From Pseudonocardia autotrophica (lineage in GTDB: Bacteria; Actinomycetota; Actinomycetes; Mycobacteriales; Pseudonocardiaceae), in contig NZ_AP018920.1 in assembly GCF_003945385.1 (NCBI RefSeq), positions 2,666,001 through 2,730,000 of the forward strand: a stretch of DNA of 64,000 nucleotides, given 5' to 3'. This document shows, in pieces, positions 1-64,000 of this stretch (the first letter of the stretch is position 1; each line of letters starts with the position of its first letter). Made by a program: the position numbers and the translations under genes. The notes under the pieces are model-generated. The model was not told the origin of the DNA. It worked only from the letters and a program-made list of their open reading frames with translations, and searched no databases.

Positions 1-119
1 TCATCGGGATCGGGTTGCGGCAGTTCGCGTCGGGCAACACCACTGATCCGCGCATGGCGTGGAACCGGTTCGTGCTCCCCGATCTGCGCCAGGACATGAT
101 CCGGCTCATGGGCTGGTGA
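1..119 (+). CDS. C-terminal end of an unidentified protein (partial)
   Basis: The window opens inside a gene. Reading from base 3, the frame stays open for 38 codons and ends in TGA at 117-119. The tail includes the stretch WNRFVLPDLRQDMIRLMGW. I do not recognise the family from this much sequence. Its last 14 bases overlap the end of the convergent EamA gene on the other strand, so the two share a tail-to-tail junction with no room for a separate terminator. Confidence 0.5.
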   Translation, partial: IGIGLRQFASGNTTDPRMAWNRFVLPDLRQDMIRLMGW

Positions 120-1014
120 GGCGAGGGGGCGGCTCGGTCGGCCGCCCCCTCGGCGCACCGCCCGGCACGAGCGGCCCGCGGGTGGCCAACCATGCGCCGG
201 CGAGGACGAGCAGCGCCCCGCCGGCCATCCGTGGGCCGACCGGTTCGGCGAGGAGGACCGCGCCGGCCGCGACCGCCACCACGGGGGCGACGTAGGTGAT
301 GAGCGCCGCGCGGTCGGGCCCCGCGATCGCGATGAGCCGGAAGAAGGCCACGAAGCCGCCGGGTGTGGCGACCAGGCCGAGCGCGGCCAGGGCGGCGAGC
401 CCCGCCGGCGTCGGCACAGGGAGCGGTTCGGACACCAGCGCCAGGGCGGTGAGTGCCGGCGCGGCGAGCACGATCATGGCGGCCACCACCGGCATCGCCG
501 GAAGATCGCCGAACCAGCGGCCGACCAGCACAGCCCCCACGGCGTAACAGGCGGCCGCGGTGACGATCAGACCGGCGCCGGGGCCCGAGCCGTCCACACC
601 GAGCAGCACGACCACCCCGGCGAAGCCGACGACGAGCCCGATCAGCGCGGCGAGCGTCGGCCGCGCCCGCGTCCCGAGTACCAGGCCGACCACCAGCACG
701 AACATCGGCTCGGTGGCGATCAGGACGCCGGAGGTGCCGGAGGGGACGGTCTGCCCGCCCAGCGGGATCAGGCTGAACGGGACGACGACCTCGACCAGTG
801 CGAGCACGGCGAGCCGCCCCCAGCGTCCGGCCAGCAGCGCCCGGTGCCGGTGCCGGAACGCGATCGGGACCAGCACGACCAGGGCCAGCACGACGCGCGC
901 GGCGGCCGTCGCGAGTGGACCGATGCCCTCCTGCAGCGCGATGCCGATGAAGAGGTACGGAACGCCCCACAGCACCGACACCGCGGCGAACAATGCCCAG
1001 CCCCGGCCACCCAT
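106..1014 (-). CDS. EamA/DMT-family transporter
   Basis: A 302-residue, strongly hydrophobic protein with about ten predicted membrane helices arranged as two EamA repeats. The N-terminal repeat opens with an SVLWGVPYLFIGIAL-like helix and later has the conserved PSGTSGVLIATEPMFV region. These proteins export small metabolites, often amino acids or their analogues; the substrate cannot be read here. ATG at 1014 is chosen, with GTG at 1023 as an in-frame alternative. An Lrp/AsnC regulator is transcribed divergently about 100 bp away, a common pairing with amino-acid exporters, so it probably controls this gene. A 14-bp dyad (6-bp arms, 1014-1027) overlaps the start region. Confidence 0.85.
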   Translation of the reverse strand: MGGRGWALFAAVSVLWGVPYLFIGIALQEGIGPLATAAARVVLALVVLVPIAFRHRHRALLAGRWGRLAVLALVEVVVPFSLIPLGGQTVPSGTSGVLIATEPMFVLVVGLVLGTRARPTLAALIGLVVGFAGVVVLLGVDGSGPGAGLIVTAAACYAVGAVLVGRWFGDLPAMPVVAAMIVLAAPALTALALVSEPLPVPTPAGLAALAALGLVATPGGFVAFFRLIAIAGPDRAALITYVAPVVAVAAGAVLLAEPVGPRMAGGALLVLAGAWLATRGPLVPGGAPRGRPTEPPPRLTSP

Positions 1015-1118
1015 CCCGTCCACGGGACGGGACGCTAGGCCGAGCGCCGTCGCTTCCGAAGGCAGATCGGAAGGTCTTGCCGTCGAATACTTGCCGTTCG
1101 GACGGTCCCGGCGGTCTC

Positions 1119-1631
1119 ATGGCGCGCATGAGCACGCTCGATGCCATCGACCAGCAGCTTCTCGCACTCCTGCAGGCGGACGCCCGGCTCGGGTATCGGG
1201 AGCTCGGCCGCACGGTGGGGATGAGCCCGCCCGCCGTTGCCGCCAGGGTGCGGCGGCTGGAACACAGTGGAGTGATCACCGGATACGGCGCCCGGGTCGA
1301 TCCGATAGCCGCGGGGCACGAGGTGCACGCGTTCGTCGTGGTGACGACGGCCGGCCGCCGGCAGTCACTGGAGCTCGCCCGTATGGCGGCCGCCCGGCCC
1401 ACGATCCTGGAGGACCACCGGGTCACCGGTACCGAGGACCACGTCCTGCGGGTCGTCGCGCCGCGGATCCGGGACCTCGAACCGCTCATCGACGACCTCA
1501 ACGGGCTGGGCAAGCCCGCCACGTCGATCGTGCTGTCGTCGCCCAAACCGTGGGCGCCGGTCCCGTCACCCGAGGCCGACGGTCCGCCGCCGATCAGCCC
1601 AGGGCGACCAGCAGCGCGAGCACGGACATGA
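1119..1631 (+). CDS. Lrp/AsnC-family transcriptional regulator
   Basis: About 170 residues. The N-terminal helix-turn-helix (LDAIDQQLLALLQADARLGY, then a GMSPPAVAARVRRLE recognition helix) is followed by a ligand-binding RAM/AsnC domain with the GVITGYGARVDP linker. The frame stays open upstream, but homology begins near MARMSTLDAID, so ATG 1119 (or 1128) is preferred to more distal starts. No strong Shine-Dalgarno sequence is visible. It is divergent from the EamA exporter and probably senses an amino acid and regulates export. The C-terminal 13 codons overlap the convergent membrane-protein gene and are Pro/Ala-rich, probably an unstructured tail. Confidence 0.85.
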   Translation: MARMSTLDAIDQQLLALLQADARLGYRELGRTVGMSPPAVAARVRRLEHSGVITGYGARVDPIAAGHEVHAFVVVTTAGRRQSLELARMAAARPTILEDHRVTGTEDHVLRVVAPRIRDLEPLIDDLNGLGKPATSIVLSSPKPWAPVPSPEADGPPPISPGRPAARART

Positions 1632-1968
1632 CGACCAGCAGCGGTGTCATGACGAGGCGCTCGCTGCGGGACGGGGAGAACGCGTTCGGGATCATGTTGA
1701 GGACGAGGAATCCGAACACCACCCACATGCCGATCCGGGAGGCACCCTCCGGGTACACGGCGATGACACCCGCCCGGTCCAGGGCGAGCGTCGCCATCAG
1801 CGCGTAGACGGCGATCGAGAGCCCCGCCGCCACCCGCAGGCCCGTCGGGAGTGCACCCGGGTACCGCCCGCCGAAGGTGAACCGGCCGAGCGGTGCGCCG
1901 AACACCAGCGCGATCTGGAAGACCGTGAGGACCGCGAGGACGGCCACGAGCAGCAGCGCTGGGAGCAC
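1594..1968 (-). CDS. Small integral membrane protein
   Basis: A 124-residue protein with four hydrophobic segments (about residues 1-22, 40-62, 78-96 and 103-123). It resembles the small four-helix membrane proteins common in actinobacteria, but I cannot name a family. It reads opposite to the Lrp gene and overlaps its 3' end by 38 bp. No partner gene or regulatory site is evident, so the function is unknown. Confidence 0.65.
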   Translation of the reverse strand: MLPALLLVAVLAVLTVFQIALVFGAPLGRFTFGGRYPGALPTGLRVAAGLSIAVYALMATLALDRAGVIAVYPEGASRIGMWVVFGFLVLNMIPNAFSPSRSERLVMTPLLVVMSVLALLVALG

Positions 1969-2040
1969 GGCGCAAGGCTATCGAGCGCCCTGGCGGCGAG
2001 GCCGACGACCGGGTCGCTCGGCCGACCGGAGCCGGACGCC

Positions 2041-3474
2041 TCATCGCGGGGCCGGCCGCACGGTGGTGCCGCCGCCCGTGATTCCGGCGGTGAGCTCGTC
2101 GAACGTGATCGTCCGGACTTCCGGTGCTCCGATCTCGACGCGGGTGTCGGGGGGCGGGCGCTCGTGCTGGTCGGGGGTGCGGGGTGGTGGGACGACCGGA
2201 TGGGCGTCGGGTGTGCGGCGGGGCCGGCGTTGCGGGTCGATCCAGCCGGGCGGGATGAACTCGGGCCGGCCGCTGGTCGTGCGGATCTCCCACCGGGAGT
2301 GGTGGACGAGGCGGTGGTGGACCCGGCAGAGCAGGACGAGGTTGTCGAGGTCGGTCGGTCCGCCCTGTTCCCAGGGGACGATGTGGTGGGCTTCGCACCA
2401 GGCGGGTGGCCGGTCGCAGCCGGGGTGGGCGCAGCCGCGGTCGCGGGCGGTCAGGGCGCGGCGCTGGGCGTCGGTGACGGTGCGCTTGGTGCGCCCGACG
2501 TCGAGTGGCCGTCCGTTGCCGGCGAGGACGACGGGCAGAGCGGCGGCGTCGCAGGCGAGCATCCGCAGTGCGGCGGGGCTGAGCTGCCCGCCGTACTCGA
2601 GGGTTGCGGCGCCGGCGTGGTGTTCGAGGTCGGCGAGCGGGATGGTGACCACGACCTGCGGGCGGCGGCCGCCGGTCTCGGGCAGCATCCGGCCCGGGGC
2701 GTGGGTGAGGGCGAATCCGCAGAGCTCGGCGAGGGCTTCGGCGGCGCGTTCGGCGTGGTCGCGGGCATCATCGGGATCGGATGGCGCGGACATGGCGTCG
2801 AGGGCGGCGGCGATCCGGTCGAACATGGCGGCGTCGTCGTAGCGGGCGCGCAGGGTTCCGCCGGGGCGGTTGCGGTGGCGGGTGATGCGCAGCTGGTTGG
2901 TCTCCGGGGGTGGGGCGTCGTCGGGTTCGGGACCATCCTGGTCGAGGGCTTCGAGGAGCTGGGTTCCCCAGGTGTGGAGTTCGGCGGGGGTGCTGAGCAG
3001 GGCCTGGCCGGCGAGGGCCTCCTCGGCGCCGGCCAGGGTGCCGGTGTCGAGGCGGGTGGCCGGTGCCGAACCGAGCAGCGCGGAGATCACCTCGACGTGG
3101 CGCAGCGAGACCTCGCCGGAGGCGAACACGGTGGCGGTCGCCGGGAGCCGGGCGGGCAGCGGGGTGCCATCGAGCCCGGTCCGGGTGGTGACGGCCTCGG
3201 CGGCGGTGGTGAAGCGCCGGGCACGGCGGGGTTCCCAGCGCAGCAGGTCGGCCAGTGCGGTTGCGGGGCTGCGGTAGCCGCGCTCGGTGTAGATGCCGCG
3301 TTGCCGGGCGGCGGCCAGCGCGGCGACGGCGGCGTGGTCGAGGCGCCGCGCGGTGGCTTCGAGGGCGATCTGGAGCGCGCAGATCTCGTCGTCGGTGGCG
3401 GTGCCGAGCAGCGCGGTGAGGTCGTCGACGGCCGCGTCGAGGCGGGCGTGCGCGGCGGCGACCCGTTCGTACAT
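2041..3474 (-). CDS. DUF222/13E12-repeat HNH endonuclease-like protein
   Basis: A 477-residue protein with an N-terminal DUF222 region (starting ERVAAAHARLDAAVDDL) and a C-terminal HNH nuclease motif at roughly residues 340-385: paired cysteines in GCAHPGCDRP, then CEAHHIVPW and a closing VHH. The last 90 residues are Pro/Arg-rich. The family is expanded in actinobacteria (the 13E12 repeat family in mycobacteria) and is thought to include nucleases; its in vivo role is unclear. ATG 3474 is chosen because homology begins there. A TAGACT -10 hexamer lies seven bases upstream, implying a leaderless mRNA, and a LexA-type box covers the start codon. DNA-damage induction is therefore likely. Confidence 0.9.
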   Translation of the reverse strand: MYERVAAAHARLDAAVDDLTALLGTATDDEICALQIALEATARRLDHAAVAALAAARQRGIYTERGYRSPATALADLLRWEPRRARRFTTAAEAVTTRTGLDGTPLPARLPATATVFASGEVSLRHVEVISALLGSAPATRLDTGTLAGAEEALAGQALLSTPAELHTWGTQLLEALDQDGPEPDDAPPPETNQLRITRHRNRPGGTLRARYDDAAMFDRIAAALDAMSAPSDPDDARDHAERAAEALAELCGFALTHAPGRMLPETGGRRPQVVVTIPLADLEHHAGAATLEYGGQLSPAALRMLACDAAALPVVLAGNGRPLDVGRTKRTVTDAQRRALTARDRGCAHPGCDRPPAWCEAHHIVPWEQGGPTDLDNLVLLCRVHHRLVHHSRWEIRTTSGRPEFIPPGWIDPQRRPRRTPDAHPVVPPPRTPDQHERPPPDTRVEIGAPEVRTITFDELTAGITGGGTTVRPAPR

Positions 3475-3482
3475 ATGTTCGA
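3467..3482 (-). promoter_or_regulatory. Candidate LexA/SOS box over the DUF222-HNH start codon
   Basis: On the minus strand the 16 bases read TCGAACATATGTACGA. They match the mycobacterial/Gram-positive SOS consensus TCGAAC-N4-GTTCGA at every fixed position but one. The centre of the box contains the ATG start codon itself. In Mycobacterium tuberculosis several 13E12-family genes are known LexA targets, which supports the call. Confidence 0.7.
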
Positions 3483-3487
3483 GTCTA
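3482..3487 (-). promoter_or_regulatory. Predicted -10 element of the DUF222-HNH gene (leaderless)
   Basis: TAGACT on the minus strand fits the actinobacterial TANNNT -10 pattern. Seven bases separate it from the ATG, which places the start of transcription at or next to the A of the start codon. No good -35 is visible. The LexA-type box abuts this hexamer, so bound LexA would block the promoter. Confidence 0.5.
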
Positions 3488-4208
3488 GCGGTTTTAGTCC
3501 ATGTTCGACAGTCCGTTGTCGCAGGTGGACGACCGTTCGTCGGTTTGCGATCGCGAACGGTTGAGTGGTCGTCCGCTCCGACCGGGACTGCGGTGCGAAG
3601 CATCCCGGCAGGCGGGGGCGTGGGTCGGCTCGGACGGCGATCGGTCCCCGCTGTGGCGCGAGTAGTGGTGGCGCGGCGACCGGTGCGGCGATCCAGTGCG
3701 GAACGGGGACTGAGAGTGCGATGCCTGCCGGCAGGTGAGATGAGCAGCGTGGTCATCGGTGCATCGATCGACCGGATCCGTGGCGCAGGTCGTCGCGGCA
3801 CTCCGGCGCCCTGTCCGGTCCGGCGCCGAGTCGGCCTCGCGGCGGGAGGCGCCGCCGACCGGGGTGCAACCGTCCCGCGTCCAGCGGGTCATGGTTGTGA
3901 TGCGTCCGGAGCGGCGGCTCGCGTAACTCTCGGGCGAGGGTGTCCCGGACTCGCGACGGCGTACGCCGAGCGAGCCCGGCGGGCGGTCCGGCCCGGCGCG
4001 ACGCGAGCTCGGTGGTCGGTCCGACCCGAGCCCGACCCGGCCCGACGCGAGGCCGGCCCGGCCCGCGCGTCAGTCGATCCGGTGATAATTGCGGGACGGT
4101 CTTCCGTTCTCATTTCCCGAGATGAGCTGCGGAAGGTGTCCGGCATCATCCGTTCGGTGATTCAAGAGAACCCGATCGGGAGGCAACCCTCGGGTAGCGT
4201 CACGCTCG
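3488..4208. other. Long intergenic region, no gene seen
   Basis: About 720 bp between the DUF222-HNH gene and the esterase. The open frames here are rich in Arg, Ser and Pro with no recognisable motif, and I judge them non-coding. Several GTTCG/CGAAC half-sites similar to half a LexA box lie at about 3508-3560. Around 3960-4070 the DNA is made of short CCCGACCCG-like repeats. A less GC-rich patch near 4080-4095 may belong to the esterase promoter, but no clear -35/-10 pair is seen. Confidence 0.5.
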
Positions 4209-5576
4209 ATGTATACCTCGAACCGTCGGTGCGACCGCCCCGGCCGACTGCGCGCCGTGACGCAGGGCAAGTGCGCCCTGTTCCTCGTCGCGGCGGTGTT
4301 CGCCGCAGGTGGAGCAGCGCTGCCACCGGAGACGAAGACCGAGTTCGGCCCGGTCGGTGCAGTGTCCGAACTGGACGTCGACGACGGCGACGACCGGTCC
4401 TCCGGGTTCTCGGTCGACGTCCCCGGAATCGTCGCCGATGCGACGATCTCGATCGGCGGCGACGATTATCCGAATCCGCTGCGGTTGCAGAGCGGAAACG
4501 CCGTGGACGGGCCCGATTCGTGGGAGAACCTGCGTCGCCCGGAACTGCTCGCCGATTTCCGGGAGCACGTCTACGGGCAGAGTCTGCCGCTGCCGACCGA
4601 GCAGACCTTCGACGTCTCGACAACCGAGATCGGCGACGTGGTGCGCAAGACCGTCACGATCGGCGTCACCGGTCCGGAGGGTTCCGGCAGCTTCGACATG
4701 ACGTTGTTCGTCCCGACGGGGGAGTCGACACCGCGTGGCACCTTCCTGATGATCGACCATCGGGGCTCGGTCGGTGACGATCCCGGCCAGTCCTCGGGCT
4801 ACGCGCCCGTCTCGACGATCACCGACGCCGGGTACGCGTTCGCCGTCATCGACGCGAACGATCTCGCCCCCGACGACAGCGGCAGCTACCGCGACGGCGT
4901 GATCAACCTGTTCCACCCGTCCGGCCAGGACCTGCCCGACGACGCCGGCCGCGCGATCAGCGCCTGGGCGTGGGGCGCCAGCCGGGCGATGGACTACCTG
5001 GAGACCGATCCGGACATCGACCCGGCCAAGGTCGGCGTGATCGGCCACTCGCGCAGCGGCAAGGCGTCGCTGTGGGCGGGTGCGCAGGACACCCGGTTCG
5101 CCGCCGTCATCACGAACAACTCCGGATCGACCGGCGCGAAGCTCGCCCGCCGCGGCGACGGCGGGGTGGGAGCGGAGACGGTCGCCCGGATCAACAGCGC
5201 GTTCCCGCACTGGTTCCCGCAGACCTACCGCGAGTACAACGACAACGAGAGCGCGCTCCCCGTCGACCAGCACGAGCTGATGGCGCTCGTCGCGCCGCGG
5301 CGCCTGGTCGTCGGCAGTGCCACCGACGACTCCAACGCCGATCCGCAGGGTGAGTTCCTCGCCTACGTCGGCGCCGCCCGCGCCTACGAGCTGTACGGCC
5401 TGGGGGACACCGGTCTCGGCTCGAACGACTGGCGCCCGGAGACCGACCGCGGCCATCGGGGCCCGGCGATGAGCTACCACCTCCGGTCCGGCGGTCACGG
5501 CCTGTCCGGCGCGGACTGGGACATCTACCTCGACGGCGACCTGTTCTCCCGGGGCGCCGGCCGGGCAGGGCTCTGA
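4209..5576 (+). CDS. Secreted CE15-like (glucuronoyl/acetylxylan) esterase
   Basis: A 455-residue alpha/beta hydrolase with a signal peptide: a basic n-region, then a hydrophobic stretch CALFLVAAVFAAGGAAL ending about residue 37. After the PNPLRL entry motif and the ELLADFREHVYG helix it carries GHSRSGK with the nucleophile Ser281, an SGSTGAKLARR segment with the family's arginine, and a C-terminal SGGHGL with the catalytic His430. In CE15 enzymes, which cleave lignin-carbohydrate esters, the usual motif is GCSRxGK; here His replaces Cys, as in related acetylxylan-esterase-like proteins. ATG 4209 is used; GTG 4257 would give a shorter signal peptide. It stands alone and ends in a strong hairpin. 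Action outside the cell on plant polysaccharide is likely. Confidence 0.8.
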   Translation: MYTSNRRCDRPGRLRAVTQGKCALFLVAAVFAAGGAALPPETKTEFGPVGAVSELDVDDGDDRSSGFSVDVPGIVADATISIGGDDYPNPLRLQSGNAVDGPDSWENLRRPELLADFREHVYGQSLPLPTEQTFDVSTTEIGDVVRKTVTIGVTGPEGSGSFDMTLFVPTGESTPRGTFLMIDHRGSVGDDPGQSSGYAPVSTITDAGYAFAVIDANDLAPDDSGSYRDGVINLFHPSGQDLPDDAGRAISAWAWGASRAMDYLETDPDIDPAKVGVIGHSRSGKASLWAGAQDTRFAAVITNNSGSTGAKLARRGDGGVGAETVARINSAFPHWFPQTYREYNDNESALPVDQHELMALVAPRRLVVGSATDDSNADPQGEFLAYVGAARAYELYGLGDTGLGSNDWRPETDRGHRGPAMSYHLRSGGHGLSGADWDIYLDGDLFSRGAGRAGL

Positions 5577-5632
5577 CCCGGACCGGCGGGGCTCCGACGC
5601 GAACCCCGGCGGGACCCGGCCTGGTTCGCGAA

Positions 5633-5693
5633 GATCCGCGTTCCGGGAGCGGCGGTGCATCCTGCGTACACCTGCGCTCCCGGAACGCGGATC
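5633..5693. terminator. Bidirectional hairpin between esterase and putP
   Basis: A perfect 19-bp inverted repeat (5633-5651 and 5675-5693) encloses a 23-base loop in the gap between two convergent genes. There is no T-tract, as is common for actinobacterial terminators. Its place and strength suggest it stops transcription from both sides. Confidence 0.7.
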
Positions 5694-5711
5694 ATCCGGT
5701 TCCCGCCGCGA

Positions 5712-7226
5712 TCAGCTCGCCGTGGTGACGTCGCGGCCCTCGGCGACCGCGACCGCCTCGTCGAACTCCCGCTCGATCTCGGCGTTCGGGGTGTAGGTCA
5801 GCGTGCTCACCACGACCGCCAGCAGCAGGTTCACCAGGAAGCCGGGCACGATCTCGTACAGCTCGACGCCCGCGATCGGCGGACCGTAGGTGTCCCACAC
5901 GAACACCGTGACCGCCCCGCCGACCATGCCGGCGAGCGCACCCCAGTTGGTGAGCTTGCGCCAGAACAGGCACAGCAGGATCGCGGGCCCGAAGGACGCG
6001 CCGAACCCGGCCCAGGCGAACGCCACGAGATCCAGGATGGTGCCGCTCGGGTCGAGCGCGAGGACGCCCGCGATCACCGCGACCGCCAGCACGCAGGACC
6101 GGCCGAGGATCATCAGGGTGCGCGGCGAGGTGTCGCGCCCGAAGACCTTGTAGAGATCCTCGACGAACGCCGACGAGCTGACGATCAGCTGGCTCGACAC
6201 GGTGCTCATGATCGCGGCCAGTACCGCGGCGAACACGAAGCCGACGACCAGCGGGTGCAGCAGGATCTGCGACATCGCGAGCACGACCAGCTCGGGATTG
6301 TCGAGCTCGTTCGGCGTGGTCCGGAAGAACGCGATGCCCACGATGCCGCAGGTGACCGCCCCGAGCAGGGACAGGATCATCCAGCTCATCCCGACCCGGC
6401 GGGCCGGTCCGGCGGACGCGGCGTCGCGCATCGCCATGAAGCGCACGATGATGTGCGGCTGGCCGAAGTAGCCCAGGCCCCACGCCGCGGCCGAGATGAT
6501 GCCGAGCACCGTCGCACCCGACAGTGCGGCGCCGCCGAGCAGCGACAGCCGGTCCGGATCGACGGCCGTGACCGCCGCCGTGGTCTCGCCGATCCCGCCG
6601 ACCGAGAAGATCGCGATCACCGGCACGATCAGCAGCGCCAGCAGCATCATCGTGCCCTGCACGACGTCGGTCAGCGAGGCGCCGAGGAACCCGCCGATCA
6701 TCGTGTAGGCCAGGGTGACGACGGCGACGATCAGCATGCCGGTCAGATACGACCCACCGAACGCGAGCTGGAAGAACTCGCCGCCGGCCACCATCATCGA
6801 CGAGACGTAGAAGGTGAAGAAGACCAGCACGATCGCGCCGGAGGCGACCCGCAGCGACCGGGACGTGTCGTGCAGCCGGTTCTCGAAGAAGCTCGGGATG
6901 GTGATCGAGTTCCGCGCCACCTCGGTGTAGGAGCGCAGCCGCGGCGCCACGAAGCGCCAATTCAGGTACGCGCCGACGGTGAGGCCGACCGCGATCCAGG
7001 CCTCGATCAGCCCGGCCGCGTAGATCGCCCCGGGCAGGCCCATCATCAGCCAGCCGGACATGTCCGACGCCCCGGCGCTGAGCGCGGCCGTCCACGGTGG
7101 GAGCTTGCGCCCCGCGAGCATGTAGCCCTCGTGGTCGGACGTCTGCCGGTACGCGTAATAGCCGATGGCCATCATCAACGCGAAGTAGACGACGAGCGCG
7201 ACGATCTGGAAGGTCTGGTCGTACAT
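5712..7226 (-). CDS. putP: Sodium/proline symporter
   Basis: A 504-residue sodium:solute symporter with about 13 membrane helices. The first helix is QIVALVVYFALMMAIGYYAY. The signature SAGASDMSGWLMMGLPG follows at about residues 48-64, where the family binds sodium and proline. It imports proline with Na+ for breakdown by PutA. Its ATG (7226-7224) shares one base with the putA stop codon (TGATG), so the two are translationally coupled, with putA first. The length matches known PutP proteins (about 500). The C-terminus ends in an acidic cytoplasmic tail. Confidence 0.93.
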   Translation of the reverse strand: MYDQTFQIVALVVYFALMMAIGYYAYRQTSDHEGYMLAGRKLPPWTAALSAGASDMSGWLMMGLPGAIYAAGLIEAWIAVGLTVGAYLNWRFVAPRLRSYTEVARNSITIPSFFENRLHDTSRSLRVASGAIVLVFFTFYVSSMMVAGGEFFQLAFGGSYLTGMLIVAVVTLAYTMIGGFLGASLTDVVQGTMMLLALLIVPVIAIFSVGGIGETTAAVTAVDPDRLSLLGGAALSGATVLGIISAAAWGLGYFGQPHIIVRFMAMRDAASAGPARRVGMSWMILSLLGAVTCGIVGIAFFRTTPNELDNPELVVLAMSQILLHPLVVGFVFAAVLAAIMSTVSSQLIVSSSAFVEDLYKVFGRDTSPRTLMILGRSCVLAVAVIAGVLALDPSGTILDLVAFAWAGFGASFGPAILLCLFWRKLTNWGALAGMVGGAVTVFVWDTYGPPIAGVELYEIVPGFLVNLLLAVVVSTLTYTPNAEIEREFDEAVAVAEGRDVTTAS

Positions 7227-10200
7227 CACGAACCTCTCTGTTCGCTGTCCCGCGGCGCGGGGACGGGGACGGGCACCGGATGCGGGGTCCCGAACCGGTG
7301 CGCGGTGACCGACACGGCCTGCTCGCGCAGGAAGGTCAGCAGCTCGACCCGACCGGCGGTGACGACCGGGCCGTCGTACACGGCCAGTGCCGGCGAGCCG
7401 CCGGTCACCTCGGCCGTCTCCTGCGCCGAGCCGCCGATCAGCCGCACCCGCCCGCCGTCGGCGGCGAGCGTGCGCAGCGACTCGTGCCAGCGCGCGTCGT
7501 CCTCGCGCCGGACGGTGATCCCGAGCCGGGTCAGCTGCTCGTGCAGCGGCCCGGGCAGCGGCTCGGCGACGCTGACGGTGAGCGGCGCCGATGCCCGCAG
7601 GCCGGCGGCGACCACCCGCAGCAGCTCGACCGGGCGTCCGGCGGCGTACCGGACGGTGACCGGCACCGGGTGGTAGCGCAGCACGTTGTGCTCGCAGGTC
7701 AGGCCGGTGGCGTCGTGCGCGGTCCCGAACTCGGACGACCAGGCGTCCCGATCGGTCGCGAGGGCGCCACGCAGCCAGTCGCGGTCGGTGCCGGAGAGGC
7801 CGGTGCCGGAGAGCTCGGCGTCGAGTATCCGGGCGCCGAGCGGGTCGCCGGCCGGGGCGTCGGCGGCGACGGGCTCGTCGGCCCAGGTCCCGAAGCCGAA
7901 CAGGTAGTTCGGGCCGCCCGCCTTCGTGCCGGTGCCGACGGCGGCCTTCTTCCAGCCGCCGAACGGCTGGCGCTGCACGATCGCCCCGGTGATCCCGCGG
8001 TTGACGTAGAGGTTCCCGGCCTCGACGGTGCGCAGCCAGGTGTCGATCTCGTCCTCGTCGAGCGAGTGCAGCCCGGAGGTGAGGCCGTACTCGACCCGGT
8101 TCACCAGCCCGATCGCCTCCTCCAGGGTGTCGGCGGTCATGATCCCGAGCACCGGGCCGAAGTACTCGGTGAGGTGGAACTCCGAGCCCGCTGCGACGCC
8201 CTCGCGCACGCCCGGCCGCCAGAGCGTCCCGTGCTCGTCGAGCCGCTCGGGGGTGATCACCCAGCTCTCGCCGGGGCCGGTCGTGGTCAGCGCGGACAGG
8301 AGCTTGCCCGACGCCGGCTCGATCAGCGGGCCGACCTGCGCGCGCTCGGTCCAGGGCAGGTCCACGTGCAGCGACGACACCGCGTCGACGAGCTGGCGCC
8401 GGAACCGCCGGGACGTCGCGACCGAGCCGACCAGGATCACCAGCGACGCGGCCGAGCACTTCTGCCCGGCGTGCCCGAACGCGGAGCGGGCGACGTCCTT
8501 CGCCGCCAGGTCGAGATCCGCCGCGGGGGTCACGATGATCGCGTTCTTGCCGCTGGTCTCGGCCATCAGCGGCAGATCGGGCCGCATCGAGCGGAACAGC
8601 TCCGCCGTCTCGTAGGCGCCGGTGAGCACCACCCGCTCGACGGCGGGATGGGAGATGAGCGCGGAGCCGAGCTCGTTCTCGTCGAGCTGGACGTAGCGCA
8701 GCACCTCGCGCGGGACGCCCGCCGCCCACAGCGCCTCGGCGACCACCGCCGCGCTGCGCCGGGCCTGGTCGGCCGGCTTGAGGACGACCGGTGAGCCGGC
8801 GGCGAGTGCGGCCAGCGTCGATCCGGCCGGGATCGCCACCGGGAAGTTCCACGGCGGGGTCACCACGGTCAGCGCGGCGGGGGAGAAGCGGGCACCCGCG
8901 ACGTCGTCGAGCCGGCGTGCCCGCTCGGCGTAGTAGTGGGCGAAGTCGATCGCCTCGCTGACCTCCGGGTCGCCCTGCTCCAGGACCTTGCCGCACTCCG
9001 CGCCCATGACCTCCAGCAGATCGGCGCGCCGGGCGGCCAGCTCGTCACCGGCCCGGTGCAGGATCTCCGCCCGCCGGTCGGCGCCCAGCTCGCGCCAGGC
9101 CGCGCCGGCGTCGCGGGCGCCGGTCACGACGTCGTCGAGCTCGGTTCGGCTGTGCAGCCGGCCGGCGTCCGCGGTCGCCGTGCCCAGCGCGCTGTCGCGC
9201 ATCCGGGCGCGGATCCCGGCTCCCCAGCTGCGGTTCGCCGCGACGGCGGTGTCGGTGTCCGGGGTGTTGGTGAAGCCGTCGGTGGGTGCGGCGGGCTCGG
9301 GACGGGTGCGGTCCTGCACCCGGTTCGGCGACGGCACCGCGGTGGGGACGGTCCCGACCGAGGCCAGGAACCGGTCGCGCTCGCGCTCGAACAGGTCGTG
9401 GTCCTGGTCGATGTCGAACGCGGCGGACATGAAGTTCTCCCGTGACGCGCCCTCCTCGAGCCGGCGGACCAGATAGGCGATCGCCACGTCGAACTCCTGC
9501 GGGTGCACGACCGGGGTGTAGAGCAGCAGCGACCCGACGTCCGCGCGCACCGCGGCGGCCTGCGCGGTCGCCATGCCGAGCAGCATCTCGAACTCCACCC
9601 CGGCCGGGCCGTCGCCGTCCAGGCAGCCCCGGCGCCCGGCGAGCAGCCAGGCCAGCGCGATGTCGAACAGGTTGTGCCCGGCCACCCCGACCCGGACGGC
9701 CGCGGTGTGCTCGGGGCGCAGCGCGTAGTCCAGCACCGCCTTGTACGACGCGTCGGACTCCTGCTTGCTGCCGCAGGTCGCGAGCGGCCAGCCGTGCAGC
9801 TCGGCGTCGACCTGCTCCATCGGCAGGTTCGCGCCCTTCACCACCCGGACCTTGATCGGGGCGCCGCCGCCGGCGACCCGCGCACCCGCCCACTCCTGCA
9901 GCCGGATCATGGCGCCGAGCGCGTCGGGCAGGTAGGCCTGCAGGACGATCCCGGCCTCCAGGTCGTGGAACTCGGGGCGCTCCAGCAGGGTCGTGAAGAC
10001 GGCGAGGGTCAGGTCGAGATCGCGGTACTCCTCCATGTCGAGGTTGAGGAACTTCGGCCCGCCGGGCGCGGAGCGGGCCAGCCGGTAGAGCGGGGCGAGC
10101 GCCTCCACGGCGTCGGCGACGGCGGCGTCGAACGACCACGGGTCGTGCGGCGCCACGGTGGAGGAGACCTTGATCGACACGTAGTCGACGTCGGCGCGGG

Positions 10201-10717
10201 CCAGCAGCGCGCGGGTGCCCTCGACCCGGCGGTTCGCCTCCTCGCGGCCGAGGATCGCCTCGCCGAGCAGGTTGATGTTGAGCCGGGTGCCCGGCCGGTC
10301 GCGGCGGATCCGCCGGATCGCCGGGCCCAGCTTCCGGTCGGACGCGTCCACGACGAGATGGCGCACCATCCGCCGCAGCGCCGCCCTGGCCACCGGGACG
10401 ACGACGCCGGGGGCCACCCGCCCGGTGACCGCGCCCGCCCGGATCGCGGCACGCAGCGGCCAGGGCAGGAACCGCGGGACGATCGGGACCAGGGTCTCCA
10501 GGTGCCGGGCGGCGGCGCGCGGGTCCTCGGGCCGGATCACGCCGTCGACGAAACCGACGGTGAAGGCGAGCCCGTCCGGGTCCTGCAACACGTCCGCCAG
10601 CCGGCGGGCGGACCGGTCGACGGGTTCCCGCTGCGCCGCGTCCAGCCAGCGCCGCACCAGCGCGACCGCCTCGGTCGCCAGCTCCTCGTCGATCACGACA
10701 CCGTTCGCCACGCTCAT
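7226..10717 (-). CDS. putA: Bifunctional proline dehydrogenase / glutamate-semialdehyde dehydrogenase
   Basis: A 1163-residue PutA that oxidises proline to glutamate in two steps. The FAD-dependent proline dehydrogenase barrel spans about residues 130-440, with IKVRVVKGANLPMEQ near its end. The NAD-dependent aldehyde dehydrogenase follows at about 500-960, with general base Glu720 in AETSGKN and catalytic Cys754 in GQKCSA, at the normal 34-residue spacing. The remaining 200 residues form the C-terminal ALDH-like domain of longer PutAs. There is no N-terminal ribbon-helix-helix DNA-binding domain, so it should not be a repressor. ATG 10717 is chosen because GGAGGGA lies 6-7 bases before it. 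The divergent LysR gene is the likely regulator. Confidence 0.95.
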   Translation of the reverse strand: MSVANGVVIDEELATEAVALVRRWLDAAQREPVDRSARRLADVLQDPDGLAFTVGFVDGVIRPEDPRAAARHLETLVPIVPRFLPWPLRAAIRAGAVTGRVAPGVVVPVARAALRRMVRHLVVDASDRKLGPAIRRIRRDRPGTRLNINLLGEAILGREEANRRVEGTRALLARADVDYVSIKVSSTVAPHDPWSFDAAVADAVEALAPLYRLARSAPGGPKFLNLDMEEYRDLDLTLAVFTTLLERPEFHDLEAGIVLQAYLPDALGAMIRLQEWAGARVAGGGAPIKVRVVKGANLPMEQVDAELHGWPLATCGSKQESDASYKAVLDYALRPEHTAAVRVGVAGHNLFDIALAWLLAGRRGCLDGDGPAGVEFEMLLGMATAQAAAVRADVGSLLLYTPVVHPQEFDVAIAYLVRRLEEGASRENFMSAAFDIDQDHDLFERERDRFLASVGTVPTAVPSPNRVQDRTRPEPAAPTDGFTNTPDTDTAVAANRSWGAGIRARMRDSALGTATADAGRLHSRTELDDVVTGARDAGAAWRELGADRRAEILHRAGDELAARRADLLEVMGAECGKVLEQGDPEVSEAIDFAHYYAERARRLDDVAGARFSPAALTVVTPPWNFPVAIPAGSTLAALAAGSPVVLKPADQARRSAAVVAEALWAAGVPREVLRYVQLDENELGSALISHPAVERVVLTGAYETAELFRSMRPDLPLMAETSGKNAIIVTPAADLDLAAKDVARSAFGHAGQKCSAASLVILVGSVATSRRFRRQLVDAVSSLHVDLPWTERAQVGPLIEPASGKLLSALTTTGPGESWVITPERLDEHGTLWRPGVREGVAAGSEFHLTEYFGPVLGIMTADTLEEAIGLVNRVEYGLTSGLHSLDEDEIDTWLRTVEAGNLYVNRGITGAIVQRQPFGGWKKAAVGTGTKAGGPNYLFGFGTWADEPVAADAPAGDPLGARILDAELSGTGLSGTDRDWLRGALATDRDAWSSEFGTAHDATGLTCEHNVLRYHPVPVTVRYAAGRPVELLRVVAAGLRASAPLTVSVAEPLPGPLHEQLTRLGITVRREDDARWHESLRTLAADGGRVRLIGGSAQETAEVTGGSPALAVYDGPVVTAGRVELLTFLREQAVSVTAHRFGTPHPVPVPVPAPRDSEQRGS

Positions 10718-10723
10718 CTGCAC

Positions 10724-10830
10724 TCCCTCCGGTCCTTCGCTTGCCTGCCGAGGAGAGTCTCAGCCCACATACTTGGAAAAAAGCGACGAAAATTGAACAC
10801 TACTATTCGGCTCTACCGAAAGGTGCACCG
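10724..10830. promoter_or_regulatory. Divergent putA / LysR promoter region
   Basis: Bases 10771-10805 contain A-runs and TACTAT (10801-10806), a possible -10 for the LysR gene about 24 bases before its ATG. No convincing -35 is visible. The AT-rich patch lies between the two start codons, where a LysR-type activator would bind. I could not define a clear T-N11-A palindrome. Confidence 0.45.
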
Positions 10831-11736
10831 ATGTGGGACCTCCACCGGCTCCGGCTGCTCCACGAGCTCCGGCTGCGGGAGACCGTGACCGAGGTGGCGC
10901 GCACCCTGAACTACGCCCCGTCGAGCGTGTCCCAGCAGCTCGCGAAGCTGGAGGAGGAGGTGGGCGTCCGGCTGCTCGAACCGGACGGGCGCAGGCTGCG
11001 GCTCACGCCGCACGGTGAGCTGGTCGCGCGGCATGCGGCCGAGATCCTCGATCTGCAGGAGGGGGTCCGGAGCAGGCTCGCCGCGGCGGGCCCGGTCGGG
11101 GAGACCGTGCGCCTGGCGACGCTGGAGACGACCGGGCGCGCGTTGTTGCCGCACGCGCTGACCCGGCTCCGGGAGAGCACGCCGCACCTGCGCCTGGAGG
11201 CGTCGGTGGTGCCGCCGGAGACCGGGCTGGCCGAGCTGGAGACCCGAGGGTTCGATCTCGCCGTCGCCGAGCAGTATCCGGGGCACAGCCGCTCGCACCG
11301 GCCGTCGCTGGACCGCGACCTGCTGGGCACCGATCCGGTCCGGCTCGCGGTGGCCGAGAACTCCGGGGTGACCGGCCTGGCCGACACCACGGAGCTCGCC
11401 TGGGTGATGGAGCCGGAGGGGACCGCCGCGCGGCAGTGGGCCGTCCAGCAGTGCCGGGCGGCCGGGTTCGAGCCCGACATCCGGTTCGACTCGGCCGACC
11501 TGGAGATCCACATCCATCTGGTCCGGGCGGGCCACGCGGTGAGCATCCTGCCCGACCTGGTGTGGACCGGGAACCGCGAGGGCGTGCGGCTGATCGAGCT
11601 GTCCGGCCCGTCGCACCGCGAGCTGTTCACCTCGGCGCGCCTGGTCTCCGCGGCACATCCGGCGATCGGGCAGGTCCGCGCGGCGCTCGCCGACGCCTTC
11701 GCGGTCGTCGGGGGAGGAGCGCCGGTCAGTCGGTGA
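10831..11736 (+). CDS. LysR-family regulator, probably of putA-putP
   Basis: A 301-residue LysR-type regulator. The N-terminal winged helix-turn-helix (residues 1-60) has LRETVTEVARTLNYAPSSVSQQLAKLEEEVG, and a periplasmic-binding-like effector domain fills the rest. ATG 10831 follows GAAAGG at a good distance. It is transcribed away from putA across a 113-bp region whose centre (10771-10805) is unusually AT-rich for this genome and probably holds both promoters and the LysR sites. Regulation of proline use, as for other divergent LysR/putA pairs, is inferred from position. Its end overlaps the convergent TetR gene by 11 bp. Confidence 0.88.
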   Translation: MWDLHRLRLLHELRLRETVTEVARTLNYAPSSVSQQLAKLEEEVGVRLLEPDGRRLRLTPHGELVARHAAEILDLQEGVRSRLAAAGPVGETVRLATLETTGRALLPHALTRLRESTPHLRLEASVVPPETGLAELETRGFDLAVAEQYPGHSRSHRPSLDRDLLGTDPVRLAVAENSGVTGLADTTELAWVMEPEGTAARQWAVQQCRAAGFEPDIRFDSADLEIHIHLVRAGHAVSILPDLVWTGNREGVRLIELSGPSHRELFTSARLVSAAHPAIGQVRAALADAFAVVGGGAPVSR

Positions 11737-12292
11737 GCCGGTGCAGCGCGGCGCCCAGTGCCGACTCGGCGTCGTCCGCGGACAGCCCGCCGATCAGCAC
11801 CCGCACGACGAGACCGTCCGCGGTGGCGATCAGCGCGCGGGCCGCGGCCCGCGGGTCGTCGAGCGTGGGAGCGATCCCGGTGAGCAGCCGGGTGGCCTCG
11901 CGCTCCTGCCCGTCCTTGGCCTCGGCCAGCAGCGCGGCCAGCGCCGGATGGTTGATCGCGGCGGCGGCGTACTGGTGGAACACCGAGACGCCCGCGCGCT
12001 GGGCCGCGGTGTGCGGGATCGGGTGCCCGACGAGCTGCCGGAGCCGCTCGCGGTCGTCGGCGCCTGCCGTCGCGTGGACGTGCAGCTCACCCGCGCCGGT
12101 GAGCATCGCCTCCAGGCCGGCACGGACGAGCTCGTCCTTGCTCGGGAACCAGTACTGGATCCGGCCGACCGACACACCGGCTTCGGCGGCGACGGTGCGC
12201 ATCGACACCGCGCCCATGCCGCGCCGGGCGATCACCTGCCAGACAGCCTGGATGATCGCCGTCCGGCGGTCGTCGGGTGCCATGCGCGCCAC
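11726..12292 (-). CDS. TetR-family repressor of the adjacent hydrolase gene
   Basis: A 188-residue TetR/AcrR-type regulator. The helix-turn-helix is AVSMRTVAAEAGVSVGRIQYWF at about residues 27-48, followed by an all-helical ligand domain of the BetI-like C-terminal type (HQYAAAAINHPALAALL region). The start is ATG 12292, with ATG 12283 as an alternative. The hydrolase gene is divergent, and the 67-bp gap between them holds two palindromes with the same AATAC-N4-GTATT core. One of these touches the hydrolase ribosome-binding site. Autoregulation and repression of the hydrolase are the natural reading; the inducer is unknown. Confidence 0.88.
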   Translation of the reverse strand: MARMAPDDRRTAIIQAVWQVIARRGMGAVSMRTVAAEAGVSVGRIQYWFPSKDELVRAGLEAMLTGAGELHVHATAGADDRERLRQLVGHPIPHTAAQRAGVSVFHQYAAAAINHPALAALLAEAKDGQEREATRLLTGIAPTLDDPRAAARALIATADGLVVRVLIGGLSADDAESALGAALHRLTD

Positions 12293-12306
12293 TGTAGGAC
12301 AGGTTC

Positions 12307-12320
12307 AATACGAGTGTATT
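12307..12320. promoter_or_regulatory. TetR operator, upstream copy
   Basis: AATAC-GAGT-GTATT: perfect 5-bp arms around a 4-bp spacer. It sits 26 bp (centre to centre) from the longer palindrome at 12329-12350 and shares the same arms. It is close to the TetR start codon, so it is suited to autorepression. Confidence 0.65.
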
Positions 12321-12328
12321 AGAGTGGT

Positions 12329-12350
12329 CGTCAATACGATCGTATTGACG
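12329..12350. promoter_or_regulatory. TetR operator, 22-bp perfect palindrome
   Basis: A perfect 22-bp palindrome with the core AATAC-GATC-GTATT. Its right end runs into the GGAGG ribosome-binding site of the hydrolase gene, which starts at 12360. A bound repressor would cover the translation start region and the likely transcription start. Confidence 0.8.
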
Positions 12351-12359
12351 GAGGTTTCG

Positions 12360-13346
12360 ATGGGCCGCGGGCGCCGGATACTGACGATCCTCGCGGTGCT
12401 GGTCGTCGCCTGGCTGGTGGTCGACAAGGTCGTCTCGCTCGTCGCGCCCGATCCGGTCGTCGGGCACTGGCGCAGCCTGCAGGGCCGGGAGTCCTACCGG
12501 GCCGCCTACGACGCGGTGCTGGCGACCCTGCCGGCACCGAGCACGGTGCACGACATCGCCGTCGAGCACGGCAGCGTGCGGGTCTACGAGTGGCGGGCCA
12601 CCGACCCGGCGTCCGCCGGGCGGCTGCCGGTCGTGCTGCTGCCCGGCATCCGGTCCGGCGCGCCGATGTGGGGCGAGAACCTGGAGCGCTGGATCGGCGA
12701 CCGCACCGTCTACGCGATGGACGCGATCGGCGACTCCGGGATGTCGATCCAGTCGGTGCCCTTCACCTCGTTCGACGACCAGGCGACCTGGGTCGAGCAG
12801 GTGCTCGCCGCGCTCGGCCGGGACCGGGTGCACGTCGTCGGGCACTCGTTCGGCGCGGCGATCGCGACCTCGCACGCGCTCGCGCATCCGGGCCGGGTGG
12901 CGTCGCTGACCCTGCTCGAACCGGTGCTGGTGCTGCACGGTCTCCCGGTCTCGACCTACCTGTGGTCGACGCTGCTGCTCCTGCCGGCGCCGCAGTCCTG
13001 GAAGGACCGGGCGCTGGCCGAGATCGGTGGCGTCACCGTCGAGGAGGTGCGGGAGCGCACGCCGATGTCGGAGATGATCGACCAGGGCGCCCGGCACTAC
13101 GCAGCGGTCACCCTGGTGCCCCGCACGCTCACCGACGACGAGTGGCGGTCGCTGCGGATGCCGGTACGGATCGACATCGCCGGTGAGCGGTCCCTGGCCG
13201 GCGGCGCGGAGGCCGCGGCGCGGGCCAGGGCGCTCGGCGTGGACCAGGTGACCGTCCGGCCCGGTACGACGCACTCGCTGCCGATGCAGGACGCCGCTCT
13301 GCTCGGCCCCGAGCTGGAGCGGTACTGGTCGGGGCACGACCGCTGA
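12360..13346 (+). CDS. Membrane-anchored alpha/beta hydrolase
   Basis: A 328-residue alpha/beta hydrolase with an N-terminal membrane helix (ILTILAVLVVAWLVVDKVVSLV, about residues 7-28), so the enzyme is probably anchored outside the membrane. The fold shows LLPGIRSGAPMWGENL (oxyanion region), the nucleophile elbow GHSFGAA and a late catalytic histidine in GTTHSLPM. GGAGG precedes the ATG by 6 bases. The gene is controlled by the divergent TetR, which suggests a substrate or stress that acts as inducer. The substrate itself cannot be read from the sequence. Confidence 0.85.
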   Translation: MGRGRRILTILAVLVVAWLVVDKVVSLVAPDPVVGHWRSLQGRESYRAAYDAVLATLPAPSTVHDIAVEHGSVRVYEWRATDPASAGRLPVVLLPGIRSGAPMWGENLERWIGDRTVYAMDAIGDSGMSIQSVPFTSFDDQATWVEQVLAALGRDRVHVVGHSFGAAIATSHALAHPGRVASLTLLEPVLVLHGLPVSTYLWSTLLLLPAPQSWKDRALAEIGGVTVEEVRERTPMSEMIDQGARHYAAVTLVPRTLTDDEWRSLRMPVRIDIAGERSLAGGAEAAARARALGVDQVTVRPGTTHSLPMQDAALLGPELERYWSGHDR

Positions 13347-13373
13347 GGCGCCGGCGCGCCGCCGGGACGCAGG

Positions 13374-14003
13374 TCAGCCGGCCGGATCCGCCCGGTGCGG
13401 CCCGCCGACCTGCAGCGCGGTGACCGCGGTCCGCCGGTCGATCGGATTGGCCGCGAACAGCTCGGACAGCCGGACGGCGTCCTCGAGCCTGGCGAACGCG
13501 CCGGTCGGATGCCGGTCGATCTCGTCCAGGTAGGCGGCGCGCATCGCGGTGGGGAAGCCGTCCCGCGGGTGCCTGCCGAGCACGGCGGCGAGCGCGTCGT
13601 CGTCGATCAGCTCCTGGGCGAGTCCCGCCACGTCGATCGCTGCGCCGGCCTGCACCAGACGCAGTGTCGGATCCTGCTGCCGTTCCAGCTCGGTGTGCCG
13701 CAGGATCGCCTGCTCGACCAGGCGGATGCGGTCCTGCTCCCAGCCTCTCGCCTCGAGCATCCGGGCGGCGAGATCGGCCCCGACCCGCCCGAACTCACGC
13801 TCGGCCGAACAGTGCTCCCCGGTGAGCCCGAGGTCGTGGATCATCGCTGCGACGAATGCGGCCTCGTGGTCGAGGTCCTCGTCGACCACCAGCGCGCCGA
13901 ACAGATAGGTGCGGTGGCTGTGGTGCAGCAGGAACGGCGGTGCCAGGCTTCGGGCCATGTCGGCTGCAGCTCGGGCGGTCGGGGTCGCCGGAACGCTGAT
14001 CAT
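13374..14003 (-). CDS. HD-domain protein, cyanamide-hydratase-like
   Basis: A 209-residue HD-domain metal hydrolase. The metal ligands are visible as HHSHRTYLFG (first His), MIHDLGLT (the HD pair) and a later ILRHTELE. The H-S-x-R-x-Y/F-x-FG pattern with HDLGLT is that of the cyanamide hydratase (DDI2-like) subgroup rather than of (p)ppGpp or cyclic-di-GMP HD enzymes. The residues after about 180 are probably disordered. It is divergent from a GlxA-type regulator, which may control it. The substrate is uncertain. Confidence 0.75.
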   Translation of the reverse strand: MISVPATPTARAAADMARSLAPPFLLHHSHRTYLFGALVVDEDLDHEAAFVAAMIHDLGLTGEHCSAEREFGRVGADLAARMLEARGWEQDRIRLVEQAILRHTELERQQDPTLRLVQAGAAIDVAGLAQELIDDDALAAVLGRHPRDGFPTAMRAAYLDEIDRHPTGAFARLEDAVRLSELFAANPIDRRTAVTALQVGGPHRADPAG

Positions 14004-14132
14004 CGGGTGTGTCCTCTCGGTGGTCGGCGCGTTCCAGACTCGCCGCGGACGGCCGTGTCCTCCATGACCGGAACCGTGCAGATCCGGACATCGGCGGGTC
14101 TCGCGTGACCACGGCCGCGGTGCTCGGCGACG

Positions 14133-15134
14133 ATGGCGGACGTGCAGGGTGGATCACCGCGTGAACGGGTCGCGGTCGCGGTGTTCGACGGCGTCGAGCT
14201 GCTCGACGTCACCGGGCCGGTGCAGGTGTTCAGCACCGCGGACCGGCTCGCGCCGGGACCGGGTCGATACCGGCCGGTGCTGGTCGCCGAACGTCCCGGG
14301 CCGGTGCGCTCCGCTGCCGGTCCGGAGCTGGTCGCGCAGCGGTCCTGGAACGAACCGGTCGGCACGCTCGTCGTCCCGGGAGGTCTGGAGGCCGGCGCGG
14401 ACGGGGTCCGGCCGCTGCTGGACGGACCGTTGGTGGAGCTGCTGGCGCGATCCGGACGCGGGGCCGCCCGGATCCTCTCGGTGTGCACCGGTGCGCACGT
14501 CCTCGCAGCCGCGGGCCTGCTCGACGGCCGTCGGGCGACCACGCACTGGGCCACCGCGGCGGCGCTGGCCGCGGAGCACCCGCGGGTGCGGGTCACCCCG
14601 GACGCACTGTTCGTCCGGGACGGCCCGGTCTGGACCTCCGCCGGGGTGGCGTCCGGGATCGACCTCGCACTCGCCGTCGTCGCGCTCGACCGGGGACCCG
14701 ACATCGCCCGGCGGGTGGCGCAGTGGATGGTCGTGCACCTCAACCGGCCGGGCGGGCAGAGCCAGTTCAGCGCCCACCTCGGTCCGCGTGTCCCGCTCTC
14801 CGACCGGCTCGCCGGGCTGCTGGCCTGGATCTCCGCGGACCCCACCCGGGATCTGTCCGCCGACGCGCTGGCCCGGCGGCTCGGAGTCGGTCCCCGCCAC
14901 CTGGCCCGGCTGTTCCGCCGCGAGCTCGGCGCCACCCCGGCAGCACACGTCGAGAGGGTCCGCCTGCAGGTGGCACTCGATCTGCTGGTGCGCACCGACA
15001 TGCCGCTGCCCGGGGTGGCGACGGCGGCCGGGTTCGGGTCCACGACGGCGCTGCACCGCTGCGTCGTCCGTCGCCACGGGGTGAGCCCCGGGGAGTACCG
15101 GCGCAGGTTCGGGGCGGGTCCCGCGGCGGACTGA
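14133..15134 (+). CDS. GlxA-type regulator (DJ-1/PfpI + AraC)
   Basis: A 333-residue regulator of the GlxA kind. An N-terminal DJ-1/PfpI (class I amidotransferase-like) domain spans about residues 10-180, with the nucleophile elbow SVCTGAHVLAAAGLLDGR. A C-terminal AraC-type double helix-turn-helix covers about residues 225-325 (LSADALARRLGVGPRHLARLFRRE and a GFGSTTALHRC second helix). These proteins usually activate neighbouring catabolic genes, and the DJ-1 part is thought to sense a ligand. The divergent HD-domain gene is the nearest candidate target. A second, larger member of this class lies at 21811-23244. Confidence 0.9.
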   Translation: MADVQGGSPRERVAVAVFDGVELLDVTGPVQVFSTADRLAPGPGRYRPVLVAERPGPVRSAAGPELVAQRSWNEPVGTLVVPGGLEAGADGVRPLLDGPLVELLARSGRGAARILSVCTGAHVLAAAGLLDGRRATTHWATAAALAAEHPRVRVTPDALFVRDGPVWTSAGVASGIDLALAVVALDRGPDIARRVAQWMVVHLNRPGGQSQFSAHLGPRVPLSDRLAGLLAWISADPTRDLSADALARRLGVGPRHLARLFRRELGATPAAHVERVRLQVALDLLVRTDMPLPGVATAAGFGSTTALHRCVVRRHGVSPGEYRRRFGAGPAAD

Positions 15135-15142
15135 GCCGGTGC

Positions 15143-16174
15143 TCAGGCGGCCAGCAGCAGTGCGAGCGGCGCCGGGACGCACAGCAGCACCAGCAGCACC
15201 GTGTTCAGCACCCGGTGCTCGCGCAGGATCGCCACGAACTCGCGCAGCACGGCACTCGGCCAGTAGTACCCGGCGGTCGGGGCGCCGACCGCCTGGGCGT
15301 CGATGCCGAGTCTGCGCGCGAGCACCGCGGCGCGGAACGCGTGGTAGTTGCTGGTGACGACGAGCCCGCTGCCGGACACCTCGTCGCGCACCAGGGTGTC
15401 GCTGAAACGCAGGTTCTGCTCGGTGTTGCGGGAGTCCGTCTCGACCCGCAGCACATCCGGGTCGGCGCCGTGCGCGACCGCCCACCGGCGCATCGCCTCG
15501 CCCTCGGCCAGCTGCTCGTCGCTGCCCTTGCCGCCGGAGAGCACCAGCAGCCGCGCCTCCCGCCTGCCGAGCTCCTCCATCCCGGTCCGGATCCGGGACG
15601 CCAGCAGCGGCGGCACCTCGCTGCCGCGCAGCCCGGACCCGAGCACCAGCACCCAGTCGGCGGGCCGGTCGTGCACCAGCCACGCGTAGAGCCGCGCGTA
15701 GCCGAGGAACGCGACGAACTGGAAGGCGAGCAGCATCGCCGCGAGCGTGCAGAGCAGCCACAGGGCGCGCATCCACGTGGTGCCGTACAGCAGGACCGGC
15801 ACCGTGACCGCCATCAGCGCGATGATCAGCAGGCCGGCCAGCAGGGACAGCGAGTTGCCCAGGCTCACCCGCTCCCGGCGCAGCATGACCACGCCGTTGA
15901 GCAGCAGGAACCCGGCGAACACCAGTGCGATGAACGGTGAGATGACGGCCAGGAACACCCCGGTCGCGAGGACCGGGTTGCTGCCGACGATCCCGAGCGT
16001 CGCGGCGGCGTTGCCGACCAGCAGCGCCGCGAGGAGCAGCCAGTAGGCGTTGCTGAGCCGGCGCGGGTCGGTGCGGATGCGGCGCCGCACGAACAGGCTG
16101 ACGACCACCGCCAGCAGCAGGGGCACGGCCACGGACAGGGCGAGGAGCGCAACCATCAACACGAGCTCGGACAT
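15143..16174 (-). CDS. DUF218/YdcF-ElyC-like membrane protein
   Basis: A 343-residue protein with several N-terminal membrane helices (about residues 1-180), then a DUF218 domain. Family markers are LVLGSGLRGSEVPPLLASR, VLSGGKGSDEQLAEGEAM, ETDSRNTEQNLRF and VTSNYHAFRA. The last helix (LNTVLLVLLCVPAPLALLL) returns to the membrane. E. coli relatives YdcF, SanA and ElyC are linked to envelope integrity, but the biochemical role is not settled. It is convergent with the GlxA-like gene, 8 bp away. Confidence 0.85.
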   Translation of the reverse strand: MSELVLMVALLALSVAVPLLLAVVVSLFVRRRIRTDPRRLSNAYWLLLAALLVGNAAATLGIVGSNPVLATGVFLAVISPFIALVFAGFLLLNGVVMLRRERVSLGNSLSLLAGLLIIALMAVTVPVLLYGTTWMRALWLLCTLAAMLLAFQFVAFLGYARLYAWLVHDRPADWVLVLGSGLRGSEVPPLLASRIRTGMEELGRREARLLVLSGGKGSDEQLAEGEAMRRWAVAHGADPDVLRVETDSRNTEQNLRFSDTLVRDEVSGSGLVVTSNYHAFRAAVLARRLGIDAQAVGAPTAGYYWPSAVLREFVAILREHRVLNTVLLVLLCVPAPLALLLAA

Positions 16175-16318
16175 GATCGGGTCATCCTGCCGTGTGCGCA
16201 TGCACGTCTCGCGGAACGAACCGCGGTGCCCACCCGGTCGTGGCACCGGCGGACCGCCCGCTGCGCCGGGTGGTAGGTCCCGGTGCCGCATCGGGGTGGG
16301 CGGTGCGACGATCCGGGC

Positions 16319-17128
16319 ATGCCGCTCAACGTGCACCACGCCGGTGATCCCGACGGCCCGCCCGTGCTCGCCGTCCACGGCGCCACCGGGCACGGCCTGC
16401 GGTACCGGCGGTTGTTCGACGCCTGCCCGCAGCTGCGCTGGATCAGCATCGACGTCCGCGGGCACGGCCGCTCGACGTGGGCCCCGCCATGGAACCTGGA
16501 ACGCCACGCCGACGACGCGCTCGGGGTGCTGGACGAGCTCGGGATCGAGCGGGCCGCCGTCGTCGCGCACTCGTTCGGCGGCGCGATCGCGACGCATCTG
16601 GCGCGCCGCGCGCCGGACCGGATCAGCCGGCTGGCCCTGCTGGACCCGGCGATCGGCCTCGACCCGGCGGCGATGCTGGAGCGGGCCGAGGAGTACCGCG
16701 CCGACGAGTCCTGGAGCAGCCGCGACGCCGCCAGGGCCGACCGGATCGCGACCTGGCCGGAGGTGCCCGGCGAGTTCGTCGACGACGAGCTCGCCGAGCA
16801 CCTGGAGGAGCGCGACGGCGTACTGCGCTGGCGCTACTCGCGGGCCTCGCTGGTCGCGGCGTGGTCGGAGATGGCGCGTCCGGCCGTCGTCCCGCCGGCC
16901 GGTCTGCCGACCCTGGTGGTGCCCGCGACCGGCGCCGACTTCGTCCGCGAGGAGTGGCTGGCCGCCTGCCGGGCGGAGCTGGGCGACGATCTCACGGTGC
17001 GCCCGTTCGACTGCGGGCACATGGTCTACCTCGAACGTCCGGACGAGACGGCCGCCGAGCTGCTGGCCTTTCTCGACACACCGGAGACGGTCATGAATCG
17101 AGAAGCACACCGGGCCCGCTCCTCCTAA
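16319..17128 (+). CDS. Alpha/beta hydrolase
   Basis: A 269-residue cytoplasmic alpha/beta hydrolase. It has the oxyanion motif VHGATGHG, the RGHGRST loop, the nucleophile elbow AHSFGGA at about residues 84-90, and the catalytic histidine in FDCGHMVYLERP near the end. It resembles epoxide-hydrolase/esterase-type enzymes, but the substrate is unknown. ATG 16319 is used because the fold begins at once after it. It precedes the UvrA-like gene by about 90 bp on the same strand; nothing suggests a shared function. Confidence 0.85.
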   Translation: MPLNVHHAGDPDGPPVLAVHGATGHGLRYRRLFDACPQLRWISIDVRGHGRSTWAPPWNLERHADDALGVLDELGIERAAVVAHSFGGAIATHLARRAPDRISRLALLDPAIGLDPAAMLERAEEYRADESWSSRDAARADRIATWPEVPGEFVDDELAEHLEERDGVLRWRYSRASLVAAWSEMARPAVVPPAGLPTLVVPATGADFVREEWLAACRAELGDDLTVRPFDCGHMVYLERPDETAAELLAFLDTPETVMNREAHRARSS

Positions 17129-17219
17129 CCTGACGGCGACCGACCGGACGGGCACCATGGTCCGGATCTCGTGAGCGGGCCCGGGCATCGGTGCACCGCA
17201 CAGCCAGGGGGGACCACCG

Positions 17220-19622
17220 ATGAGCACGCCCGAGCGGCACGCCGCCGACAGCCACGACCTGATCCGGGTACACGGCGCGCGGGAGAACAACCTGCGTGAC
17301 GTCAGCGTGGAGCTGCCGAAACGACGGCTGACCGTGTTCACCGGGGTGTCCGGCTCCGGCAAGAGCTCGCTGGTGTTCGCCACGATCGCCGCCGAGTCCC
17401 AGCGGATGATCAACGAGACCTACAGCACCTTCGTGCAGGGCTTCATGCCGACCCAGGCCCGTCCCGACGTCGACCTGCTCGACGGATTGACCACCGCGAT
17501 CATCGTCGACCAGGAACGGATGGGCGGCGACGTCCGCTCGACGGTGGGCACCGCGACCGACGTCGGGGCGTTGCTGCGGATCCTGTTCAGCCGGATCGGC
17601 CGGCCGCACGTCGGCTCGGCGAAGGCGTTCTCCTTCAACGTGGCCTCGATCAGCGGCTCCGGCGCAGTGACCGTGCAGAAGGGCGGCCGCCAGGTCAAGG
17701 AGCGCCGCGAGTTCGAGATCATCGGCGGGGCCTGCCCGCGCTGCGAGGGCCGCGGGAACGTCTCCGACTTCGACCTCACAGCCCTGTTCGACGACAGCAA
17801 GTCGATCGTCGAGGGTGCCCTGACGATCCCGAACTACTCGGTCGACGGCTGGTACGGGCGGATCTTCGCCAACTCCGGGTTCTTCCCCGGTGACAAGCCG
17901 ATCTCGTCGTTCAGCACGCCGCAGATGAACGCGCTGCTGTACAAGGAGCCGACCCGGATCAAGGTGGACGGCGTCAACGTCACCTTCGAGGGCCTCATCC
18001 CGCGGATCGAGAAGTCGTTCCTGGCCAAGGACCGGGAGGCGATGCAGCCGCACATCCGGGCGTTCGTGGACCGGGCGATCGTGTTCCGCACGTGCCCCGA
18101 CTGCGCGGGCAGCAGGCTCTCCGAGCTGGCCCGGTCCTCGAAGATCGAGGGCATCAACATCGCGGACGCCAGCGCGATGCAGATCAACGATCTCGCGGCC
18201 TGGGTCCGCGGGCTGGAGCAGGCCCCGGGCGACGCAGCGGAGCAGGATCCGGCCCGCAGCGGAGTCGCGCCGCTGCTCGCCTCGCTGCGGGAGACGCTGG
18301 ACTCGTTCGTCGAGATCGGGCTCGGGTATCTGTCGCTGGACCGCCCCTCCGGCACGCTGTCCGGCGGGGAGGCGCAGCGCACCAAGATGATCCGGCACCT
18401 CGGATCCTCGCTCACCGATGTCACCTACGTGTTCGACGAGCCGACCATCGGCCTGCACCCGCACGACATCGCGCGGATGAACGACCTGCTGCTGCGCCTG
18501 CGGGACAAGGGGAACACCGTGCTCGTCGTCGAGCACAAGCCGGAGACGATCGTGATCGGCGATCACGTCGTCGATCTCGGCCCGGGCGCCGGCACCGACG
18601 GCGGCCAGGTCGTCTACGAGGGCACGGTCGCGGGACTGCGGTCCAGCGGCACGCTCACCGGGCGGCATCTCGACGACCGGGCGCGGATCAAGGAGTCGGT
18701 CCGCACCCCGGCCGGTGCGCTGGAGATCCGCGGCGCGGACAGCCACAACCTGCGCGGTGTAGACGTCGACGTCCCGCTCGGCGTGCTCACCGTGATCACC
18801 GGGGTGGCCGGGTCCGGCAAGAGCTCGCTGATCCACGGCTCGGTGGCCGGCCGGGACGGCGTCGTCGTGGTCGACCAGGGCGCGATCAAGGGATCGCGGC
18901 GCAGCAACCCGGCCACCTACACCGGGCTGCTGGAGCCGATCCGCAAGGCGTTCGCGAAGGCCAACGGGGTGAAGCCGGCGTTGTTCAGCGCGAACTCCGA
19001 GGGCGCGTGCCCGAACTGCAACGGCGCCGGGGTCGTGTACACCGACCTGGCGATGATGGCGGGCGTGGCGACCACCTGCGAGGTGTGCGACGGCCGCCGG
19101 TTCGACTCGTCGGTGCTGGAGTACCGGTTCGGCGGCCGCGACATCAGTGAGGTGCTGGCGATGCCGGTCGCCGAGGCCGAGAAGTTCTTCGGTGCCGGCG
19201 AGGCCCGGACACCGGCGGCGCACCGCATCCTGGAGCGGCTGGCCGACGTCGGGCTCGGCTACCTCACCCTCGGTCAGCCGCTCACCACGCTGTCCGGCGG
19301 CGAGCGACAGCGGCTGAAGCTGGCCGTGAGCATGGGGGAGAAGGGCCGGATCTACGTCCTGGACGAGCCGACCACCGGACTGCACCTCGCCGACGTCGAG
19401 CAGCTGCTCGCGCTGCTGGACCGGCTGGTCGACGCCGGTCTCTCGGTGATCGTCATCGAGCACCACCAGGCCGTGATGGCGCACGCCGACCGGATCATCG
19501 ACCTGGGCCCGGGCGCCGGTTACGACGGCGGCCGGGTGGTGTTCGAGGGGACGCCCGCCGAGCTCGTCGCCGACGCGTCCACCCTGACCGGACAGCACCT
19601 CGCCGCCTACGTCGGCCGCTGA
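17220..19622 (+). CDS. UvrA-like ABC ATPase lacking the UvrB-binding domain
   Basis: An 800-residue UvrA-family protein with two ABC ATPase modules. Walker A motifs are GVSGSGKSS (about residue 41) and GVAGSGKSS (about 530), with signatures LSGGEAQR and LSGGERQR and Walker B regions [10 protein letters not shown] and [10 protein letters not shown]. Zinc-finger cysteines are present as [20 protein letters not shown] and CEVCDGRR. True UvrA is about 950 residues; this protein is shorter and appears to lack the UvrB-binding insertion after the first Walker A. It therefore fits the UvrA2/DrrC-like group linked to tolerance of DNA-binding drugs rather than core excision repair. GGGGGG precedes the ATG. 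No LexA box is seen upstream. Confidence 0.85.
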
Positions 19623-19734
19623 TCGCGGATCGACCGGCCCGCCGGCGGCGCCGGATCGCCCCGCTCGGTCCCGCCCCTGTTCGCGGCCCGCTCCGCCGTG
19701 CGGCGGGGGCGGGCGGGTAACCGGGCCTGGTGGG

Positions 19735-20643
19735 TCAGGGCTGGATCCCGGACACGTCCGACGGGGGTGGCCCGGTGAGGACGGCGACCGGGCAGTGCGC
19801 GTGGTGCAGCACCGACCGGCTGATCGAACCGAGCAGCATCCCGGTCACCCCGCCGTTGCCCCGGGACCCGACGACCAGCAGCTGCGCCCGCTGCCCGGCC
19901 TCCAGCAGGGCCTGCGCGGGATGCCCGCGTACCAGCTCGGTCTCGATCGGCACGTCCGGACGGGCCTGCCGAGCGGGCAGCACCGACTTCTCCAGCTGGC
20001 GCCGCTCGTCGTCCTCGACGCCGTCGGACCGGACCAGCTCCAGCACATAGGGGTCGATCCGGTCGTGGCTCCACGCCCGCACCGCCAGCACGGAGGTGCC
20101 CAGGCGGGCCGCCGACTCGACGGCGTACCGCAGCGCGAGTGCGCCCTCCGGGGAGCCGTCGACGCCGACCACCACCGGACCGTCCGGCACCCCCGCGCCG
20201 CGGACGACGACCACCGGGCACGGCGCTGCCGCCGGCAGTGCCATCGAGACCGAGCCGGTGAGCAGCCCGACGAACCCGCCGCGGCCGCGGCTGCCCAGCA
20301 CCAGCAGCGCCGCGGCGCCCGCCTCGTCGAGCAGCGCCCGCTTGGGCGATCCGACCAGGAGATCGTGGGTGACGGTCAGGTCCGGGGCGAGCGCGTGCGC
20401 CTGCGCCGCGGCGCCGGTCAGCTCCTTGCGCAGGTGCTCCAGCAGCACGTCGCGGTCACCGTCGGGGAGCACCCCGGCGGCGGCGGGCGGCCGGTAGGCC
20501 GACCACTCGAGCACCCCGACCAGCCGCAGCGGAGCGCCCCGGCGCATCGCCTCCCCGGCTGCCCAGCGGACGGCGCCCAGCGCCGACTCCGATCCGTCCA
20601 CGCCGACGACGACCGCCGGCACCTCCTGCCCGTCCACCGTCAC
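19735..20643 (-). CDS. Tandem universal stress protein
   Basis: A 302-residue protein of two UspA domains, about residues 8-145 and 155-295. Each begins with a VVVGVDGS strand and ends in the ATP-binding G-x2-G-x9-G motif (GSRGRGGFVGLLTGS and GSRGNGGVTGMLLGS), so both domains should bind ATP. Two-domain proteins of this kind are numerous in actinobacteria and often respond to low oxygen or stationary phase. GTG 20643 is chosen because GGAGGG lies 7-8 bases upstream and the first domain starts right after it. It is convergent with the UvrA-like gene. Confidence 0.9.
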   Translation of the reverse strand: MTVDGQEVPAVVVGVDGSESALGAVRWAAGEAMRRGAPLRLVGVLEWSAYRPPAAAGVLPDGDRDVLLEHLRKELTGAAAQAHALAPDLTVTHDLLVGSPKRALLDEAGAAALLVLGSRGRGGFVGLLTGSVSMALPAAAPCPVVVVRGAGVPDGPVVVGVDGSPEGALALRYAVESAARLGTSVLAVRAWSHDRIDPYVLELVRSDGVEDDERRQLEKSVLPARQARPDVPIETELVRGHPAQALLEAGQRAQLLVVGSRGNGGVTGMLLGSISRSVLHHAHCPVAVLTGPPPSDVSGIQP

Positions 20644-20759
20644 GGTCGTCTCCCTCCGGCCACCCAGGGTTCTCACTCGGCCCCGACCGTCACAGACCGT
20701 GCCGCTGCGGGACAGGGACATCCGGACCGCGACCGGGGGACGGAGGTCCCGCGGGCCGG

Positions 20760-21740
20760 TCAGCGGTCCAGCGCGGCGAGTGTCTGGAGCAGGCCCTCCC
20801 AGGCGGTCCGGCTGTCGGCGTCGTCGCTGTGCGGGGCGCGGAACCAGCGCAGGAACTCGCCCAGATCGGCCAGCGTCCAGCGCAGCCCGTACAGCTCGAG
20901 CGCGACCGGATCGGGCCGGACGCCGGTCAGCTCGGTGTACGCGGCGAGCTCGGCCGGGTCGTCCGAGACGACGGCGAGGTCGCGCTCGGGGACGCCCAGC
21001 CCGACGGTGTCCCAGTCGATCAGGAGGTAACCCTCGCCGACGTCGAGCAGGTTCCCCGGGTGCGGTTCCCCGTGCGTGACGACGGCCGGGCGGCCACTCG
21101 TCGTGAGTTGGTGGGTGAGCGCGTCGGCCTCGGCCAGCCGTGCCCGGATCGCGTTCGCGTGGGTGACGACCGCCTGTCGCGCGGGCTCGGAGAACGGGCC
21201 GCCGCTCCAGGACACCTCCTGCTCGGCGAGCGCCTCCTCGATGAGGTTCCGGTCGGGGACGGTGGGCGAGTGCCGCGGGGTGACGGCCGGCGCGGCGGCG
21301 GCGTGCAGCCGGGCCAGCAGCGCGAGGACCGCGTCGCGGCCGCCGGGGGACAGCTCGGTGTGGAATTCCTGGGCCGGCGCGTCGACGTGCTCGAACACCG
21401 CGAGCGCCCAGCGGCCGTCCAGGTCGGTGACGATCTCGCCGCCGCCCGGGGGGACCGGCGCGAGCACGAACTCGAGCCCGGCCGCGCGAAGCTCGGCCGC
21501 GGTGCGCAGGGCCGCCCGGTAGCCGTCGAGAGCAGCGGCGGGGGTGTGGCCGCACTGCGGCTTGTCGGTGAGATCGGAGATCTTCGCGAACCATCGGCTG
21601 CCGTCGGCGCCGGTCACGGCCCAGTGGTAGTCACCGAAACCGACCGGGCGGTAGCGGAGCTCGCGCGCGTCGATGCCGTGATGGTGCGACAGCGCGGAGC
21701 GGACGTCCTCGTCGTCGAAGCCCTTCGGTCGCTGTTCCAT
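20760..21740 (-). CDS. Aminoglycoside-phosphotransferase-like kinase
   Basis: A 326-residue protein kinase-fold small-molecule phosphotransferase (APH family). The catalytic loop VTHGEPHPGNLL (Brenner motif) and the metal-binding LIDWDTVGLG are clear in the second half, and WFAKISDLTDKP probably holds the ATP-binding lysine. Such enzymes phosphorylate aminoglycosides, macrolides, choline or sugars; the target is not predictable here. Resistance should not be assumed. ATG 21740 is used because upstream codons show no homology. The gene follows the MerR/AraC fusion by 70 bp on the same strand and may be co-transcribed with it. Confidence 0.8.
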   Translation of the reverse strand: MEQRPKGFDDEDVRSALSHHHGIDARELRYRPVGFGDYHWAVTGADGSRWFAKISDLTDKPQCGHTPAAALDGYRAALRTAAELRAAGLEFVLAPVPPGGGEIVTDLDGRWALAVFEHVDAPAQEFHTELSPGGRDAVLALLARLHAAAAPAVTPRHSPTVPDRNLIEEALAEQEVSWSGGPFSEPARQAVVTHANAIRARLAEADALTHQLTTSGRPAVVTHGEPHPGNLLDVGEGYLLIDWDTVGLGVPERDLAVVSDDPAELAAYTELTGVRPDPVALELYGLRWTLADLGEFLRWFRAPHSDDADSRTAWEGLLQTLAALDR

Positions 21741-21810
21741 GCGGGGATCCTGCCCGACCGCGCCGGATTCCGCGCCGGATTCCACTCGGTCTGCTCGTCG
21801 GGCACGGCCC

Positions 21811-23244
21811 TCAGCTGCCGCAGAAGGTTCGGCGGTAGGCGGCCGGTGCGACGCCGAGCTGCGCGGTGAAGTGCCTGCGCAGGGCGGTGGCGGTGCCGAA
21901 CCCGCACCGGACGGCGATCCGCTCGATCGACTGGTCGCCGAGTTCGAGCAGCTCGCGGGCCCGCTCCACCCGTTGCCGCAGCAGCCACTCCAGCGGGCTG
22001 AGCCCGGTCTCCTCGCGGAACCGGCGGGTGAGGGTGCGGACACTGACGTGCAGCCGGGCGGCCAGCTCGTCGAGCGACAGCGGCCGGTCGAGGCGTTCGA
22101 GCATCCACGCGCGCAGCCCGGCGGTGCCGGTCCCGGATCCCACCGGTGCGACCGGGCGGGCGACGTACTGCGCCTGGCCGCCCTCCCGGTAGGGCGGCAC
22201 CACGGTCCGGCGGGCCACGTCGTTGGCGACGGCCGCCCCGAAGTCCCGGCGGATCAGGTGCAGGCACAGATCGATCCCGGCGGCCTCACCGGCGGCGGTG
22301 AGGATCCGGCCCTCGTCGACGTAGAGCACCCCGGGATCCACCTCGACCTGCGGGAACCGGCTGCGGAAGCGGTCCGCGGAGAGCCAGTGCGTGGTCGCGC
22401 GCCTGCCGTCGAGCAGGCCGGCCGCGGCCAGCGCGAAGGCCGCGGTGCAGATCGAGACGATCCGGGTGTCCGGTCCGATCGAGGCGAGCGCCGCGCCGAG
22501 ACCACCGTCGAGGACCTCCGGGCCCTCGTCGTTCGGTGCGTGCGAGCCGAGCACGACCACGGTCCCGGCGGTGGCGAGGATCTCCGGCCCGTGCCCGACG
22601 ACGATCCCGAAGTCGCCGTCGGTGCTCACCGGTCCCGGTGCCAGCGCGCAGGTCCGCACCCGGTACAGCGGGTCGCCCGCCGCGGACCGGGCCCCGCCGA
22701 GCAGTTGATGGACCAGTCCCAGCTCCATCGGCAGCACCCCCGGCCGGACGAGTACGGCGACCTCGTGCCGCCCGTCGGCGTCGGCGGCCGGGCCGGGATG
22801 CGGACCGGCCAGGTTCGGCGCCGGGTTGCCGTCGAGCAGCGCGTCGAGCGCACCGGTCACCGATGGGCAGTCCCGCAGCGGGTTCGCCACCGGGCAGTCC
22901 CGGACGTGCACCAGCACCGCTCTGGTGGCTGCGGCCCGCGCGCCGAGCCGGTCGAGCTCGACGACCCGGTCGGCGATCGCGTCCCGGCGGGCCGGGTCGA
23001 GCAGGGCCGGGCCGAGCAGGGCCGCGACGTCGTCCAACCCGAGGCCGGTGCCCTGCACCGCGCGCAGCAGGGCCAGCTCGCGCAGCTCGGCACGGCCGTA
23101 GCGGCGGCGGCCCCGGTCACGGCTCGCCGGCCGGACCAGATCGCGTTCGTCGTAGTAGCGCAGGGCCGACACCGTGGTTCCGAGCAGCCGGGCCGCTTCG
23201 TCGATCGGGACGAGCGACTCGCTCAAGCCCGCTTGAGCCTCCAT
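21811..23244 (-). CDS. MerR + DJ-1/PfpI + AraC three-domain regulator
   Basis: A single uninterrupted 477-residue frame joining two regulator types. Residues about 12-80 form a MerR-type winged helix-turn-helix (VPIDEAARLLGTTVSALRYYDE, then RGRRRYGRAELREL), followed by a helical region and a Cys-rich RDCPVANPLRDCPSV segment typical of MerR C-termini. A Pro/Ala linker leads to a DJ-1/PfpI domain (about 160-340) with the elbow SICTAAFALAAAGLLDGRR. An AraC double helix-turn-helix follows (about 375-475; LSLDELAARLHVSVRTLTRRF). Usual MerR proteins or GlxA-type regulators are separate proteins of about 140-280 and 320-340 residues. ATG 23244 is assigned; TTG 23226, with GGAGG before it, is possible. 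An 18-bp dyad overlaps the first codons. Confidence 0.85.
   Translation of the reverse strand: MEAQAGLSESLVPIDEAARLLGTTVSALRYYDERDLVRPASRDRGRRRYGRAELRELALLRAVQGTGLGLDDVAALLGPALLDPARRDAIADRVVELDRLGARAAATRAVLVHVRDCPVANPLRDCPSVTGALDALLDGNPAPNLAGPHPGPAADADGRHEVAVLVRPGVLPMELGLVHQLLGGARSAAGDPLYRVRTCALAPGPVSTDGDFGIVVGHGPEILATAGTVVVLGSHAPNDEGPEVLDGGLGAALASIGPDTRIVSICTAAFALAAAGLLDGRRATTHWLSADRFRSRFPQVEVDPGVLYVDEGRILTAAGEAAGIDLCLHLIRRDFGAAVANDVARRTVVPPYREGGQAQYVARPVAPVGSGTGTAGLRAWMLERLDRPLSLDELAARLHVSVRTLTRRFREETGLSPLEWLLRQRVERARELLELGDQSIERIAVRCGFGTATALRRHFTAQLGVAPAAYRRTFCGS
23221..23238. promoter_or_regulatory. SoxR/MerR-type dyad over the first codons of the fusion regulator
   Basis: GCTCAAG-CCCG-CTTGAGC: perfect 7-bp arms around 4 bases. 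Its layout equals the E. coli SoxR box (CCTCAAG-N4-CTTGAGG), differing only at the second-outermost arm position on each side. It lies inside codons 3-8 of the gene if ATG 23244 is the start. It is a candidate operator for the MerR-type domain of the same protein. Confidence 0.5.
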
Positions 23245-23326
23245 GGTGTCGAGGATGGCCGATTCCGGGCCGCCGTGCACCCGGCAGGAGAGGCGTGTGG
23301 TGCCGGTGTGGGCCCCGGCGGCCCCG

Positions 23327-23695
23327 TTACCGGAGGGCATCGCGCGGCGGGAGGTCGCGGTCGCGCCGCTCCTCGGCACCCCACAGGCCGGGGATCAGCG
23401 GTGCTGCCAGCACCGTGATCGCGGCGGTCATCATCATCAGCGGCACCGAGCGGGCGCCGAGCGTGACGGCCGCGACGATCGGGCCGCCGATCACCACCAG
23501 GGCGGTCGCCGCCGCCCGGAGCGCCGCGGTGTGCGCGGTCAGGGGCAGGCGCAGCGGACGGACCGCGCGGGCGGCGATCAGCGCGGCAGCGCAGGCGAGC
23601 AGGGCGAGCGCCGCGGTCACGGTGGCGGGGAGCGTCGTCAGGATGGTCAGTGCGGCGACCGTCAGGACGGTGGCGGCGACGGGAAGTCTGGTCAT
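23327..23695 (-). CDS. Small hydrophobic membrane protein
   Basis: A 122-residue protein with four apparent membrane helices (about residues 5-25, 27-46, 57-79 and 84-103) and a charged C-terminal tail (ERRDRDLPPRD). I do not recognise the family. It lies upstream of the MerR/AraC fusion on the same strand with an 82-bp gap. A 12-bp palindrome about 50 bp before its ATG could be an operator. Function unknown. Confidence 0.6.
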   Translation of the reverse strand: MTRLPVAATVLTVAALTILTTLPATVTAALALLACAAALIAARAVRPLRLPLTAHTAALRAAATALVVIGGPIVAAVTLGARSVPLMMMTAAITVLAAPLIPGLWGAEERRDRDLPPRDALR

Positions 23696-23746
23696 GACCG
23701 GAAGTCTGGGGCGGCCACGAGGGAGTCGACAGCGTCCGCAACGACA

Positions 23747-23758
23747 CCGTTCGAACGG
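23747..23758. promoter_or_regulatory. 12-bp perfect palindrome upstream of the small membrane protein
   Basis: CCGTTCGAACGG is a perfect 12-bp palindrome in the 87-bp gap between two minus-strand genes. The arms lack the 4-bp spacer of a LexA box. It may be an operator, but palindromes of this length also arise by chance. Confidence 0.3.
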
Positions 23759-23782
23759 ATCCGGCCAGATGTGCTGTGGGGG

Positions 23783-24034
23783 TCAGCGGCGCAGTTGCTC
23801 GCTGAGTTCGCGCAGCACCGCGGTCTGCTCCCGGACGGCCACGATCAGCGCGGCGATCTGGTCGTCGCCGTGTCGCATCTCCTGGTAGAGCGCGCTCACC
23901 GCGTAGGCGGTCGCGGCGGTGTGGCCGTCGGTGGCCTCGCTGTAGTCCTTCGCCCGATCGGCGGACGAGAGGAGCTCGAGGGCGTGTTCGATGACGTGCT
24001 GTCCGCTCTCGCGGTGACTCTGCGGCTGTGTCAT
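23783..24034 (-). CDS. Small conserved-looking hypothetical protein
   Basis: An 83-residue soluble, helix-forming protein with the stretches VIEHALELLSSADRAKD, YAVSALYQEMRHGDDQI and a leucine-rich end (REQTAVLRELSEQL) that could form a short coiled coil. I do not recognise it. Coding is supported by a TACAAT -10 hexamer six bases before the ATG, which predicts a leaderless mRNA. It is divergent from the GOLPH3-like gene. Confidence 0.6.
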   Translation of the reverse strand: MTQPQSHRESGQHVIEHALELLSSADRAKDYSEATDGHTAATAYAVSALYQEMRHGDDQIAALIVAVREQTAVLRELSEQLRR

Positions 24035-24040
24035 GTCCGA

Positions 24041-24046
24041 ATTGTA
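24041..24046 (-). promoter_or_regulatory. Predicted -10 box for a leaderless transcript
   Basis: TACAAT on the minus strand, six bases before the ATG at 24034. That spacing puts transcription start on the start codon. No matching -35 is visible. Confidence 0.5.
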
Positions 24047-24162
24047 CCTATCCGGGTGATCGACGAGTGCGACTTCCGTTGCGGCGCCGGCGACCTTCGC
24101 AGGGTGCGGTACCGGTGCCCGGCCCGGCAGCCTCGGTTGCGCCGAGCGAGAGGGGCTGACGG

Positions 24163-24861
24163 ATGGACCCGAGCGGAACAGCGAGCGGGCCGACCGGCGG
24201 GTCGACCGGTGGATCGAGCGGCGGGCCGACCCTGCCGGAGCTGCTGGCCCTGGTGTTGCTCGATCCCGCCACCGGCCGGTTCGTGGTCGATCGGCAGCGC
24301 ACCGAGCGTGCGTTGGCCGGAGCGGTGCTGCTCGATCTGGCGGCCCGCGGGCGGCTGGAGACCGACGAGCGGCCCCACCCGCGGTTGCGTCTGGTCCCCG
24401 GCCCGGTCACCGACGTCGTCACCGAGCGGGCGGCCCGGCTGCCGTCCGGCTGGTTCCCGGCCCGTCGTGGGGTGAGCAGACTGGTTCCTGGTCTGCGGCC
24501 GGCCGTGCTGGACGTGCTCGCCGGCAGCGGCCACGTCGATCGCGAGCCCGGTGGGTTCCTGCGGTTCGCCCGGTGGTGGCCGGATCCGGTGCTGCGCGAC
24601 AGGCTGCTGGCCGGGGTGAGCGCCGCGCTGCGCGACGGTGTCGCCGTCGACACCCGGCTCGCCGGTCTGGTGTCACTGCTGCACGCCGTCCGGGCCGAGC
24701 ACCGGGTGCTCGACGGGCGGCGGCGTGAGCTGCGCGAGCGGGCCCGGGTCGTCGCCGACGGCGACTGGGCCGGGCCCGCGGTGACGGCGGCGGTCCGCGA
24801 GGTCCAGGCCGTCACCGCTGCGGTCGCGGCCTCGGCGGCGACCGCGGGGGGAAGCTCGTGA
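24163..24861 (+). CDS. GOLPH3/VPS74-like (GPP34) protein
   Basis: A 232-residue all-helical protein. After a Gly/Ser/Thr-rich start (residues 1-22) it shows the GPP34 pattern: LPELLALVLLDPATGRFV, LAGAVLLDLAARGRLE and VSLLHAVRAEHRVL. The eukaryotic relatives bind phosphatidylinositol-4-phosphate on Golgi membranes. The actinobacterial copies are widespread, and their role is not established. The start ATG follows GAGAGG. The two-component pair downstream begins 148 bp later, so a shared transcript is possible but not shown. Confidence 0.8.
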   Translation: MDPSGTASGPTGGSTGGSSGGPTLPELLALVLLDPATGRFVVDRQRTERALAGAVLLDLAARGRLETDERPHPRLRLVPGPVTDVVTERAARLPSGWFPARRGVSRLVPGLRPAVLDVLAGSGHVDREPGGFLRFARWWPDPVLRDRLLAGVSAALRDGVAVDTRLAGLVSLLHAVRAEHRVLDGRRRELRERARVVADGDWAGPAVTAAVREVQAVTAAVAASAATAGGSS

Positions 24862-25009
24862 TCCGGTGCGGGGCCGGGACGGGACGGGGAAGGTCCTGAA
24901 ACGGGGATCCGGCGCGGTGGCCGGGCGCGGGGTACCGGGGGGTCTCCGCGTCCGGCCGCGGTGGGGGGAACGTGCTGGACAGCTGCGGCGCGCCGCCTAT
25001 GGTCGACGG

Positions 25010-26134
25010 GTGCCGGTCCGACCCTCCGTGATGTCGGCGATCCTGATGATCGCCGTCACCGCCGCGGGGCTGAGCATCGGCGAGACGCGCGAGATCACGG
25101 GCCCGGTGCAGATCCTGCAGCTGGTCGCCGGCGCCGCCGCGATCGTCACGATCCCGTGGCGGTACCGGTACCCGCGGGCGTTCGGGCTGGTCGCGGTGCT
25201 CTCGGCGAACGTGTCACCGCTGACCAGCTTCCTGCCGCTGGTCGGGGTGTTCGTCGTGGCGACCCGGCGCCGGGTGCTCGAGACGGTCCTGATCACGGTG
25301 CTCGCCGTCGTCGGTGCCGCGGTCAACTTCGCCGCGATCCCGGACTGGCAGACGATGTGGGCGATGCTCCTCGGGGCGACGACGCTGCTGGTCACCTCGG
25401 TCACCGCCGGCCTGTTCACCGGCACCCGCCGGGCGATGGTCGACGACCTGCGCGAGCGGCTCACCCGGGCGGAGGTGGACCGGGCGCTGCGTGACGAGCA
25501 GGCCCGGATCGCCGAGCGCCGGCGGATCGCGGGGGAGATGCACGACCGGCTCGGGCACCGGTTGTCGCTGCTGTCGGTGCACGCGGGCGCGCTCGCGCTG
25601 CGCACCGACCTGTCCGCCGAGACCGTGCGGGAGAGCGCACAGGTGTTGCGCGACACCACACACCGGGCGATGGAGGACCTGCGGACCATCGTTCAGGTGC
25701 TGCACGACCCGCCGTGCGACGAGATCGAGGACACCGAGGACCTGACCGCGGTCGAGGCACTGGTGTCCGAGGCACGTGCGGCGGGTGCCGACGTGTCGCT
25801 GCGGTCGACCGCACTGCTGATGGTGGCCCCGCCGGGCAGGCCGCTGGCCGGGGTCGCGTACCGGGTGGTGCGCGAGGGCCTGACCAACGCGGCCCGGCAC
25901 TCGCCGGGCGCGCCGGTGGAGGTGGTGCTCGACGGCCGCCCGGGCCGCGATCTCACCGTCACCGTCACCTCCGGCTGCACCGGCGACCTGCCGGCACCGG
26001 AGGGCGCGGGGACCGGACTGGTGAGCCTGCGCGAGCGGGTCGAGACACTGACCGGCGGCACGTTGGCGCACGGCCCGCTGCCGAGCGGGTACCGGCTGCG
26101 GGCGGCGCTGCCGTGGCGGAAGGAGAGCGCGTGA
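25010..26134 (+). CDS. NarL-type sensor histidine kinase
   Basis: About 374 residues. The N-terminal half holds four or five membrane helices (residues about 5-150) with no periplasmic domain of note. Then come a HisKA_3 dimerisation helix with the phospho-acceptor His178 in GEMHDRLGHRLS and a HATPase domain (VVREGLTNAARHSPG; GAGTGLVSLRERV). GTG 25010 is assigned and ATG 25031 is an alternative; the reading frame runs further upstream without homology. Its stop overlaps the response-regulator start (GTGA), so the pair is coupled. The signal is unknown; kinases of this shape often sense the membrane itself. Confidence 0.88.
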   Translation: MPVRPSVMSAILMIAVTAAGLSIGETREITGPVQILQLVAGAAAIVTIPWRYRYPRAFGLVAVLSANVSPLTSFLPLVGVFVVATRRRVLETVLITVLAVVGAAVNFAAIPDWQTMWAMLLGATTLLVTSVTAGLFTGTRRAMVDDLRERLTRAEVDRALRDEQARIAERRRIAGEMHDRLGHRLSLLSVHAGALALRTDLSAETVRESAQVLRDTTHRAMEDLRTIVQVLHDPPCDEIEDTEDLTAVEALVSEARAAGADVSLRSTALLMVAPPGRPLAGVAYRVVREGLTNAARHSPGAPVEVVLDGRPGRDLTVTVTSGCTGDLPAPEGAGTGLVSLRERVETLTGGTLAHGPLPSGYRLRAALPWRKESA

Positions 26135-26820
26135 GTCCCGATCCGGAGATCCGGGTGTTGCTGGTCGACGACGACCCCCTGGTCCGGGCCGGTCTGCGGG
26201 TGATGCTCGACGGACACGTACTCGCCGGCGCGGGGACGCCGCGGCGGATCACGGTGGTCGGCGACGCCGGCGACGGCGACGAGGTCCCGGCGGCGGTCCG
26301 GGCCGGGCAGCCGCACGTGGTGCTGATGGACCTGCGGATGCGACGGGTGAACGGTGTCGTCGCGACCCAGAAGCTGAACGCGGAGCCGGACCCGCCGACC
26401 GTCGTCGTGCTGACGACGTTCGACGCCGACGAGCACGTCGTGCGGGCGCTGCGGGCGGGGGCCAGCGGATTCCTGCTCAAGGACGCCGCGCCGGAGGGGA
26501 TCGTCGAGGCGGTCCGGGCCGCCGCCGATGGTGACGCGGTGCTCTCCCCGGCGATCACCCGCAGGCTGATCGGCATCGTGAAGGGCGGCTCCGGGCCGGT
26601 GGACCGGCGCCGCGCCGCCCGCTCCCGGCTGGACCGGCTCGCCGAGCGGGAACGCGACGTCGCCGAGGCGGTCGCCCGCGGCGGGTCGAACGCCGACATC
26701 GCCGAGGAGCTGCACATGTCGGTGGCGACGGTGAAGTCGTACGTGTCGAAGCTGCTGCGCGAGCTGGGTCTGGACAACCGGGTACAGATCGCGCTGCTGG
26801 TGCGCGACGCGGGCGACTAG
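26131..26820 (+). CDS. NarL/FixJ-family response regulator
   Basis: A 229-residue partner of the preceding kinase. The receiver domain spans residues 1-125 with the acidic triad VDDDP, the phosphorylated Asp67 in VLMDLRM, and Lys in FLLKDAAPE. The LuxR-type helix-turn-helix lies at about 165-225 (LAERERDVAEAVARGGSNADIAEEL). The receiver carries a short extra loop (HVLAGAGTPRR) before the second strand. GTG 26131 follows AAGGAGA and overlaps the kinase stop codon. The target genes are not evident from the neighbours. Confidence 0.92.
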   Translation: MSPDPEIRVLLVDDDPLVRAGLRVMLDGHVLAGAGTPRRITVVGDAGDGDEVPAAVRAGQPHVVLMDLRMRRVNGVVATQKLNAEPDPPTVVVLTTFDADEHVVRALRAGASGFLLKDAAPEGIVEAVRAAADGDAVLSPAITRRLIGIVKGGSGPVDRRRAARSRLDRLAERERDVAEAVARGGSNADIAEELHMSVATVKSYVSKLLRELGLDNRVQIALLVRDAGD

Positions 26821-26878
26821 GACGGGGATCCGGGTTCCGGCGTCCGCCCGGAGTGCCGGCCGATCGGGGCGGGACCGA

Positions 26879-27649
26879 TCAGCGCGGCCATGGCTGGGGC
26901 GTGCAGCCCTTGAGCCCGAGGGTCTGCTGCTGCATCACCGGGGCCGGGCGGCCCGGCCCGGGGCAGGGCTCGTGTCCGTGCCCGAGCCAGTGCCCGACCT
27001 CGTGGTTCACCAGGTAGCGCCGGTAGGCGGTCAGGTCGTGGGCGTACTCCGGGGTGCCGGTGACCCAGCGCTCCAGGTTGATCACGACGCGGTCGCCGTT
27101 GCGGCAGGACAGGCGGCCGACGGTGTCCAGCGGCAGGCACAGCCGGTCGGCGAGATCGGGGGTGGCGAGCACGATCCGCAGCGGTGCCGGGCCGTCGGTG
27201 CGCGCGAAGCCGACCGAGCCGTCGCCGCCCCAGGAACGGGGATCGTCGAGCACCGCGGAGACGAACCCGGCGAACGTGGTGCCGTCGACGTCGACACCGC
27301 GCTCGATCTCTATCCGCATCGGGACGGTCCGTGCACGGCCGGCGGGCGCGTCGTCCGCACCCGGGACGACGACGAGCTCACCGGTCTCCGACCGCGGCAC
27401 CTCCCGGCTGCGCACGCCCGCCGCGACGTCGGCCTCGGACAGGGCCGGTCGGGCCGGTCCGGCGGGTCCGGGCGATGCCGGTGGTTCGGGTGGTGCCGCC
27501 GTCGCCTCGCCGAGCGGCGGCCCGGGTGCCGGACCGGGATGGTCGTGGACGGAGTCCGATCCGCAGCCCGCGAGCACGGTCAGCGCGGCGAGCAGCGCGA
27601 TGGTGCCGGTGCGGGCCGACCGGGCACCGGCCCGGATGAGGTGCGGCAC
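26879..27649 (-). CDS. DUF3152 metalloprotease-like lipoprotein
   Basis: About 256 residues. A lipoprotein signal ends in the lipobox LAGC with Cys29, followed by a long Pro/Ala/Gly-rich linker (about 30-95). The DUF3152 domain then carries a metzincin-like zinc motif HEVGHWLGHGHEPC and a later PAPVMQQQT methionine turn. It should be a cell-surface zinc peptidase, but proteolysis has not been shown for the family as far as I know. GTG 27649 is chosen because the signal peptide starts there; no clear ribosome-binding site is seen. It is divergent from the DUF3500 gene. Confidence 0.82.
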   Translation of the reverse strand: MPHLIRAGARSARTGTIALLAALTVLAGCGSDSVHDHPGPAPGPPLGEATAAPPEPPASPGPAGPARPALSEADVAAGVRSREVPRSETGELVVVPGADDAPAGRARTVPMRIEIERGVDVDGTTFAGFVSAVLDDPRSWGGDGSVGFARTDGPAPLRIVLATPDLADRLCLPLDTVGRLSCRNGDRVVINLERWVTGTPEYAHDLTAYRRYLVNHEVGHWLGHGHEPCPGPGRPAPVMQQQTLGLKGCTPQPWPR

Positions 27650-27757
27650 GCGGGCAAGGGTGACAGAGCCGGACCGGCCGCACGACTCGGCTCGCCCCTG
27701 CCCGCCGTCGCGCGTCTCGGTGGGTGCGGCGGCTCGGAGGTGGCTACCGTCGGCGGC

Positions 27758-28909
27758 ATGAGCGATGCGGCGGGCACCCGCGCGACGGCCGGCGCGATGG
27801 CCGAGGCGGCCCGGGACTGGCTCGGCACGCTCGACGCGGCGCAGCGCGAGCGGGCCACCGGGCACGTCCCGACCGGCGACGGTGACACCGACGCCGAGCG
27901 CAGGCGCTGGTTCTACACCCCCACCGACCACGGCGGGCTGACCTTCCACGAGCAGCTCCCGCCGCAGCAGCGGGCCGCGATGAAGCTGGTCGGGTCGGGG
28001 CTGTCCCGGGCCGCCTACGTCACCGTCGTGACGGTGATGGGCCTGGAGAACGTGCTGGACCACAGCGAGGGCTTCGTGACGATGTTCGACCGCACCCGCG
28101 GTCGGGATCCGCTGATGTACTACCTGCGGGTGTTCGGCGAGCCCGGCGGCACCGGGGCATGGGGCTGGCGGTTCGGCGGGCATCACGTGTCGATCAACAT
28201 GCTGGTCGTCGACGGCGAGGTCGTGGCGACGACGCCGTGCTTCCTGGGCGCGGACCCGGCCACCTCGGAGCTGCTGGGGGACACCACGCTGCGCCCGCTC
28301 GGCCGGGTCGAGGACCTGGCCCGCGATCTCGTCCGGTCGCTGCCGGCGGAGCTGCGCGGGAGCGCGGTGCTGCTGGACAAGGCGCCACCGGACGTCGTCG
28401 CGGCGAACCGGGCCGATCCGCAGGAGGGTGACAACTGGATCCCGCTGACCGGGGTCTGGCGGGGCCGGTTCGGCTCGGACACCGAGCAGGCGAAGCTGGA
28501 CGCGACGAGCGAGGCGATCGAGCAGCGGGCCGGGTTCACCGGCGCCGAGAAGGAGACGGTGCGGCTCTCCCGCACCCCGCGGGGCGTCCCCGCCGCGGAG
28601 CTGGACGCCGGGCAGCGCGAGATGCTGCGCGCCCTGCTCGGCACCTACCTGCGGCGGGTCCCGGAGGAGGTGTCCCCGGCCGCCCGCTACGACGACGACA
28701 CGGAGCTCGACCGGGTGCACGTGGCCTGGGCCGGGTCGCTCGACGACGGCGCCCCGAACTACTACCGGCTGCAGGGCCCGCGGCTGCTCATCGAGTGGGA
28801 CAACACCCAGCGCGACGCCAACCACGCGCACTCGGTGTGGCGGGATCCGTCGTCGGACTTCGGGCTGGACGTGCTGGGTGCGCACCGGGCGGCGCACCAC
28901 CTGCACTGA
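27758..28909 (+). CDS. DUF3500-family protein
   Basis: A 383-residue protein with DUF3500 hallmarks: WFYTPTDHGGLTF, the GWRFGGHHVSINM segment and LLIEWDNTQRDANHAHSVW near the C-terminus. The many conserved His residues suggest metal binding, and some relatives are annotated as having hydrolytic roles, but the function is not known. No signal peptide is seen. The start ATG is 18 bases after a GGAGG. It ends 5 bp from the convergent Lrp gene. Confidence 0.82.
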   Translation: MSDAAGTRATAGAMAEAARDWLGTLDAAQRERATGHVPTGDGDTDAERRRWFYTPTDHGGLTFHEQLPPQQRAAMKLVGSGLSRAAYVTVVTVMGLENVLDHSEGFVTMFDRTRGRDPLMYYLRVFGEPGGTGAWGWRFGGHHVSINMLVVDGEVVATTPCFLGADPATSELLGDTTLRPLGRVEDLARDLVRSLPAELRGSAVLLDKAPPDVVAANRADPQEGDNWIPLTGVWRGRFGSDTEQAKLDATSEAIEQRAGFTGAEKETVRLSRTPRGVPAAELDAGQREMLRALLGTYLRRVPEEVSPAARYDDDTELDRVHVAWAGSLDDGAPNYYRLQGPRLLIEWDNTQRDANHAHSVWRDPSSDFGLDVLGAHRAAHHLH

Positions 28910-28914
28910 CGCGA

Positions 28915-29424
28915 TCAGGGCCGGTAGGCGGGCGCCCGGCTCGGCCCCTCCCGGTGCCGGTCGGCGAGCAGTGGCCGCCAGCGCGGCGCGACCAGTGTGG
29001 ACAGCACCACGACACTGGTGGAGCGGGCGACCAGTGGTGAGCGACCGAGCGCGAGCAGGGTCGCCTGCAGGTCCTCGTGCGACGACGCCGCGAGCCGGCA
29101 GAGCACGTCCGACGAGCCGGTCGTCGCGTACGCCTCGATCACCGCGGGGAGCGCGGTCAGTGCCTCGGTGACGTCGGCCAGCTCGCCCTGCGCGATCTCC
29201 AGCGTCACGAAGGCCTGCACCCCGTAGCCGGCCGCGTGGAGATCGACGTCCGGCCCGTACCCGGTGACGACACCGGCCCGTTCGAGGCGGTCCAGCCGCG
29301 CCTGCACGGTCCCGCGGGCGACCCGCAGCGCGCGGGACAGCTCCAGCACCCCGGCCCGCGGCCGGTCCGCCATGGCGGCGAGCAGGTCGACGTCGAGGGC
29401 ATCGAGGGAGGTCGGCTCGGGCAC
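28915..29424 (-). CDS. Lrp/AsnC-family regulator
   Basis: About 169 residues. The helix-turn-helix (LDALDVDLLAAMADRPRAGVL; VARGTVQARLDRLERAGVV) is followed by the AsnC effector domain with GYGVQAFVTLEI and a conserved TGSSDVLCRL strand. GTG 29424 is chosen because homology begins there; no strong ribosome-binding site is present. It is divergent from the LacI gene of the sugar-acid operon. I see no evidence that it regulates that operon, and a LacI site is the better candidate. Confidence 0.85.
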   Translation of the reverse strand: MPEPTSLDALDVDLLAAMADRPRAGVLELSRALRVARGTVQARLDRLERAGVVTGYGPDVDLHAAGYGVQAFVTLEIAQGELADVTEALTALPAVIEAYATTGSSDVLCRLAASSHEDLQATLLALGRSPLVARSTSVVVLSTLVAPRWRPLLADRHREGPSRAPAYRP

Positions 29425-29470
29425 GCCGCGGAGTGTAGGCCGGGTCGTCGCACCCGCCGTCCGACAAGCT

Positions 29471-29500
29471 TTGACAATATTGCGCAAGACATTGCAGGAT
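29471..29500 (+). promoter_or_regulatory. Promoter with LacI-type operator for the sugar-acid operon
   Basis: A consensus -35 TTGACA (29471-29476) is followed after 18 bases by CAGGAT (29495-29500), a weak -10. Between them lies TTGCGCAA (29480-29487), a perfect 8-bp palindrome with the central CG typical of LacI-family operators. A repressor bound here would sit on RNA polymerase's site. The region is AT-rich for this genome. The LacI gene starts 41 bases after the -10. Confidence 0.6.
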
Positions 29501-29540
29501 GTGCCCGTCCCGATGCGGGGACACCACGAGGAGGAGAGCA

Positions 29541-30551
29541 GTGGCGCCCACCCTGACCGACGTCGCCCGGACCGCCGGTGTCGCACTGTCGACCGCCTCC
29601 CGGGTGTTCTCCGACCCGGAGCGGATCGGCGCCCGGACCCGCCACAAGGTGCTGACCGCCGCGCAGGAGCTCGGGTACACGCCGCGCGTCGTCGAGCCGG
29701 TGGTCGCGCCGCACACCAGCACGGTGGCCGCGGTCGTCCCGGACATCGCGAACCCGGTGTTCTCCCGCTTCGTCAAGGCCGCCCAGGCGCAGGGCAGGCA
29801 GGTCCGGTCCACGGTGGTCGTCGCGGACACCGACTACGACGCCGAGCGCGAGCGTGAGGTGATCGCCGACCTGCGCGCGCGGGTGGACGGCATCGTCGTG
29901 CACTCATCCCGGCTGGAGGGCGCCGAGGTGCTCGAGCTGTGCGGCGCCACACCGTCGGTGCTCGTCAATCGCGAGATCCCGGGCGGGCACTGCGTGATCG
30001 CCGACTCCACGCAGGGTCTGCGGCAGGTCGTCGACCACCTGGATGCGCTGGCGCACAAGCACATCGCCTATGTCCAGGGGCGCTCCGACTCGTGGTCGAA
30101 CCTGCACCGGATCGGCCTGGTGCGCGATCTGGCCGCGGAGTACGGCTGCGAGCTGTCGCTGCTCGGCTGGCACACCGAGACCACCGACGGCGGCAGCGCC
30201 GCCGCGGCGCGGGTGCTCGCCTCCGGTGCGACGGCCGCGATCGCGCACAACGACCTGGTCGCGCTCGGCCTGATGGCCGGGGCCCGGTCGCTCGGCGCCC
30301 GGGTGCCCGACGACCTGTCCGTCGTCGGCAGCGACGACATCCCCTTCGCCGCACTGTCCGAGCCGGGACTGTCCAGCATCGCCACCCCGATGGACCGCGC
30401 CGGGACCCTCGCCATGGAGATCCTCGGCCGTGCCGCGGCCGGCGAGCGGACCGCACCGCGAGCCGTCCGGCTGTCCACCCACTTCGTCGCGCGCGGCACC
30501 ACCGGCCCGGCGCCGGCCCGGTCCGCCACCGCACTGGAGGTCACCCCGTGA
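29541..30551 (+). CDS. LacI-family regulator of the hexonate operon
   Basis: A 336-residue LacI/GalR regulator. The N-terminal helix-turn-helix (LTDVARTAGVALSTASRVFSDPERI) and hinge are followed by a periplasmic-binding-like sugar domain with VPDIANPVFSRF and the VVGSDDIPFAALSEPGLS motif near the end. GTG 29541 follows GAGGAGAG. Its stop overlaps the next start codon (GTGA), so it is the first gene of the operon it probably controls. The candidate operator between -35 and -10 points to autoregulation with release by a pathway sugar acid. Confidence 0.92.
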   Translation: MAPTLTDVARTAGVALSTASRVFSDPERIGARTRHKVLTAAQELGYTPRVVEPVVAPHTSTVAAVVPDIANPVFSRFVKAAQAQGRQVRSTVVVADTDYDAEREREVIADLRARVDGIVVHSSRLEGAEVLELCGATPSVLVNREIPGGHCVIADSTQGLRQVVDHLDALAHKHIAYVQGRSDSWSNLHRIGLVRDLAAEYGCELSLLGWHTETTDGGSAAAARVLASGATAAIAHNDLVALGLMAGARSLGARVPDDLSVVGSDDIPFAALSEPGLSSIATPMDRAGTLAMEILGRAAAGERTAPRAVRLSTHFVARGTTGPAPARSATALEVTP

Positions 30552-31540
30552 AGATCGTCGTCGCCGACCAGAACCTGGTCGGGATCCGCGCCGAGACCGA
30601 GGCCGCGCTGCCCGCCGGCAGCGAGATCGTCTGGTCCCCGACCCGGGACGCCGCCGACATCGCCGCGCTGGTCGGCGACGCGGACGTGCTCGTCGGCGGG
30701 CACTGCCCGGCCGAGGTCGCTACCGCCGGGTCCCGGCTGCGGCTGGTGCACGCCGCCGGTGCCGGGACCGACGGCATCGATATCGACGCGCTTCCCGCCG
30801 GCTGCACCGTCGCCAACACCTTCCATCACGAGAACTCGATCGCCGAGTACGTCGCCGCCTCGGCGGTGCTGCTGCGCCGTGGCTTCCTGAGCCAGGACGC
30901 CGCGCTGCGCCGGGGTGGGTGGCCGACCCCGGCCTACGATCCCGCCGCCCCGTGGACCGGCACGCTGCAGGAGGCGACCGTCGGCCTGGTCGGCTTCGGG
31001 CACATCGGATCCCGCGCCTGGGAGCGGTTGCGGGCCTTCGGTGCCCGCGGCGTCGCGGTCAGCAGGCGCGGCGCGATCGACGCCGCCGCCGCCGGCCTGG
31101 ACTGGGCGGGCAGTACGACCGACCGGCTCGGCGAGCTGCTGGCCTGCTCCGACGTGGTCGTCGTCAGCGCACCGCTCACCCCGCAGACCGAAGGACTGAT
31201 CGGCGCCGCCGAACTGACGTCCATGAAGGACTCCGCGATCCTGGTCAACGTCGGGCGCGGAGCGCTGGTCGAGGAGCGGGCGCTGTACGAGGCGCTGCGC
31301 GACGGCACGATCGGTGGCGCCGCGATCGACGTCTGGTACGGCTACCCGGCACCGGGCACGGCGCAGGCGGAGCCGTCGTCGTTGCCGTTCCGCGAGCTGG
31401 GCAACGTGCTGATGACCCCGCACAGCTCCGGCCTGACCCGGCAGACCTTCCTCGGGCGGGCCGCCGAGATCGGCGCGAACGTGCACCGGCTCGCCGCGGG
31501 GGAGCAGCCGACCAACGTGGTGGGGGTGAGCGGCCGGTGA
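30548..31540 (+). CDS. D-isomer-specific 2-hydroxyacid dehydrogenase
   Basis: A 330-residue NAD(P)-dependent dehydrogenase of the phosphoglycerate-dehydrogenase superfamily. The Rossmann motif GFGHIGSRAW lies at about residues 151-160. The catalytic residues sit in VNVGRGALVEE (Arg) and MTPHSSG (His), and the acidic residue is near AAIDVWYGYP. It would reduce a 2-keto acid or oxidise a 2-hydroxy acid made in the pathway; the exact substrate is unknown. It overlaps LacI upstream and ManD downstream by 4 bp each (GTGA), a sign of coupled translation. Confidence 0.85.
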   Translation: MKIVVADQNLVGIRAETEAALPAGSEIVWSPTRDAADIAALVGDADVLVGGHCPAEVATAGSRLRLVHAAGAGTDGIDIDALPAGCTVANTFHHENSIAEYVAASAVLLRRGFLSQDAALRRGGWPTPAYDPAAPWTGTLQEATVGLVGFGHIGSRAWERLRAFGARGVAVSRRGAIDAAAAGLDWAGSTTDRLGELLACSDVVVVSAPLTPQTEGLIGAAELTSMKDSAILVNVGRGALVEERALYEALRDGTIGGAAIDVWYGYPAPGTAQAEPSSLPFRELGNVLMTPHSSGLTRQTFLGRAAEIGANVHRLAAGEQPTNVVGVSGR

Positions 31541-32757
31541 GCACGACGGACCGGATCGTCGCCGCCGAGGTGCTGCTCACCTCGCCAGGCCGCAACTACG
31601 TCACCCTGAAGATCAGCACCGCGGACGGTCTGACCGGCTGGGGCGACGCCACCCTCAACGGCCGCGAGCTGGCCGTCGCCGCGTACCTGCGCGAGCACCT
31701 GTGCCCGCAGCTGATCGGGCGCGACCCGGCGCGGATCGAGGACACCTGGCAGTACCTCTACCGCGGTGCCTACTGGCGGCGCGGCCCGGTCACGATGACC
31801 GCGGTCGGCGCGGTCGACCTCGCGCTCTGGGACATCAAGGGCAAGGCCGCCGGACTGCCCGTCTATCAGCTGCTCGGCGGTGCCGTCCGGGACCGGGTGC
31901 GGGCCTACACGCACGCCACCGGCTGGGAGGCCGGGCAGCTGTGCGACGCCGTCGACGCGGTCCGCGAGCGCGGCTTCACCGCGGTCCGGGTGCAGAGCGG
32001 GGTGCCCGGGCTGGACTCGGTGTACGGCGTCGGCCGCGGGCCGGGCTACGAGCCGGCCACCCGGGGCACCGTGCCCGCCGAGGAGGTCTGGGACACCGCG
32101 GCCTACCTGCGGCACGTCCCCGGGGTGCTGGCCGAGGTCCGGGCGCACACCGGGCCGGAGCTCGCGCTGCTGCACGACGCGCACCACCGGCTCACCCCGA
32201 TCGAGGCCGCCCGGCTGGGGAAGGCCGTCGAACCGGCCGATCTGTACTGGCTGGAGGACGTCACCCCGGCCGAGAACCCGGACGTGCTGCGCCGGGTCCG
32301 GGCACACACCACCGTCCCGCTGGCGATCGGCGAGGTGTTCTCCACCCTCTGGGAGTTCCAGCAGCTGATCACCGAGCAGCTGATCGACCACGCGCGCGCC
32401 GCGGTCACCCACTCCGGCGGGATCAGCGCGCTGCGCAGACTGGCCGCGCTGGCCGACGTGTGGCAGGTGAAGGTGAGCCCGCACGGCCCGTCGGACGTCT
32501 CGCCGATCGCGATGGCGGCGAGCCTGCACGTCGCGCTGGCCACGCCGAACCACGGGATCCAGGAATACATGGGCTACCCCGAGCAGGTGCACGAGGTGTT
32601 CCGGCACGACTGGAGCTGCACCGGGGGTCACCTGCATCCCGGTGACGCACCCGGCCTCGGTGTCGACGTCGACGAGGCGCTCGCCGCCCGCTCCGGCTAC
32701 GAACCCGCCCTGCTGCCCGTCGCGCGCCGCCGTGACGGATCGATGACGGACTGGTGA
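31537..32757 (+). CDS. manD: D-mannonate dehydratase family protein (ManD/RspA type)
   Basis: A 406-residue enolase-superfamily enzyme closely matching ManD. Segments include GDATLNGRELAVA, YRGAYWRRGPVTMTAV and LWDIKGKAAGLPVYQLLGG. Metal ligands are in LLHDAHH (Asp), WLEDVTP (Glu) and AIGEVF (Glu), and the catalytic His lies in HDAHHRLTP. The end has VSPHGPSDVSPI, QEYMGYPEQ and HPGDAPGLGV. It dehydrates D-mannonate (or D-gluconate in some members) to 2-keto-3-deoxygluconate. The family has high-activity and low-activity members, so the assignment relies partly on the uxuB-like and KDG-kinase neighbours. Confidence 0.88.
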   Translation: MSTTDRIVAAEVLLTSPGRNYVTLKISTADGLTGWGDATLNGRELAVAAYLREHLCPQLIGRDPARIEDTWQYLYRGAYWRRGPVTMTAVGAVDLALWDIKGKAAGLPVYQLLGGAVRDRVRAYTHATGWEAGQLCDAVDAVRERGFTAVRVQSGVPGLDSVYGVGRGPGYEPATRGTVPAEEVWDTAAYLRHVPGVLAEVRAHTGPELALLHDAHHRLTPIEAARLGKAVEPADLYWLEDVTPAENPDVLRRVRAHTTVPLAIGEVFSTLWEFQQLITEQLIDHARAAVTHSGGISALRRLAALADVWQVKVSPHGPSDVSPIAMAASLHVALATPNHGIQEYMGYPEQVHEVFRHDWSCTGGHLHPGDAPGLGVDVDEALAARSGYEPALLPVARRRDGSMTDW

Positions 32758-32760
32758 CCC

Positions 32761-34224
32761 ATGGCTCCCTCGACGGATCTCTCGACCGGGATCGTCCACA
32801 TCGGGCTGTCCAACTTCCACCGCGCACACCAGGCCGTGCACACCGCGGCCGCGCTCGCCGCCGAACCAGGCCCGTGGGGCGTGCTCGGGATCGCACCGCG
32901 CAGCACCGCGGTCGCCGACGCGCTGGTCGCCCAGGACCTGCGGTACGCCGTCGTCGAGATCTCACCGGACGGTGAGCGGGCGAGCGTGCCCGCGGTGCAC
33001 ACCGGCGCACTGGTGGCGGCCCGCGATCCGGAGCCGGTGCTGACCGCACTCGCCGCACCGGACACCCGGATCGTGTCGCTGACCGTCACCGAGGGCGGAT
33101 ACACGATCGATCCGCGCACCGGTGGCATCGATCTCGACGATCCCGGTGTCCGCGCGGACCTGGCCGGTACGTGCAGCACCGCGATCGGCCTGCTGGCCCG
33201 CGGCCTGCAGCGTCGGGCCCGCGGGCACGGCGCCCCGGTCACGGTGCTGAGCTGCGACAACCTGCTCGCCAACGGCGAGGTGACGCAGCGCCTGGTGCGC
33301 GGGTTCGCGGCCGCGCTGCCCGCCGGGGAGCGCGACGAGCTGCTCGGCTACCTCGACACGGTCACGTTCCCGAACTCGATGGTCGACCGGATCGTCCCGG
33401 CCACCACCGATGCCACCCGGGCCGCCGCGGCGCGGCTCACCGGTACCGCAGACGCCGTCCCGGTGCCCGCCGAACCGTTCAGCATGTGGGTGCTGCAGGA
33501 CGCGTTCGCGGCCGGCCGCCCCGCCTGGGAAGCACCGGGCGAGGGCATTCACGGCGCGGTGTTCACCGACGGTATCCCCGGCGCGGTGTTCACCGACGAC
33601 GTCGCCGGCTACGAGCTGCTCAAGCTGCGCCTGCTCAACGGCACCCACTCGCTGATCGCCTACCTCGGCGCGCTCGCCGGGGAGGACCTGATCGCCCGCT
33701 CGGTCGCCCGGTCGTCGATCCGGGCCGCGGCCGGACGGGTGCTGCACGACGACTACCGGCCCACCGTCCGGGTGCCCGAAGGGGTCGACGTGGACGACTA
33801 CGCCGGGCAGCTGTTCACTCGCTGGTCGAACGCCGCGCTCGGGCACCGCACCCGGCAGGTCGGCTCGGACGGGTCGCTCAAGCTCGCCCAGCGGATCCCC
33901 GGCCCGGCCGCCGAGCACCTGGCGTCCGGGGTGCTGCCCCAGCACCTCGCGCTGACCGTCGCCGGCTGGCTCGCCTGCGTCGCACCACCGGCCGGGTTCG
34001 ATCCCGGCCCGCACGCCGCCGCGATGGCGGAACCGGCCCGCGAGCAGCTCGCCGCGACCGCGGCCGGCCCGATCGCCGCACACGTGCGCGCCGGGCTGGA
34101 ACTGCTCGGCGGTGAGCCCGGCGCGGGCTTCGCGGACCGCACGGCCGAGCTGCTCGACGTGCTCGTCCGGCACGGTGTCGACGCGGCGGTCGCCGAGGCC
34201 GCCGGAGAGCGGAGGGCGCCGTGA
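32761..34224 (+). CDS. uxuB: Mannitol dehydrogenase-family fructuronate reductase
   Basis: A 487-residue polyol dehydrogenase of the long-chain mannitol dehydrogenase family. The N-terminal nucleotide-binding part begins IVHIGLSNFHRAHQAV. Further markers are SCDNLLANG, TFPNSMVDRIVPAT and KLRLLNGTHSLIAYLG, which carries the catalytic Lys and His. Next to a mannonate dehydratase it should interconvert D-fructuronate and D-mannonate. A 27-bp tandem duplication at 33544-33597 inserts nine residues just before the TDDVAGYELLK segment. The ATG follows the ManD stop by 3 bases. UxuA and UxaC are not in the window. Confidence 0.85.
   Translation: MAPSTDLSTGIVHIGLSNFHRAHQAVHTAAALAAEPGPWGVLGIAPRSTAVADALVAQDLRYAVVEISPDGERASVPAVHTGALVAARDPEPVLTALAAPDTRIVSLTVTEGGYTIDPRTGGIDLDDPGVRADLAGTCSTAIGLLARGLQRRARGHGAPVTVLSCDNLLANGEVTQRLVRGFAAALPAGERDELLGYLDTVTFPNSMVDRIVPATTDATRAAAARLTGTADAVPVPAEPFSMWVLQDAFAAGRPAWEAPGEGIHGAVFTDGIPGAVFTDDVAGYELLKLRLLNGTHSLIAYLGALAGEDLIARSVARSSIRAAAGRVLHDDYRPTVRVPEGVDVDDYAGQLFTRWSNAALGHRTRQVGSDGSLKLAQRIPGPAAEHLASGVLPQHLALTVAGWLACVAPPAGFDPGPHAAAMAEPAREQLAATAAGPIAAHVRAGLELLGGEPGAGFADRTAELLDVLVRHGVDAAVAEAAGERRAP
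33544..33597 (+). repeat. 27-bp in-frame tandem duplication within uxuB
   Basis: Two adjacent 27-base units (33544-33570 and 33571-33597) differ at 3 positions and encode GIHGAVFTD and GIPGAVFTD. Such a repeat is not expected in this enzyme family, where the region is a single short loop. It looks like a fairly recent local duplication. Confidence 0.8.
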
Positions 34225-35258
34225 ACACCGAATCGATTCCTGGGCACACCCGTGCCGCGGTCCTGCACGGCGCGCTCGACCTGCGGGTCGAGGAGGTGCC
34301 GGTGACCGGCCCCGGACCGGGCGAGGTGCTCGTCGCGGTCGAGGCGGTCGGCGTCTGCGGATCCGACGTGCACTACTTCACCGACGGCCGCAACGGACGC
34401 AACGTGCTGCGCGGCCCGATGGTGCTCGGGCACGAACCGGCCGGTGTGGTCGCCGCACTGGGCTCCGGTGTGGACGGCCCGGCCGTCGGCACCCGGGTCG
34501 CGGTGGAGCCCGCGGTCGGCTGCGGGCACTGCCCGACCTGCCGGTCCGGTGCCTACCACCTGTGCCCGTCCGGGACCTGCCTCGGCTCGCCGCCCACCGA
34601 CGGCGCCATGTCCGGCTACCGGGCCGTCCCGGCACGCGCCGCACACCCGCTGCCGGACACACTGCCGACCGAGCTCGGCGCACTCGTCGAGCCGCTGGCG
34701 GTGGCCGTGCACGCGGTCCGCCGGGCCGGTGTCGGCACCGGGCACCGGGTGCTGGTCACCGGTGCCGGACCGATCGGGGTGCTGGTCGCCCAGGTCGCCC
34801 GGGCCGCGGGCGCCGAGCAGGTCGTCGTCACCGACGTGCACGACGCCCGGCTCGACCGGGCCGCCGGGCTCGGCGCGACGGGCACCGTCAACACCGCCCG
34901 CGACGACCTCCCGGACGCCGCCTTCGACCGGCTGCTGGAGTGCTCGGCGGTACCGGCCGCGCTCTGGCAGGGCATGCACGCGCTCGGCCCCGCCGGGCGG
35001 GCGACCGTCGTCGGGCAGGCACCGCCGGCCGTCGACGGGCTGCCGCTGGCGCTGATGCAGCGCTGGGAGATCGACCTGAACGCCTCGTTCCGGTCCGCGC
35101 ACGCGTTCGGGCCCGCGATCGGGCTCGCCGCGTCCGGACGGGTGGACCTCGCCGGGGTACTGACCGGCCGGTTCGCCCTCTCCGACGCACCCGAGGCGCT
35201 GCGCGCGCCGGGTGCCGACCCGCACCACCTCAAGGTCGTCGTCCGCCCGGGCGACTGA
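34221..35258 (+). CDS. Zinc-dependent idonate/sorbitol-type dehydrogenase
   Basis: A 345-residue medium-chain zinc alcohol dehydrogenase. The catalytic zinc ligands are in GVCGSDVHYF and LGHEPAGVV, the structural zinc cysteines in CGHCPTCRSGAYHLCP, and the Rossmann motif is VTGAGPIGVLVAQ. The VCGSDVHYF start is typical of L-idonate 5-dehydrogenase and sorbitol dehydrogenase, so it probably oxidises a polyol or aldonate feeding the pathway. GTG 34221 overlaps the uxuB stop (GTGA). A 44-bp gap with a small hairpin separates it from the transporter. Confidence 0.88.
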   Translation: MNTESIPGHTRAAVLHGALDLRVEEVPVTGPGPGEVLVAVEAVGVCGSDVHYFTDGRNGRNVLRGPMVLGHEPAGVVAALGSGVDGPAVGTRVAVEPAVGCGHCPTCRSGAYHLCPSGTCLGSPPTDGAMSGYRAVPARAAHPLPDTLPTELGALVEPLAVAVHAVRRAGVGTGHRVLVTGAGPIGVLVAQVARAAGAEQVVVTDVHDARLDRAAGLGATGTVNTARDDLPDAAFDRLLECSAVPAALWQGMHALGPAGRATVVGQAPPAVDGLPLALMQRWEIDLNASFRSAHAFGPAIGLAASGRVDLAGVLTGRFALSDAPEALRAPGADPHHLKVVVRPGD

Positions 35259-35267
35259 CGCCGTCCC

Positions 35268-35281
35268 GCCCCGCACGGGGC
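35268..35281 (+). terminator. Small intra-operon hairpin
   Basis: GCCCC-GCAC-GGGGC, 5-bp arms with a 4-base loop, in the only sizeable gap of the operon (between the dehydrogenase and the transporter). It may lower or stabilise downstream transcript; it is too short to be a sure terminator. Confidence 0.3.
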
Positions 35282-35302
35282 CCCTACTCCATTCGAGGAC
35301 GC

Positions 35303-36676
35303 ATGGACACCAGCGGAACTCCTCCCAATCCGTCCACACTGGATCCGGATCGGCCGGCCGACCCGAAGGCGACCCGCAAGGCGGCCTGGGCCGGTCTGGT
35401 CGGCACCACGCTCGAGCAGTACGACTTCGTCATCTACGGCACCGCGTCGGCGCTGGTGTTCTCGTCGCTGTTCTTCCCGAACGTGTCGCCGGCCGCCGGC
35501 ATCCTGGCGAGCTTCTCGGCCTACGCGGTCGGATTCCTCGCCCGGCCGCTGGGCGGCCTGTTCTTCTCCCGCTACGGCGACCGGTTCGGCCGTAAGTGGA
35601 TCCTGGTCGCGACATTGCTGCTGATGGGCGGCTCGACGCTGCTGATCGGTCTGCTGCCGACCTACGAGACGATCGGCGTGCTCGCACCGGTGCTCCTGGT
35701 GCTCTGCCGGTTCTTCCAGGGCTTCGGCGCCGGAGCCGAACAGGCCGGGGCCGCGACCCTGCTCACCGAGACGGTCGGGCGGGGCCGCCGTGGCCGGTAC
35801 GCCTCGCTCGTCATGGTGGGCGCGGCGCTGGGCACCGCACTCGGCGCCGTCGTCTGGATCGCGGTCCAGCAGCTGCCCGAGGAGCAGCTGATGAGCTGGG
35901 GCTGGCGGCTGGTGTTCCTGTCCAGCCTGATCGTCACGATCGTCGCCATGGTGATCCGGCGCAAGCTCGACGAGAGCCCGGTGTTCGCCGAGCTGAAGGA
36001 CAACCACGTCGCACCGGCCAAGCCGGCCGGTGAGGTGTTCCGGCACGGTCGGCGTCCGATGCTGCTGGTGCTGTTCATGAACGTCGGCACCAGCGCGCAG
36101 TCCTACACCTTCCAGGTGTTCATCGCCTCCTACCTGGTGATGCAGGTCGGGGTCGACTCGTCGTTCGTGCCACCGGTGCTGCTGATCGGGGCGATCTGCG
36201 GCGGGATCGCGGCGTTCGGCTTCGGGTCGCTGTCGGACCGGGTCGGACGACGGCCCGTCTACGTCGGGATCATGGCCGGGATCGTGCTGTTGCCGTGGCC
36301 CGCGTTCGTCGCGCTGAACACCGGCGACCCGATCGCCATCGTGGTGACCATCGTGATCGGTTTCGTGCTCGCCGTGAACGGCGGCGTCGGGGTCCAGATG
36401 AGCTACTTCCCGGAGCTGTTCGGCAGTCGCTACCGCTACGCGGGCGTCACCCTGGGCCGGGAGTTCTCCTCCGCGCTCGGCGGTGGTGTCGCACCGCTGA
36501 TCTGTGCCGCCCTGCTCAGCGCGTTCACCGGGTCCTGGATCCCGGTGGCGATCTACATGTCGCTGATCGCGCTGGTCAGCCTGATCGCCGCCTGGATGGC
36601 GCCGGAGACCCTGGACCGTGACCTCACGGTCCCGCACGACGCGGGCGCCCGGCCCCGGGACGAGGTGAGCGCCTGA
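35303..36676 (+). CDS. MHS-family (MFS) sugar-acid transporter
   Basis: A 457-residue MFS transporter of the metabolite:H+ symporter type, with 12 predicted helices. The start region GTTLEQYDFVIYGTASALVF and the loop RYGDRFGRKW between helices 2 and 3 are hallmarks, as is the repeat SLSDRVGRRPVY between helices 8 and 9. It should import the sugar acid consumed by the operon together with protons. The ATG lies 6 bases after GAGGA. Its stop and the kinase start share one base (TGATG). Confidence 0.9.
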   Translation: MDTSGTPPNPSTLDPDRPADPKATRKAAWAGLVGTTLEQYDFVIYGTASALVFSSLFFPNVSPAAGILASFSAYAVGFLARPLGGLFFSRYGDRFGRKWILVATLLLMGGSTLLIGLLPTYETIGVLAPVLLVLCRFFQGFGAGAEQAGAATLLTETVGRGRRGRYASLVMVGAALGTALGAVVWIAVQQLPEEQLMSWGWRLVFLSSLIVTIVAMVIRRKLDESPVFAELKDNHVAPAKPAGEVFRHGRRPMLLVLFMNVGTSAQSYTFQVFIASYLVMQVGVDSSFVPPVLLIGAICGGIAAFGFGSLSDRVGRRPVYVGIMAGIVLLPWPAFVALNTGDPIAIVVTIVIGFVLAVNGGVGVQMSYFPELFGSRYRYAGVTLGREFSSALGGGVAPLICAALLSAFTGSWIPVAIYMSLIALVSLIAAWMAPETLDRDLTVPHDAGARPRDEVSA

Positions 36677-37710
36677 TGAGCGGGACACCACGGGCCGTCT
36701 GCCTGGGCGAGACCATGGGCCTGCTCGCCGCGACCTCGGTCGGCCGGCTCGCGCACGTCGGCGAGATGGCACTGGGCATCGGCGGAGCGGAGAGCAACGT
36801 CGCGATCGCGCTGTCCCGGCTCGGCGTGCCGACCGCGTGGGCCGGCCGGCTCGGTGCCGATGCGATCGGCGACCGGGTGGTCCGCGAGCTGACCGCGGAG
36901 CGGATCGCGGTGCACGCCGTCCGCGACCCGGACGCCCCGACCGGACTGATGCTCAAGGAACGCCTGCCCGGCGGCCGGATCAAGGTCTGGTACTACCGGT
37001 CGCACGCCGCCGGGTCCCGGCTCGTCCCGTCCGATGTCGACGACGAGCTGATCGCCGGCGCCGAGCTGCTGCACGTCACCGGCATCTCCCCGGCGCTCGG
37101 ACCGGGCCCCGGGGCGGCCGCGGCACACGCCGTCGCGGTGGCCAGGGAGGCCGGGACGACGGTCTCGGTCGACGTCAACCACCGCTCCGCGCTGTGGTCC
37201 GACGCCGAGGCGGGGCCCGCCCTGCGGACCCTCGCCGCATCGGCGGACGTGCTGTACGCCGGTGACGACGAGGCCCGCCTGGTGCTCGGGACGACCGAGG
37301 CCGACCCGGAGACCCTCGCCCGCGAGCTGGCCGCGCTCGGCCCGTCCGAGGTGGTGATCAAGCTGGGCGCGCAGGGGGCGCTCGCGCTGTTCCGGGACGC
37401 GGGGACGCCGCCGGAGGGTGCCGGGTCGGCGGGCGGAGACCCCCCCGATGGCCGGGCCGATGACCGGACCGATGGCTGGACCGTGCTGTTCGAGCCCGCG
37501 GTGCCGGTCGAGGTGGTCGACCCGGTCGGCGCCGGCGACGCGTTCGTCGGCGCCCACCTGGCCGAGCGGCTCGCCGGGCGCGCCCCGGCGGAGCGGCTGC
37601 GTACCGCGGTCACCGCGGGCGCGCTGATGTGCACCGTCCCCGGCGACTGGGAGGCGCTGCCCGACCGTGCCGATCTGGCGGCGCCGGCGGGACCCGACGT
37701 GACCCGCTGA
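36676..37710 (+). CDS. kdgK: PfkB-family 2-keto-3-deoxygluconate kinase
   Basis: A 344-residue ribokinase-like sugar kinase. The N-terminal GIGGAESNVAIALSRLG and the C-terminal signature VDPVGAGDAFVGAHL with the catalytic Asp are intact. With ManD upstream, KDG is the expected substrate and 2-keto-3-deoxy-6-phosphogluconate the product. The protein is longer than usual (about 310-320). The extra length is a Gly/Asp/Pro-rich loop at about residues 245-268, encoded by GATGGCCGGGCC-like repeats, and it probably sits on the surface. The matching aldolase is not in the operon and must be elsewhere. Confidence 0.88.
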   Translation: MSGTPRAVCLGETMGLLAATSVGRLAHVGEMALGIGGAESNVAIALSRLGVPTAWAGRLGADAIGDRVVRELTAERIAVHAVRDPDAPTGLMLKERLPGGRIKVWYYRSHAAGSRLVPSDVDDELIAGAELLHVTGISPALGPGPGAAAAHAVAVAREAGTTVSVDVNHRSALWSDAEAGPALRTLAASADVLYAGDDEARLVLGTTEADPETLARELAALGPSEVVIKLGAQGALALFRDAGTPPEGAGSAGGDPPDGRADDRTDGWTVLFEPAVPVEVVDPVGAGDAFVGAHLAERLAGRAPAERLRTAVTAGALMCTVPGDWEALPDRADLAAPAGPDVTR

Positions 37711-37778
37711 GTTCACACCCCTTCGCCGTCGTTCGCACCCGCCGCAGCGGGTGCGATGTGCGGCGAAGGGGTGCGAAC
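37711..37778 (+). terminator. Nested hairpin terminator of the hexonate operon
   Basis: Directly after the kdgK stop codon. An outer inverted repeat (37711-37728 with 37761-37778, 17 of 18 paired) encloses an inner perfect 8-bp hairpin (37735-37742 with 37747-37754). There is no T-tract. Position and stem strength support a terminator role. Confidence 0.65.
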
Positions 37779-37784
37779 CGGGCG

Positions 37785-37808
37785 GCGGCGGCGAGTGCCT
37801 GCCGCCGC
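37785..37808 (+). terminator. Second hairpin after the hexonate operon
   Basis: GCGGCGGC (37785-37792) pairs with GCCGCCGC (37801-37808) over an 8-base loop, seven bases beyond the nested hairpin. It may act as a back-up terminator. Confidence 0.45.
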
Positions 37809-38141
37809 AGGGCACCGTCAGCTCCGCGCGCAGGATCCCCGGCGACCCGTCCGGCGTCCGCTAACGGACATCGGTGACCCGCGGGTGTTCACGCAGCACC
37901 CGGTCGCCGCGGTGCCTGCATCGGCTTTCACACCGACTTCTTGTCGGCCTTTTACCGTGTACCGGCACGCTTCCCCGACGGCGCCCCGATCGGCCGGTAT
38001 CACGCGGAAGAAGGTGCATCCGAGGTGTCGGAAGCAACGCAGGCGACGGCATTCGCGAGTACCGCCGGCCGCTCCTGGCCGGTCCCCTCGCCTTCGGAGG
38101 CGCCGGAGCGCGGCCCCGACCTGACCGGGCACGATGGTGCC
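37809..38141. other. Intergenic region before the MprA-like regulator
   Basis: About 330 bp. An open frame precedes the response regulator in phase (from 37941), but its residues have no homology to the receiver family and I treat it as non-coding. A small hairpin CCGAC-TTCTT-GTCGG followed by CCTTTT lies at about 37930-37950. The promoter of the two-component operon should be here, but I cannot point to a convincing -35/-10 pair. Confidence 0.4.
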
Positions 38142-38840
38142 ATGGCTGCCCAGGTACTGATCGCCGACGACGATCGGGCGATCCGGGAGTCCCTGGCTCG
38201 TGCGCTGGAGCTGGAGGGCTACCAGGCGACGGTCGTCGAGGACGGGGTGGGCGCGCTCGCCCTGGTCCACCGCGGGACCTTCGACGCGCTGGTACTCGAC
38301 GTGATGATGCCGAGGATCGACGGACTGGCCGTGTGCCAGGTGCTGCGCGCGGAGAACGACCACACCCCGGTGCTGATGCTCACCGCCCGGGTGGAGACCT
38401 CCGACCGCGTCGCCGGGCTGGATGCCGGGGCGGACGACTACCTGCCCAAACCGTTCGAGCTGGACGAGCTGCTCGCCCGCCTGCGTGCGCTGCTGCGCCG
38501 GGCCGCACTGGTGCCCGCCGGACCCGACGGCGACGATCCCGCGCTGCTGCATCTACAGGCCCTGTGCGTCGACACCGGCGCACGGCGGGCCTGGTGGGCG
38601 GATCGTGAGCTGTCGCTGTCCAAGACCGAGTTCAGCCTGCTGGAGCTGCTGGTCCGCAATGCGGGAATCGTGGTGGAACACGCCACCGTCTACGAACGCA
38701 TCTGGGGCTTCGACTTCGGCGTCGACTCCAAGAATCTCGCGGTGTACATCGGCTACCTGCGTCGCAAGCTCGCGGCGGCGGGAGCGCCGGCCCTGATCCA
38801 CACCGTCCGGGGCGTCGGTTATTCGGCCCGCCCGTCATGA
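38142..38840 (+). CDS. OmpR-family response regulator, MprA-like
   Basis: A 232-residue regulator. The receiver domain (1-118) has IADDDRAIRE, the phosphorylated Asp53 in LVLDVMMPRIDG and Lys in DYLPKPFELDELLARLRALLRR. The winged-helix output domain covers about 135-230 (LSLSKTEFSLLELLVRNAG; IGYLRRKL; HTVRGVGYSAR). The receiver-linker sequence is close to mycobacterial MprA, a regulator of envelope stress. The start ATG 38142 is where homology begins. It overlaps the kinase by 4 bp (ATGA), so the two are translated together. Confidence 0.92.
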   Translation: MAAQVLIADDDRAIRESLARALELEGYQATVVEDGVGALALVHRGTFDALVLDVMMPRIDGLAVCQVLRAENDHTPVLMLTARVETSDRVAGLDAGADDYLPKPFELDELLARLRALLRRAALVPAGPDGDDPALLHLQALCVDTGARRAWWADRELSLSKTEFSLLELLVRNAGIVVEHATVYERIWGFDFGVDSKNLAVYIGYLRRKLAAAGAPALIHTVRGVGYSARPS

Positions 38841-40306
38841 GTCTGCGCACCCGGCTGTCGCTGGCGTTCGCGCTGGTGGCGACGATCGTTGCCGCGCTGG
38901 TCGGGCTGCTCAGCTTCTGGGTGGTGGCCGACCGGCTCGACGGTGAACTCGATCAGGCGCTGCAGGCCGCGACCGTGTCGCTGGCCGACGGGCGGACCGA
39001 GGTCCTCGCCCCGGCCCCGACCGGCTCGCTGGCCGACCGCGACGGCGCCGGAGTCCGCTGGGTCCCGCTGGATGCCGGCCGGCGAGGGGAGAACCAGCGG
39101 CTGGTCGCCCAGGCCGTCGCGCCGGACGGGACGATGACCCGCCTCGGCGGATTCGATGCGCTCCTCCCGGTCGGAGCCACGGCCCGAACCCTGGCCGCCT
39201 CCGCCGTCACCGGGGAGAGCGCCATGTCCGAGGTCGAGCTCGGTGACACCGATCTCAGGGTGCTGACCACGGCCCTGGGCGACGGACGCGGAGCGCTGCA
39301 GGTCGCGGTGGACGTGACCCGGCCCGACCGGGTGCTGGTCGAGATGGCGGTCGCCATCGGGTTGATCAGCGGGGCGGTGCTCCTGGTCGCCGCCGCGGTC
39401 GGATGGGTGATCGCCCGCCGGATCACCCACCCGCTGGTGCGGCTGACCGCCGTCGCCGAGGACATCAGCGCGGACGGCCGGGTCGAGGCGGTCGAGATTC
39501 ACGGGGCCGGCAACGGACCGCCCGGCCGGGACGAGGTGGGGCGGCTGGCGGCGTCCTTCACCGCGATGCTCGCCCGGATCGCCAACGCCCGTGACGCCCA
39601 GGACCGCCTGGTCCAGGACGCTGCCCACGAGCTCCGCACCCCGTTGACCAGCCTGCGTACCAACGCGAGTGTGCTGCGGCGGGTTGCCGAGGTGACTCCC
39701 GAGGCCCGCGAACGACTCATCGACGACCTGCAGAGCGAGACCCGTGAGCTGAGCAATCTCGTCGAGGAGCTCGTCGAGCTGGCGCTCGCCCGGCGCAGCG
39801 ACGAGCAGGAGGAGGCGGTGGCATTGGCCGATGTCGTCGATCGGGTCGTCGACCGGGTCCGGCGGCGCGCACCGCGCCGGATCGTGGTCGACAGTGACGG
39901 ATCGGTGGTACTCGGGCAGCCGCACGGTCTCGAACGCGCGGTGGGGAACCTGGTGGAGAACGCCGCCAAGTTCGCCCCGGACGACGCCGGCCCGATCGAG
40001 GTGCACGTCGAGCTGGGCTCCGTCGTGGTCTCCGACCGGGGCCCGGGCATCGACGAGTGCGATGCCGCACGGGTGTTCGACCGGTTCTACCGGTCCGACG
40101 CGGCGCGCGCTCTGCCCGGATCGGGGCTCGGTCTGTCCATCGTGCACGACGTCGCCGCCGCGCACGACGGTCACGCGTTCGCCCGGCCGCGTCCCGGCGG
40201 CGGCGCCGTCGTCGGATTCGGGGTGGCGCCGGATCGACTCTTACCCGATTCCGAACGGGGTCACGTCGGGACCTCACCCGCGGTCGGCACGGTGGACGAC
40301 AACTGA
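38837..40306 (+). CDS. Sensor histidine kinase, MprB-like
   Basis: A 489-residue membrane kinase. Helix 1 (LSLAFALVATIVAALVGLLSFWVV) and helix 2 (about residues 170-192) flank an extracytoplasmic sensor of about 130 residues. HAMP follows (RRITHPLVRLTAVAEDI), then HisKA with His264 in DAAHELRTPLTSLR, and a HATPase domain (ERAVGNLVENAAKF; VSDRGPGID; GSGLGLSIVHDVAAAHDG). Its likely partner is the preceding MprA-like regulator. The ECF transporter operon begins 123 bp downstream and is a plausible target. Confidence 0.92.
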   Translation: MSLRTRLSLAFALVATIVAALVGLLSFWVVADRLDGELDQALQAATVSLADGRTEVLAPAPTGSLADRDGAGVRWVPLDAGRRGENQRLVAQAVAPDGTMTRLGGFDALLPVGATARTLAASAVTGESAMSEVELGDTDLRVLTTALGDGRGALQVAVDVTRPDRVLVEMAVAIGLISGAVLLVAAAVGWVIARRITHPLVRLTAVAEDISADGRVEAVEIHGAGNGPPGRDEVGRLAASFTAMLARIANARDAQDRLVQDAAHELRTPLTSLRTNASVLRRVAEVTPEARERLIDDLQSETRELSNLVEELVELALARRSDEQEEAVALADVVDRVVDRVRRRAPRRIVVDSDGSVVLGQPHGLERAVGNLVENAAKFAPDDAGPIEVHVELGSVVVSDRGPGIDECDAARVFDRFYRSDAARALPGSGLGLSIVHDVAAAHDGHAFARPRPGGGAVVGFGVAPDRLLPDSERGHVGTSPAVGTVDDN

Positions 40307-40429
40307 CCGACCCGCTTCAGGGAGTCCGATGTCCGCCACCGGCACGTCTCGACCAGCACCGAGTCGTTCCCGGGCCCACCTCGTCGTTCCTGCGGAGCGG
40401 ACGACCGTGCGCCGGTCCACATCGGATCC

Positions 40430-42565
40430 GTGACCCCGATCGATCGGACCACCGTGACGGCACTGCCCATGACATCCATGACCGCTTCACCCCCCACACC
40501 CGGGGCGCGGCGGCGACACTCAGGACCCCTGCACCCGGTCGAACTCGCGCAGGCGGCGATGGCGGCCGCCCTGTGCACCGGCATCGCGGTCACCGTGGCC
40601 GTGGTGCCGTTCGCGGCCGCGTTGACCGTGCTGGCCGCGGTGCCGTTGGCGCTGCTGGTCCACCGGCACCGGTTCCGGGTCGTGGGTGCGGCGATGGTCG
40701 CCTGCGCGGTCGTCGCCTTCCTCGTCACCGGCAGCGCCGGGCTGAGCGTGATCGTCGTAGCCGCCTACATCGGTGCTCTGATCGGATGGGTCCGGCGACT
40801 CGGCGGGGGCACTCCGGCCGCGCTGGTCAGCGCGCTGGCCGCGAGCCTGGTGTTCGGGGCGTGTGCGGTCGCCGCGATGGCCGCGCTGGCCCGGTTGCGC
40901 GAACTGCTGTTCGCCTCGATCGCCGCCTACGCCGACGGGATGGCACTGGCCGTCGGCTCCGTGCCCGGCGGCGCGGTGGCCGGGCAGTGGATACGCGACG
41001 TCGTCGCGTCGGGGCTGGCGAACTGGCCTGTGTGGGCGTTGAGCACGGCGGCCGTGGCGGTCACCGGTTCGACGATGATCGGCTGGTGGGCGCTGGCGCA
41101 GGTACTCGATCGGATCGCCGGGCTGCCCGACGGCCACAAGCTCGACGGCGATCCCGACGACCGGCCGTCCGGCCCGGTACCCGTCGTGCTGCGGGACGCC
41201 CGGTTCCGCTACCCCGGTGCCGATCGGGACGCTCTCCACCCGGTGAACACCACGATCGCCGCCGGCGAGCACCTTGCGGTCACCGGCACCAACGGATCGG
41301 GCAAGACCACGCTGCTGCTGTTGCTCTGCGGCCGGGCGCCGACGTCCGGAGCGGTGACGCGGCCCGGAGCCGTCGGGCTCGGCCGCCGCGGCGGCACCGC
41401 GGTCGTCATGCAGCACCCGGAGAGCCAGGTGCTCGGCACCCGGGTGGCCGACGACGTGGTCTGGGGCCTGCCCGACGACCGGATCGTCGACGTGGAAGGG
41501 CTGCTCGGGAAGGTGGGCCTCGCCGGGATGGGCGATCGAGGCACCGGCAGCCTGTCCGGTGGTGAGCTGCAACGGCTCGCGATCGCCGCGGCGCTGGCCC
41601 GCGAGCCGGGCCTGCTGATCGCCGACGAGATCACCAGCATGGTCGACCCGCAGGGCCGCGTCGCGCTCACCGGAATGCTCACCGGCCTGGCCCGCGACCA
41701 CGAGATGGCGCTGGCCAACATCACCCACTACGACGACGAAGCCCGCTCCGCGGACCGCACTCTCGCACTGGCCGGCATCCACCACGAGGCCCGCGACGAG
41801 GCCGGAACCTCCATGGTCTCGACCGCTCCGGCTCCGTCGGCATCGTCGGCAGCGGCAGCGCCGTGGTCGTCGCTGCCGGGCTCGGTCGGCACTCCGCTGC
41901 TACAGCTCGACGGGGTCGGCCACGAGTACAGCAGCGGGACGCCGTGGGCGTCGACCGCGCTGCGTGGGATCGACCTGGAGGTGGGCCGGGGCGACGGGCT
42001 GCTGATCCACGGCGGCAACGGGTCCGGGAAGTCCACCCTGGCCTGGATCATGACCGGGCTGCTGGCGCCGACCTCGGGCCGGTGCCTGTTCGCCGGAAGG
42101 CCGGTGGCCGAGCAGGTCGGATCGGTGGCGCTGTCGTTCCAGACCGCCCGGCTGCAGCTGACCCGCGGCCGGGTCGACCTCGACATCGCAGCGGCCGCCG
42201 GATTCGACCACCGCGATCACGCCCGGGTGAGCCGGGCACTGGAATCGGTCGGCCTCGATCCGGCGCTCGGCTCATGTCCGGCCGACCGGCTCAGCGGCGG
42301 CCAGATGCGCCGGGTGGTCCTCGCCGGGCTGCTGGCCGGCGAGCCGCAGGCGATCGTCCTGGACGAGCCGCTGGCAGGGGTCGACGCGGCCGGCCGGGCC
42401 GGGCTGCTCACCCTGCTCACCGACCTGCGCCGGGAGACCGGTCTCACCGTGGTCGTCATCTCGCACGACTTCGCCGGGCTCGAGGAACTCTGCCCACGCA
42501 CCGTGCACCTGAGCGACGGCGGCTGGGAGCCGGTCACCGCGCCGTCCATCGGGAGCGGGTCATGA
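40430..42565 (+). CDS. ECF transporter: membrane domain fused to two ATPase domains
   Basis: A 711-residue fusion. Residues about 35-230 form a membrane domain of five or six helices, taken as the substrate-binding (S-like, DUF2232-type) part. Two ABC ATPase domains follow. The first has GTNGSGKTT (about 285), LSGGELQR and LLIADEI; the second has GGNGSGKST (about 530), LSGGQMRR and IVLDEPLAGVD. A linker rich in Ala/Ser/Pro joins them. Mycobacterium tuberculosis Rv2326c, next to the EcfT-like Rv2325c, has the same layout. The GTG at 40430 is assigned, with ATG 40469 as an alternative. The stop overlaps the EcfT start (ATGA). The substrate is unknown, probably a vitamin-like compound or metal. 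Confidence 0.85.
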   Translation: MTPIDRTTVTALPMTSMTASPPTPGARRRHSGPLHPVELAQAAMAAALCTGIAVTVAVVPFAAALTVLAAVPLALLVHRHRFRVVGAAMVACAVVAFLVTGSAGLSVIVVAAYIGALIGWVRRLGGGTPAALVSALAASLVFGACAVAAMAALARLRELLFASIAAYADGMALAVGSVPGGAVAGQWIRDVVASGLANWPVWALSTAAVAVTGSTMIGWWALAQVLDRIAGLPDGHKLDGDPDDRPSGPVPVVLRDARFRYPGADRDALHPVNTTIAAGEHLAVTGTNGSGKTTLLLLLCGRAPTSGAVTRPGAVGLGRRGGTAVVMQHPESQVLGTRVADDVVWGLPDDRIVDVEGLLGKVGLAGMGDRGTGSLSGGELQRLAIAAALAREPGLLIADEITSMVDPQGRVALTGMLTGLARDHEMALANITHYDDEARSADRTLALAGIHHEARDEAGTSMVSTAPAPSASSAAAAPWSSLPGSVGTPLLQLDGVGHEYSSGTPWASTALRGIDLEVGRGDGLLIHGGNGSGKSTLAWIMTGLLAPTSGRCLFAGRPVAEQVGSVALSFQTARLQLTRGRVDLDIAAAAGFDHRDHARVSRALESVGLDPALGSCPADRLSGGQMRRVVLAGLLAGEPQAIVLDEPLAGVDAAGRAGLLTLLTDLRRETGLTVVVISHDFAGLEELCPRTVHLSDGGWEPVTAPSIGSGS

Positions 42566-43389
42566 GCGCCCCCGCCGGGCCGCGCCGTCCGGTGGTACTG
42601 CGCCCGCTTCCCGGCGGTTCTCCGGTGCACGAGCTGTGGGCCGGGACGAAACTGATCGTCATCGCTGCGATGGGGCTGCTGCTGGCATTGTTCCCCGGCT
42701 GGGTGCCGATCGGGCTGGTGGCCGTGTTCCTGTTCGTCGGCCTGCGGGCCGCCCGGGTCCCGCGCACGGCGATGCCCACGGTGCCCCGCTGGCTGTGGCT
42801 GCTCCTGGCACTGTCCGGCGCGACGGTCGCACTGGCCGGGGGTGCCCCCTGGGTCGATCTCGGGGTGGTTCGTCTCGGGTTCGGTGGGCTGCTCGACTTC
42901 CTGCGCCTGATGTCGTTCATCCTGGTGCTGCTGGTCCTGAGCGTGCTGGTGGCGTGGACCACCGACCCGGCCGACGTCGCACCCGCGCTCGCCCGACTCG
43001 GTCGGCCGCTGAAGGTCCTCCGGCTGCCGGTCGACGACTGGGCCGTCACCCTCGCGCTGACCCTGCGGGCCCTCCCGATGCTGCTCGACGAGCTGCGCGT
43101 CCTGTTCGCCGCCCGCCGCCTGCGACCCCGGCCCCCTGCGGCGACCCGGCGTCGGCGGTACCGGCGCTGGGCGGCCGACCAGGTCGATCTCATCGCCACC
43201 GCGATGACGGTCGCGTTGCGCCGGGCCGACGAGATGGGCGATGCCATCACCGCCCGCGGCGGGTCCGGCCGGCTCGCGGCGCGGCCGTCCCGACCGGGCG
43301 CCGCCGACGCGCTGGTCCTCGGCGTCGTGGGCATCGTGTGCGCGCTGTCGGTCCACATCGAGCTCATCGCCCCGCTGGGGAGCGGCTGA
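42562..43389 (+). CDS. ECF transporter transmembrane component (EcfT/CbiQ family)
   Basis: A 275-residue membrane protein with four to six helices. The coupling-helix region shows VTLALTLRALPMLLDELRVL and MTVALRRADEMGDAITARGG, which contains the conserved Ala-Arg-Gly signature that docks on the ATPases. Together with the fused upstream protein it would make a complete ECF transporter of four functional parts on two polypeptides. It overlaps that gene by 4 bp. A short Arg/Pro-rich loop (about 180-205) lies between the two signature helices. Confidence 0.88.
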   Translation: MSAPAGPRRPVVLRPLPGGSPVHELWAGTKLIVIAAMGLLLALFPGWVPIGLVAVFLFVGLRAARVPRTAMPTVPRWLWLLLALSGATVALAGGAPWVDLGVVRLGFGGLLDFLRLMSFILVLLVLSVLVAWTTDPADVAPALARLGRPLKVLRLPVDDWAVTLALTLRALPMLLDELRVLFAARRLRPRPPAATRRRRYRRWAADQVDLIATAMTVALRRADEMGDAITARGGSGRLAARPSRPGAADALVLGVVGIVCALSVHIELIAPLGSG

Positions 43390-43447
43390 TGGCATCCGCC
43401 GGCGCCGTAGCCACCCGGATCATGACCCGACGAGGAGCCTCCGTCCG

Positions 43448-44668
43448 ATGCGCATCCTGATCGGCGCCGACACCTACGCCCCCGACGTCAACGGTGCGTC
43501 CTACTTCGCCGGCCGGCTCGCGGCCGGACTCGGTGGACGGGGCCACGAGGTGCACGTCGCCTGCCCCTCCCGCACACTGCGCGGCTCGTGCACCGTCGTG
43601 CCGGGCACGGGCATCGTCGAACACCGGTTCGCCTCCCTCCCGGTGCCTCGCCCGACCGACTTCCGGATCAGCGTGCGGCCCGGGCTGGTGCACCGTGCCC
43701 GGTCCCTGCTGCGGCAGGTGCGCCCCGACGTCGTCCACGTGCAGAGCCACCTGCTGCTCGGCCGGGCCCTGATCGTCGCGGCGAAGGCGGTGGGAACCCC
43801 GGTCGTGGCCACCACCCACGTACTCCCGGACAACCTGGTTCCGTACCTGCCGCTGGGGTCCGGCGGGCTGGAGCGGGCCCGGCGGTGGTTCTGGCGGACC
43901 GCGGTCGACGTGCTCGGCCGGGCCGACATCGTCACCGCGCCGACCTCCTACGCCGCCCGGCTGATGGAGCGGCACGGGGTCCCCGGACCGGTCGTGACGA
44001 TCTCCAACGGGCTCGACCTGACCCGGTTCCACCCGGACCGCGACGGAGCGGCGTTCCGTCGCCGGCACGGTCTCGACGACCGCCCCACCGTCGGCTACCT
44101 GGGCCGGTTGGATCCGGAGAAGCACCTCGACGAGCTGCTCGCCGCCGTCGCGGCACTGCGCCGGACGACCGACGCCCAGCTGGTGATCGTCGGGGACGGG
44201 GACCGGCGCCCGCAGCTCACCGCACTGGTCCGGGGCCTCGGACTCGAGCACTCGGTGGTCATGACCGGCCGGCTGCCCGATTCGGAGATCCCGGACGCCT
44301 ACGCGGCGATGGACGTGTTCGTGAACCCGGGAACCGCCGAGCTGCAGAGCTTGGTGACCCTGGAGGCGATGGCCACGGGGCGTCCCGTGGTCGCAGCGGA
44401 CGCGGGCGCTCTGCCACATCTGGTCCAGCACGGCCGCAACGGCTACCGCTACCCGCCCGGCGCTCCCGCCGTGCTGGCCGGGCACCTGGACCGGCTGCTG
44501 GCGCGCCCGGACGAAAGGGCCAGCGCCGGCCTGCAGAGTCTGCAGATCGTCGGCGGGCACGCGCTCGACGCGACGTTGGCCGACTTCGAGACCGCCTACA
44601 CGCGTGCAGGTTCGAGGCCGCTGCGGGGCTGCCCTGCGCCCGCCGGCACAGAGGTCACGGCGTGGTGA
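43448..44668 (+). CDS. GT4-family glycosyltransferase
   Basis: A 406-residue GT-B glycosyltransferase. The N-terminal acceptor domain begins MRILIGADTYAPDVNGASYFA, and the donor domain has VGYLGRLDPEKHLDELL and the E-x7-E motif (Glu298 and Glu306) in AELQSLVTLEAMATGRPVV. It resembles the mannosyl/glucosyltransferases that work on phosphatidylinositol or glycolipids. The ATG follows a GAGGAG. It lies 58 bp after EcfT on the same strand, so it could belong to the same transcript. The C-terminal 15 residues look disordered. Confidence 0.88.
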   Translation: MRILIGADTYAPDVNGASYFAGRLAAGLGGRGHEVHVACPSRTLRGSCTVVPGTGIVEHRFASLPVPRPTDFRISVRPGLVHRARSLLRQVRPDVVHVQSHLLLGRALIVAAKAVGTPVVATTHVLPDNLVPYLPLGSGGLERARRWFWRTAVDVLGRADIVTAPTSYAARLMERHGVPGPVVTISNGLDLTRFHPDRDGAAFRRRHGLDDRPTVGYLGRLDPEKHLDELLAAVAALRRTTDAQLVIVGDGDRRPQLTALVRGLGLEHSVVMTGRLPDSEIPDAYAAMDVFVNPGTAELQSLVTLEAMATGRPVVAADAGALPHLVQHGRNGYRYPPGAPAVLAGHLDRLLARPDERASAGLQSLQIVGGHALDATLADFETAYTRAGSRPLRGCPAPAGTEVTAW

Positions 44669-44703
44669 GGAGTCCGGCCCGGTGGCTCGATCCGACGATC
44701 ACC

Positions 44704-45318
44704 TCACCGCGGGGCCTCCCCGAGGCGAGCACCCCCGTCGCTCCGGGTCGACGTGGTGCGGTGCGCCGCGAACCCGTCGGCGATGAGCGCGAGCCCCGCC
44801 TCGTAGGCGAGCTCGTGGTCGATCCGGGGGCCCTCGGAGCCCGCGGGCTGTCCGGGAGAGTCGGCCTCGGCCTGCTCCTCCAGCACGGAGCCGACGGTGA
44901 ACCGGCTCGCGGCGAGCATCGCCAGCTGCGCGTGGTGCTCGCTGAAGCCGGAGCCGATGAGGAACGCCATCTTGTGGCCGATGCGTTCCCGGTCGGCGGC
45001 GCTCGGCCGGATACCCGCGTGCAGGCGTGCACCGTCGCGGCGGATCAGGAGCGTGCGGCGGAAGCTGCGGTGGTTCTCGAGGAACCAGTCGTACCAGTCG
45101 TCGGTGGACGTCGGCAGCGGCGCGGTCGCGTGCGGCGCCATCGCGGCCTCGGCCATCGCACTGAGGAGGTCCTCCTTCTTGGCGAAGTGGTAGTAGAGCG
45201 AGGGCTGCTCCACTCCGAGCCGTCGTGCGAGCCCGCGGGTGCTGATCTTGTCCAGCCCCACCTCGTCGAGCAGGTCGAGTGCCTCGGTGATCACCGCATC
45301 CCGGTTCAGCTTCGCCAC
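44704..45318 (-). CDS. TetR-class repressor with conserved tetracycline-pocket residues
   Basis: A 204-residue repressor that aligns without gaps to Tn10 TetR over residues 1-105. The recognition region (GVEQPSLYYHF; Arg28, Gln38, Pro39, Tyr42, His44) matches TetR except T40S and W43Y. In the ligand domain Asn82, Phe86, His100, Arg104 and Pro105 are kept, within SFRRTLLIRRDGARLHAGIRP. His64 is replaced by Ala (His63 is present) and Gln116 by Lys, so the ligand may not be tetracycline. GTG 45318 is chosen because TetR homology begins there. It is divergent from a flavin monooxygenase, with two tetO-like operators between them. Confidence 0.92.
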   Translation of the reverse strand: MAKLNRDAVITEALDLLDEVGLDKISTRGLARRLGVEQPSLYYHFAKKEDLLSAMAEAAMAPHATAPLPTSTDDWYDWFLENHRSFRRTLLIRRDGARLHAGIRPSAADRERIGHKMAFLIGSGFSEHHAQLAMLAASRFTVGSVLEEQAEADSPGQPAGSEGPRIDHELAYEAGLALIADGFAAHRTTSTRSDGGARLGEAPR

Positions 45319-45328
45319 ACTTGACAGT

Positions 45329-45341
45329 CTATCGGTGATAG
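45329..45341. promoter_or_regulatory. tetO-like operator O1
   Basis: CTATC-GGT-GATAG is identical to the Tn10 tetO2 13-bp core CTATCAGTGATAG except for one central base. It lies 11-23 bases upstream of the repressor's GTG, so it suits autorepression. Confidence 0.8.
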
Positions 45342-45361
45342 TCCGAGACTGGAAACGTAAC

Positions 45362-45374
45362 CTTTCAGTGATAG
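45362..45374. promoter_or_regulatory. tetO-like operator O2
   Basis: CTTTCAGTGATAG matches the Tn10 tetO2 core at 12 of 13 positions (T for A at position 3). It ends 10 bases before the monooxygenase ATG and its centre is 33 bp from O1. In Tn10 the two operators also lie side by side between divergent genes. Confidence 0.78.
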
Positions 45375-45384
45375 AAACCGAGTG

Positions 45385-46650
45385 ATGGGCATGGCTATGA
45401 ACACGAACTCCGGGACGCCGTCGCTGCGGATCCTGATCTGTGGCGGCGGAATCGCGGGGCAGGCGCTCGCGTACTGGCTGGGGGAGGGCGGACACCGGGT
45501 GACGGTCGTGGAGCGGTTCCCCGCGCTCCGTGCCACCGGCGCTCAGGTCGACCTGCGCGGGCAGGGGATCGACGCGATCGCGAGCATGGGGCTGCTCGAG
45601 GCGGTCCGTACCGAACTCGTCGACGAGCCGGGTGTGGCGTTCGTGAACTCCCGTGGCACGCCGCGGGCGACGATCATGGCGAACACCTCCGGTCAGGGGC
45701 GTCAGACGCTGACCTCGGAGTACGAGATCATGCGTGGCGACCTGGTCCGCATCCTCCACGACCTGGCGAAGGATGACGCCGAGTACGTGTTCGGGATCGG
45801 CGTGGACCGGGTCGAACAGGACGACGAGAAGGTCACCGCCCACTTCTCGGACGGTACGACCGGCGAGTACGACGTCCTCATCGGTGCGGACGGTCAGGGC
45901 TCCCGGGTCCGTCGTGCGGTCCTTCCCGACGGCGCGGCCGAGCCGTACCGGCAGGTCGGGATCCACATGGCGTACTGGTTCATCCCGCGTATCGCGTCGG
46001 ACCGCAACATCCGCGACACCTACATGGTCCCGGGTGGCCGCCAGATCATGCGGCGCAGCCACAATCCCGAACAGACCCAGGTCTACTTCGTGCTCCGCGA
46101 GGAGTCCGCGGAGGCCTCGGCGATCCATCGCAGCCCGATCGAGGACCAGCAGCGGTTCTGGGCCGACCGGTTCCGCGATGCCGGATGGCAGGTCGACCGC
46201 TTCATCGACGGCATGCGGGACGCTCCGTTCTTCTACTCCCAGGAGGTCGTCCAGGTACGCACCGGCACCTGGTCGAAGGGCCGCGTCGTCCTCGCCGGGG
46301 ATGCCGCGCACTGCGCGTCGCCCTACAGCGGTATGGGGGTGTCGGCCGGTCTCGTCGGCGCCTACGTGCTCGCCGGGGAGCTCAACCGGCACCCGGACGA
46401 CCTCGCCACCGCGTTCGCGAACTACGACGCCACGCTGCGTCCGTTCATCGACGAGGTTCAGGCGAGCGTCAAGCCCGCCCTGCTCAAGCTCGGCATGCCC
46501 AGGAGCCGTGCGGCGATCATCGCCTTCCGGACGGCAACCGCCGTGGCGACCACGCTGCGCATCCCCGAGCTCGTTGCGCGCTTCTCCCGTGAGGACCGTG
46601 GCGGTGCCTGGCAGCTGCCCCCGAACCCGGTGGCGACCGGGGCGCGCTGA
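45385..46650 (+). CDS. Class A FAD-dependent monooxygenase
   Basis: A 421-residue flavoprotein monooxygenase. It has the FAD Rossmann motif GGGIAG (residues 20-25) with VTVVER at the strand end, the DG motif in LIGADGQGSRVRR (about 168) and the GD motif in GRVVLAGDAAHCASPYSGMGV (Asp306). These enzymes hydroxylate aromatic or polyketide substrates, and TetX, which inactivates tetracyclines, belongs to the same class. Its start is controlled by the tetO-like sites, and a drug exporter follows, so xenobiotic inactivation is likely but not proven. ATG 45385 is used; ATG 45391 and 45397 and GTG 45382 are possible. No ribosome-binding site is seen. Confidence 0.85.
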   Translation: MGMAMNTNSGTPSLRILICGGGIAGQALAYWLGEGGHRVTVVERFPALRATGAQVDLRGQGIDAIASMGLLEAVRTELVDEPGVAFVNSRGTPRATIMANTSGQGRQTLTSEYEIMRGDLVRILHDLAKDDAEYVFGIGVDRVEQDDEKVTAHFSDGTTGEYDVLIGADGQGSRVRRAVLPDGAAEPYRQVGIHMAYWFIPRIASDRNIRDTYMVPGGRQIMRRSHNPEQTQVYFVLREESAEASAIHRSPIEDQQRFWADRFRDAGWQVDRFIDGMRDAPFFYSQEVVQVRTGTWSKGRVVLAGDAAHCASPYSGMGVSAGLVGAYVLAGELNRHPDDLATAFANYDATLRPFIDEVQASVKPALLKLGMPRSRAAIIAFRTATAVATTLRIPELVARFSREDRGGAWQLPPNPVATGAR

Positions 46651-46677
46651 GCCGGGCGGACGGCACGACTCGGACGG

Positions 46678-48099
46678 ATGCGAGAGGCAGTGGACTCGAC
46701 CAGGAACGCGCGACCCGCTCGGCTCGGCAGTCTGATCGCGCTGATCGTCACCGGCGGTTTCATGGCCGGCCTGGACACCTCGCTGGTCAACGTCGGACTG
46801 TCCACGATCGCGGACGACCTCGGCGGGTCGCTCGCGGGCACCCAGTGGGTGACGAGCGGGTATCTGCTGGCGCTGGCGGCGGCGCTGCCTGCCTGCGCCT
46901 GGCTGCAGCGGCGGATCGGACCGTCACGACTGTGGATGATCGCGCTCGTCGTGTTCACCATCGCCTCGGTGCTGTGCGCGATCGCGCCCAGCCTGCCGAT
47001 GCTCATCGCCGCGCGTGTCCTCAAGGGCATCGCCGGTGGGCTGCTCGTCCCGACCGGGCAGAACATCATCGTCCGCGCGGTCGATCCCGATCACCTGGGC
47101 CGGGTCATGTCCACCGCGGGCATCCCCATCATGCTCGCTCCGGCGGTCGGGCCGGCTCTCGGCGGCATCCTCGTCGACACGCTGTCGTGGCGATGGCTGT
47201 TCCTGATGAATCTGCCCATCGGGCTGGTCGCCGTGCTGCTCGCCAGACAGATCCTGCCGAGGGACACTCCGGACCCGACGGCCCGGTTCGACGCCGTCGG
47301 GTTCCTCCTGCTGGCCACCGGGCTTCCTGCGCTCAGCCTCGGGCTCTCGTTGTTCAGCACGTCGGTTCCGCTCGCCGCCCTGCTGAGCGGGACCGGGTTG
47401 GCGCTGCTCGCGGCCTACGTGATCGAGGCGTCCCGAGCGCGCCGCCCCGGCGACCGGCCGTCGTTGCTCCATCTCGCGCTGTTCCGGCATCCGCCCTATG
47501 CGATCGCCCAGGTCACCGTGTTCTTCACCGGCCTGAGCCTTTTCGGGGGCCTCATCCTGCTGCCGCTCTACTTCGAGCGACTACGGGGGATGAGCGTCGT
47601 CGGCACCGGTTTCCTGCTGCTCGCCTACGGCGCGGGAGCGACGATGGCACTGATCGTCGGCGGCCGCCTGACCGATCGCCGGGGCGCCGGCATCACCACC
47701 GTCATCGGGCTGATCGTCACCATCGCCGGGACGCTGCCCTTCGTCTTCCTGCCCGCGGACACCCATCTCGTCGTCGTCGAGCTGCTGCAGGCCGTCCGGG
47801 GAATCGGCGTCGGTATGGCGGGCACGCCGGCGATGGCCGCCGTGCTGAAGAGCGGCCGGTCGCATCTCGGCGACTCCACGACGACAGCCAACATCATCCA
47901 ACGGGTCGGCGGTGGGATCGGTAGCGCGATCGTCGTCATCACCGTCAGCCGAGCCGGACTTCAGCCGGCCGGATTCCAGGCGGCCTTCGGCATCCTCACC
48001 GGGACCGCGGTGATCGCTCTGATCGCTGCTGCCGCCCTGGTGGTGTCGGAGCGACGGCAACTACGCGCGACGGTCGACCACCGTCGCGCCGCGGACTGA
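46678..48099 (+). CDS. DHA2-family (14-TM) drug exporter
   Basis: A 473-residue MFS transporter with about 14 helices. It shows the DHA2 helix-1 motif GLDTSLVNVGL (about 31-41) and the antiporter motif C in APAVGPALGG (helix 5). Relatives include EmrB, QacA and Mmr, which expel drugs in exchange for protons. It follows the monooxygenase by 27 bp and should share the TetR-controlled promoter. A perfect 10-bp hairpin lies in its last codons. Together the three genes look like a detoxification cassette. Confidence 0.9.
   Translation: MREAVDSTRNARPARLGSLIALIVTGGFMAGLDTSLVNVGLSTIADDLGGSLAGTQWVTSGYLLALAAALPACAWLQRRIGPSRLWMIALVVFTIASVLCAIAPSLPMLIAARVLKGIAGGLLVPTGQNIIVRAVDPDHLGRVMSTAGIPIMLAPAVGPALGGILVDTLSWRWLFLMNLPIGLVAVLLARQILPRDTPDPTARFDAVGFLLLATGLPALSLGLSLFSTSVPLAALLSGTGLALLAAYVIEASRARRPGDRPSLLHLALFRHPPYAIAQVTVFFTGLSLFGGLILLPLYFERLRGMSVVGTGFLLLAYGAGATMALIVGGRLTDRRGAGITTVIGLIVTIAGTLPFVFLPADTHLVVVELLQAVRGIGVGMAGTPAMAAVLKSGRSHLGDSTTTANIIQRVGGGIGSAIVVITVSRAGLQPAGFQAAFGILTGTAVIALIAAAALVVSERRQLRATVDHRRAAD
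48065..48089 (+). terminator. Hairpin in the last codons of the DHA2 gene
   Basis: GCGCGACGGT (48065-48074) pairs perfectly with ACCGTCGCGC (48080-48089) over a 5-base loop, ending 10 bases before the gene's last base. It is a possible terminator or mRNA-stabilising end overlapping the coding sequence. Confidence 0.4.
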
Positions 48100-48170
48100 A
48101 CGGGTGACCCGTGTCGCCTGGCGGGGGAGGGGCCGGGGTGCCGGCCCGCAGCTCTCGCGCGCGCGGGGAG

Positions 48171-49316
48171 TCAGGCGTGTGCCGCGGCCCGGAACTCGTG
48201 CAGCTGCGCGGGGCCGTCCGGGCCGGTCCAGCTCACCTGGGTGAGCAGCAGGCTGATCACCCCGGTCCGCGGGTCCGACCGCCAGCCGGTGCCCAGACCG
48301 CCGTCCCAGCCGTAGCGGCCGCCGGGCTCGACGCAGAGCCCGAGGCCCCAGCCCGCGCCGTCGAGGAACATCGCGGCGTCGGTGCGCTGGGCGTCGGTGA
48401 GCCGGTCGGTGCTGAGCTCGGCGACGGTGCCGGGGGCGAGCAGCGGCCTGCCGCCGTCGCGCAGTGCCCCGGCGAAGGCCAGCAGATCGTCGAGGGTGGA
48501 GACCAGCCCGGCCGCGCCGGACGGGAACGGCGGCGGCGCGGCCCACGCGCCCCGCACCGGATCGACCACGGTGAACCCGCCGTCCCGGTCCGCGGCGAGC
48601 TGCGGGACGAACCGGTCCAGCTTCGCCTCGGGCACGTGGAAGGCGGTGTCGCGCATGCCGAGCGGAGCGAACACCCGCTGGTGCAGCAGATCCGGGAGAT
48701 CCTGACCGCAGACCCGGGCGAGCAGCACGCCGAGGAGGTCACCGCTGGTCTGGTAGGCCCAGCGCTCCCCGGGCTGGGCGATCAGCGGGATCGCGGCGAG
48801 CCGGCGCAGCCACTCGTCCGGCGGTGGGGGCTGGTAGCGGCCGGGCGGCCCGTCGCTGCCCAGCCGGGCGTCGGCGTAGGCGCGCTGCACCGGCAGATCG
48901 GCGGTGAACCGGGGCAGCATCCCGATCCCGCAGCGGTAGGACAGCAGATCGGCCAGGGTGATGGCGCGCCGGGCCGGGACGGTGTCGTCGAGCTCGGCGG
49001 CCTCGTGCCGCAGCACCCGGGGCTCGGCCAGCTCGGGCAGCCACCCGGTGAGCGGATCGTCGAGGTCGAGCACGCCGTCCTCGACCAGGCCCAGTGCCGC
49101 GACCGCGACGACCGGCTTGGTGATCGAGGCGATCCGGACGACGGTGTCCCGGCGCAGCGGGTGGCCGGCGCCGTCGTCGCCGAGCACGTGCACCTCGGTG
49201 TCCGCGCGCGGCCGGTCGATCGCGGCGAGCAGGCCGGGCGCCCGGCCGCTGCCGACGAGGTCGCGCAGCGTCCGCGCGACCTCGCCGGACGGGATGTGGT
49301 CGAGCTCGGTGGGCAC
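48171..49316 (-). CDS. Class C beta-lactamase-like serine hydrolase
   Basis: A 381-residue protein of the beta-lactamase/DD-peptidase fold. The active-site SxxK is in IASITKPVV (about residues 63-71), the tyrosine is in WAYQTSGDLLG, and the third motif is GWDGGLGTGW. No signal peptide is seen, so it is probably a cytoplasmic esterase or peptidase of the EstB kind rather than a resistance enzyme. It is convergent with the DHA2 gene and upstream neighbours do not suggest a pathway. Confidence 0.85.
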   Translation of the reverse strand: MPTELDHIPSGEVARTLRDLVGSGRAPGLLAAIDRPRADTEVHVLGDDGAGHPLRRDTVVRIASITKPVVAVAALGLVEDGVLDLDDPLTGWLPELAEPRVLRHEAAELDDTVPARRAITLADLLSYRCGIGMLPRFTADLPVQRAYADARLGSDGPPGRYQPPPPDEWLRRLAAIPLIAQPGERWAYQTSGDLLGVLLARVCGQDLPDLLHQRVFAPLGMRDTAFHVPEAKLDRFVPQLAADRDGGFTVVDPVRGAWAAPPPFPSGAAGLVSTLDDLLAFAGALRDGGRPLLAPGTVAELSTDRLTDAQRTDAAMFLDGAGWGLGLCVEPGGRYGWDGGLGTGWRSDPRTGVISLLLTQVSWTGPDGPAQLHEFRAAAHA

Positions 49317-49373
49317 GGCGCCTCCGCGGGATCGGAACGTGTCACCGGTACCGACCCCGATCGCCGCCGGGAC

Positions 49374-50210
49374 TCATCGCTGCGGCGGGTGCTTGATGCC
49401 GACGCCGCCGACGACGCACCGCTGCACGGCGTTCTCCGGTGTGAGCTGCGGGCCTTCCGGCCACCATCGGTGGCAGGCCACGATGCCGGGTTCGACCAGG
49501 TCCAGGCCGCCGAACAGCTCCCGGATCCGGGCCATCGTCCGGAAGTAGCCGCTACCCATCGGGCTGTGTACGAGGAGGTCCTCGACGCGCCGGGCCAGCT
49601 CGCTGTCGTCGTTCTCGGGGTCGAAGAAGTGCGAGACGACCACGACGCTGCCGGCCGGGAGCCGGTCGAGGTAGCCGGCCATGATCCGGGCCGGTCCGTC
49701 CTCGTCGGCGACGTGGTGCAGGGTGCCGACCTGGAACAGCGCGACCGGCCGGTCGAGATCGAGGAACTGCTGCACCGTCGGGTCGTCGAGGACGCCGCCG
49801 GGATCGCGCAGGTCGGCGGCGAGGAACCGGGTGAGCTCGTTGTCCTCCAGCAGCGCCCGGCCGTGTGCGACGACCGTCGGGTCGTTGTCGACGTAGACCA
49901 CCCGGGCGTCGGGCCGCAGCCGCTGGACGACCTGGTGGGTGTTCTCCGCGGTCGGCAGCCCGGAGCCGCAGTCGAGGAACTGGGTGATCGCGGTCCGGGT
50001 GGCGACGAAGCGGGCGGCCCGGACCAGGAACGCCCGGTTGTCGAGCGCGAACTGGTTGACCTCCGGCGCGACCGCCCGGATCCGTTCGATCACCGCCCGA
50101 TCGACCTCGTAGTTGTCCTTGCCGCCGAGCGCGTAGTCGTAGACCCGCGCGATGCTGGCCTTCGTCGTGTCGATGTGGGCGGGAGCTCGACCGTCGGTCG
50201 GCTGGACCAT
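49374..50210 (-). CDS. DUF574 SAM-dependent methyltransferase
   Basis: A 278-residue methyltransferase of the DUF574 (Methyltransf_19) family, which is abundant in actinomycetes. Its hallmark opening is ARVYDYALGGKDNYEVDR, followed by the SAM-binding QFLDCGSGLPTAENTHQ and VVYVDNDPTVV. The substrate is unknown for the family. ATG 50210 is chosen because GAGGA lies 8 bases before it; GTG 50225 is an alternative. It is divergent from an XRE/DUF5753 regulator, a pairing seen often in this group of bacteria. Confidence 0.9.
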   Translation of the reverse strand: MVQPTDGRAPAHIDTTKASIARVYDYALGGKDNYEVDRAVIERIRAVAPEVNQFALDNRAFLVRAARFVATRTAITQFLDCGSGLPTAENTHQVVQRLRPDARVVYVDNDPTVVAHGRALLEDNELTRFLAADLRDPGGVLDDPTVQQFLDLDRPVALFQVGTLHHVADEDGPARIMAGYLDRLPAGSVVVVSHFFDPENDDSELARRVEDLLVHSPMGSGYFRTMARIRELFGGLDLVEPGIVACHRWWPEGPQLTPENAVQRCVVGGVGIKHPPQR

Positions 50211-50476
50211 CTGCGGAGTCCTCACTGCGCTCGGCGCGGGCGTACGGAGTGACCGGAATCACCTGTTCGGTGCACGGTAGCGGAACTCCGAGCCTCCTGA
50301 GCTGGACGGTTGCGCCGTGATTCGAACACCCTGCTGTGTAAGGTGGACCGCCCGAACGACCGAGCCCCGAGTACCTGAGCAGAGCCACTGCCGGATCCCT
50401 GCCGGCTCCCGCGCCGCACCCCCGGCCGGGTCCTCCGGCCGGGGAGCTCGGCGCAGACCCGGAGGAGCACGCCCCG

Positions 50477-51370
50477 GTGGCCGCGAGCCCGAACAGTCCG
50501 ACACCGCCCGGCGCCGATCGCGGGCCGACGGCGCAGCGGATCGTCCTCGGCTCGCACCTGCGCCGGCTGCGCGAGCGCGCCGGGATCAGGCGCGCCGACG
50601 CGGCGTATGCGATCCGGGGCTCGGACTCGAAGCTGAGCAGGCTGGAGGCCGGCAAGGTCGGCTTCAAGCAACGGGACGTGCTGGACCTGCTCACCCTCTA
50701 CGGGGTCGCCGACGGCCCCGAGCGGGAGCAGGTCATCGCGATGGCGGGGGAGAGCAAGGGCAGCGGCTGGTGGACCCGCTACAACGACGTCGTCCCCGGG
50801 TGGTTCGAGGGCTTCGTCGGGCTGGAGTCCTCGGCGTCCCGGATCCTGACCTACGAGCTGATGTTCGTGCCGGGACTGCTGCAGACCGAGGCGTACTGCC
50901 GCGCGGTGGTGAGCGGCGGTCACGCCGATCTGCCGCCGGACCGGCGGGCCGAGGTGGAGAAACGGGTCGAGGTCCGCCTGCGCAGGCAGAAGGTGCTGCA
51001 CCGCAAGGACGCCCCGACCTTCTGGGTGGTGCTCGACGAGGCGGTGCTGTGGCGTCCGGTGGGTGGGCGTGCGGTGTACCGGGAGCAGATCGAGCACCTG
51101 CTGGACCTGTCCGCACTGCCGAACGTGGTCGTCCAGCTGCTGCCCTGGAGCCTGTCCGGCTACGCCGCCGAGCACGCCTTCACCATGCTGCGGTTCGCCG
51201 AGCCCGAGCTGCCCGACCTGGTCTATCTGGAGGAGATGACGGGCGCGTCGTACCTCGACAAGCGGGCCGACGTCGAGCGCTACGGGCGCTCGATGGACCG
51301 GCTGACCGTCGACGCGCTGAGCCCGGACGAGACCGGGCAGGCGCTGAAGAAGCTGCTCGCCGAGCACTGA
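50477..51370 (+). CDS. XRE-type regulator with DUF5753 domain
   Basis: A 297-residue regulator. The N-terminal helix-turn-helix spans about residues 22-80 (LRRLRERAGIRRADAAYAI; DSKLSRLEAGKVGF). A DUF5753 domain follows, with PGLLQTEAYCRAVV, FWVVLDEAVLWRPVGG and a VVVQLLPWS strand. GTG 50477 follows GGAGGAG. In Streptomyces such genes (the WhiJ-like families) sit next to small DUF397 proteins and influence development or antibiotic production. Here a DUF397 gene follows 134 bp downstream. Confidence 0.9.
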   Translation: MAASPNSPTPPGADRGPTAQRIVLGSHLRRLRERAGIRRADAAYAIRGSDSKLSRLEAGKVGFKQRDVLDLLTLYGVADGPEREQVIAMAGESKGSGWWTRYNDVVPGWFEGFVGLESSASRILTYELMFVPGLLQTEAYCRAVVSGGHADLPPDRRAEVEKRVEVRLRRQKVLHRKDAPTFWVVLDEAVLWRPVGGRAVYREQIEHLLDLSALPNVVVQLLPWSLSGYAAEHAFTMLRFAEPELPDLVYLEEMTGASYLDKRADVERYGRSMDRLTVDALSPDETGQALKKLLAEH

Positions 51371-51504
51371 ACCGTCCGAGTCGGCCGGCCTGCAGCCGGG
51401 CGCGGCGGAGCGACCGCCGGGCGCTGACGGGCTCTCCGGCCTCGACGTGGCTGCTACCGTCATCGGCACCTGAAAATGCATGTGCAGATGAGGTGAGCGT
51501 TCGC

Positions 51505-51732
51505 ATGAACCGTATGCACGTGAACGATCCTGCGTCGATCGACGCCCTGAACTGGCGGAAGAGCGTCCGCAGCGGCCAGCAGGGCAACTGCGTGGAGCTG
51601 GCGGTCACCGGCGAGGGGATCGCGGTCCGCAACTCCCGCGACCCGCACGGCACGGTCCTGGCGTTCTCCGCGGCCGGTATCGGCGACCTGCTGAACTCGA
51701 TCAAGAACGGCGAGCTCGACGACCTCGCCTGA
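51505..51732 (+). CDS. DUF397 small protein
   Basis: A 75-residue DUF397 protein with the typical NWRKSVRSGQQGNCVELAV start, AVRNSRDPHGTVLAF in the middle and a final short helix. These proteins are the usual partners of XRE/DUF5753 regulators and are thought to modulate them, although the mechanism is unproven. ATG 51505 follows AGGTGAG; GTG 51493 is in frame. A perfect 14-bp hairpin follows the stop codon. Confidence 0.9.
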   Translation: MNRMHVNDPASIDALNWRKSVRSGQQGNCVELAVTGEGIAVRNSRDPHGTVLAFSAAGIGDLLNSIKNGELDDLA

Positions 51733-51744
51733 CCCCTGAACCTC

Positions 51745-51779
51745 CCGCGGGCGGCCGGCCCGACCCCGGCCGCCCGCGG
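51745..51779 (+). terminator. Hairpin terminator after the DUF397 gene
   Basis: CCGCGGGCGGCCGG (51745-51758) pairs perfectly with CCGGCCGCCCGCGG (51766-51779) over a 7-base loop, 13 bases after the stop codon. There is no T-tract. Confidence 0.65.
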
Positions 51780-51841
51780 TGAGCCATCGGGCGATGCCCG
51801 CCACATCGGTGATCAACCGGTGGCGCCCGGTGTAGGAAAGA

Positions 51842-52900
51842 ATGGTGAGCCGTTCGGAACAGGCCCCGGCCCCGTCCTACCGCGGTGCCAGCGCCCACTA
51901 CCTGTCCCCGTCCCGGCGGGACCCGGTCAAGGTCCTCTCCGAGGAGCCGGTGACCCGGCGGCTGATCGGCGAGGCGCTCGCCGCGCTCGGCCGGACGGGC
52001 GCCGGGCCGGTGTCGGTCCTCGACATCGGTGCGGGCACCGCGGACGGGTTCGCCCTGCTGACCAGGGCCGGCCCCGACGCTCCGCCGCTGGTCGCGCCGG
52101 AGCGGCTGACCTACGTCGGGCTGGACGTCGATCAGGAGATGGTGCGGACGGCGCGGGCGACGGTGACCTCCCCGTCGGCGTCGTTCGTCCTGGGTGACGT
52201 GCGGGACCGGCTCCCGGACGGCGTCTTCGATCTCTACCTGTCCTGCGGCGTCCCGTACTCGCACCTCACCCGCGAGGAGCTGGTCGTGGCGCTGCGCTCG
52301 GTGCTGACCGCGATCGCCGCCCGTGGGCGCCGGGCGGCCGTCGTCGTCGATGTGCTCGGCCGCTACTCGGTGGAGTGGCAGCCGCGGTGGGACACCGAAC
52401 GCTGGGACTACGCGATGAGCTTCTTCGCGGGTGGCGGCGACGCGATCTCCGAGCCGATGACCTTCTACTCCCGGCCCGCACTCGACGCGGTGGTCGACGC
52501 CGCCCGCGACGGCAGCGGCGCGCGGATCGTCACGCGGTCCGCCGTCGACCGGTCGGTGCTGGTCGGCAGGCACACGGCCACCGGCTCGTTCCATCCCGGC
52601 GTCCCGCGGTTCCGGACCCTGGTGAACGATCTCCTGCGCGACCCGGGCCGGGTGCGCCCGGCGGACCTGCGGTTCACCCCGGCGACCGGCGGAGCCCCGG
52701 CCGACGTCCTGGCCTGGCTCGCCCGGTTCGCGACCCGCTGGAACCGGGCGCTGGAGCCCTACCCGGAGCGCGCCGGCGCCCTGGACGACGCCGCGGCCGC
52801 CCGGCTCGCGCACGCGCTGCTGGAGCTGGAGCGGGAGGCGGGCCCCGGCCTGGGCGTCGGCCACTCGCTGACGATGACGCTGGTCGTCGAACCGGCCTGA
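51842..52900 (+). CDS. Class I SAM-dependent methyltransferase
   Basis: A 352-residue methyltransferase. The SAM-binding motif I is VSVLDIGAGTADGFALL, with motif II in LTYVGLDVDQEMV and FVLGDVRDRL. The second half (about 190-350) is family-specific and unlike common small-molecule methyltransferases, so the substrate cannot be named. ATG 51842 has AGGAAAG close upstream; GTG 51845 is possible. It is convergent with the PPK2 gene, 24 bp away. Confidence 0.82.
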   Translation: MVSRSEQAPAPSYRGASAHYLSPSRRDPVKVLSEEPVTRRLIGEALAALGRTGAGPVSVLDIGAGTADGFALLTRAGPDAPPLVAPERLTYVGLDVDQEMVRTARATVTSPSASFVLGDVRDRLPDGVFDLYLSCGVPYSHLTREELVVALRSVLTAIAARGRRAAVVVDVLGRYSVEWQPRWDTERWDYAMSFFAGGGDAISEPMTFYSRPALDAVVDAARDGSGARIVTRSAVDRSVLVGRHTATGSFHPGVPRFRTLVNDLLRDPGRVRPADLRFTPATGGAPADVLAWLARFATRWNRALEPYPERAGALDDAAAARLAHALLELEREAGPGLGVGHSLTMTLVVEPA

Positions 52901-52924
52901 CAGCGTGGCCCGGGCCGCGCCGGG

Positions 52925-54007
52925 TCAGCGGTGGTGGTCGGTCAGCGGGGGGAACCGGCTGGGGTGCTCACCGTGCTCGAACATCTCCGCGGCCGGCCCG
53001 ACGACCAGCGGATCCGGCCCGGTGGCGACGCCGGTGTCCTTGCCCGGGTAGTCGAACAGCGCGAGGACGTGGCGCATCGCCTCCAGCCTGGCCCGCTTCT
53101 TGTCGTTGCTCTTGATCACGGTCCAGGGGGCGTCGCGGGTGTCGGTGTAGAAGAACATCGCCTCCTTCGCCTCGGTGTAGGCCTCCCACTTGTCCAGCGA
53201 GGCGAGGTCCATCGGGGACAGCTTCCACTGGCGGACGGGATCGACCTGGCGGATCAGGAACCGGGTGCGCTGCTCGTCGCGGGACACCGAGAACCACAGC
53301 TTGACCAGGTGGATCCCGGACCGGACCAGCATCCGTTCCAGCTCGGGCGTCGCCCGCAGGAACTCCATGTAGGAACGGGCGTCGGTGAAGCCCATCACCC
53401 GCTCCACGCCGGCCCGGTTGTACCAGGACCGGTCGAACAGCACGATCTCGCCGGCCGACGGCAGGTGCGCCACGTACCGCTGGAAGTACCACTGCCCGGC
53501 CTCGCGGTCGGTCGGCTTCTCCAGCGCGACCACCCGGCAGCCGCGCGGGTTGAGGTGCTCGGTGAACCGCTTGATGGTGCCGCCCTTACCGGCCGCGTCA
53601 CGGCCCTCGAACAGCACGACGACCCGGCTCCCGGTCTCCTTGACCCAGTTCTGCAGCTTCAGCAGCTCGATCTGCAGCAGCCGCTTCTGCTCCTCGTACC
53701 CGTCGCGGCTGAGCCGGGCGTCGTAGGGATAGCCCTGCCGCCAGGTGTCGACCGGATCGCCCTCCGGGCCGACGAGGGTGGGATCGTCGTCGTCGGAGTC
53801 GTCGACGCGGAACCGCTCGGCGGCGGCCGCGGACAGCAGGTCGGGTGCGCCGGCGCCGGGTGCGGCGGTCCGGTTCCCGGCCGGACGCTCTGCGGGGAGA
53901 TCGACCGAGGGGCCGACGGGGCGATCGGCTGGGGGAGCGACTGCGGGATCGGCTGGGGGGTCGGCGGGGCGATCGGCTGGGGGATCGGCGGGGTTCTCGT
54001 CCACCAC
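52925..54007 (-). CDS. ppk2: Polyphosphate kinase 2
   Basis: About 360 residues. The catalytic domain starts near residue 90 with YDARLSRDGYEEQKRLLQIELLKLQ-like helices. It has the Walker A FEGRDAAGKGG, the lid region VALEKPTDREAGQWYFQRY and the Walker B LFDRSWYNRAGVE, then SPMDLASLDKWEAYTEAKE. It transfers phosphate between polyphosphate and nucleotides. The first 80-90 residues are low-complexity Pro/Ala/Asp, partly encoded by a repeated GATCGGCTGGGGG element. GTG 54007 or 54004 is the likely start because the frame upstream runs into the divergent PhyH gene. Confidence 0.88.
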   Translation of the reverse strand: MVDENPADPPADRPADPPADPAVAPPADRPVGPSVDLPAERPAGNRTAAPGAGAPDLLSAAAAERFRVDDSDDDDPTLVGPEGDPVDTWRQGYPYDARLSRDGYEEQKRLLQIELLKLQNWVKETGSRVVVLFEGRDAAGKGGTIKRFTEHLNPRGCRVVALEKPTDREAGQWYFQRYVAHLPSAGEIVLFDRSWYNRAGVERVMGFTDARSYMEFLRATPELERMLVRSGIHLVKLWFSVSRDEQRTRFLIRQVDPVRQWKLSPMDLASLDKWEAYTEAKEAMFFYTDTRDAPWTVIKSNDKKRARLEAMRHVLALFDYPGKDTGVATGPDPLVVGPAAEMFEHGEHPSRFPPLTDHHR

Positions 54008-54137
54008 CCGAACGGTGCGCGCGCCGGATGGCCACCGGGTGACGGCCGGGTGGCCACCGGACAGCGGGCCGGGGCCGGTCCGGTGACGCGCGGAAACCGG
54101 TCGCACCCACCGGCCCGCAGGGGCAGCATCACCGCAC

Positions 54138-54920
54138 GTGATCGAACATTTCCTGCGCGAGGGCTGGGTGCATCTGCCCGGCGCCGCCGGTCCCGATCTC
54201 GCAGCACGGTGCCGTGATCTCGTCATCGCGGAGCTGCGCGTCCGCGGCTGCGACGCCGATGACCCCGGCACCTGGACCGCGCCGGTCGTCCGGATCGAGG
54301 CGATGACCGATCCCGGGTTCACCGCGTCGGCGAACACCGCCGCTCTGCACGCCGCCTACGACGCGCTGGTCGGTCCCGGCCGGTGGCGGCCCCGGTACGG
54401 GATGGGGACCTTCCCGATCCGGTTCCCGCACCCCGTCCCGCCCGATGACGACGGCTGGCACGTCGAGTCGTCCTTCGCCGGACCGGACGGCGGGCCGCGG
54501 CTGTCGGTGACCGGGCGCGGGCGGGCGCTGCTGATGCTGTTCCTCTACACCGACGTCGGCCCGCAGGACGCCCCGACCCTGCTCCGCTCCGGATCGCACC
54601 ACGAGGTCGCGCGGCTGCTCGCCGCGCACGGTGACGACGGCGCGGACTGGTTGCCCTTCTGCGGCGATGCCGTCGCGGCGACCACGGACCGGCCGGAGGT
54701 CGCCGCGACCGGCGCAGCCGGCGACGTCTACCTGGTGCATCCGTTCGTCGTGCACCGCGCCCAGGCGATGGGGCCGGATGCGCGCGGGCCGCGGATCATC
54801 GCCCAGCCCCCGCTGGAACCCGCCGCCGAACCGGCGTTCGACCTGGTCTCGGGGTCGGCGCCGGTGGAGCGGGTGGTCCGGGAGGCCCTCGGCGGGATCA
54901 GAGCTGGACGCCGCGGGTGA
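54138..54920 (+). CDS. Phytanoyl-CoA dioxygenase-like protein with an H-x-E motif
   Basis: A 260-residue Fe(II)/2-oxoglutarate oxygenase-like protein of the PhyH superfamily. The first metal motif reads GWHVESSF (His108, Glu110), where most members have H-x-D. The distal histidine is His201 or His206 in YLVHPFVVHRA, and Arg219 in GPRI is the likely 2-oxoglutarate ligand. The hydroxylated substrate is unknown. GTG 54138 is divergent from ppk2. Its last 23 bases overlap the convergent SDR gene. Confidence 0.75.
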   Translation: MIEHFLREGWVHLPGAAGPDLAARCRDLVIAELRVRGCDADDPGTWTAPVVRIEAMTDPGFTASANTAALHAAYDALVGPGRWRPRYGMGTFPIRFPHPVPPDDDGWHVESSFAGPDGGPRLSVTGRGRALLMLFLYTDVGPQDAPTLLRSGSHHEVARLLAAHGDDGADWLPFCGDAVAATTDRPEVAATGAAGDVYLVHPFVVHRAQAMGPDARGPRIIAQPPLEPAAEPAFDLVSGSAPVERVVREALGGIRAGRRG

Positions 54921-55659
54921 CGGCGCCGTCGACCAGCAGGTTGGTGCCGCTGATCCGGCTCGCCCGGGGGCTGACCAGGGAGACGACCGCGTAGGCGGTC
55001 TCCTCCGGGCTGCCCATCCGCCCGGTCGGGTTCAGGCCCATCGCGTGCGCGAACAGCTCGGGGTTGTTCTGCTCGATGTTCTCCCACACCCCGCCCGGGA
55101 AGTAGACGTTGCCGGGGGAGACCGCGTTGGCCCGGATCCCCTTGGCGGCCAGGTCGAAGGCCAGCCCGGACACGTAGTGCACCAGCGCCGCCTTCATGAC
55201 GCCGTAGGAGCCGTCCGCGAAGTCGATCTCCCGGCCGGACACCGACGACACCGCGGTGATCGACGCGGCGTCGCTGCGCTCCAGGTGCGGCATCGCCGCC
55301 TCGACCAGCCGCACGGTGTGCAGCAGGTCGATCTCGAAGCTGGACCGCCAGTTCGCCTCGCCCGGCCCGATGGCCAGTGCGCTGACGTTCGCCACGACGG
55401 CGTCGATCCGGCCGAAGCGCTGCGCGGTCGCCTCCACCCAGGCGGTCAGCGCGTCGCCGTCGGCGACGTCCACCGCGGTACCGGCGACGTCCGCCGAGCC
55501 GGCCCGCAGCTCCTGCTCGGCGGCCGCGCAGCCGTCGGCGTCGCGGGCGCAGAACGCGACCCGGGCGCCCTCCGCGGCCAGCGCGGCGACGACCGCACGG
55601 CCGATGCCGCGCGAGCCGCCGGTGACCAGCACGACCCGGTCGGTCAGCAACATGTCCAC
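54898..55659 (-). CDS. SDR-family oxidoreductase
   Basis: A 253-residue short-chain dehydrogenase. The NAD(P) motif is GGSRGIG (residues 14-20), with Ser138/139 in AVSSVSG and the catalytic Tyr152 and Lys156 in SYGVMKAAL. It oxidises an alcohol or reduces a ketone; the substrate is open. GTG 55659 is preferred because AAGGAG lies 8 bases before it; ATG 55653 is possible. It is the last gene of a predicted MBL - fmdB - fmdA - SDR operon, 12 bp after the amidase stop. Confidence 0.9.
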   Translation of the reverse strand: MDMLLTDRVVLVTGGSRGIGRAVVAALAAEGARVAFCARDADGCAAAEQELRAGSADVAGTAVDVADGDALTAWVEATAQRFGRIDAVVANVSALAIGPGEANWRSSFEIDLLHTVRLVEAAMPHLERSDAASITAVSSVSGREIDFADGSYGVMKAALVHYVSGLAFDLAAKGIRANAVSPGNVYFPGGVWENIEQNNPELFAHAMGLNPTGRMGSPEETAYAVVSLVSPRASRISGTNLLVDGAVTRGVQL

Positions 55660-55671
55660 GGGGAGCTCCTT

Positions 55672-56685
55672 CTAGAGGGTGCGGGCCTGCTCGCGCAGGT
55701 GGCGGTGCACGCCGTTGTAGGCGGCGGCGTCGGGGAGCAGCGCCTTGGAGATCTTGGTGACGGCGCTGTAGTTGGTGTCGACGACGTTGGCCAGCGGGGA
55801 CTCCGCGGCCTGGGTGAGCAGCTGGTAGGCGTCGAGCCGGTCCAGGCCGTACAGCTCGCCCAGCCAGGCGATCATGCCGACCTGGCTGGCCCGCCAGGCG
55901 TCCTCCAGCGGCCGGGACGACCCGATCACGACGTAGTGGCTGTCGGTCTCGATCCGCGGCCAGGCCGGGGCCGGTGCGTTCTTGATCAGCTCGACGATCA
56001 GCACGACGTCCATCGCGCCCTCGACGGCCGTCCCGCAGCTCTCGCCCTCACCCTGCCGGTAGTGCCCGTCGCCGACCGAGAACAGCGCGCCCTCGACGTT
56101 GACCTGCAGGTAGCAGGTCGCACCGGCGCGCATCTCGGGCGTGTCCATGTTCCCGCCGAAGACGTCGGGCACCAGCGAGCTGCGCACCTCGCGCCCGGCC
56201 GGGGCGACCCCGACGGTGCCGAGCATCGGATTGCACGGCAGCTCAAGGCGCAGGTCGACGCTGGTCGCCTCGAACAGCACGGTGCCCGCGGCGCGGTCGA
56301 GCTGGTAGATCCAGGTGCGCTCGGGCAGCGGCTCGTGCAGCAGCGCCGTCCGGTCGGTCACCGACAGCGCCCCGAACAGCGGGATCGTGGTGGAGGCACC
56401 CCAGTCCCGGGCCGGGGTGAGCTCGACCAGGTGGATGGCCAGGGTGTCGCCGGGCTCGGCGCCCTCGACGTGGAACGGCCCGGTCTGCGGGTTCACCTCG
56501 GTCATGTCGAGCACCTCGGTGGCGCGGTCCGACGTCGAGGTGATCCGGCCGGAGAACGCGTCCTCGGTCCACAGCCGCAGGCAGGTTCCCGGGGTCACTC
56601 GTCGCGCCGGCGCTGCACCGCCGAACGTCCAGGCGAACTCGTGCCGTTCCGGGCGGTATTCGACGACGCGCATGGGTGGGATCAT
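55672..56685 (-). CDS. fmdA: Acetamidase/formamidase (FmdA family)
   Basis: A 337-residue FmdA/AmdA amidase. It carries the family's conserved blocks: VNPQTGPFHVEGAEPGDTL, LPCNPMLGTVGVAP, FGGNMDTPEM and VNVEGALFSVGDGHYRQGEGE. It releases ammonia from formamide, acetamide or similar small amides; the metal-binding residues lie in these blocks. ATG 56685 is chosen because CGGAG precedes it at a good distance; ATG 56673 is an alternative. It lies between fmdB upstream and the SDR downstream on one strand. Confidence 0.9.
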   Translation of the reverse strand: MIPPMRVVEYRPERHEFAWTFGGAAPARRVTPGTCLRLWTEDAFSGRITSTSDRATEVLDMTEVNPQTGPFHVEGAEPGDTLAIHLVELTPARDWGASTTIPLFGALSVTDRTALLHEPLPERTWIYQLDRAAGTVLFEATSVDLRLELPCNPMLGTVGVAPAGREVRSSLVPDVFGGNMDTPEMRAGATCYLQVNVEGALFSVGDGHYRQGEGESCGTAVEGAMDVVLIVELIKNAPAPAWPRIETDSHYVVIGSSRPLEDAWRASQVGMIAWLGELYGLDRLDAYQLLTQAAESPLANVVDTNYSAVTKISKALLPDAAAYNGVHRHLREQARTL

Positions 56686-56759
56686 GTCCGCTCCGCCGGT
56701 GCCGGGCAACGGTTACCGGGCGCATCGTGCGGTGCCCGGGGCCCGCGCGGACCGGTGCC

Positions 56760-57200
56760 CTATGCCGGCTCCGCCGCGCCGCCGGTCCGCCGCTCCCGGC
56801 TCGCCTCGGCGGCTGCCCGGGTGGCGTTCCCGTCGCTCGCGGCCCGGGTCGCGAGCTCCCGGTAGGTCAGCGGCCTGCGCTCGAACCGGCCCTCGTGCGC
56901 GGCGATCGCGTCGCGCTGCTCGCGGTGCTCGGGATGGCGGGACTCGAACTCCTGGCGGGCCTCGACGGTGCGTCGCCAGTGCGTGATCGTGTCCCGGTCA
57001 CCGCTGCCGACGCCCTCCCAGGACTGCGGCGCCGACGCCATCGACGGCGGTGGCGCGGCCCGGCCGTGCATCGCGGGCGATGGCGGCCGGCGCGCCGTCG
57101 TCGCACCGCACGCCGGGCAGTCCGGGGCGGGCGACGACCAGGACGGGACCATCATCTCGAAGCGGCTCCCGCAGGCGCAGGCGAAGTCGTAGACGGGCAT
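56760..57200 (-). CDS. fmdB: FmdB-type zinc-ribbon protein
   Basis: A 146-residue protein. The N-terminal 42 residues are the FmdB zinc ribbon: MPVYDFACACGSRFE, with the second cysteine pair in DCPACG. The rest is polar and helical (QEFESRHPEHREQRDAI; RELATRAASDGNATRAAAE) and probably extended. FmdB was first described as a regulator of the formamidase operon in Methylophilus, and here it sits directly upstream of the amidase gene, which supports both names. It starts 11 bp after the MBL gene. Confidence 0.85.
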   Translation of the reverse strand: MPVYDFACACGSRFEMMVPSWSSPAPDCPACGATTARRPPSPAMHGRAAPPPSMASAPQSWEGVGSGDRDTITHWRRTVEARQEFESRHPEHREQRDAIAAHEGRFERRPLTYRELATRAASDGNATRAAAEASRERRTGGAAEPA

Positions 57201-57211
57201 CGCGGCGCCCC

Positions 57212-58030
57212 TCAGGTGTAGTAGTTGCCGGGGCCGGTGCGCAGCTCCCTGATCTGGTTCGCGTCGTGCCCGAAGATCACGGTCGCGTCGGTCCGCTCCT
57301 GGATGGCCCGGATCTTGTCGACCGAGTTGAACCAGGCGACCGTGTCGTACACGATCCCGGCCGCGATCGGCGGCGGGCCGTAGGACTCCTTGAGGTACAG
57401 CGAGTCCGAGGCGAAGATCATCGTGCCGGAGTCGGCGAGATCGACCTGCAGGCTCATCGTCCCCCAGGTGTGCCCCGGTGTCCGGAGCAGCGTGACACCG
57501 GGCAGCAGTTCGGTGTCCTCCGCGATCGTGTCCAGCTCCAGGGTGTCGTAGTCGGACTTGATGTGTGCGCCCTTGCTGTGCCCGTCGAAGGAGAACGCGC
57601 CGGCCTTCTCCGCCTCGTCGACGATGATCGTCGTGTCGGCCTTCTCCCAGAACTTCGCGTTCGCCGCGTGGTCCAGGTGCAGGTGCGACAGCACCAGGTA
57701 GTCGATGTCGTTCGGTTCGATCCGCAGCTGCTTGAGCCGTGAGTCCAGCCAGTCGTCCTCGGTGGCGGCGTCGACCGGGAAGAACTGGCCCAGGCCGGAG
57801 GGGGCCCACCGGGTCTCCCAGTCCCGTGGGACGCCGGCGTCCCACATCAGCTTCTGCCCGTTCGGATGCTCGATGTAGACGACGTGTGTCGGCACCTCGA
57901 CCCAGTCCCGCTGCTTGCCCGGCTGCTGCTGGGTCGCCATCCGGGAGGGATCGATGAGCAGCCAGGTCAGGTCGGCGTGCATCGTGCCGGTCGGCAGGAT
58001 CGTGACCTTGATCTTGTCGTTGTCGGACAT
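57212..58030 (-). CDS. MBL-fold hydrolase, AHL-lactonase-like
   Basis: A 272-residue metallo-beta-lactamase-fold hydrolase. The zinc ligands are complete: HLHLDH (His116, His118, Asp120, His121), His187 in TPGHTWG, Asp209 in FASDSLY and His255 in FGHDAN. The layout and length match the AttM/AiiB/AiiA lactonases that open N-acyl-homoserine lactones, but many relatives act on other lactones. ATG 58030 follows GAGGAG. It is the first gene of the predicted four-gene operon, so a lactone or amide catabolic role is as likely as quorum quenching. Confidence 0.85.
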   Translation of the reverse strand: MSDNDKIKVTILPTGTMHADLTWLLIDPSRMATQQQPGKQRDWVEVPTHVVYIEHPNGQKLMWDAGVPRDWETRWAPSGLGQFFPVDAATEDDWLDSRLKQLRIEPNDIDYLVLSHLHLDHAANAKFWEKADTTIIVDEAEKAGAFSFDGHSKGAHIKSDYDTLELDTIAEDTELLPGVTLLRTPGHTWGTMSLQVDLADSGTMIFASDSLYLKESYGPPPIAAGIVYDTVAWFNSVDKIRAIQERTDATVIFGHDANQIRELRTGPGNYYT

Positions 58031-58127
58031 CGCTCTCCTCATCGAGCAGCGGGGCGCCGGGACACATGCACCCTGCCGCACCAGTGACGTGCGCGACAAC
58101 CGGAGTCGGTCGTGGCAGGCTGCCCGG

Positions 58128-58748
58128 ATGGCGAGGTACTACGACGTCCACCCGCAGAACCCCCAACCCCGCAGCATCGGCCAGATCGTGGACGTGGTCC
58201 GTGACGGCGGGCTCATCGCGTACCCGACCGACTCGTGCTTCGCCCTCGGCTGCTCGCTGGGCAACCGGGACGGGCTCGAACGCATCCGGCAGATCCGCAA
58301 GCTCGACGACAAGCACCACTTCACGCTGGTCTGCGCCGACTTCGCGCAGCTGGGCCAGTTCGTGCAGATCTCCAACCGGGTCTTCCGGGCGGTGAAGGCG
58401 TCCACCCCGGGCAGCTACACGTTCATCCTCCCGGCCACCAAGGAGGTGCCGCGCCGGCTGCTGCACCCGAAGAAGAAGACCGTCGGCGTGCGGATCCCCG
58501 ACCACGCGACCACCCAGGCGCTGCTGGAACGCCACGGCGAGCCGCTGCTGTCGTCCACCCTGCTGCTGCCCGGGCACGACGAGCCGATGACGCAGGGCTG
58601 GGAGATCAAGGAGGAGCTGGAGAACCAGGTCGACGCGGTCATCGACTCCGGGGACTGCGGGACCGAGCCGACGACGGTGGTCGACCTGTCCGGCGACGAG
58701 CCGGAGATCATCCGGATCGGCGCCGGGGACCCGGCCCGGTTCGAGTGA
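58128..58748 (+). CDS. YrdC/Sua5-type (YciO-like) protein
   Basis: A 206-residue protein with the YrdC/Sua5 fold: GGLIAYPTDSCFALGCSL, IRKLDDKHHFTLVCADF, FILPATKEVPRRLLHPKKKTVGVRIP and SSTLLLPG near the end. Members make threonylcarbamoyl-AMP for the t6A modification of tRNA. This sequence (start MARYYDVHPQNPQPRSI) is of the YciO subgroup, whose role in t6A is less certain. It is divergent from the MBL operon across 97 bp. A hairpin follows it. Confidence 0.88.
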   Translation: MARYYDVHPQNPQPRSIGQIVDVVRDGGLIAYPTDSCFALGCSLGNRDGLERIRQIRKLDDKHHFTLVCADFAQLGQFVQISNRVFRAVKASTPGSYTFILPATKEVPRRLLHPKKKTVGVRIPDHATTQALLERHGEPLLSSTLLLPGHDEPMTQGWEIKEELENQVDAVIDSGDCGTEPTTVVDLSGDEPEIIRIGAGDPARFE

Positions 58749-58830
58749 CGCCGGACGGGTGACGATCGGCCGGGAGCGGTGACGGCGAGTTCCGGAGCAC
58801 CCGTGCGAACGCGGCCCGTCGCGGCGAAAG

Positions 58831-58870
58831 GCCCGCCGGTCGAGGGGGGCAGGGCAGGCGGGCCGGCGGG
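58831..58870 (+). terminator. Hairpin after the YrdC-like gene
   Basis: CCCGCCGG (58832-58839) can pair with CCGGCGGG (58863-58870), or GCCCGCC (58831-58837) with GGCGGGC (58857-58863). Both alternatives lie in the roughly 300-bp gap before the CvnA-like gene. The rest of the gap shows no gene. Confidence 0.45.
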
Positions 58871-59046
58871 TGACCGAACCGGCGCCGCCCGCCCCTCCGC
58901 GGTGCACCGCCCACCGCATCGGGGCGAGCGAAGGCGCAACCGTTGAGTAGTCTTCGTGATCGACCGTTCCCGGCCCGATTCCGAAGCGGGCCGGGTGCGC
59001 GACGCCCGGAACCGGGCGTCGTACCAGCCGTTCGGAGGACGATCGC

Positions 59047-61323
59047 GTGGCGCGAGACGACCCGCCGTACAGCCGGTCCGCCCCGGGGCAGGATCCACCG
59101 GGCGGTCCGGGTGAGGGCGCCGGGGGCGACGCCGTGCTGGCCGCGATCGCGCACCGGCTGCGGGCCCGGTCCGAGCGTCAGCAACTCCTGACCGAACGGC
59201 TGCGCAGTGGCGAGCTGCGCCCCGGTGCGCTCGCCGACCTGGCGGAGCTGGCCGCGGCCGCTCGCCGTGGCGCCCGCGACGGCGACCACATCCTCGTTCT
59301 CGCCGGCACCCCGCGCGGTCCCCGGCTCGCGGCGCCGCCCACCCCGCTCGGGCAGGCGCTCAACACCGTCGTCGCGTCGAGCGAGGCCGCGTCGCGCACC
59401 GTCGTCCCGCCCACGCCCAGTGTCGTGCTGGACGCCGCCGCCGAGAGCGTGCTCGGGCAGATCCTGGCCGAGCTGCTCGCGCACGCCGCCGGATCCACCC
59501 CGGCGGGGGAGCGGCTCGAACTGCACAGCCGCTGGGGGCCGGACGGCGGCCTGGTCGTCGAGCTGCAGTGCGCGCAGCCACCGCGGTATCTCACCCCGAT
59601 CGACGAGCTCGACCGTGCGCTGAACACCGCCACCCCGGCCGGCCCGGTCGCGCCGCAGGAGATCGGCCTGCACGTGGCCGCCCGCCTGGCCAGGACGATC
59701 GGCGCCCGGCTCGGCGTGCGTGGGCCCGCGGGCACCACCGGTGTGTCGCCGATCGCCGTGCTGCACCTGCCGCAGTCGGTGGTCCGCGGCGGCCCGCAGG
59801 CGGAGCAGGTGGCTCCGCCCGAGCCGGCCCGCGAGCAGGACGCCGGGCCGACCGCGGCGCTACGCCACTCGCCCGTGCCGGACGGCGACGCGCCCTGGCC
59901 GCCGCCGCAGCAGGAACCGCGACCGCAGCAGGAACCGCGGCAGCAGCAGGAGCCGCGACCGCAGCAGCAGGAACCGCGACCGGCCCCGGCCGAGGAGCAG
60001 GTGCCGAGCTGGCCGCCGGTGCCGGCCGCCGGTGCGGTCCCGGTCGCCGGGGATCCGGGCAGCACCGATCCGGTCCGGTCCGGCCCGCCCGCGGCTCCGG
60101 CCGCCTCGGAGCCGCAGCATCGTGCTGCCGCCGACGCCGATCCGTCGTGGTCCGGCCCGTCCGGCGGTGACCTGCCGCAGCGCGTCGCCCCCTCGGGTGA
60201 GCTGCCGCAGCGAGGCGCCCCGGGGCGGCCCCCCGGGATCGCCGACGCGGCCCCGTTCGGTGCTCCGGACCAGCGCAACGGTTCCGGCGCACAGTGGCCG
60301 ACCCGCAGGCCGGCCGACGGGTCGGGCACGCCGGTCCCGCAGGGCGCCCCACAGACCGAGGCCGCCCGTGCGGATGCCGCGCGCGCCGCCGTCGCGTTCG
60401 GAACGGTCCCGCCCCCGCCGGCCGGGTCCTCGCACGGCTCCGCGCCACAGGGCGCTGGACCACACGGCCCCGCGCCGGAGGGCGCTGCACCGCAGGGCGC
60501 AGGACCACAGGGCGCAGGACCACAGGGCGCAGGACCTCACGGCTCCGGACCGCAGGGCGCTGCACCTCACGGCTCCGGACCACACGGCTCCGGACCACAG
60601 GGTGCTGTGCCGCAGGGGGCCGTGCCGCAGGGCGGGCCGTCTCCCGCCGGGCCGGGCCCGGGCGGGCCGCCACCGGCCGGCGACCGGCCGCGCAACGGCG
60701 CACGGCCGCCGGGCCGGGACGACCTCGAAGACCCACCCGTCACACAAGCACTACCTCTCACCGGCTCGGAGGGCACGACCCCGCCGGTGGAGCTGTTCGG
60801 TCCGTTCGACTCGGAGGTTCCGGTGGCCGTGGACGACGTCGACGACACGCCGATCTTCGCGGCGGTCGCCTCGGCCTGGTTCCGGGAGCCCGGTGCTCCC
60901 GTGGGAGCGGACGGGCAGCGGGGCGCCGCGCCGTCCTCGGGGAACTGGCGCACCCCCGGCGACACCGAGTTCGACGCCGCGCGGATCCGCGCCGACCGGG
61001 TGATCGACCTCCCGACCACCGCCCAGGGGCTCCCGCAGCGGCAGCCCGGGCAGGCGATGGTGCCGCCGTCGTGGCGGAACACCCTCAACGGGGGCCAGCC
61101 GAGCGGGTCCCGGGAGCGGCAGCCCGACCGGGTCCGGAGCCGGCTGGCCAGCTACCAGCGTGGCCTGCGGGAGGGCAGGCACCGCGCCGCCGAGGAACCG
61201 ACGCCGCCCCCGCCGCCGGTGAACGGTCAGGCGAACGGCCCGGTGAACGGGGCAGCCCTCAACGGCCACGGCGGAGGCGGCGGGCACCGGCTCAACGGCG
61301 ACGGCGGACGCAACGTCGGCTGA
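59047..61323 (+). CDS. Orphan CvnA-like protein with repeat-rich linker
   Basis: A 758-residue protein resembling the sensor-kinase-like CvnA of actinobacterial conservons, without the N-terminal membrane sensor. Residues about 35-90 (RSERQQLLTERLRSGE to GDHILVLAGT) correspond to the dimerisation helices, and 110-240 to a degenerate HATPase domain (LGQILAELLAHAAGSTP). A disordered Pro/Gln region comes next, then 13 pentapeptide repeats. The conserved CvnA tail is TPIFAAVASAWFREPG, WRTPGDTEFDAARIR and RVRSRLASYQRGLREGRH. GTG 59047 follows GGAGG. The partners CvnB, CvnC and CvnD are not adjacent. No obvious catalytic His is visible, so signalling by phosphotransfer is doubtful. Confidence 0.75.
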   Translation: MARDDPPYSRSAPGQDPPGGPGEGAGGDAVLAAIAHRLRARSERQQLLTERLRSGELRPGALADLAELAAAARRGARDGDHILVLAGTPRGPRLAAPPTPLGQALNTVVASSEAASRTVVPPTPSVVLDAAAESVLGQILAELLAHAAGSTPAGERLELHSRWGPDGGLVVELQCAQPPRYLTPIDELDRALNTATPAGPVAPQEIGLHVAARLARTIGARLGVRGPAGTTGVSPIAVLHLPQSVVRGGPQAEQVAPPEPAREQDAGPTAALRHSPVPDGDAPWPPPQQEPRPQQEPRQQQEPRPQQQEPRPAPAEEQVPSWPPVPAAGAVPVAGDPGSTDPVRSGPPAAPAASEPQHRAAADADPSWSGPSGGDLPQRVAPSGELPQRGAPGRPPGIADAAPFGAPDQRNGSGAQWPTRRPADGSGTPVPQGAPQTEAARADAARAAVAFGTVPPPPAGSSHGSAPQGAGPHGPAPEGAAPQGAGPQGAGPQGAGPHGSGPQGAAPHGSGPHGSGPQGAVPQGAVPQGGPSPAGPGPGGPPPAGDRPRNGARPPGRDDLEDPPVTQALPLTGSEGTTPPVELFGPFDSEVPVAVDDVDDTPIFAAVASAWFREPGAPVGADGQRGAAPSSGNWRTPGDTEFDAARIRADRVIDLPTTAQGLPQRQPGQAMVPPSWRNTLNGGQPSGSRERQPDRVRSRLASYQRGLREGRHRAAEEPTPPPPPVNGQANGPVNGAALNGHGGGGGHRLNGDGGRNVG
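60436..60630 (+). repeat. Thirteen 15-bp repeats encoding G-x-x-P-[QHE]
   Basis: A run of thirteen consecutive 15-base units within the CvnA-like gene, all in frame. The pentapeptides are GSAPQ, GAGPH, GPAPE, GAAPQ, GAGPQ twice, GAGPH, GSGPQ, GAAPH, GSGPH, GSGPQ and GAVPQ twice. Copies vary at the third-position bases, so it is not a perfect minisatellite. The peptide is elastin- or collagen-like and is expected to be flexible. Confidence 0.9.
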
Positions 61324-61374
61324 CCGGCCGGCTGCCGGGCCGGCGCCCGCTCGGTGGAGCGGGGCCGCAGGATC

Positions 61375-61535
61375 TCCGGGCGCGCGGTGTCGCGAGCACT
61401 GTCCCGGGGTTCCAGGCGTTCGCCATGGATACACCCGTGCCCCCGGCCCGCCTCGGCGCTGTGCCTGTGGCAGGCGTCGCCCGCGATGAACACACGCGGA
61501 TCGCCGAACCGGTCGCAGGCGCGCCGGGCCACGCT
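61375..61535 (-). pseudogene. Frameshifted relic of a phenol-2-monooxygenase-like flavoprotein
   Basis: On the minus strand, one frame encodes FGDPRVFIAGDACHRHSAEAGRG, the GD-motif block of phenol hydroxylase-type FAD monooxygenases (RVFIAGDACHTHSPKAGQG in functional members). Immediately after, in a different frame, the expected continuation appears as GVSMANAWNPG. The break lies at about 61435-61445. Nothing of the other parts of such a gene (about 600 residues) is visible on either side. This is a short decayed remnant. Confidence 0.7.
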
Positions 61536-61681
61536 CCCGGCAGGACCCGAGCGTTCTGCACAGGAGAAAACAGGGTCCGGCCTGCGGACGCCTCACTACT
61601 CTCGCTGAGAATCGGGCGGCTCGAGGTGAGCCGACCGGAGCGAACGGGGAACGAGCCGGGAGTGGACGGTGTCGGGCGATC

Positions 61682-62155
61682 GTGGACGACATGACGACGG
61701 AAGACCGCCGGTCGGGCCCGGACAGGCTCGACGGCGGGATCGTCCTGCGGCAGCTCGGCCGTGGCGGCGAGGAGCGCGGCCTGTTCCACCTGCTCGGCCA
61801 CCTACGGCCAGGATTCACGAACGAGCAGCTGGACGAGCTGCTCTCGGTCGGCTACGACCAGGGTCTGCGCTACCTCGTCGCCCAGGCGGGCCGGGCGACG
61901 GTCGGAGCGGCCGGATACCGCGTCCTGGCGACGAGCCGCGGGAGGATCCTCGTCGTCGACGACCTCGTGACATCGCCGGCCGTGCGCTCGCGCGGCATCG
62001 CCCCGGTCCTGCTGGACGAGCTCCGTCGGCGCGCAGTCGCGGCCGGGTGCTGTCGGATCGAACTCGACTCCGGCGTCGGCAACACCGGCGCACACCGCTT
62101 CTACCTGCGCAATCGACTCGACATCAGCGCGTTCCACTTCGCCTGCGAGGTGTGA
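61682..62155 (+). CDS. GNAT-family N-acetyltransferase
   Basis: A 157-residue GNAT acetyltransferase. The acetyl-CoA loop is LVVDDLVTSPAVRSRGIAPVLLDEL (the RSRGIA pyrophosphate-binding turn is at about residue 100), with GCCRIELDSGVGNTGAHRFYL as motif B. It transfers acetyl groups to an amine; the substrate is unknown. GTG 61682 is assigned and ATG 61691 is possible; no ribosome-binding site is clear. It precedes the IclR gene by 31 bp on the same strand. Confidence 0.85.
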   Translation: MDDMTTEDRRSGPDRLDGGIVLRQLGRGGEERGLFHLLGHLRPGFTNEQLDELLSVGYDQGLRYLVAQAGRATVGAAGYRVLATSRGRILVVDDLVTSPAVRSRGIAPVLLDELRRRAVAAGCCRIELDSGVGNTGAHRFYLRNRLDISAFHFACEV

Positions 62156-62186
62156 GCGGCACGGCTTCGGGATCAGGAGTTCCCTC

Positions 62187-62963
62187 GTGAAGAACAAGCC
62201 CACGTACGGGATCGAGTCGGTGGATCATGCGCTGCGCCTGGCCATGATCCTCCAGCAGGAGGGCCCCCTCCGGGTCACCGACGCGGCACGACGGCTCGGC
62301 GTCGCCCGATCGACCGCGCACCGGCTCCTGTCGATGCTCGTCTACCGCGACTTCGCCGAGCAGGACGAGCACCGGCACTACGTCTCGGGACCGGTCCTGC
62401 GTGCGCACCCCGTCACCGAATCGCTCGCCGGACTCCGACGGGTCGCGCTGCCCCACCTGGTGCGCCTCACCGCGCGCACGCTGGAGACCAGCAACCTGCT
62501 CGTCATCGCCTCGGACCAGGCACGGTTCGTCGCGACGGAGGAGTGCGACCAGGTACTGCGGGTGGGGGACAGGGAAGGGCGGGTGATGCCCGCCCACCTG
62601 GCCTCGGGCGGTCGCGCACTGCTCGCCACCCGGGACCCGGGCGAGGTGCGATCCCTCTACGACGGTCCGGACTCCGGCATCGACGTCGAGGCACTGCTCC
62701 GCAGCCTGCGCCGCATCCGCCGCCAGGGGTTCGCGCTAAACGACCAACTCACCGAGACCGGTCTGACCGCGATCGGCTGTGTCGTGCCCGGACCTCCGGA
62801 CTCGACCCCCGCGGCGATCTCGCTGGCCATGCCGACCGCCCGCTACCGGAAGGACCGCCTGTCCGAATGGGTGCAGGAGGTCAAAGCGACCGCGGCGGCC
62901 ATCGCCGCCGACATCGACCCGGCGACGGTCGTCCGGAGCACGCGAGCGGAACCCGTCGAATAG
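62187..62963 (+). CDS. IclR-family regulator
   Basis: A 258-residue IclR-type regulator. The winged helix-turn-helix covers residues about 8-70 (GIESVDHALRLAMILQQEGPL; VTDAARRLGVARSTAHRLLSML). The effector domain follows (SNLLVIASDQARFVATEEC; PAHLASGGRALLA; TGLTAIGCVVPG). GTG 62187 has CAGGAG 9-10 bases upstream. IclR proteins often control catabolism of aromatic or carboxylic acids. The MHS transporter that follows 231 bp later is a likely target, and a phenol-hydroxylase relic lies just upstream. Confidence 0.9.
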   Translation: MKNKPTYGIESVDHALRLAMILQQEGPLRVTDAARRLGVARSTAHRLLSMLVYRDFAEQDEHRHYVSGPVLRAHPVTESLAGLRRVALPHLVRLTARTLETSNLLVIASDQARFVATEECDQVLRVGDREGRVMPAHLASGGRALLATRDPGEVRSLYDGPDSGIDVEALLRSLRRIRRQGFALNDQLTETGLTAIGCVVPGPPDSTPAAISLAMPTARYRKDRLSEWVQEVKATAAAIAADIDPATVVRSTRAEPVE

Positions 62964-63194
62964 CGACGGCCGGCGGCTCACGGAATCCGCGGCGTCGCGC
63001 CGATCCCGGGCGGGTCGGCGCGATTCGCCGGTGCGGCCGACGGCCGTGATCGCAGCATATTGTTCTGGTGTAGGGAAAATGCTGTACGCGGTTTCGTGCA
63101 GTGCCTGTACTGGACGTCGCAACGGTGGCCCGCCCTACGGCGCCCCGATGCGGGTGACCGAGTTTCTTCCCCCACGAATACCGGAGTGGCCTCA

Positions 63195-64000
63195 ATGACC
63201 GAGTCCTCCCCCCGCGCCCAGGATCGCGATCCTCGGCGAGCCCGAAAGGCCCGCCTCGGGGCCCAGGTCGGTCTGTTCGTCGACATGTTCGACGTCTATC
63301 TGCCCGTGGTCGTGCTGAGCGCGGCGATGCCGTACTTCATCCCCGCCGACATGCCGGAGCCGACCAGTCGGATCGTGACCGCGGCGATCTTCGTCGCCAC
63401 GCTGCTGGGGCGCCCGCTCGGGGCCCTGATCTTCGGGTACCTCTCCGACCGGCACGGGCGCCGGCGCACCACGATCATCTCGCTCTACGGCTTCGGGCTG
63501 TGCACGCTCGCGATCGCCCTGCTCCCGGGCTACGGCTCGGTCGGCATCACCGCGGTCGTCCTGCTCATCGCTCTGCGGTTCGTCGACGGCGTGTTCCTCG
63601 GAGGCCAGTACACGGCGGCGACGCCACTGGCCCTGGAACAGAGTCCCCGTGATCGCCGAGGCTTCAACGGCGCGGTCATCATGACCGGATTCCCGCTGGC
63701 CTACTGCGCCATCGCCCTGCTGACGCTCGGCCTGCTGCTCGTCATCCCGGCGGGTGGGGCCGACTCGCCCTACGCCGTGTGGGGCTGGCGGATCCCGTTC
63801 GTCATCGGTGGGCTCCTCGCCGTGGGCTGGGCCGTCTGGTACACGCGCAACGTCGACGAGTCCGACGCCTGGAGCGACGCGAAGGTCAAGCGTCCGGAGC
63901 GCTCACCGCTCGCCGAGCTGATGCGCGGGGACAACCTGCGCGGCTTCCTGCAGGTCTTCGTCCTGATGTCGGGGGTGTGGCTCGCGTTCAACATGATCGG
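63195..64000 (+). CDS. MHS-family MFS transporter (partial, cut by window end)
   Basis: The first 268 codons of a metabolite:H+ symporter. It starts at ATG 63195, and the frame is open to the window end. Diagnostic segments are GLFVDMFDVYLPVVVL (helix 1), FGYLSDRHGRRRTTIISLYG (helix 2-3 loop) and VDGVFLGGQYTAATPLALE. About seven helices are present. It probably imports an organic or aromatic acid under control of the upstream IclR regulator. The intergenic stretch before it (62964-63194) contains a less GC-rich patch at about 63050-63085 suited to a promoter and IclR site, but no clear motif. Confidence 0.88.
   Translation, partial: MTESSPRAQDRDPRRARKARLGAQVGLFVDMFDVYLPVVVLSAAMPYFIPADMPEPTSRIVTAAIFVATLLGRPLGALIFGYLSDRHGRRRTTIISLYGFGLCTLAIALLPGYGSVGITAVVLLIALRFVDGVFLGGQYTAATPLALEQSPRDRRGFNGAVIMTGFPLAYCAIALLTLGLLLVIPAGGADSPYAVWGWRIPFVIGGLLAVGWAVWYTRNVDESDAWSDAKVKRPERSPLAELMRGDNLRGFLQVFVLMSGVWLAFNMI

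Follow-up and report, generated by a model that had tools for sequence, protein, structure and literature searches.

A TetR-sister repressor, two tetO-like operators and a divergent flavin monooxygenase form a candidate chemical-sensing switch in Pseudonocardia autotrophica

TetR and its operator tetO are among the best-studied of bacterial repressor systems and are the basis of the Tet-on/off tools. In Mycobacterium abscessus, according to the account in PMC6143652, the TetR-family repressor MabTetRx and a tetO operator control the tetracycline-hydroxylating monooxygenase MabTetX from one operon with a 35-bp operator, and MabTetX is given in PMC10944477 as less than 25% identical to the type 1 and type 2 destructases. 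The TetR-family repressor SCO7222, as described in PMC3511530, is encoded divergently from the monooxygenase SCO7223, less than 200 bp away, and was shown to repress it. Here we analyse a locus of Pseudonocardia autotrophica, located within a 64,000-nucleotide stretch of the genome (the window), that encodes a repressor/monooxygenase pair on which our literature search found no publication.

The repressor gene (44704-45318, minus strand) encodes 204 residues, most likely beginning at a GTG at 45318-45316, and its product scores above the cut-offs of both PF00440 (45.9 bits) and PF02909 (53.2 bits). Its numbering coincides with that of TetR(B) up to residue 147, and in this numbering the predicted Q38, P39, Y42, H44, N82, F86, H100 and R104 are all kept. 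In our tree, from which class E, class F and the newer TetR classes were left out, the repressor clade (25 rows, support 100/99) stands beside a TetR clade of 11 rows (99/94); the union of the two is supported at 95/89, and still at 94/87 once the helix-turn-helix columns are removed. The phylogeny bears out close kinship with TetR; the repressor is sister to classes A-D, G, H, Z and 33 and branches outside all of them, so that the original label of a true TetR-class repressor is not supported if taken strictly. Its score of 194.6 bits on NCBIfam NF010319, under the cut-off of 265, is a weak test of membership because TetR(Z) (182) and TetR(33) (191.9) fall below that cut-off as well. The best match in the PDB is 3fiw, the structure of SCO0253 (E 5.8e-75), and the literature search found no mention of SCO0253 or 3FIW. 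The AlphaFold models were of low quality (mean pLDDT 65 and 56) and contribute no independent evidence on the pocket, and the PDB matches of the repressor repeat the sequence result only.

Divergent from the repressor gene lies a plus-strand gene for a class A FAD monooxygenase of 419 residues (PF01494; 45391-46650), which probably starts at the ATG at 45391, with alternatives at 45382 and 45385. Between the two genes, at the positions and with the mismatches originally predicted, are two 13-bp plus-strand sites whose starts are 33 bp apart: O1 (45329-45341, CTATCGGTGATAG), with perfect 5+5 arms, and O2 (45362-45374, CTTTCAGTGATAG), with one arm position unpaired. Each matches the Tn10 tetO2 core CTATCAGTGATAG at 12 of 13 positions, and over all 13 letters O1 has exactly the core sequence of a tet(E) operator. 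When the operator region alone was searched by blastn, 15 plasmid records were returned at E values up to 10, those shown having E = 9; in the one record that was opened the matched stretch precedes tet(E), and only the exact 13-mer identity was retained from this search. At no more than one mismatch the window contains two matches, against 0.00 expected from 100 shuffles, and O1 and O2 are the sole matches to CTATCRGTGATAG in the whole 7.5-Mb genome, in which the control pattern, read backwards, gave one match. O1 falls within the 18-nt spacer between a likely monooxygenase -35 element (TTGACA, 45321-45326) and a likely -10 element (GAGACT, 45345-45350), both on the plus strand and assigned from sequence and alignment; of 24 intergenic regions that were aligned, 22 have TTGAC at this place ahead of O1. 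A likely repressor -10 element (TAGACT, 45326-45331, minus strand) overlaps O1 and ends 7 nt before the GTG, and the repressor transcript is probably leaderless.

Both sites recur at the same place in relatives and are, as judged by sequence, conserved operator-like sites. Of 23 distinct loci with a related repressor, 22 have at least two sites, and a full-length divergent monooxygenase adjoins the repressor in 24 of 27. Among 246 genomes of one genus, inferred to be Streptomyces, 13 carry a close relative of the repressor and 12 of these have the double-site pattern, which always adjoined this repressor; the backwards pattern gave no match among those listed. The distribution is sporadic and partly plasmid-borne. 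Relatives were found in 4 of 249 genomes of an order-wide sample (limit 1e-40, own genome included), and none beyond the genome itself in a phylum-wide sample of 396 (limit 1e-45). Residue 40 of the repressor also agrees with operator base pair 6: Ser or Thr accompanies C.G at this position, and Ala or Gly accompanies T.A, in all 47 scorable rows and across five changes on the tree. The site rule used was itself tetO-shaped and the independent changes are few, with three pairs on starred branches and a sign test p of 0.25.

The ligand pocket combines conserved and altered features. We take H64 and Q116 to be the ring-A ligands in TetR, and H100 and E147 to be its Mg2+-chelate residues, acting with N82 and F86. 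Among the best 120 listed proteins, which include the window's own, N82, H100 and E147 are present in all 120 and F86 in 116; the four residues occur together in 24 of 24 rows of the window clade and in 10 of 10 TetR-clade repressors, but in none of the 20 PF02909 relatives further removed. The predicted loss of His64 and Gln116 was borne out, the repressor having Ala and Lys, respectively, at these positions; residue 64 is His in none of the same 120 proteins and residue 116 is Lys in every one. A His one place earlier, H63, is present in 119 of the 120 and could stand in for H64. The pocket is further changed at L135 and by I103 in place of T103, and P105 is kept. With neither H64 nor Q116 present and Ile rather than Thr at position 103, the pocket may be unable to accept tetracycline itself. 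The probable ligand is a tetracycline-like, chelating polyketide with a difference at ring A, and the pocket changes fit the original proposal of a related yet different ligand. The host genome contains no two ketosynthase matches side by side, and the ligand is therefore probably foreign. A keyword search of PMC13402354 did not find His64, N82 or similar residues.

The nearest solved relatives of the monooxygenase are the type 2 tetracycline destructases (E 5e-52 to 5e-45), and it is 31-34% identical to Tet(51), Tet(55) and Tet(56). These three form a clade of their own (100/100) without it, although the deeper forks of the tree lack resolution; by sequence, the enzyme is in the right superfamily but outside the type 2 destructase clade. 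It scores 204.8 bits on the NCBIfam tetracycline destructase model NF033476, below the cut-off of 550, and its best NCBIfam match is the generic FAD-binding PRK07588 (227.4 bits, itself under the cut-off of 454). Sixteen of the 17 placed destructase-conserved positions, taken from those named in PMC10944477 with two further positions left out, match in the monooxygenase, and destructase position E147 is Gly. D47 and E102, which are said to mark destructases, are both also present in a 31%-identical paralogue from the same genome and thus do not discriminate; in addition, 21 further places in this genome match the monooxygenase at E <= 0.001. PMC5988894 yielded no passage about how these enzymes are regulated. 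Downstream, beginning 27 nt after the monooxygenase gene, lies a gene for a DHA2-type MFS exporter (46678-48099, plus strand), correctly called from the outset (TIGR00711, 284.1 bits against a cut-off of 230.2) and probably co-transcribed with the monooxygenase in this genome. The idea that oxidation and efflux form one conserved unit was abandoned: none of 27 related loci gave an exporter match at E <= 1e-5, and the best-scoring listed homologue of the exporter is 60% identical, whereas the other two genes have homologues at 82% and 91% that lie on contigs of equal length.

We propose, with somewhat more confidence than doubt, that the locus is a self-contained chemical-sensing switch comprising a TetR-sister repressor, two operators, a monooxygenase and a chelating-polyketide ligand, with detoxification as its outcome. 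The repressor dimer would bind both tetO-like operators, O1 lying within the monooxygenase promoter spacer and over the repressor's own -10 element and O2 just downstream of the putative monooxygenase start point, a placement by which both genes should be repressed. A metal-chelating aromatic polyketide would be held by H100 and E147' via Mg2+ and by N82 and F86, as in TetR, while its ring-A end would meet the changed pocket (A64, K116, L135). Ligand binding would release the repressor from the operators, and the monooxygenase then produced would oxidise the same compound, most likely as detoxification. The proposal draws on the conserved operator-like sites, the matching of residue to base, the clade, the pocket changes and the gene pairing, all read from sequence; we infer binding, the promoter roles, induction, the ligand class and the enzyme substrate.

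That the operator match arose by chance, with the repressor binding elsewhere, is extremely improbable. A 13-mer search allowing three mismatches does yield a near-chance count (5 in the window against 2.65 expected), which places the site signal in the one-mismatch sites, and for these the shuffles, the scarcity across the genome, the constant position across genera in related loci and in the 246-genome set, and the agreement of residue 40 with base pair 6 all argue against chance, which we reject. A genuine tetracycline resistance switch working like MabTetRx/MabTetX, with the repressor released by classical tetracyclines or anhydrotetracycline and a monooxygenase that represents a third destructase type, would accord with the retained Mg-tetracycline residues N82, F86, H100, P105 and E147, with the solved enzymes nearest to the monooxygenase, with the matching destructase-conserved positions and with the release of MabTetRx by tetracycline, doxycycline and ATc, as stated in PMC6143652. 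Nevertheless, the absence of His64 and constancy of Lys116 among the best 120 listed proteins, the shortfall on the destructase model and the position outside the type 2 clade make such a switch rather unlikely.

The generic best match of the monooxygenase and the many similar places in the host genome would instead suit a catabolic or house-cleaning switch, its ligand a non-antibiotic aromatic and its enzyme an ordinary aromatic hydroxylase, and the ORFs listed at 42500-50500, read by eye, included no conspicuous polyketide synthase. This too we regard as unlikely: among the loci compared, the full set of N82, F86, H100 and E147 is confined to this clade and TetR proper, and the sporadic, partly plasmid-borne distribution resembles that of a resistance trait.

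Within the polyketide-sensing switch that we favour, a more specific reading is tentative: the pair may be a mobile switch by which actinobacteria resist an Mg2+-chelating aromatic polyketide without the ring-A groups of tetracycline, perhaps an anhydrotetracycline- or anthracyclinone-like compound without the 4-dimethylamino group, and may descend, like the clinical tet switches, from a common ancestor in which paired tetO operators and the chelating pocket were already in place. From such an ancestor it would follow that tetracycline sensing is a single branch within an older lineage of polyketide sensors. The existence in nature of a large sister clade with like operators, an altered pocket and an oxygenase replacing the pump offers a route to how ligand choice evolved, as well as a test of what the older ligand was. 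On the practical side, we predict that the repressor would bind tetO as employed in genetic tools, making unwanted cross-talk possible, and its close relatives in 13 of the 246 genomes of the inferred Streptomyces genus may matter.

Among the known systems, MabTetRx/MabTetX resembles this locus, by its description, in its repressor-monooxygenase logic and differs in being one operon rather than divergent genes. SCO7222/SCO7223, likewise by description, has the same divergent repressor-monooxygenase layout, and the account in PMC3511530, as far as it was available, mentions no tetO-like operator. The FAD monooxygenase and second TetR beside tet(Z) on pAG1 were set aside as a direct link, the monooxygenase being 37% identical, the repressor not being TetR-class (30% identity over 174 residues and 24% over a larger alignment) and the intergenic region having no site with up to three mismatches and one with four. 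The type 2 destructases Tet(50), Tet(51), Tet(55) and Tet(56) are, like the window monooxygenase, class A FMOs, and the closest solved relative of the repressor, SCO0253 of Streptomyces coelicolor, is 65-66% identical in the fold alignment. Tn10-type tetR/tetA, tetR(Z)/tet(Z) and tetR(33)/tet(33) likewise consist of divergent genes with two tetO-like operators, and their repressors have in common with ours the recognition-helix residues R28, Q38, P39 and Y42, the residues N82, F86, H100 and E147, and the same rule relating residue 40 to base pair 6. In those systems the partner is a TetA exporter, whereas here it is a flavin monooxygenase, paired with a repressor of the sister clade that has an A64/K116/L135 pocket.

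The repressor gene (44704..45318, minus strand) and its two predicted operators very likely constitute, on the evidence of their sequence, a regulatory unit in which the repressor represses both its own synthesis and that of the monooxygenase. The GTG of the repressor at 45318 and the ATG of the monooxygenase (45391..46650, plus strand) at 45391 are separated by 72 bp, within which lie O1 (CTATCGGTGATAG, 45329-45341) and O2 (CTTTCAGTGATAG, 45362-45374), each with one mismatch to the tetO2 core CTATCAGTGATAG. Shuffling the window 100 times gave 0 matches of this quality, the number expected by chance, and O1 and O2 are the only ones of 1-mismatch quality in the whole 7.5-Mb genome, where a backwards control gave one. 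In addition, O1 is an exact copy of an operator of the tet(E) pair from the Aeromonas plasmid pAHH01. The site spacing, divergent gene layout and repressor residues of the original prediction were all correct on re-checking. The predicted monooxygenase promoter (TTGACA 45321-45326, 18-bp spacer, GAGACT 45345-45350, plus strand) would have O1 inside its spacer and O2 just 3′ of the start point. The predicted repressor promoter box (TAGACT 45331-45326, minus strand) overlaps O1, with 7 nt between its end and the GTG; the repressor mRNA is therefore probably leaderless. Among 24 aligned intergenic regions, TTGAC is found a few bases 5′ of the O1-type site (of the middle site in three-site regions) in 22, and an [AG]AnnCT box 3′ of the O1-type site in most.

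Screening of 33 fetched loci for repressor, monooxygenase and exporter yielded 24 rows with a close repressor (55-70%), representing 23 distinct loci (L083 duplicates L001). All of these rows except L093, which has a truncated repressor, possess two or three tetO-like sites (≤3 mismatches) immediately upstream. In 246 genomes of one genus, inferred to be Streptomyces, two sites 8-26 bp apart occurred in 12, always adjoining this repressor, and the backwards control of this pattern gave no match among the matches listed. The repressor (E ≤ 1e-50) was present in 13 of the 246, namely these 12 and G771, a genome with a truncated repressor and no sites; the monooxygenase (E ≤ 1e-120) was present in 11, all within the 12, and in the remaining one (G564) the enzyme's frame is open over 140 aa only. 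In a separate set of 27 loci, a full-length monooxygenase adjoined and was divergent from the repressor in 24, the exceptions being L068, L089 and L093. L068 (genome G089) has two copies of a window-clade repressor ~1.1 kb apart, with the monooxygenase on the same strand ~2.6 kb off. L089 and L093 are apparently decaying copies: L089 is the G564 locus, with two sites alongside its shortened enzyme frame, and L093 is the G771 locus, with a truncated repressor match and neither sites nor enzyme.

The regulator had originally been called a true TetR-class repressor; by tree it is instead sister to the clade of known classes, and by pocket too it lies outside them. In a tree of 61 rows, which omits classes E, F and the newer classes and has long outgroup branches, it falls in a clade of 25 rows (support 100/99), whose sister clade of 11 rows (99/94; union 95/89) comprises TetR A, B, C, D, G, H, Z and 33 and the actinobacterial repressors L028, L029 and L144. 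With the helix-turn-helix columns removed, support was 100/99 for the 25-row clade, 100/97 for the 11-row clade and 94/87 for their union. The window repressor scores 194.6, below the NCBIfam repressor cut-off of 265, of which TetR(Z) and TetR(33) fall short too. In L028 and L029 the tetracycline pocket is complete, residue 40 is Ala and the operators carry T.A; both are divergent from pumps that exceed the NCBIfam Tet(A)/Tet(B)/Tet(C) cut-off of 475 (544.1 and 546.1 bits). Because of this pocket, these operators and these pumps, the classical tet switch and the window-type switch are both present within one host family. At two loci of the window's own family, L072 (G047) and L073 (G001), on contigs of 867021 and 124549 bp that may be plasmids, a complete-pocket TetR with TTATC...GATAA operators and a Tet(A)/(B)/(C)-family pump are divergently arranged, apparently a classical tet switch native to actinobacteria.

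Mutants of Tn10 TetR have established that base pair 6 of the operator is read by residue 40 (TetR(B) numbering throughout). Sites upstream of 60 repressor rows were called by a tetO-shaped rule in which the outer base pair was free but had to be paired. Ten rows had no site, and TetR(C), L028 and L031 were excluded from the count because an extra, weaker palindrome with a different outer pair was also called, leaving 47. In 47/47, residue 40 matched the base pair at position 6, C.G being accompanied by Ser40 (24 rows) or Thr40 (7) and T.A by Ala40 (15) or Gly40 (1). Residue and base pair each changed five times on the tree; three independent pairs on well-supported branches (five on all) go in the same direction, which alone is too few for significance (p 0.25). 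PMC2723105 counts the AmtR residue equivalent to TetR 40 among the operator contacts. At residue 38, Gln goes with T at -3, except in one mixed TetR(C) palindrome, and Ala with A; where it is Gly or Ser, the base is mixed. R28, Q38, P39, S40 and K48 are invariant in the best 120 of 929 proteins, the window's own included. Upstream of the distant PF02909 repressors L030-L048, related palindromes (TTAAC...GTTAA, CTAAC...GTTAG, TTAGC...GCTAA) vary with residues 38 and 40, and may represent a natural recognition code.

In TetR, the Mg2+ of the chelate is held by H100 and E147′, and ring A is bound by H64, N82 and Q116. Among the best 120 of 929 proteins at E ≤ 1e-20, again including the window's own, N82, H100, P105 and E147 never vary and 116 proteins have F86; Lys occupies position 116 in 120/120, position 64 has Ala in 109 and His in none, and H63, Arg112 and L135 occur in 119, 118 and 114, respectively. 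The N82/F86/H100/E147 set is present in 24/24 window-clade rows (23 distinct) and 10/10 TetR-clade repressors, and complete in 0/20 distant PF02909 relatives (L030-L049). Based on the TetR residue roles and this census, the pocket of the window clade looks to have kept its chelating end and altered its ring-A end, where H63 could substitute for H64. We infer that the ligand would be a Mg2+-chelating, tetracycline-like polyketide with a different ring-A end. A lead to it, as distinct from ligand evidence, may come by analogy from 4-ddma-atc, which we take to be anhydrotetracycline minus the 4-dimethylamino group. Engineered TetR H64K/S135L/S138I was crystallised with this compound (titles of 3fk6 and 3fk7), and the window clade likewise has L135 and no H64.

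The best solved relatives of the monooxygenase, a class A flavin enzyme, are Tet(51), Tet(56)-type, Tet(55) and Tet(50); 8twf is Tet(56-3) and 8twg is Tet(56-2), according to PMC10944477, though the PDB uses another name. The nearest named monooxygenase is from Pseudonocardia sp. ICBG601 (91% identical). PMC10944477 names at least 19 destructase-conserved positions. Script placement of 17 of them gave 16 matches, the mismatch being Gly at E147; of the other two, L23 and L192, L23 matches by eye. D47 and E102, destructase marks according to the same paper, are non-discriminating, because a 31% paralogue of the host genome and plasmid homologues from other phyla carry both. The same paper reports absence of resistance in E. 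coli. The window enzyme scores 204.8, below the tetracycline destructase family cut-off of 550, and in the tree the three destructases Tet(51), Tet(55) and Tet(56) make a clade of their own, the deeper forks being without resolution. Its substrate is presumed from its control by the switch that it shares with the repressor, and from sequence it is at most a candidate tetracycline destructase. On pAG1 (L126, 13133-16049), tetR(Z)/tet(Z) has as neighbours an unrelated, divergent TetR-family gene and a FAD monooxygenase with 37% identity to that of the window. On a Kitasatospora plasmid (L149, 1359-3688), a TetR_C-type regulator gene and a monooxygenase with 41% identity to the window enzyme are divergently arranged near a type I polyketide synthase.

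The DHA2 exporter gene (46678..48099, plus strand) starts 27 nt 3′ of the stop codon of the monooxygenase, with which it probably shares a transcript in the window. The earlier proposal that oxidation and efflux form a paired unit was not borne out, as the exporter (E ≤ 1e-5) was found in 0/27 related loci and its best-scoring homologue among 8000 candidates scored, from a 160657-bp contig, has 60% identity. The closest repressor (82%) and closest monooxygenase (91%) among the matches listed are both on 989067-bp contigs, equated by size alone. Because these contigs differ from that of the exporter homologue, the exporter is without a close counterpart accompanying the repressor/monooxygenase module. 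Exporters of this kind are common (23/60 related genomes at E ≤ 1e-60, own included). Downstream genes were scanned in 23 related loci, and 10 selected neighbours run against Pfam included an MMPL transporter in L086, L092 and L154 and an MFS protein in L146; thus, an exporter alongside the oxygenase recurs in a few loci, but from unrelated families. At L074 (G015) and L075 (G107), exporters 39-42% identical to the window's are divergent from distant PF02909 repressors with TTATC...GTTAA-type sites.

The distribution of the repressor/monooxygenase pair is sporadic. Within the host's own genus, the repressor (E ≤ 1e-30) is found in 5/62 genomes, and the window clade only in the host genome and G995 (68%); within the family, at the looser 1e-20, it is found in 41/150. 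The pair is also on Streptomyces linear plasmids and a Frondihabitans plasmid, there beside recombinase genes, and repressors 68-70% identical come from Martelella, Neorhizobium, Rhizobium and Phyllobacterium (among the matches listed; proteins only). The GC content of the three genes is 0.70-0.72, versus 0.737-0.738 for the surroundings. The host genome has 12 ketosynthase-domain matches, only two of them strong, and none adjacent in the manner of a type II polyketide cluster; because it lacks such side-by-side ketosynthases, the ligand is probably made by other organisms. One strong ketosynthase domain lies ~27 kb outside the window (G000:C1:2756812, host genome) and belongs to a 1059-aa open frame that may encode a polyketide synthase.

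No published description of this repressor/monooxygenase pair was found in the open-licence literature searched. By analogy with MabTetRx/MabTetX, as presented in PMC6143652, the window pair is proposed to work in the same way. The same way of working is proposed in relation to the tet switch, with the difference that the window repressor stands outside the tetracycline repressor classes both by clade and by pocket.
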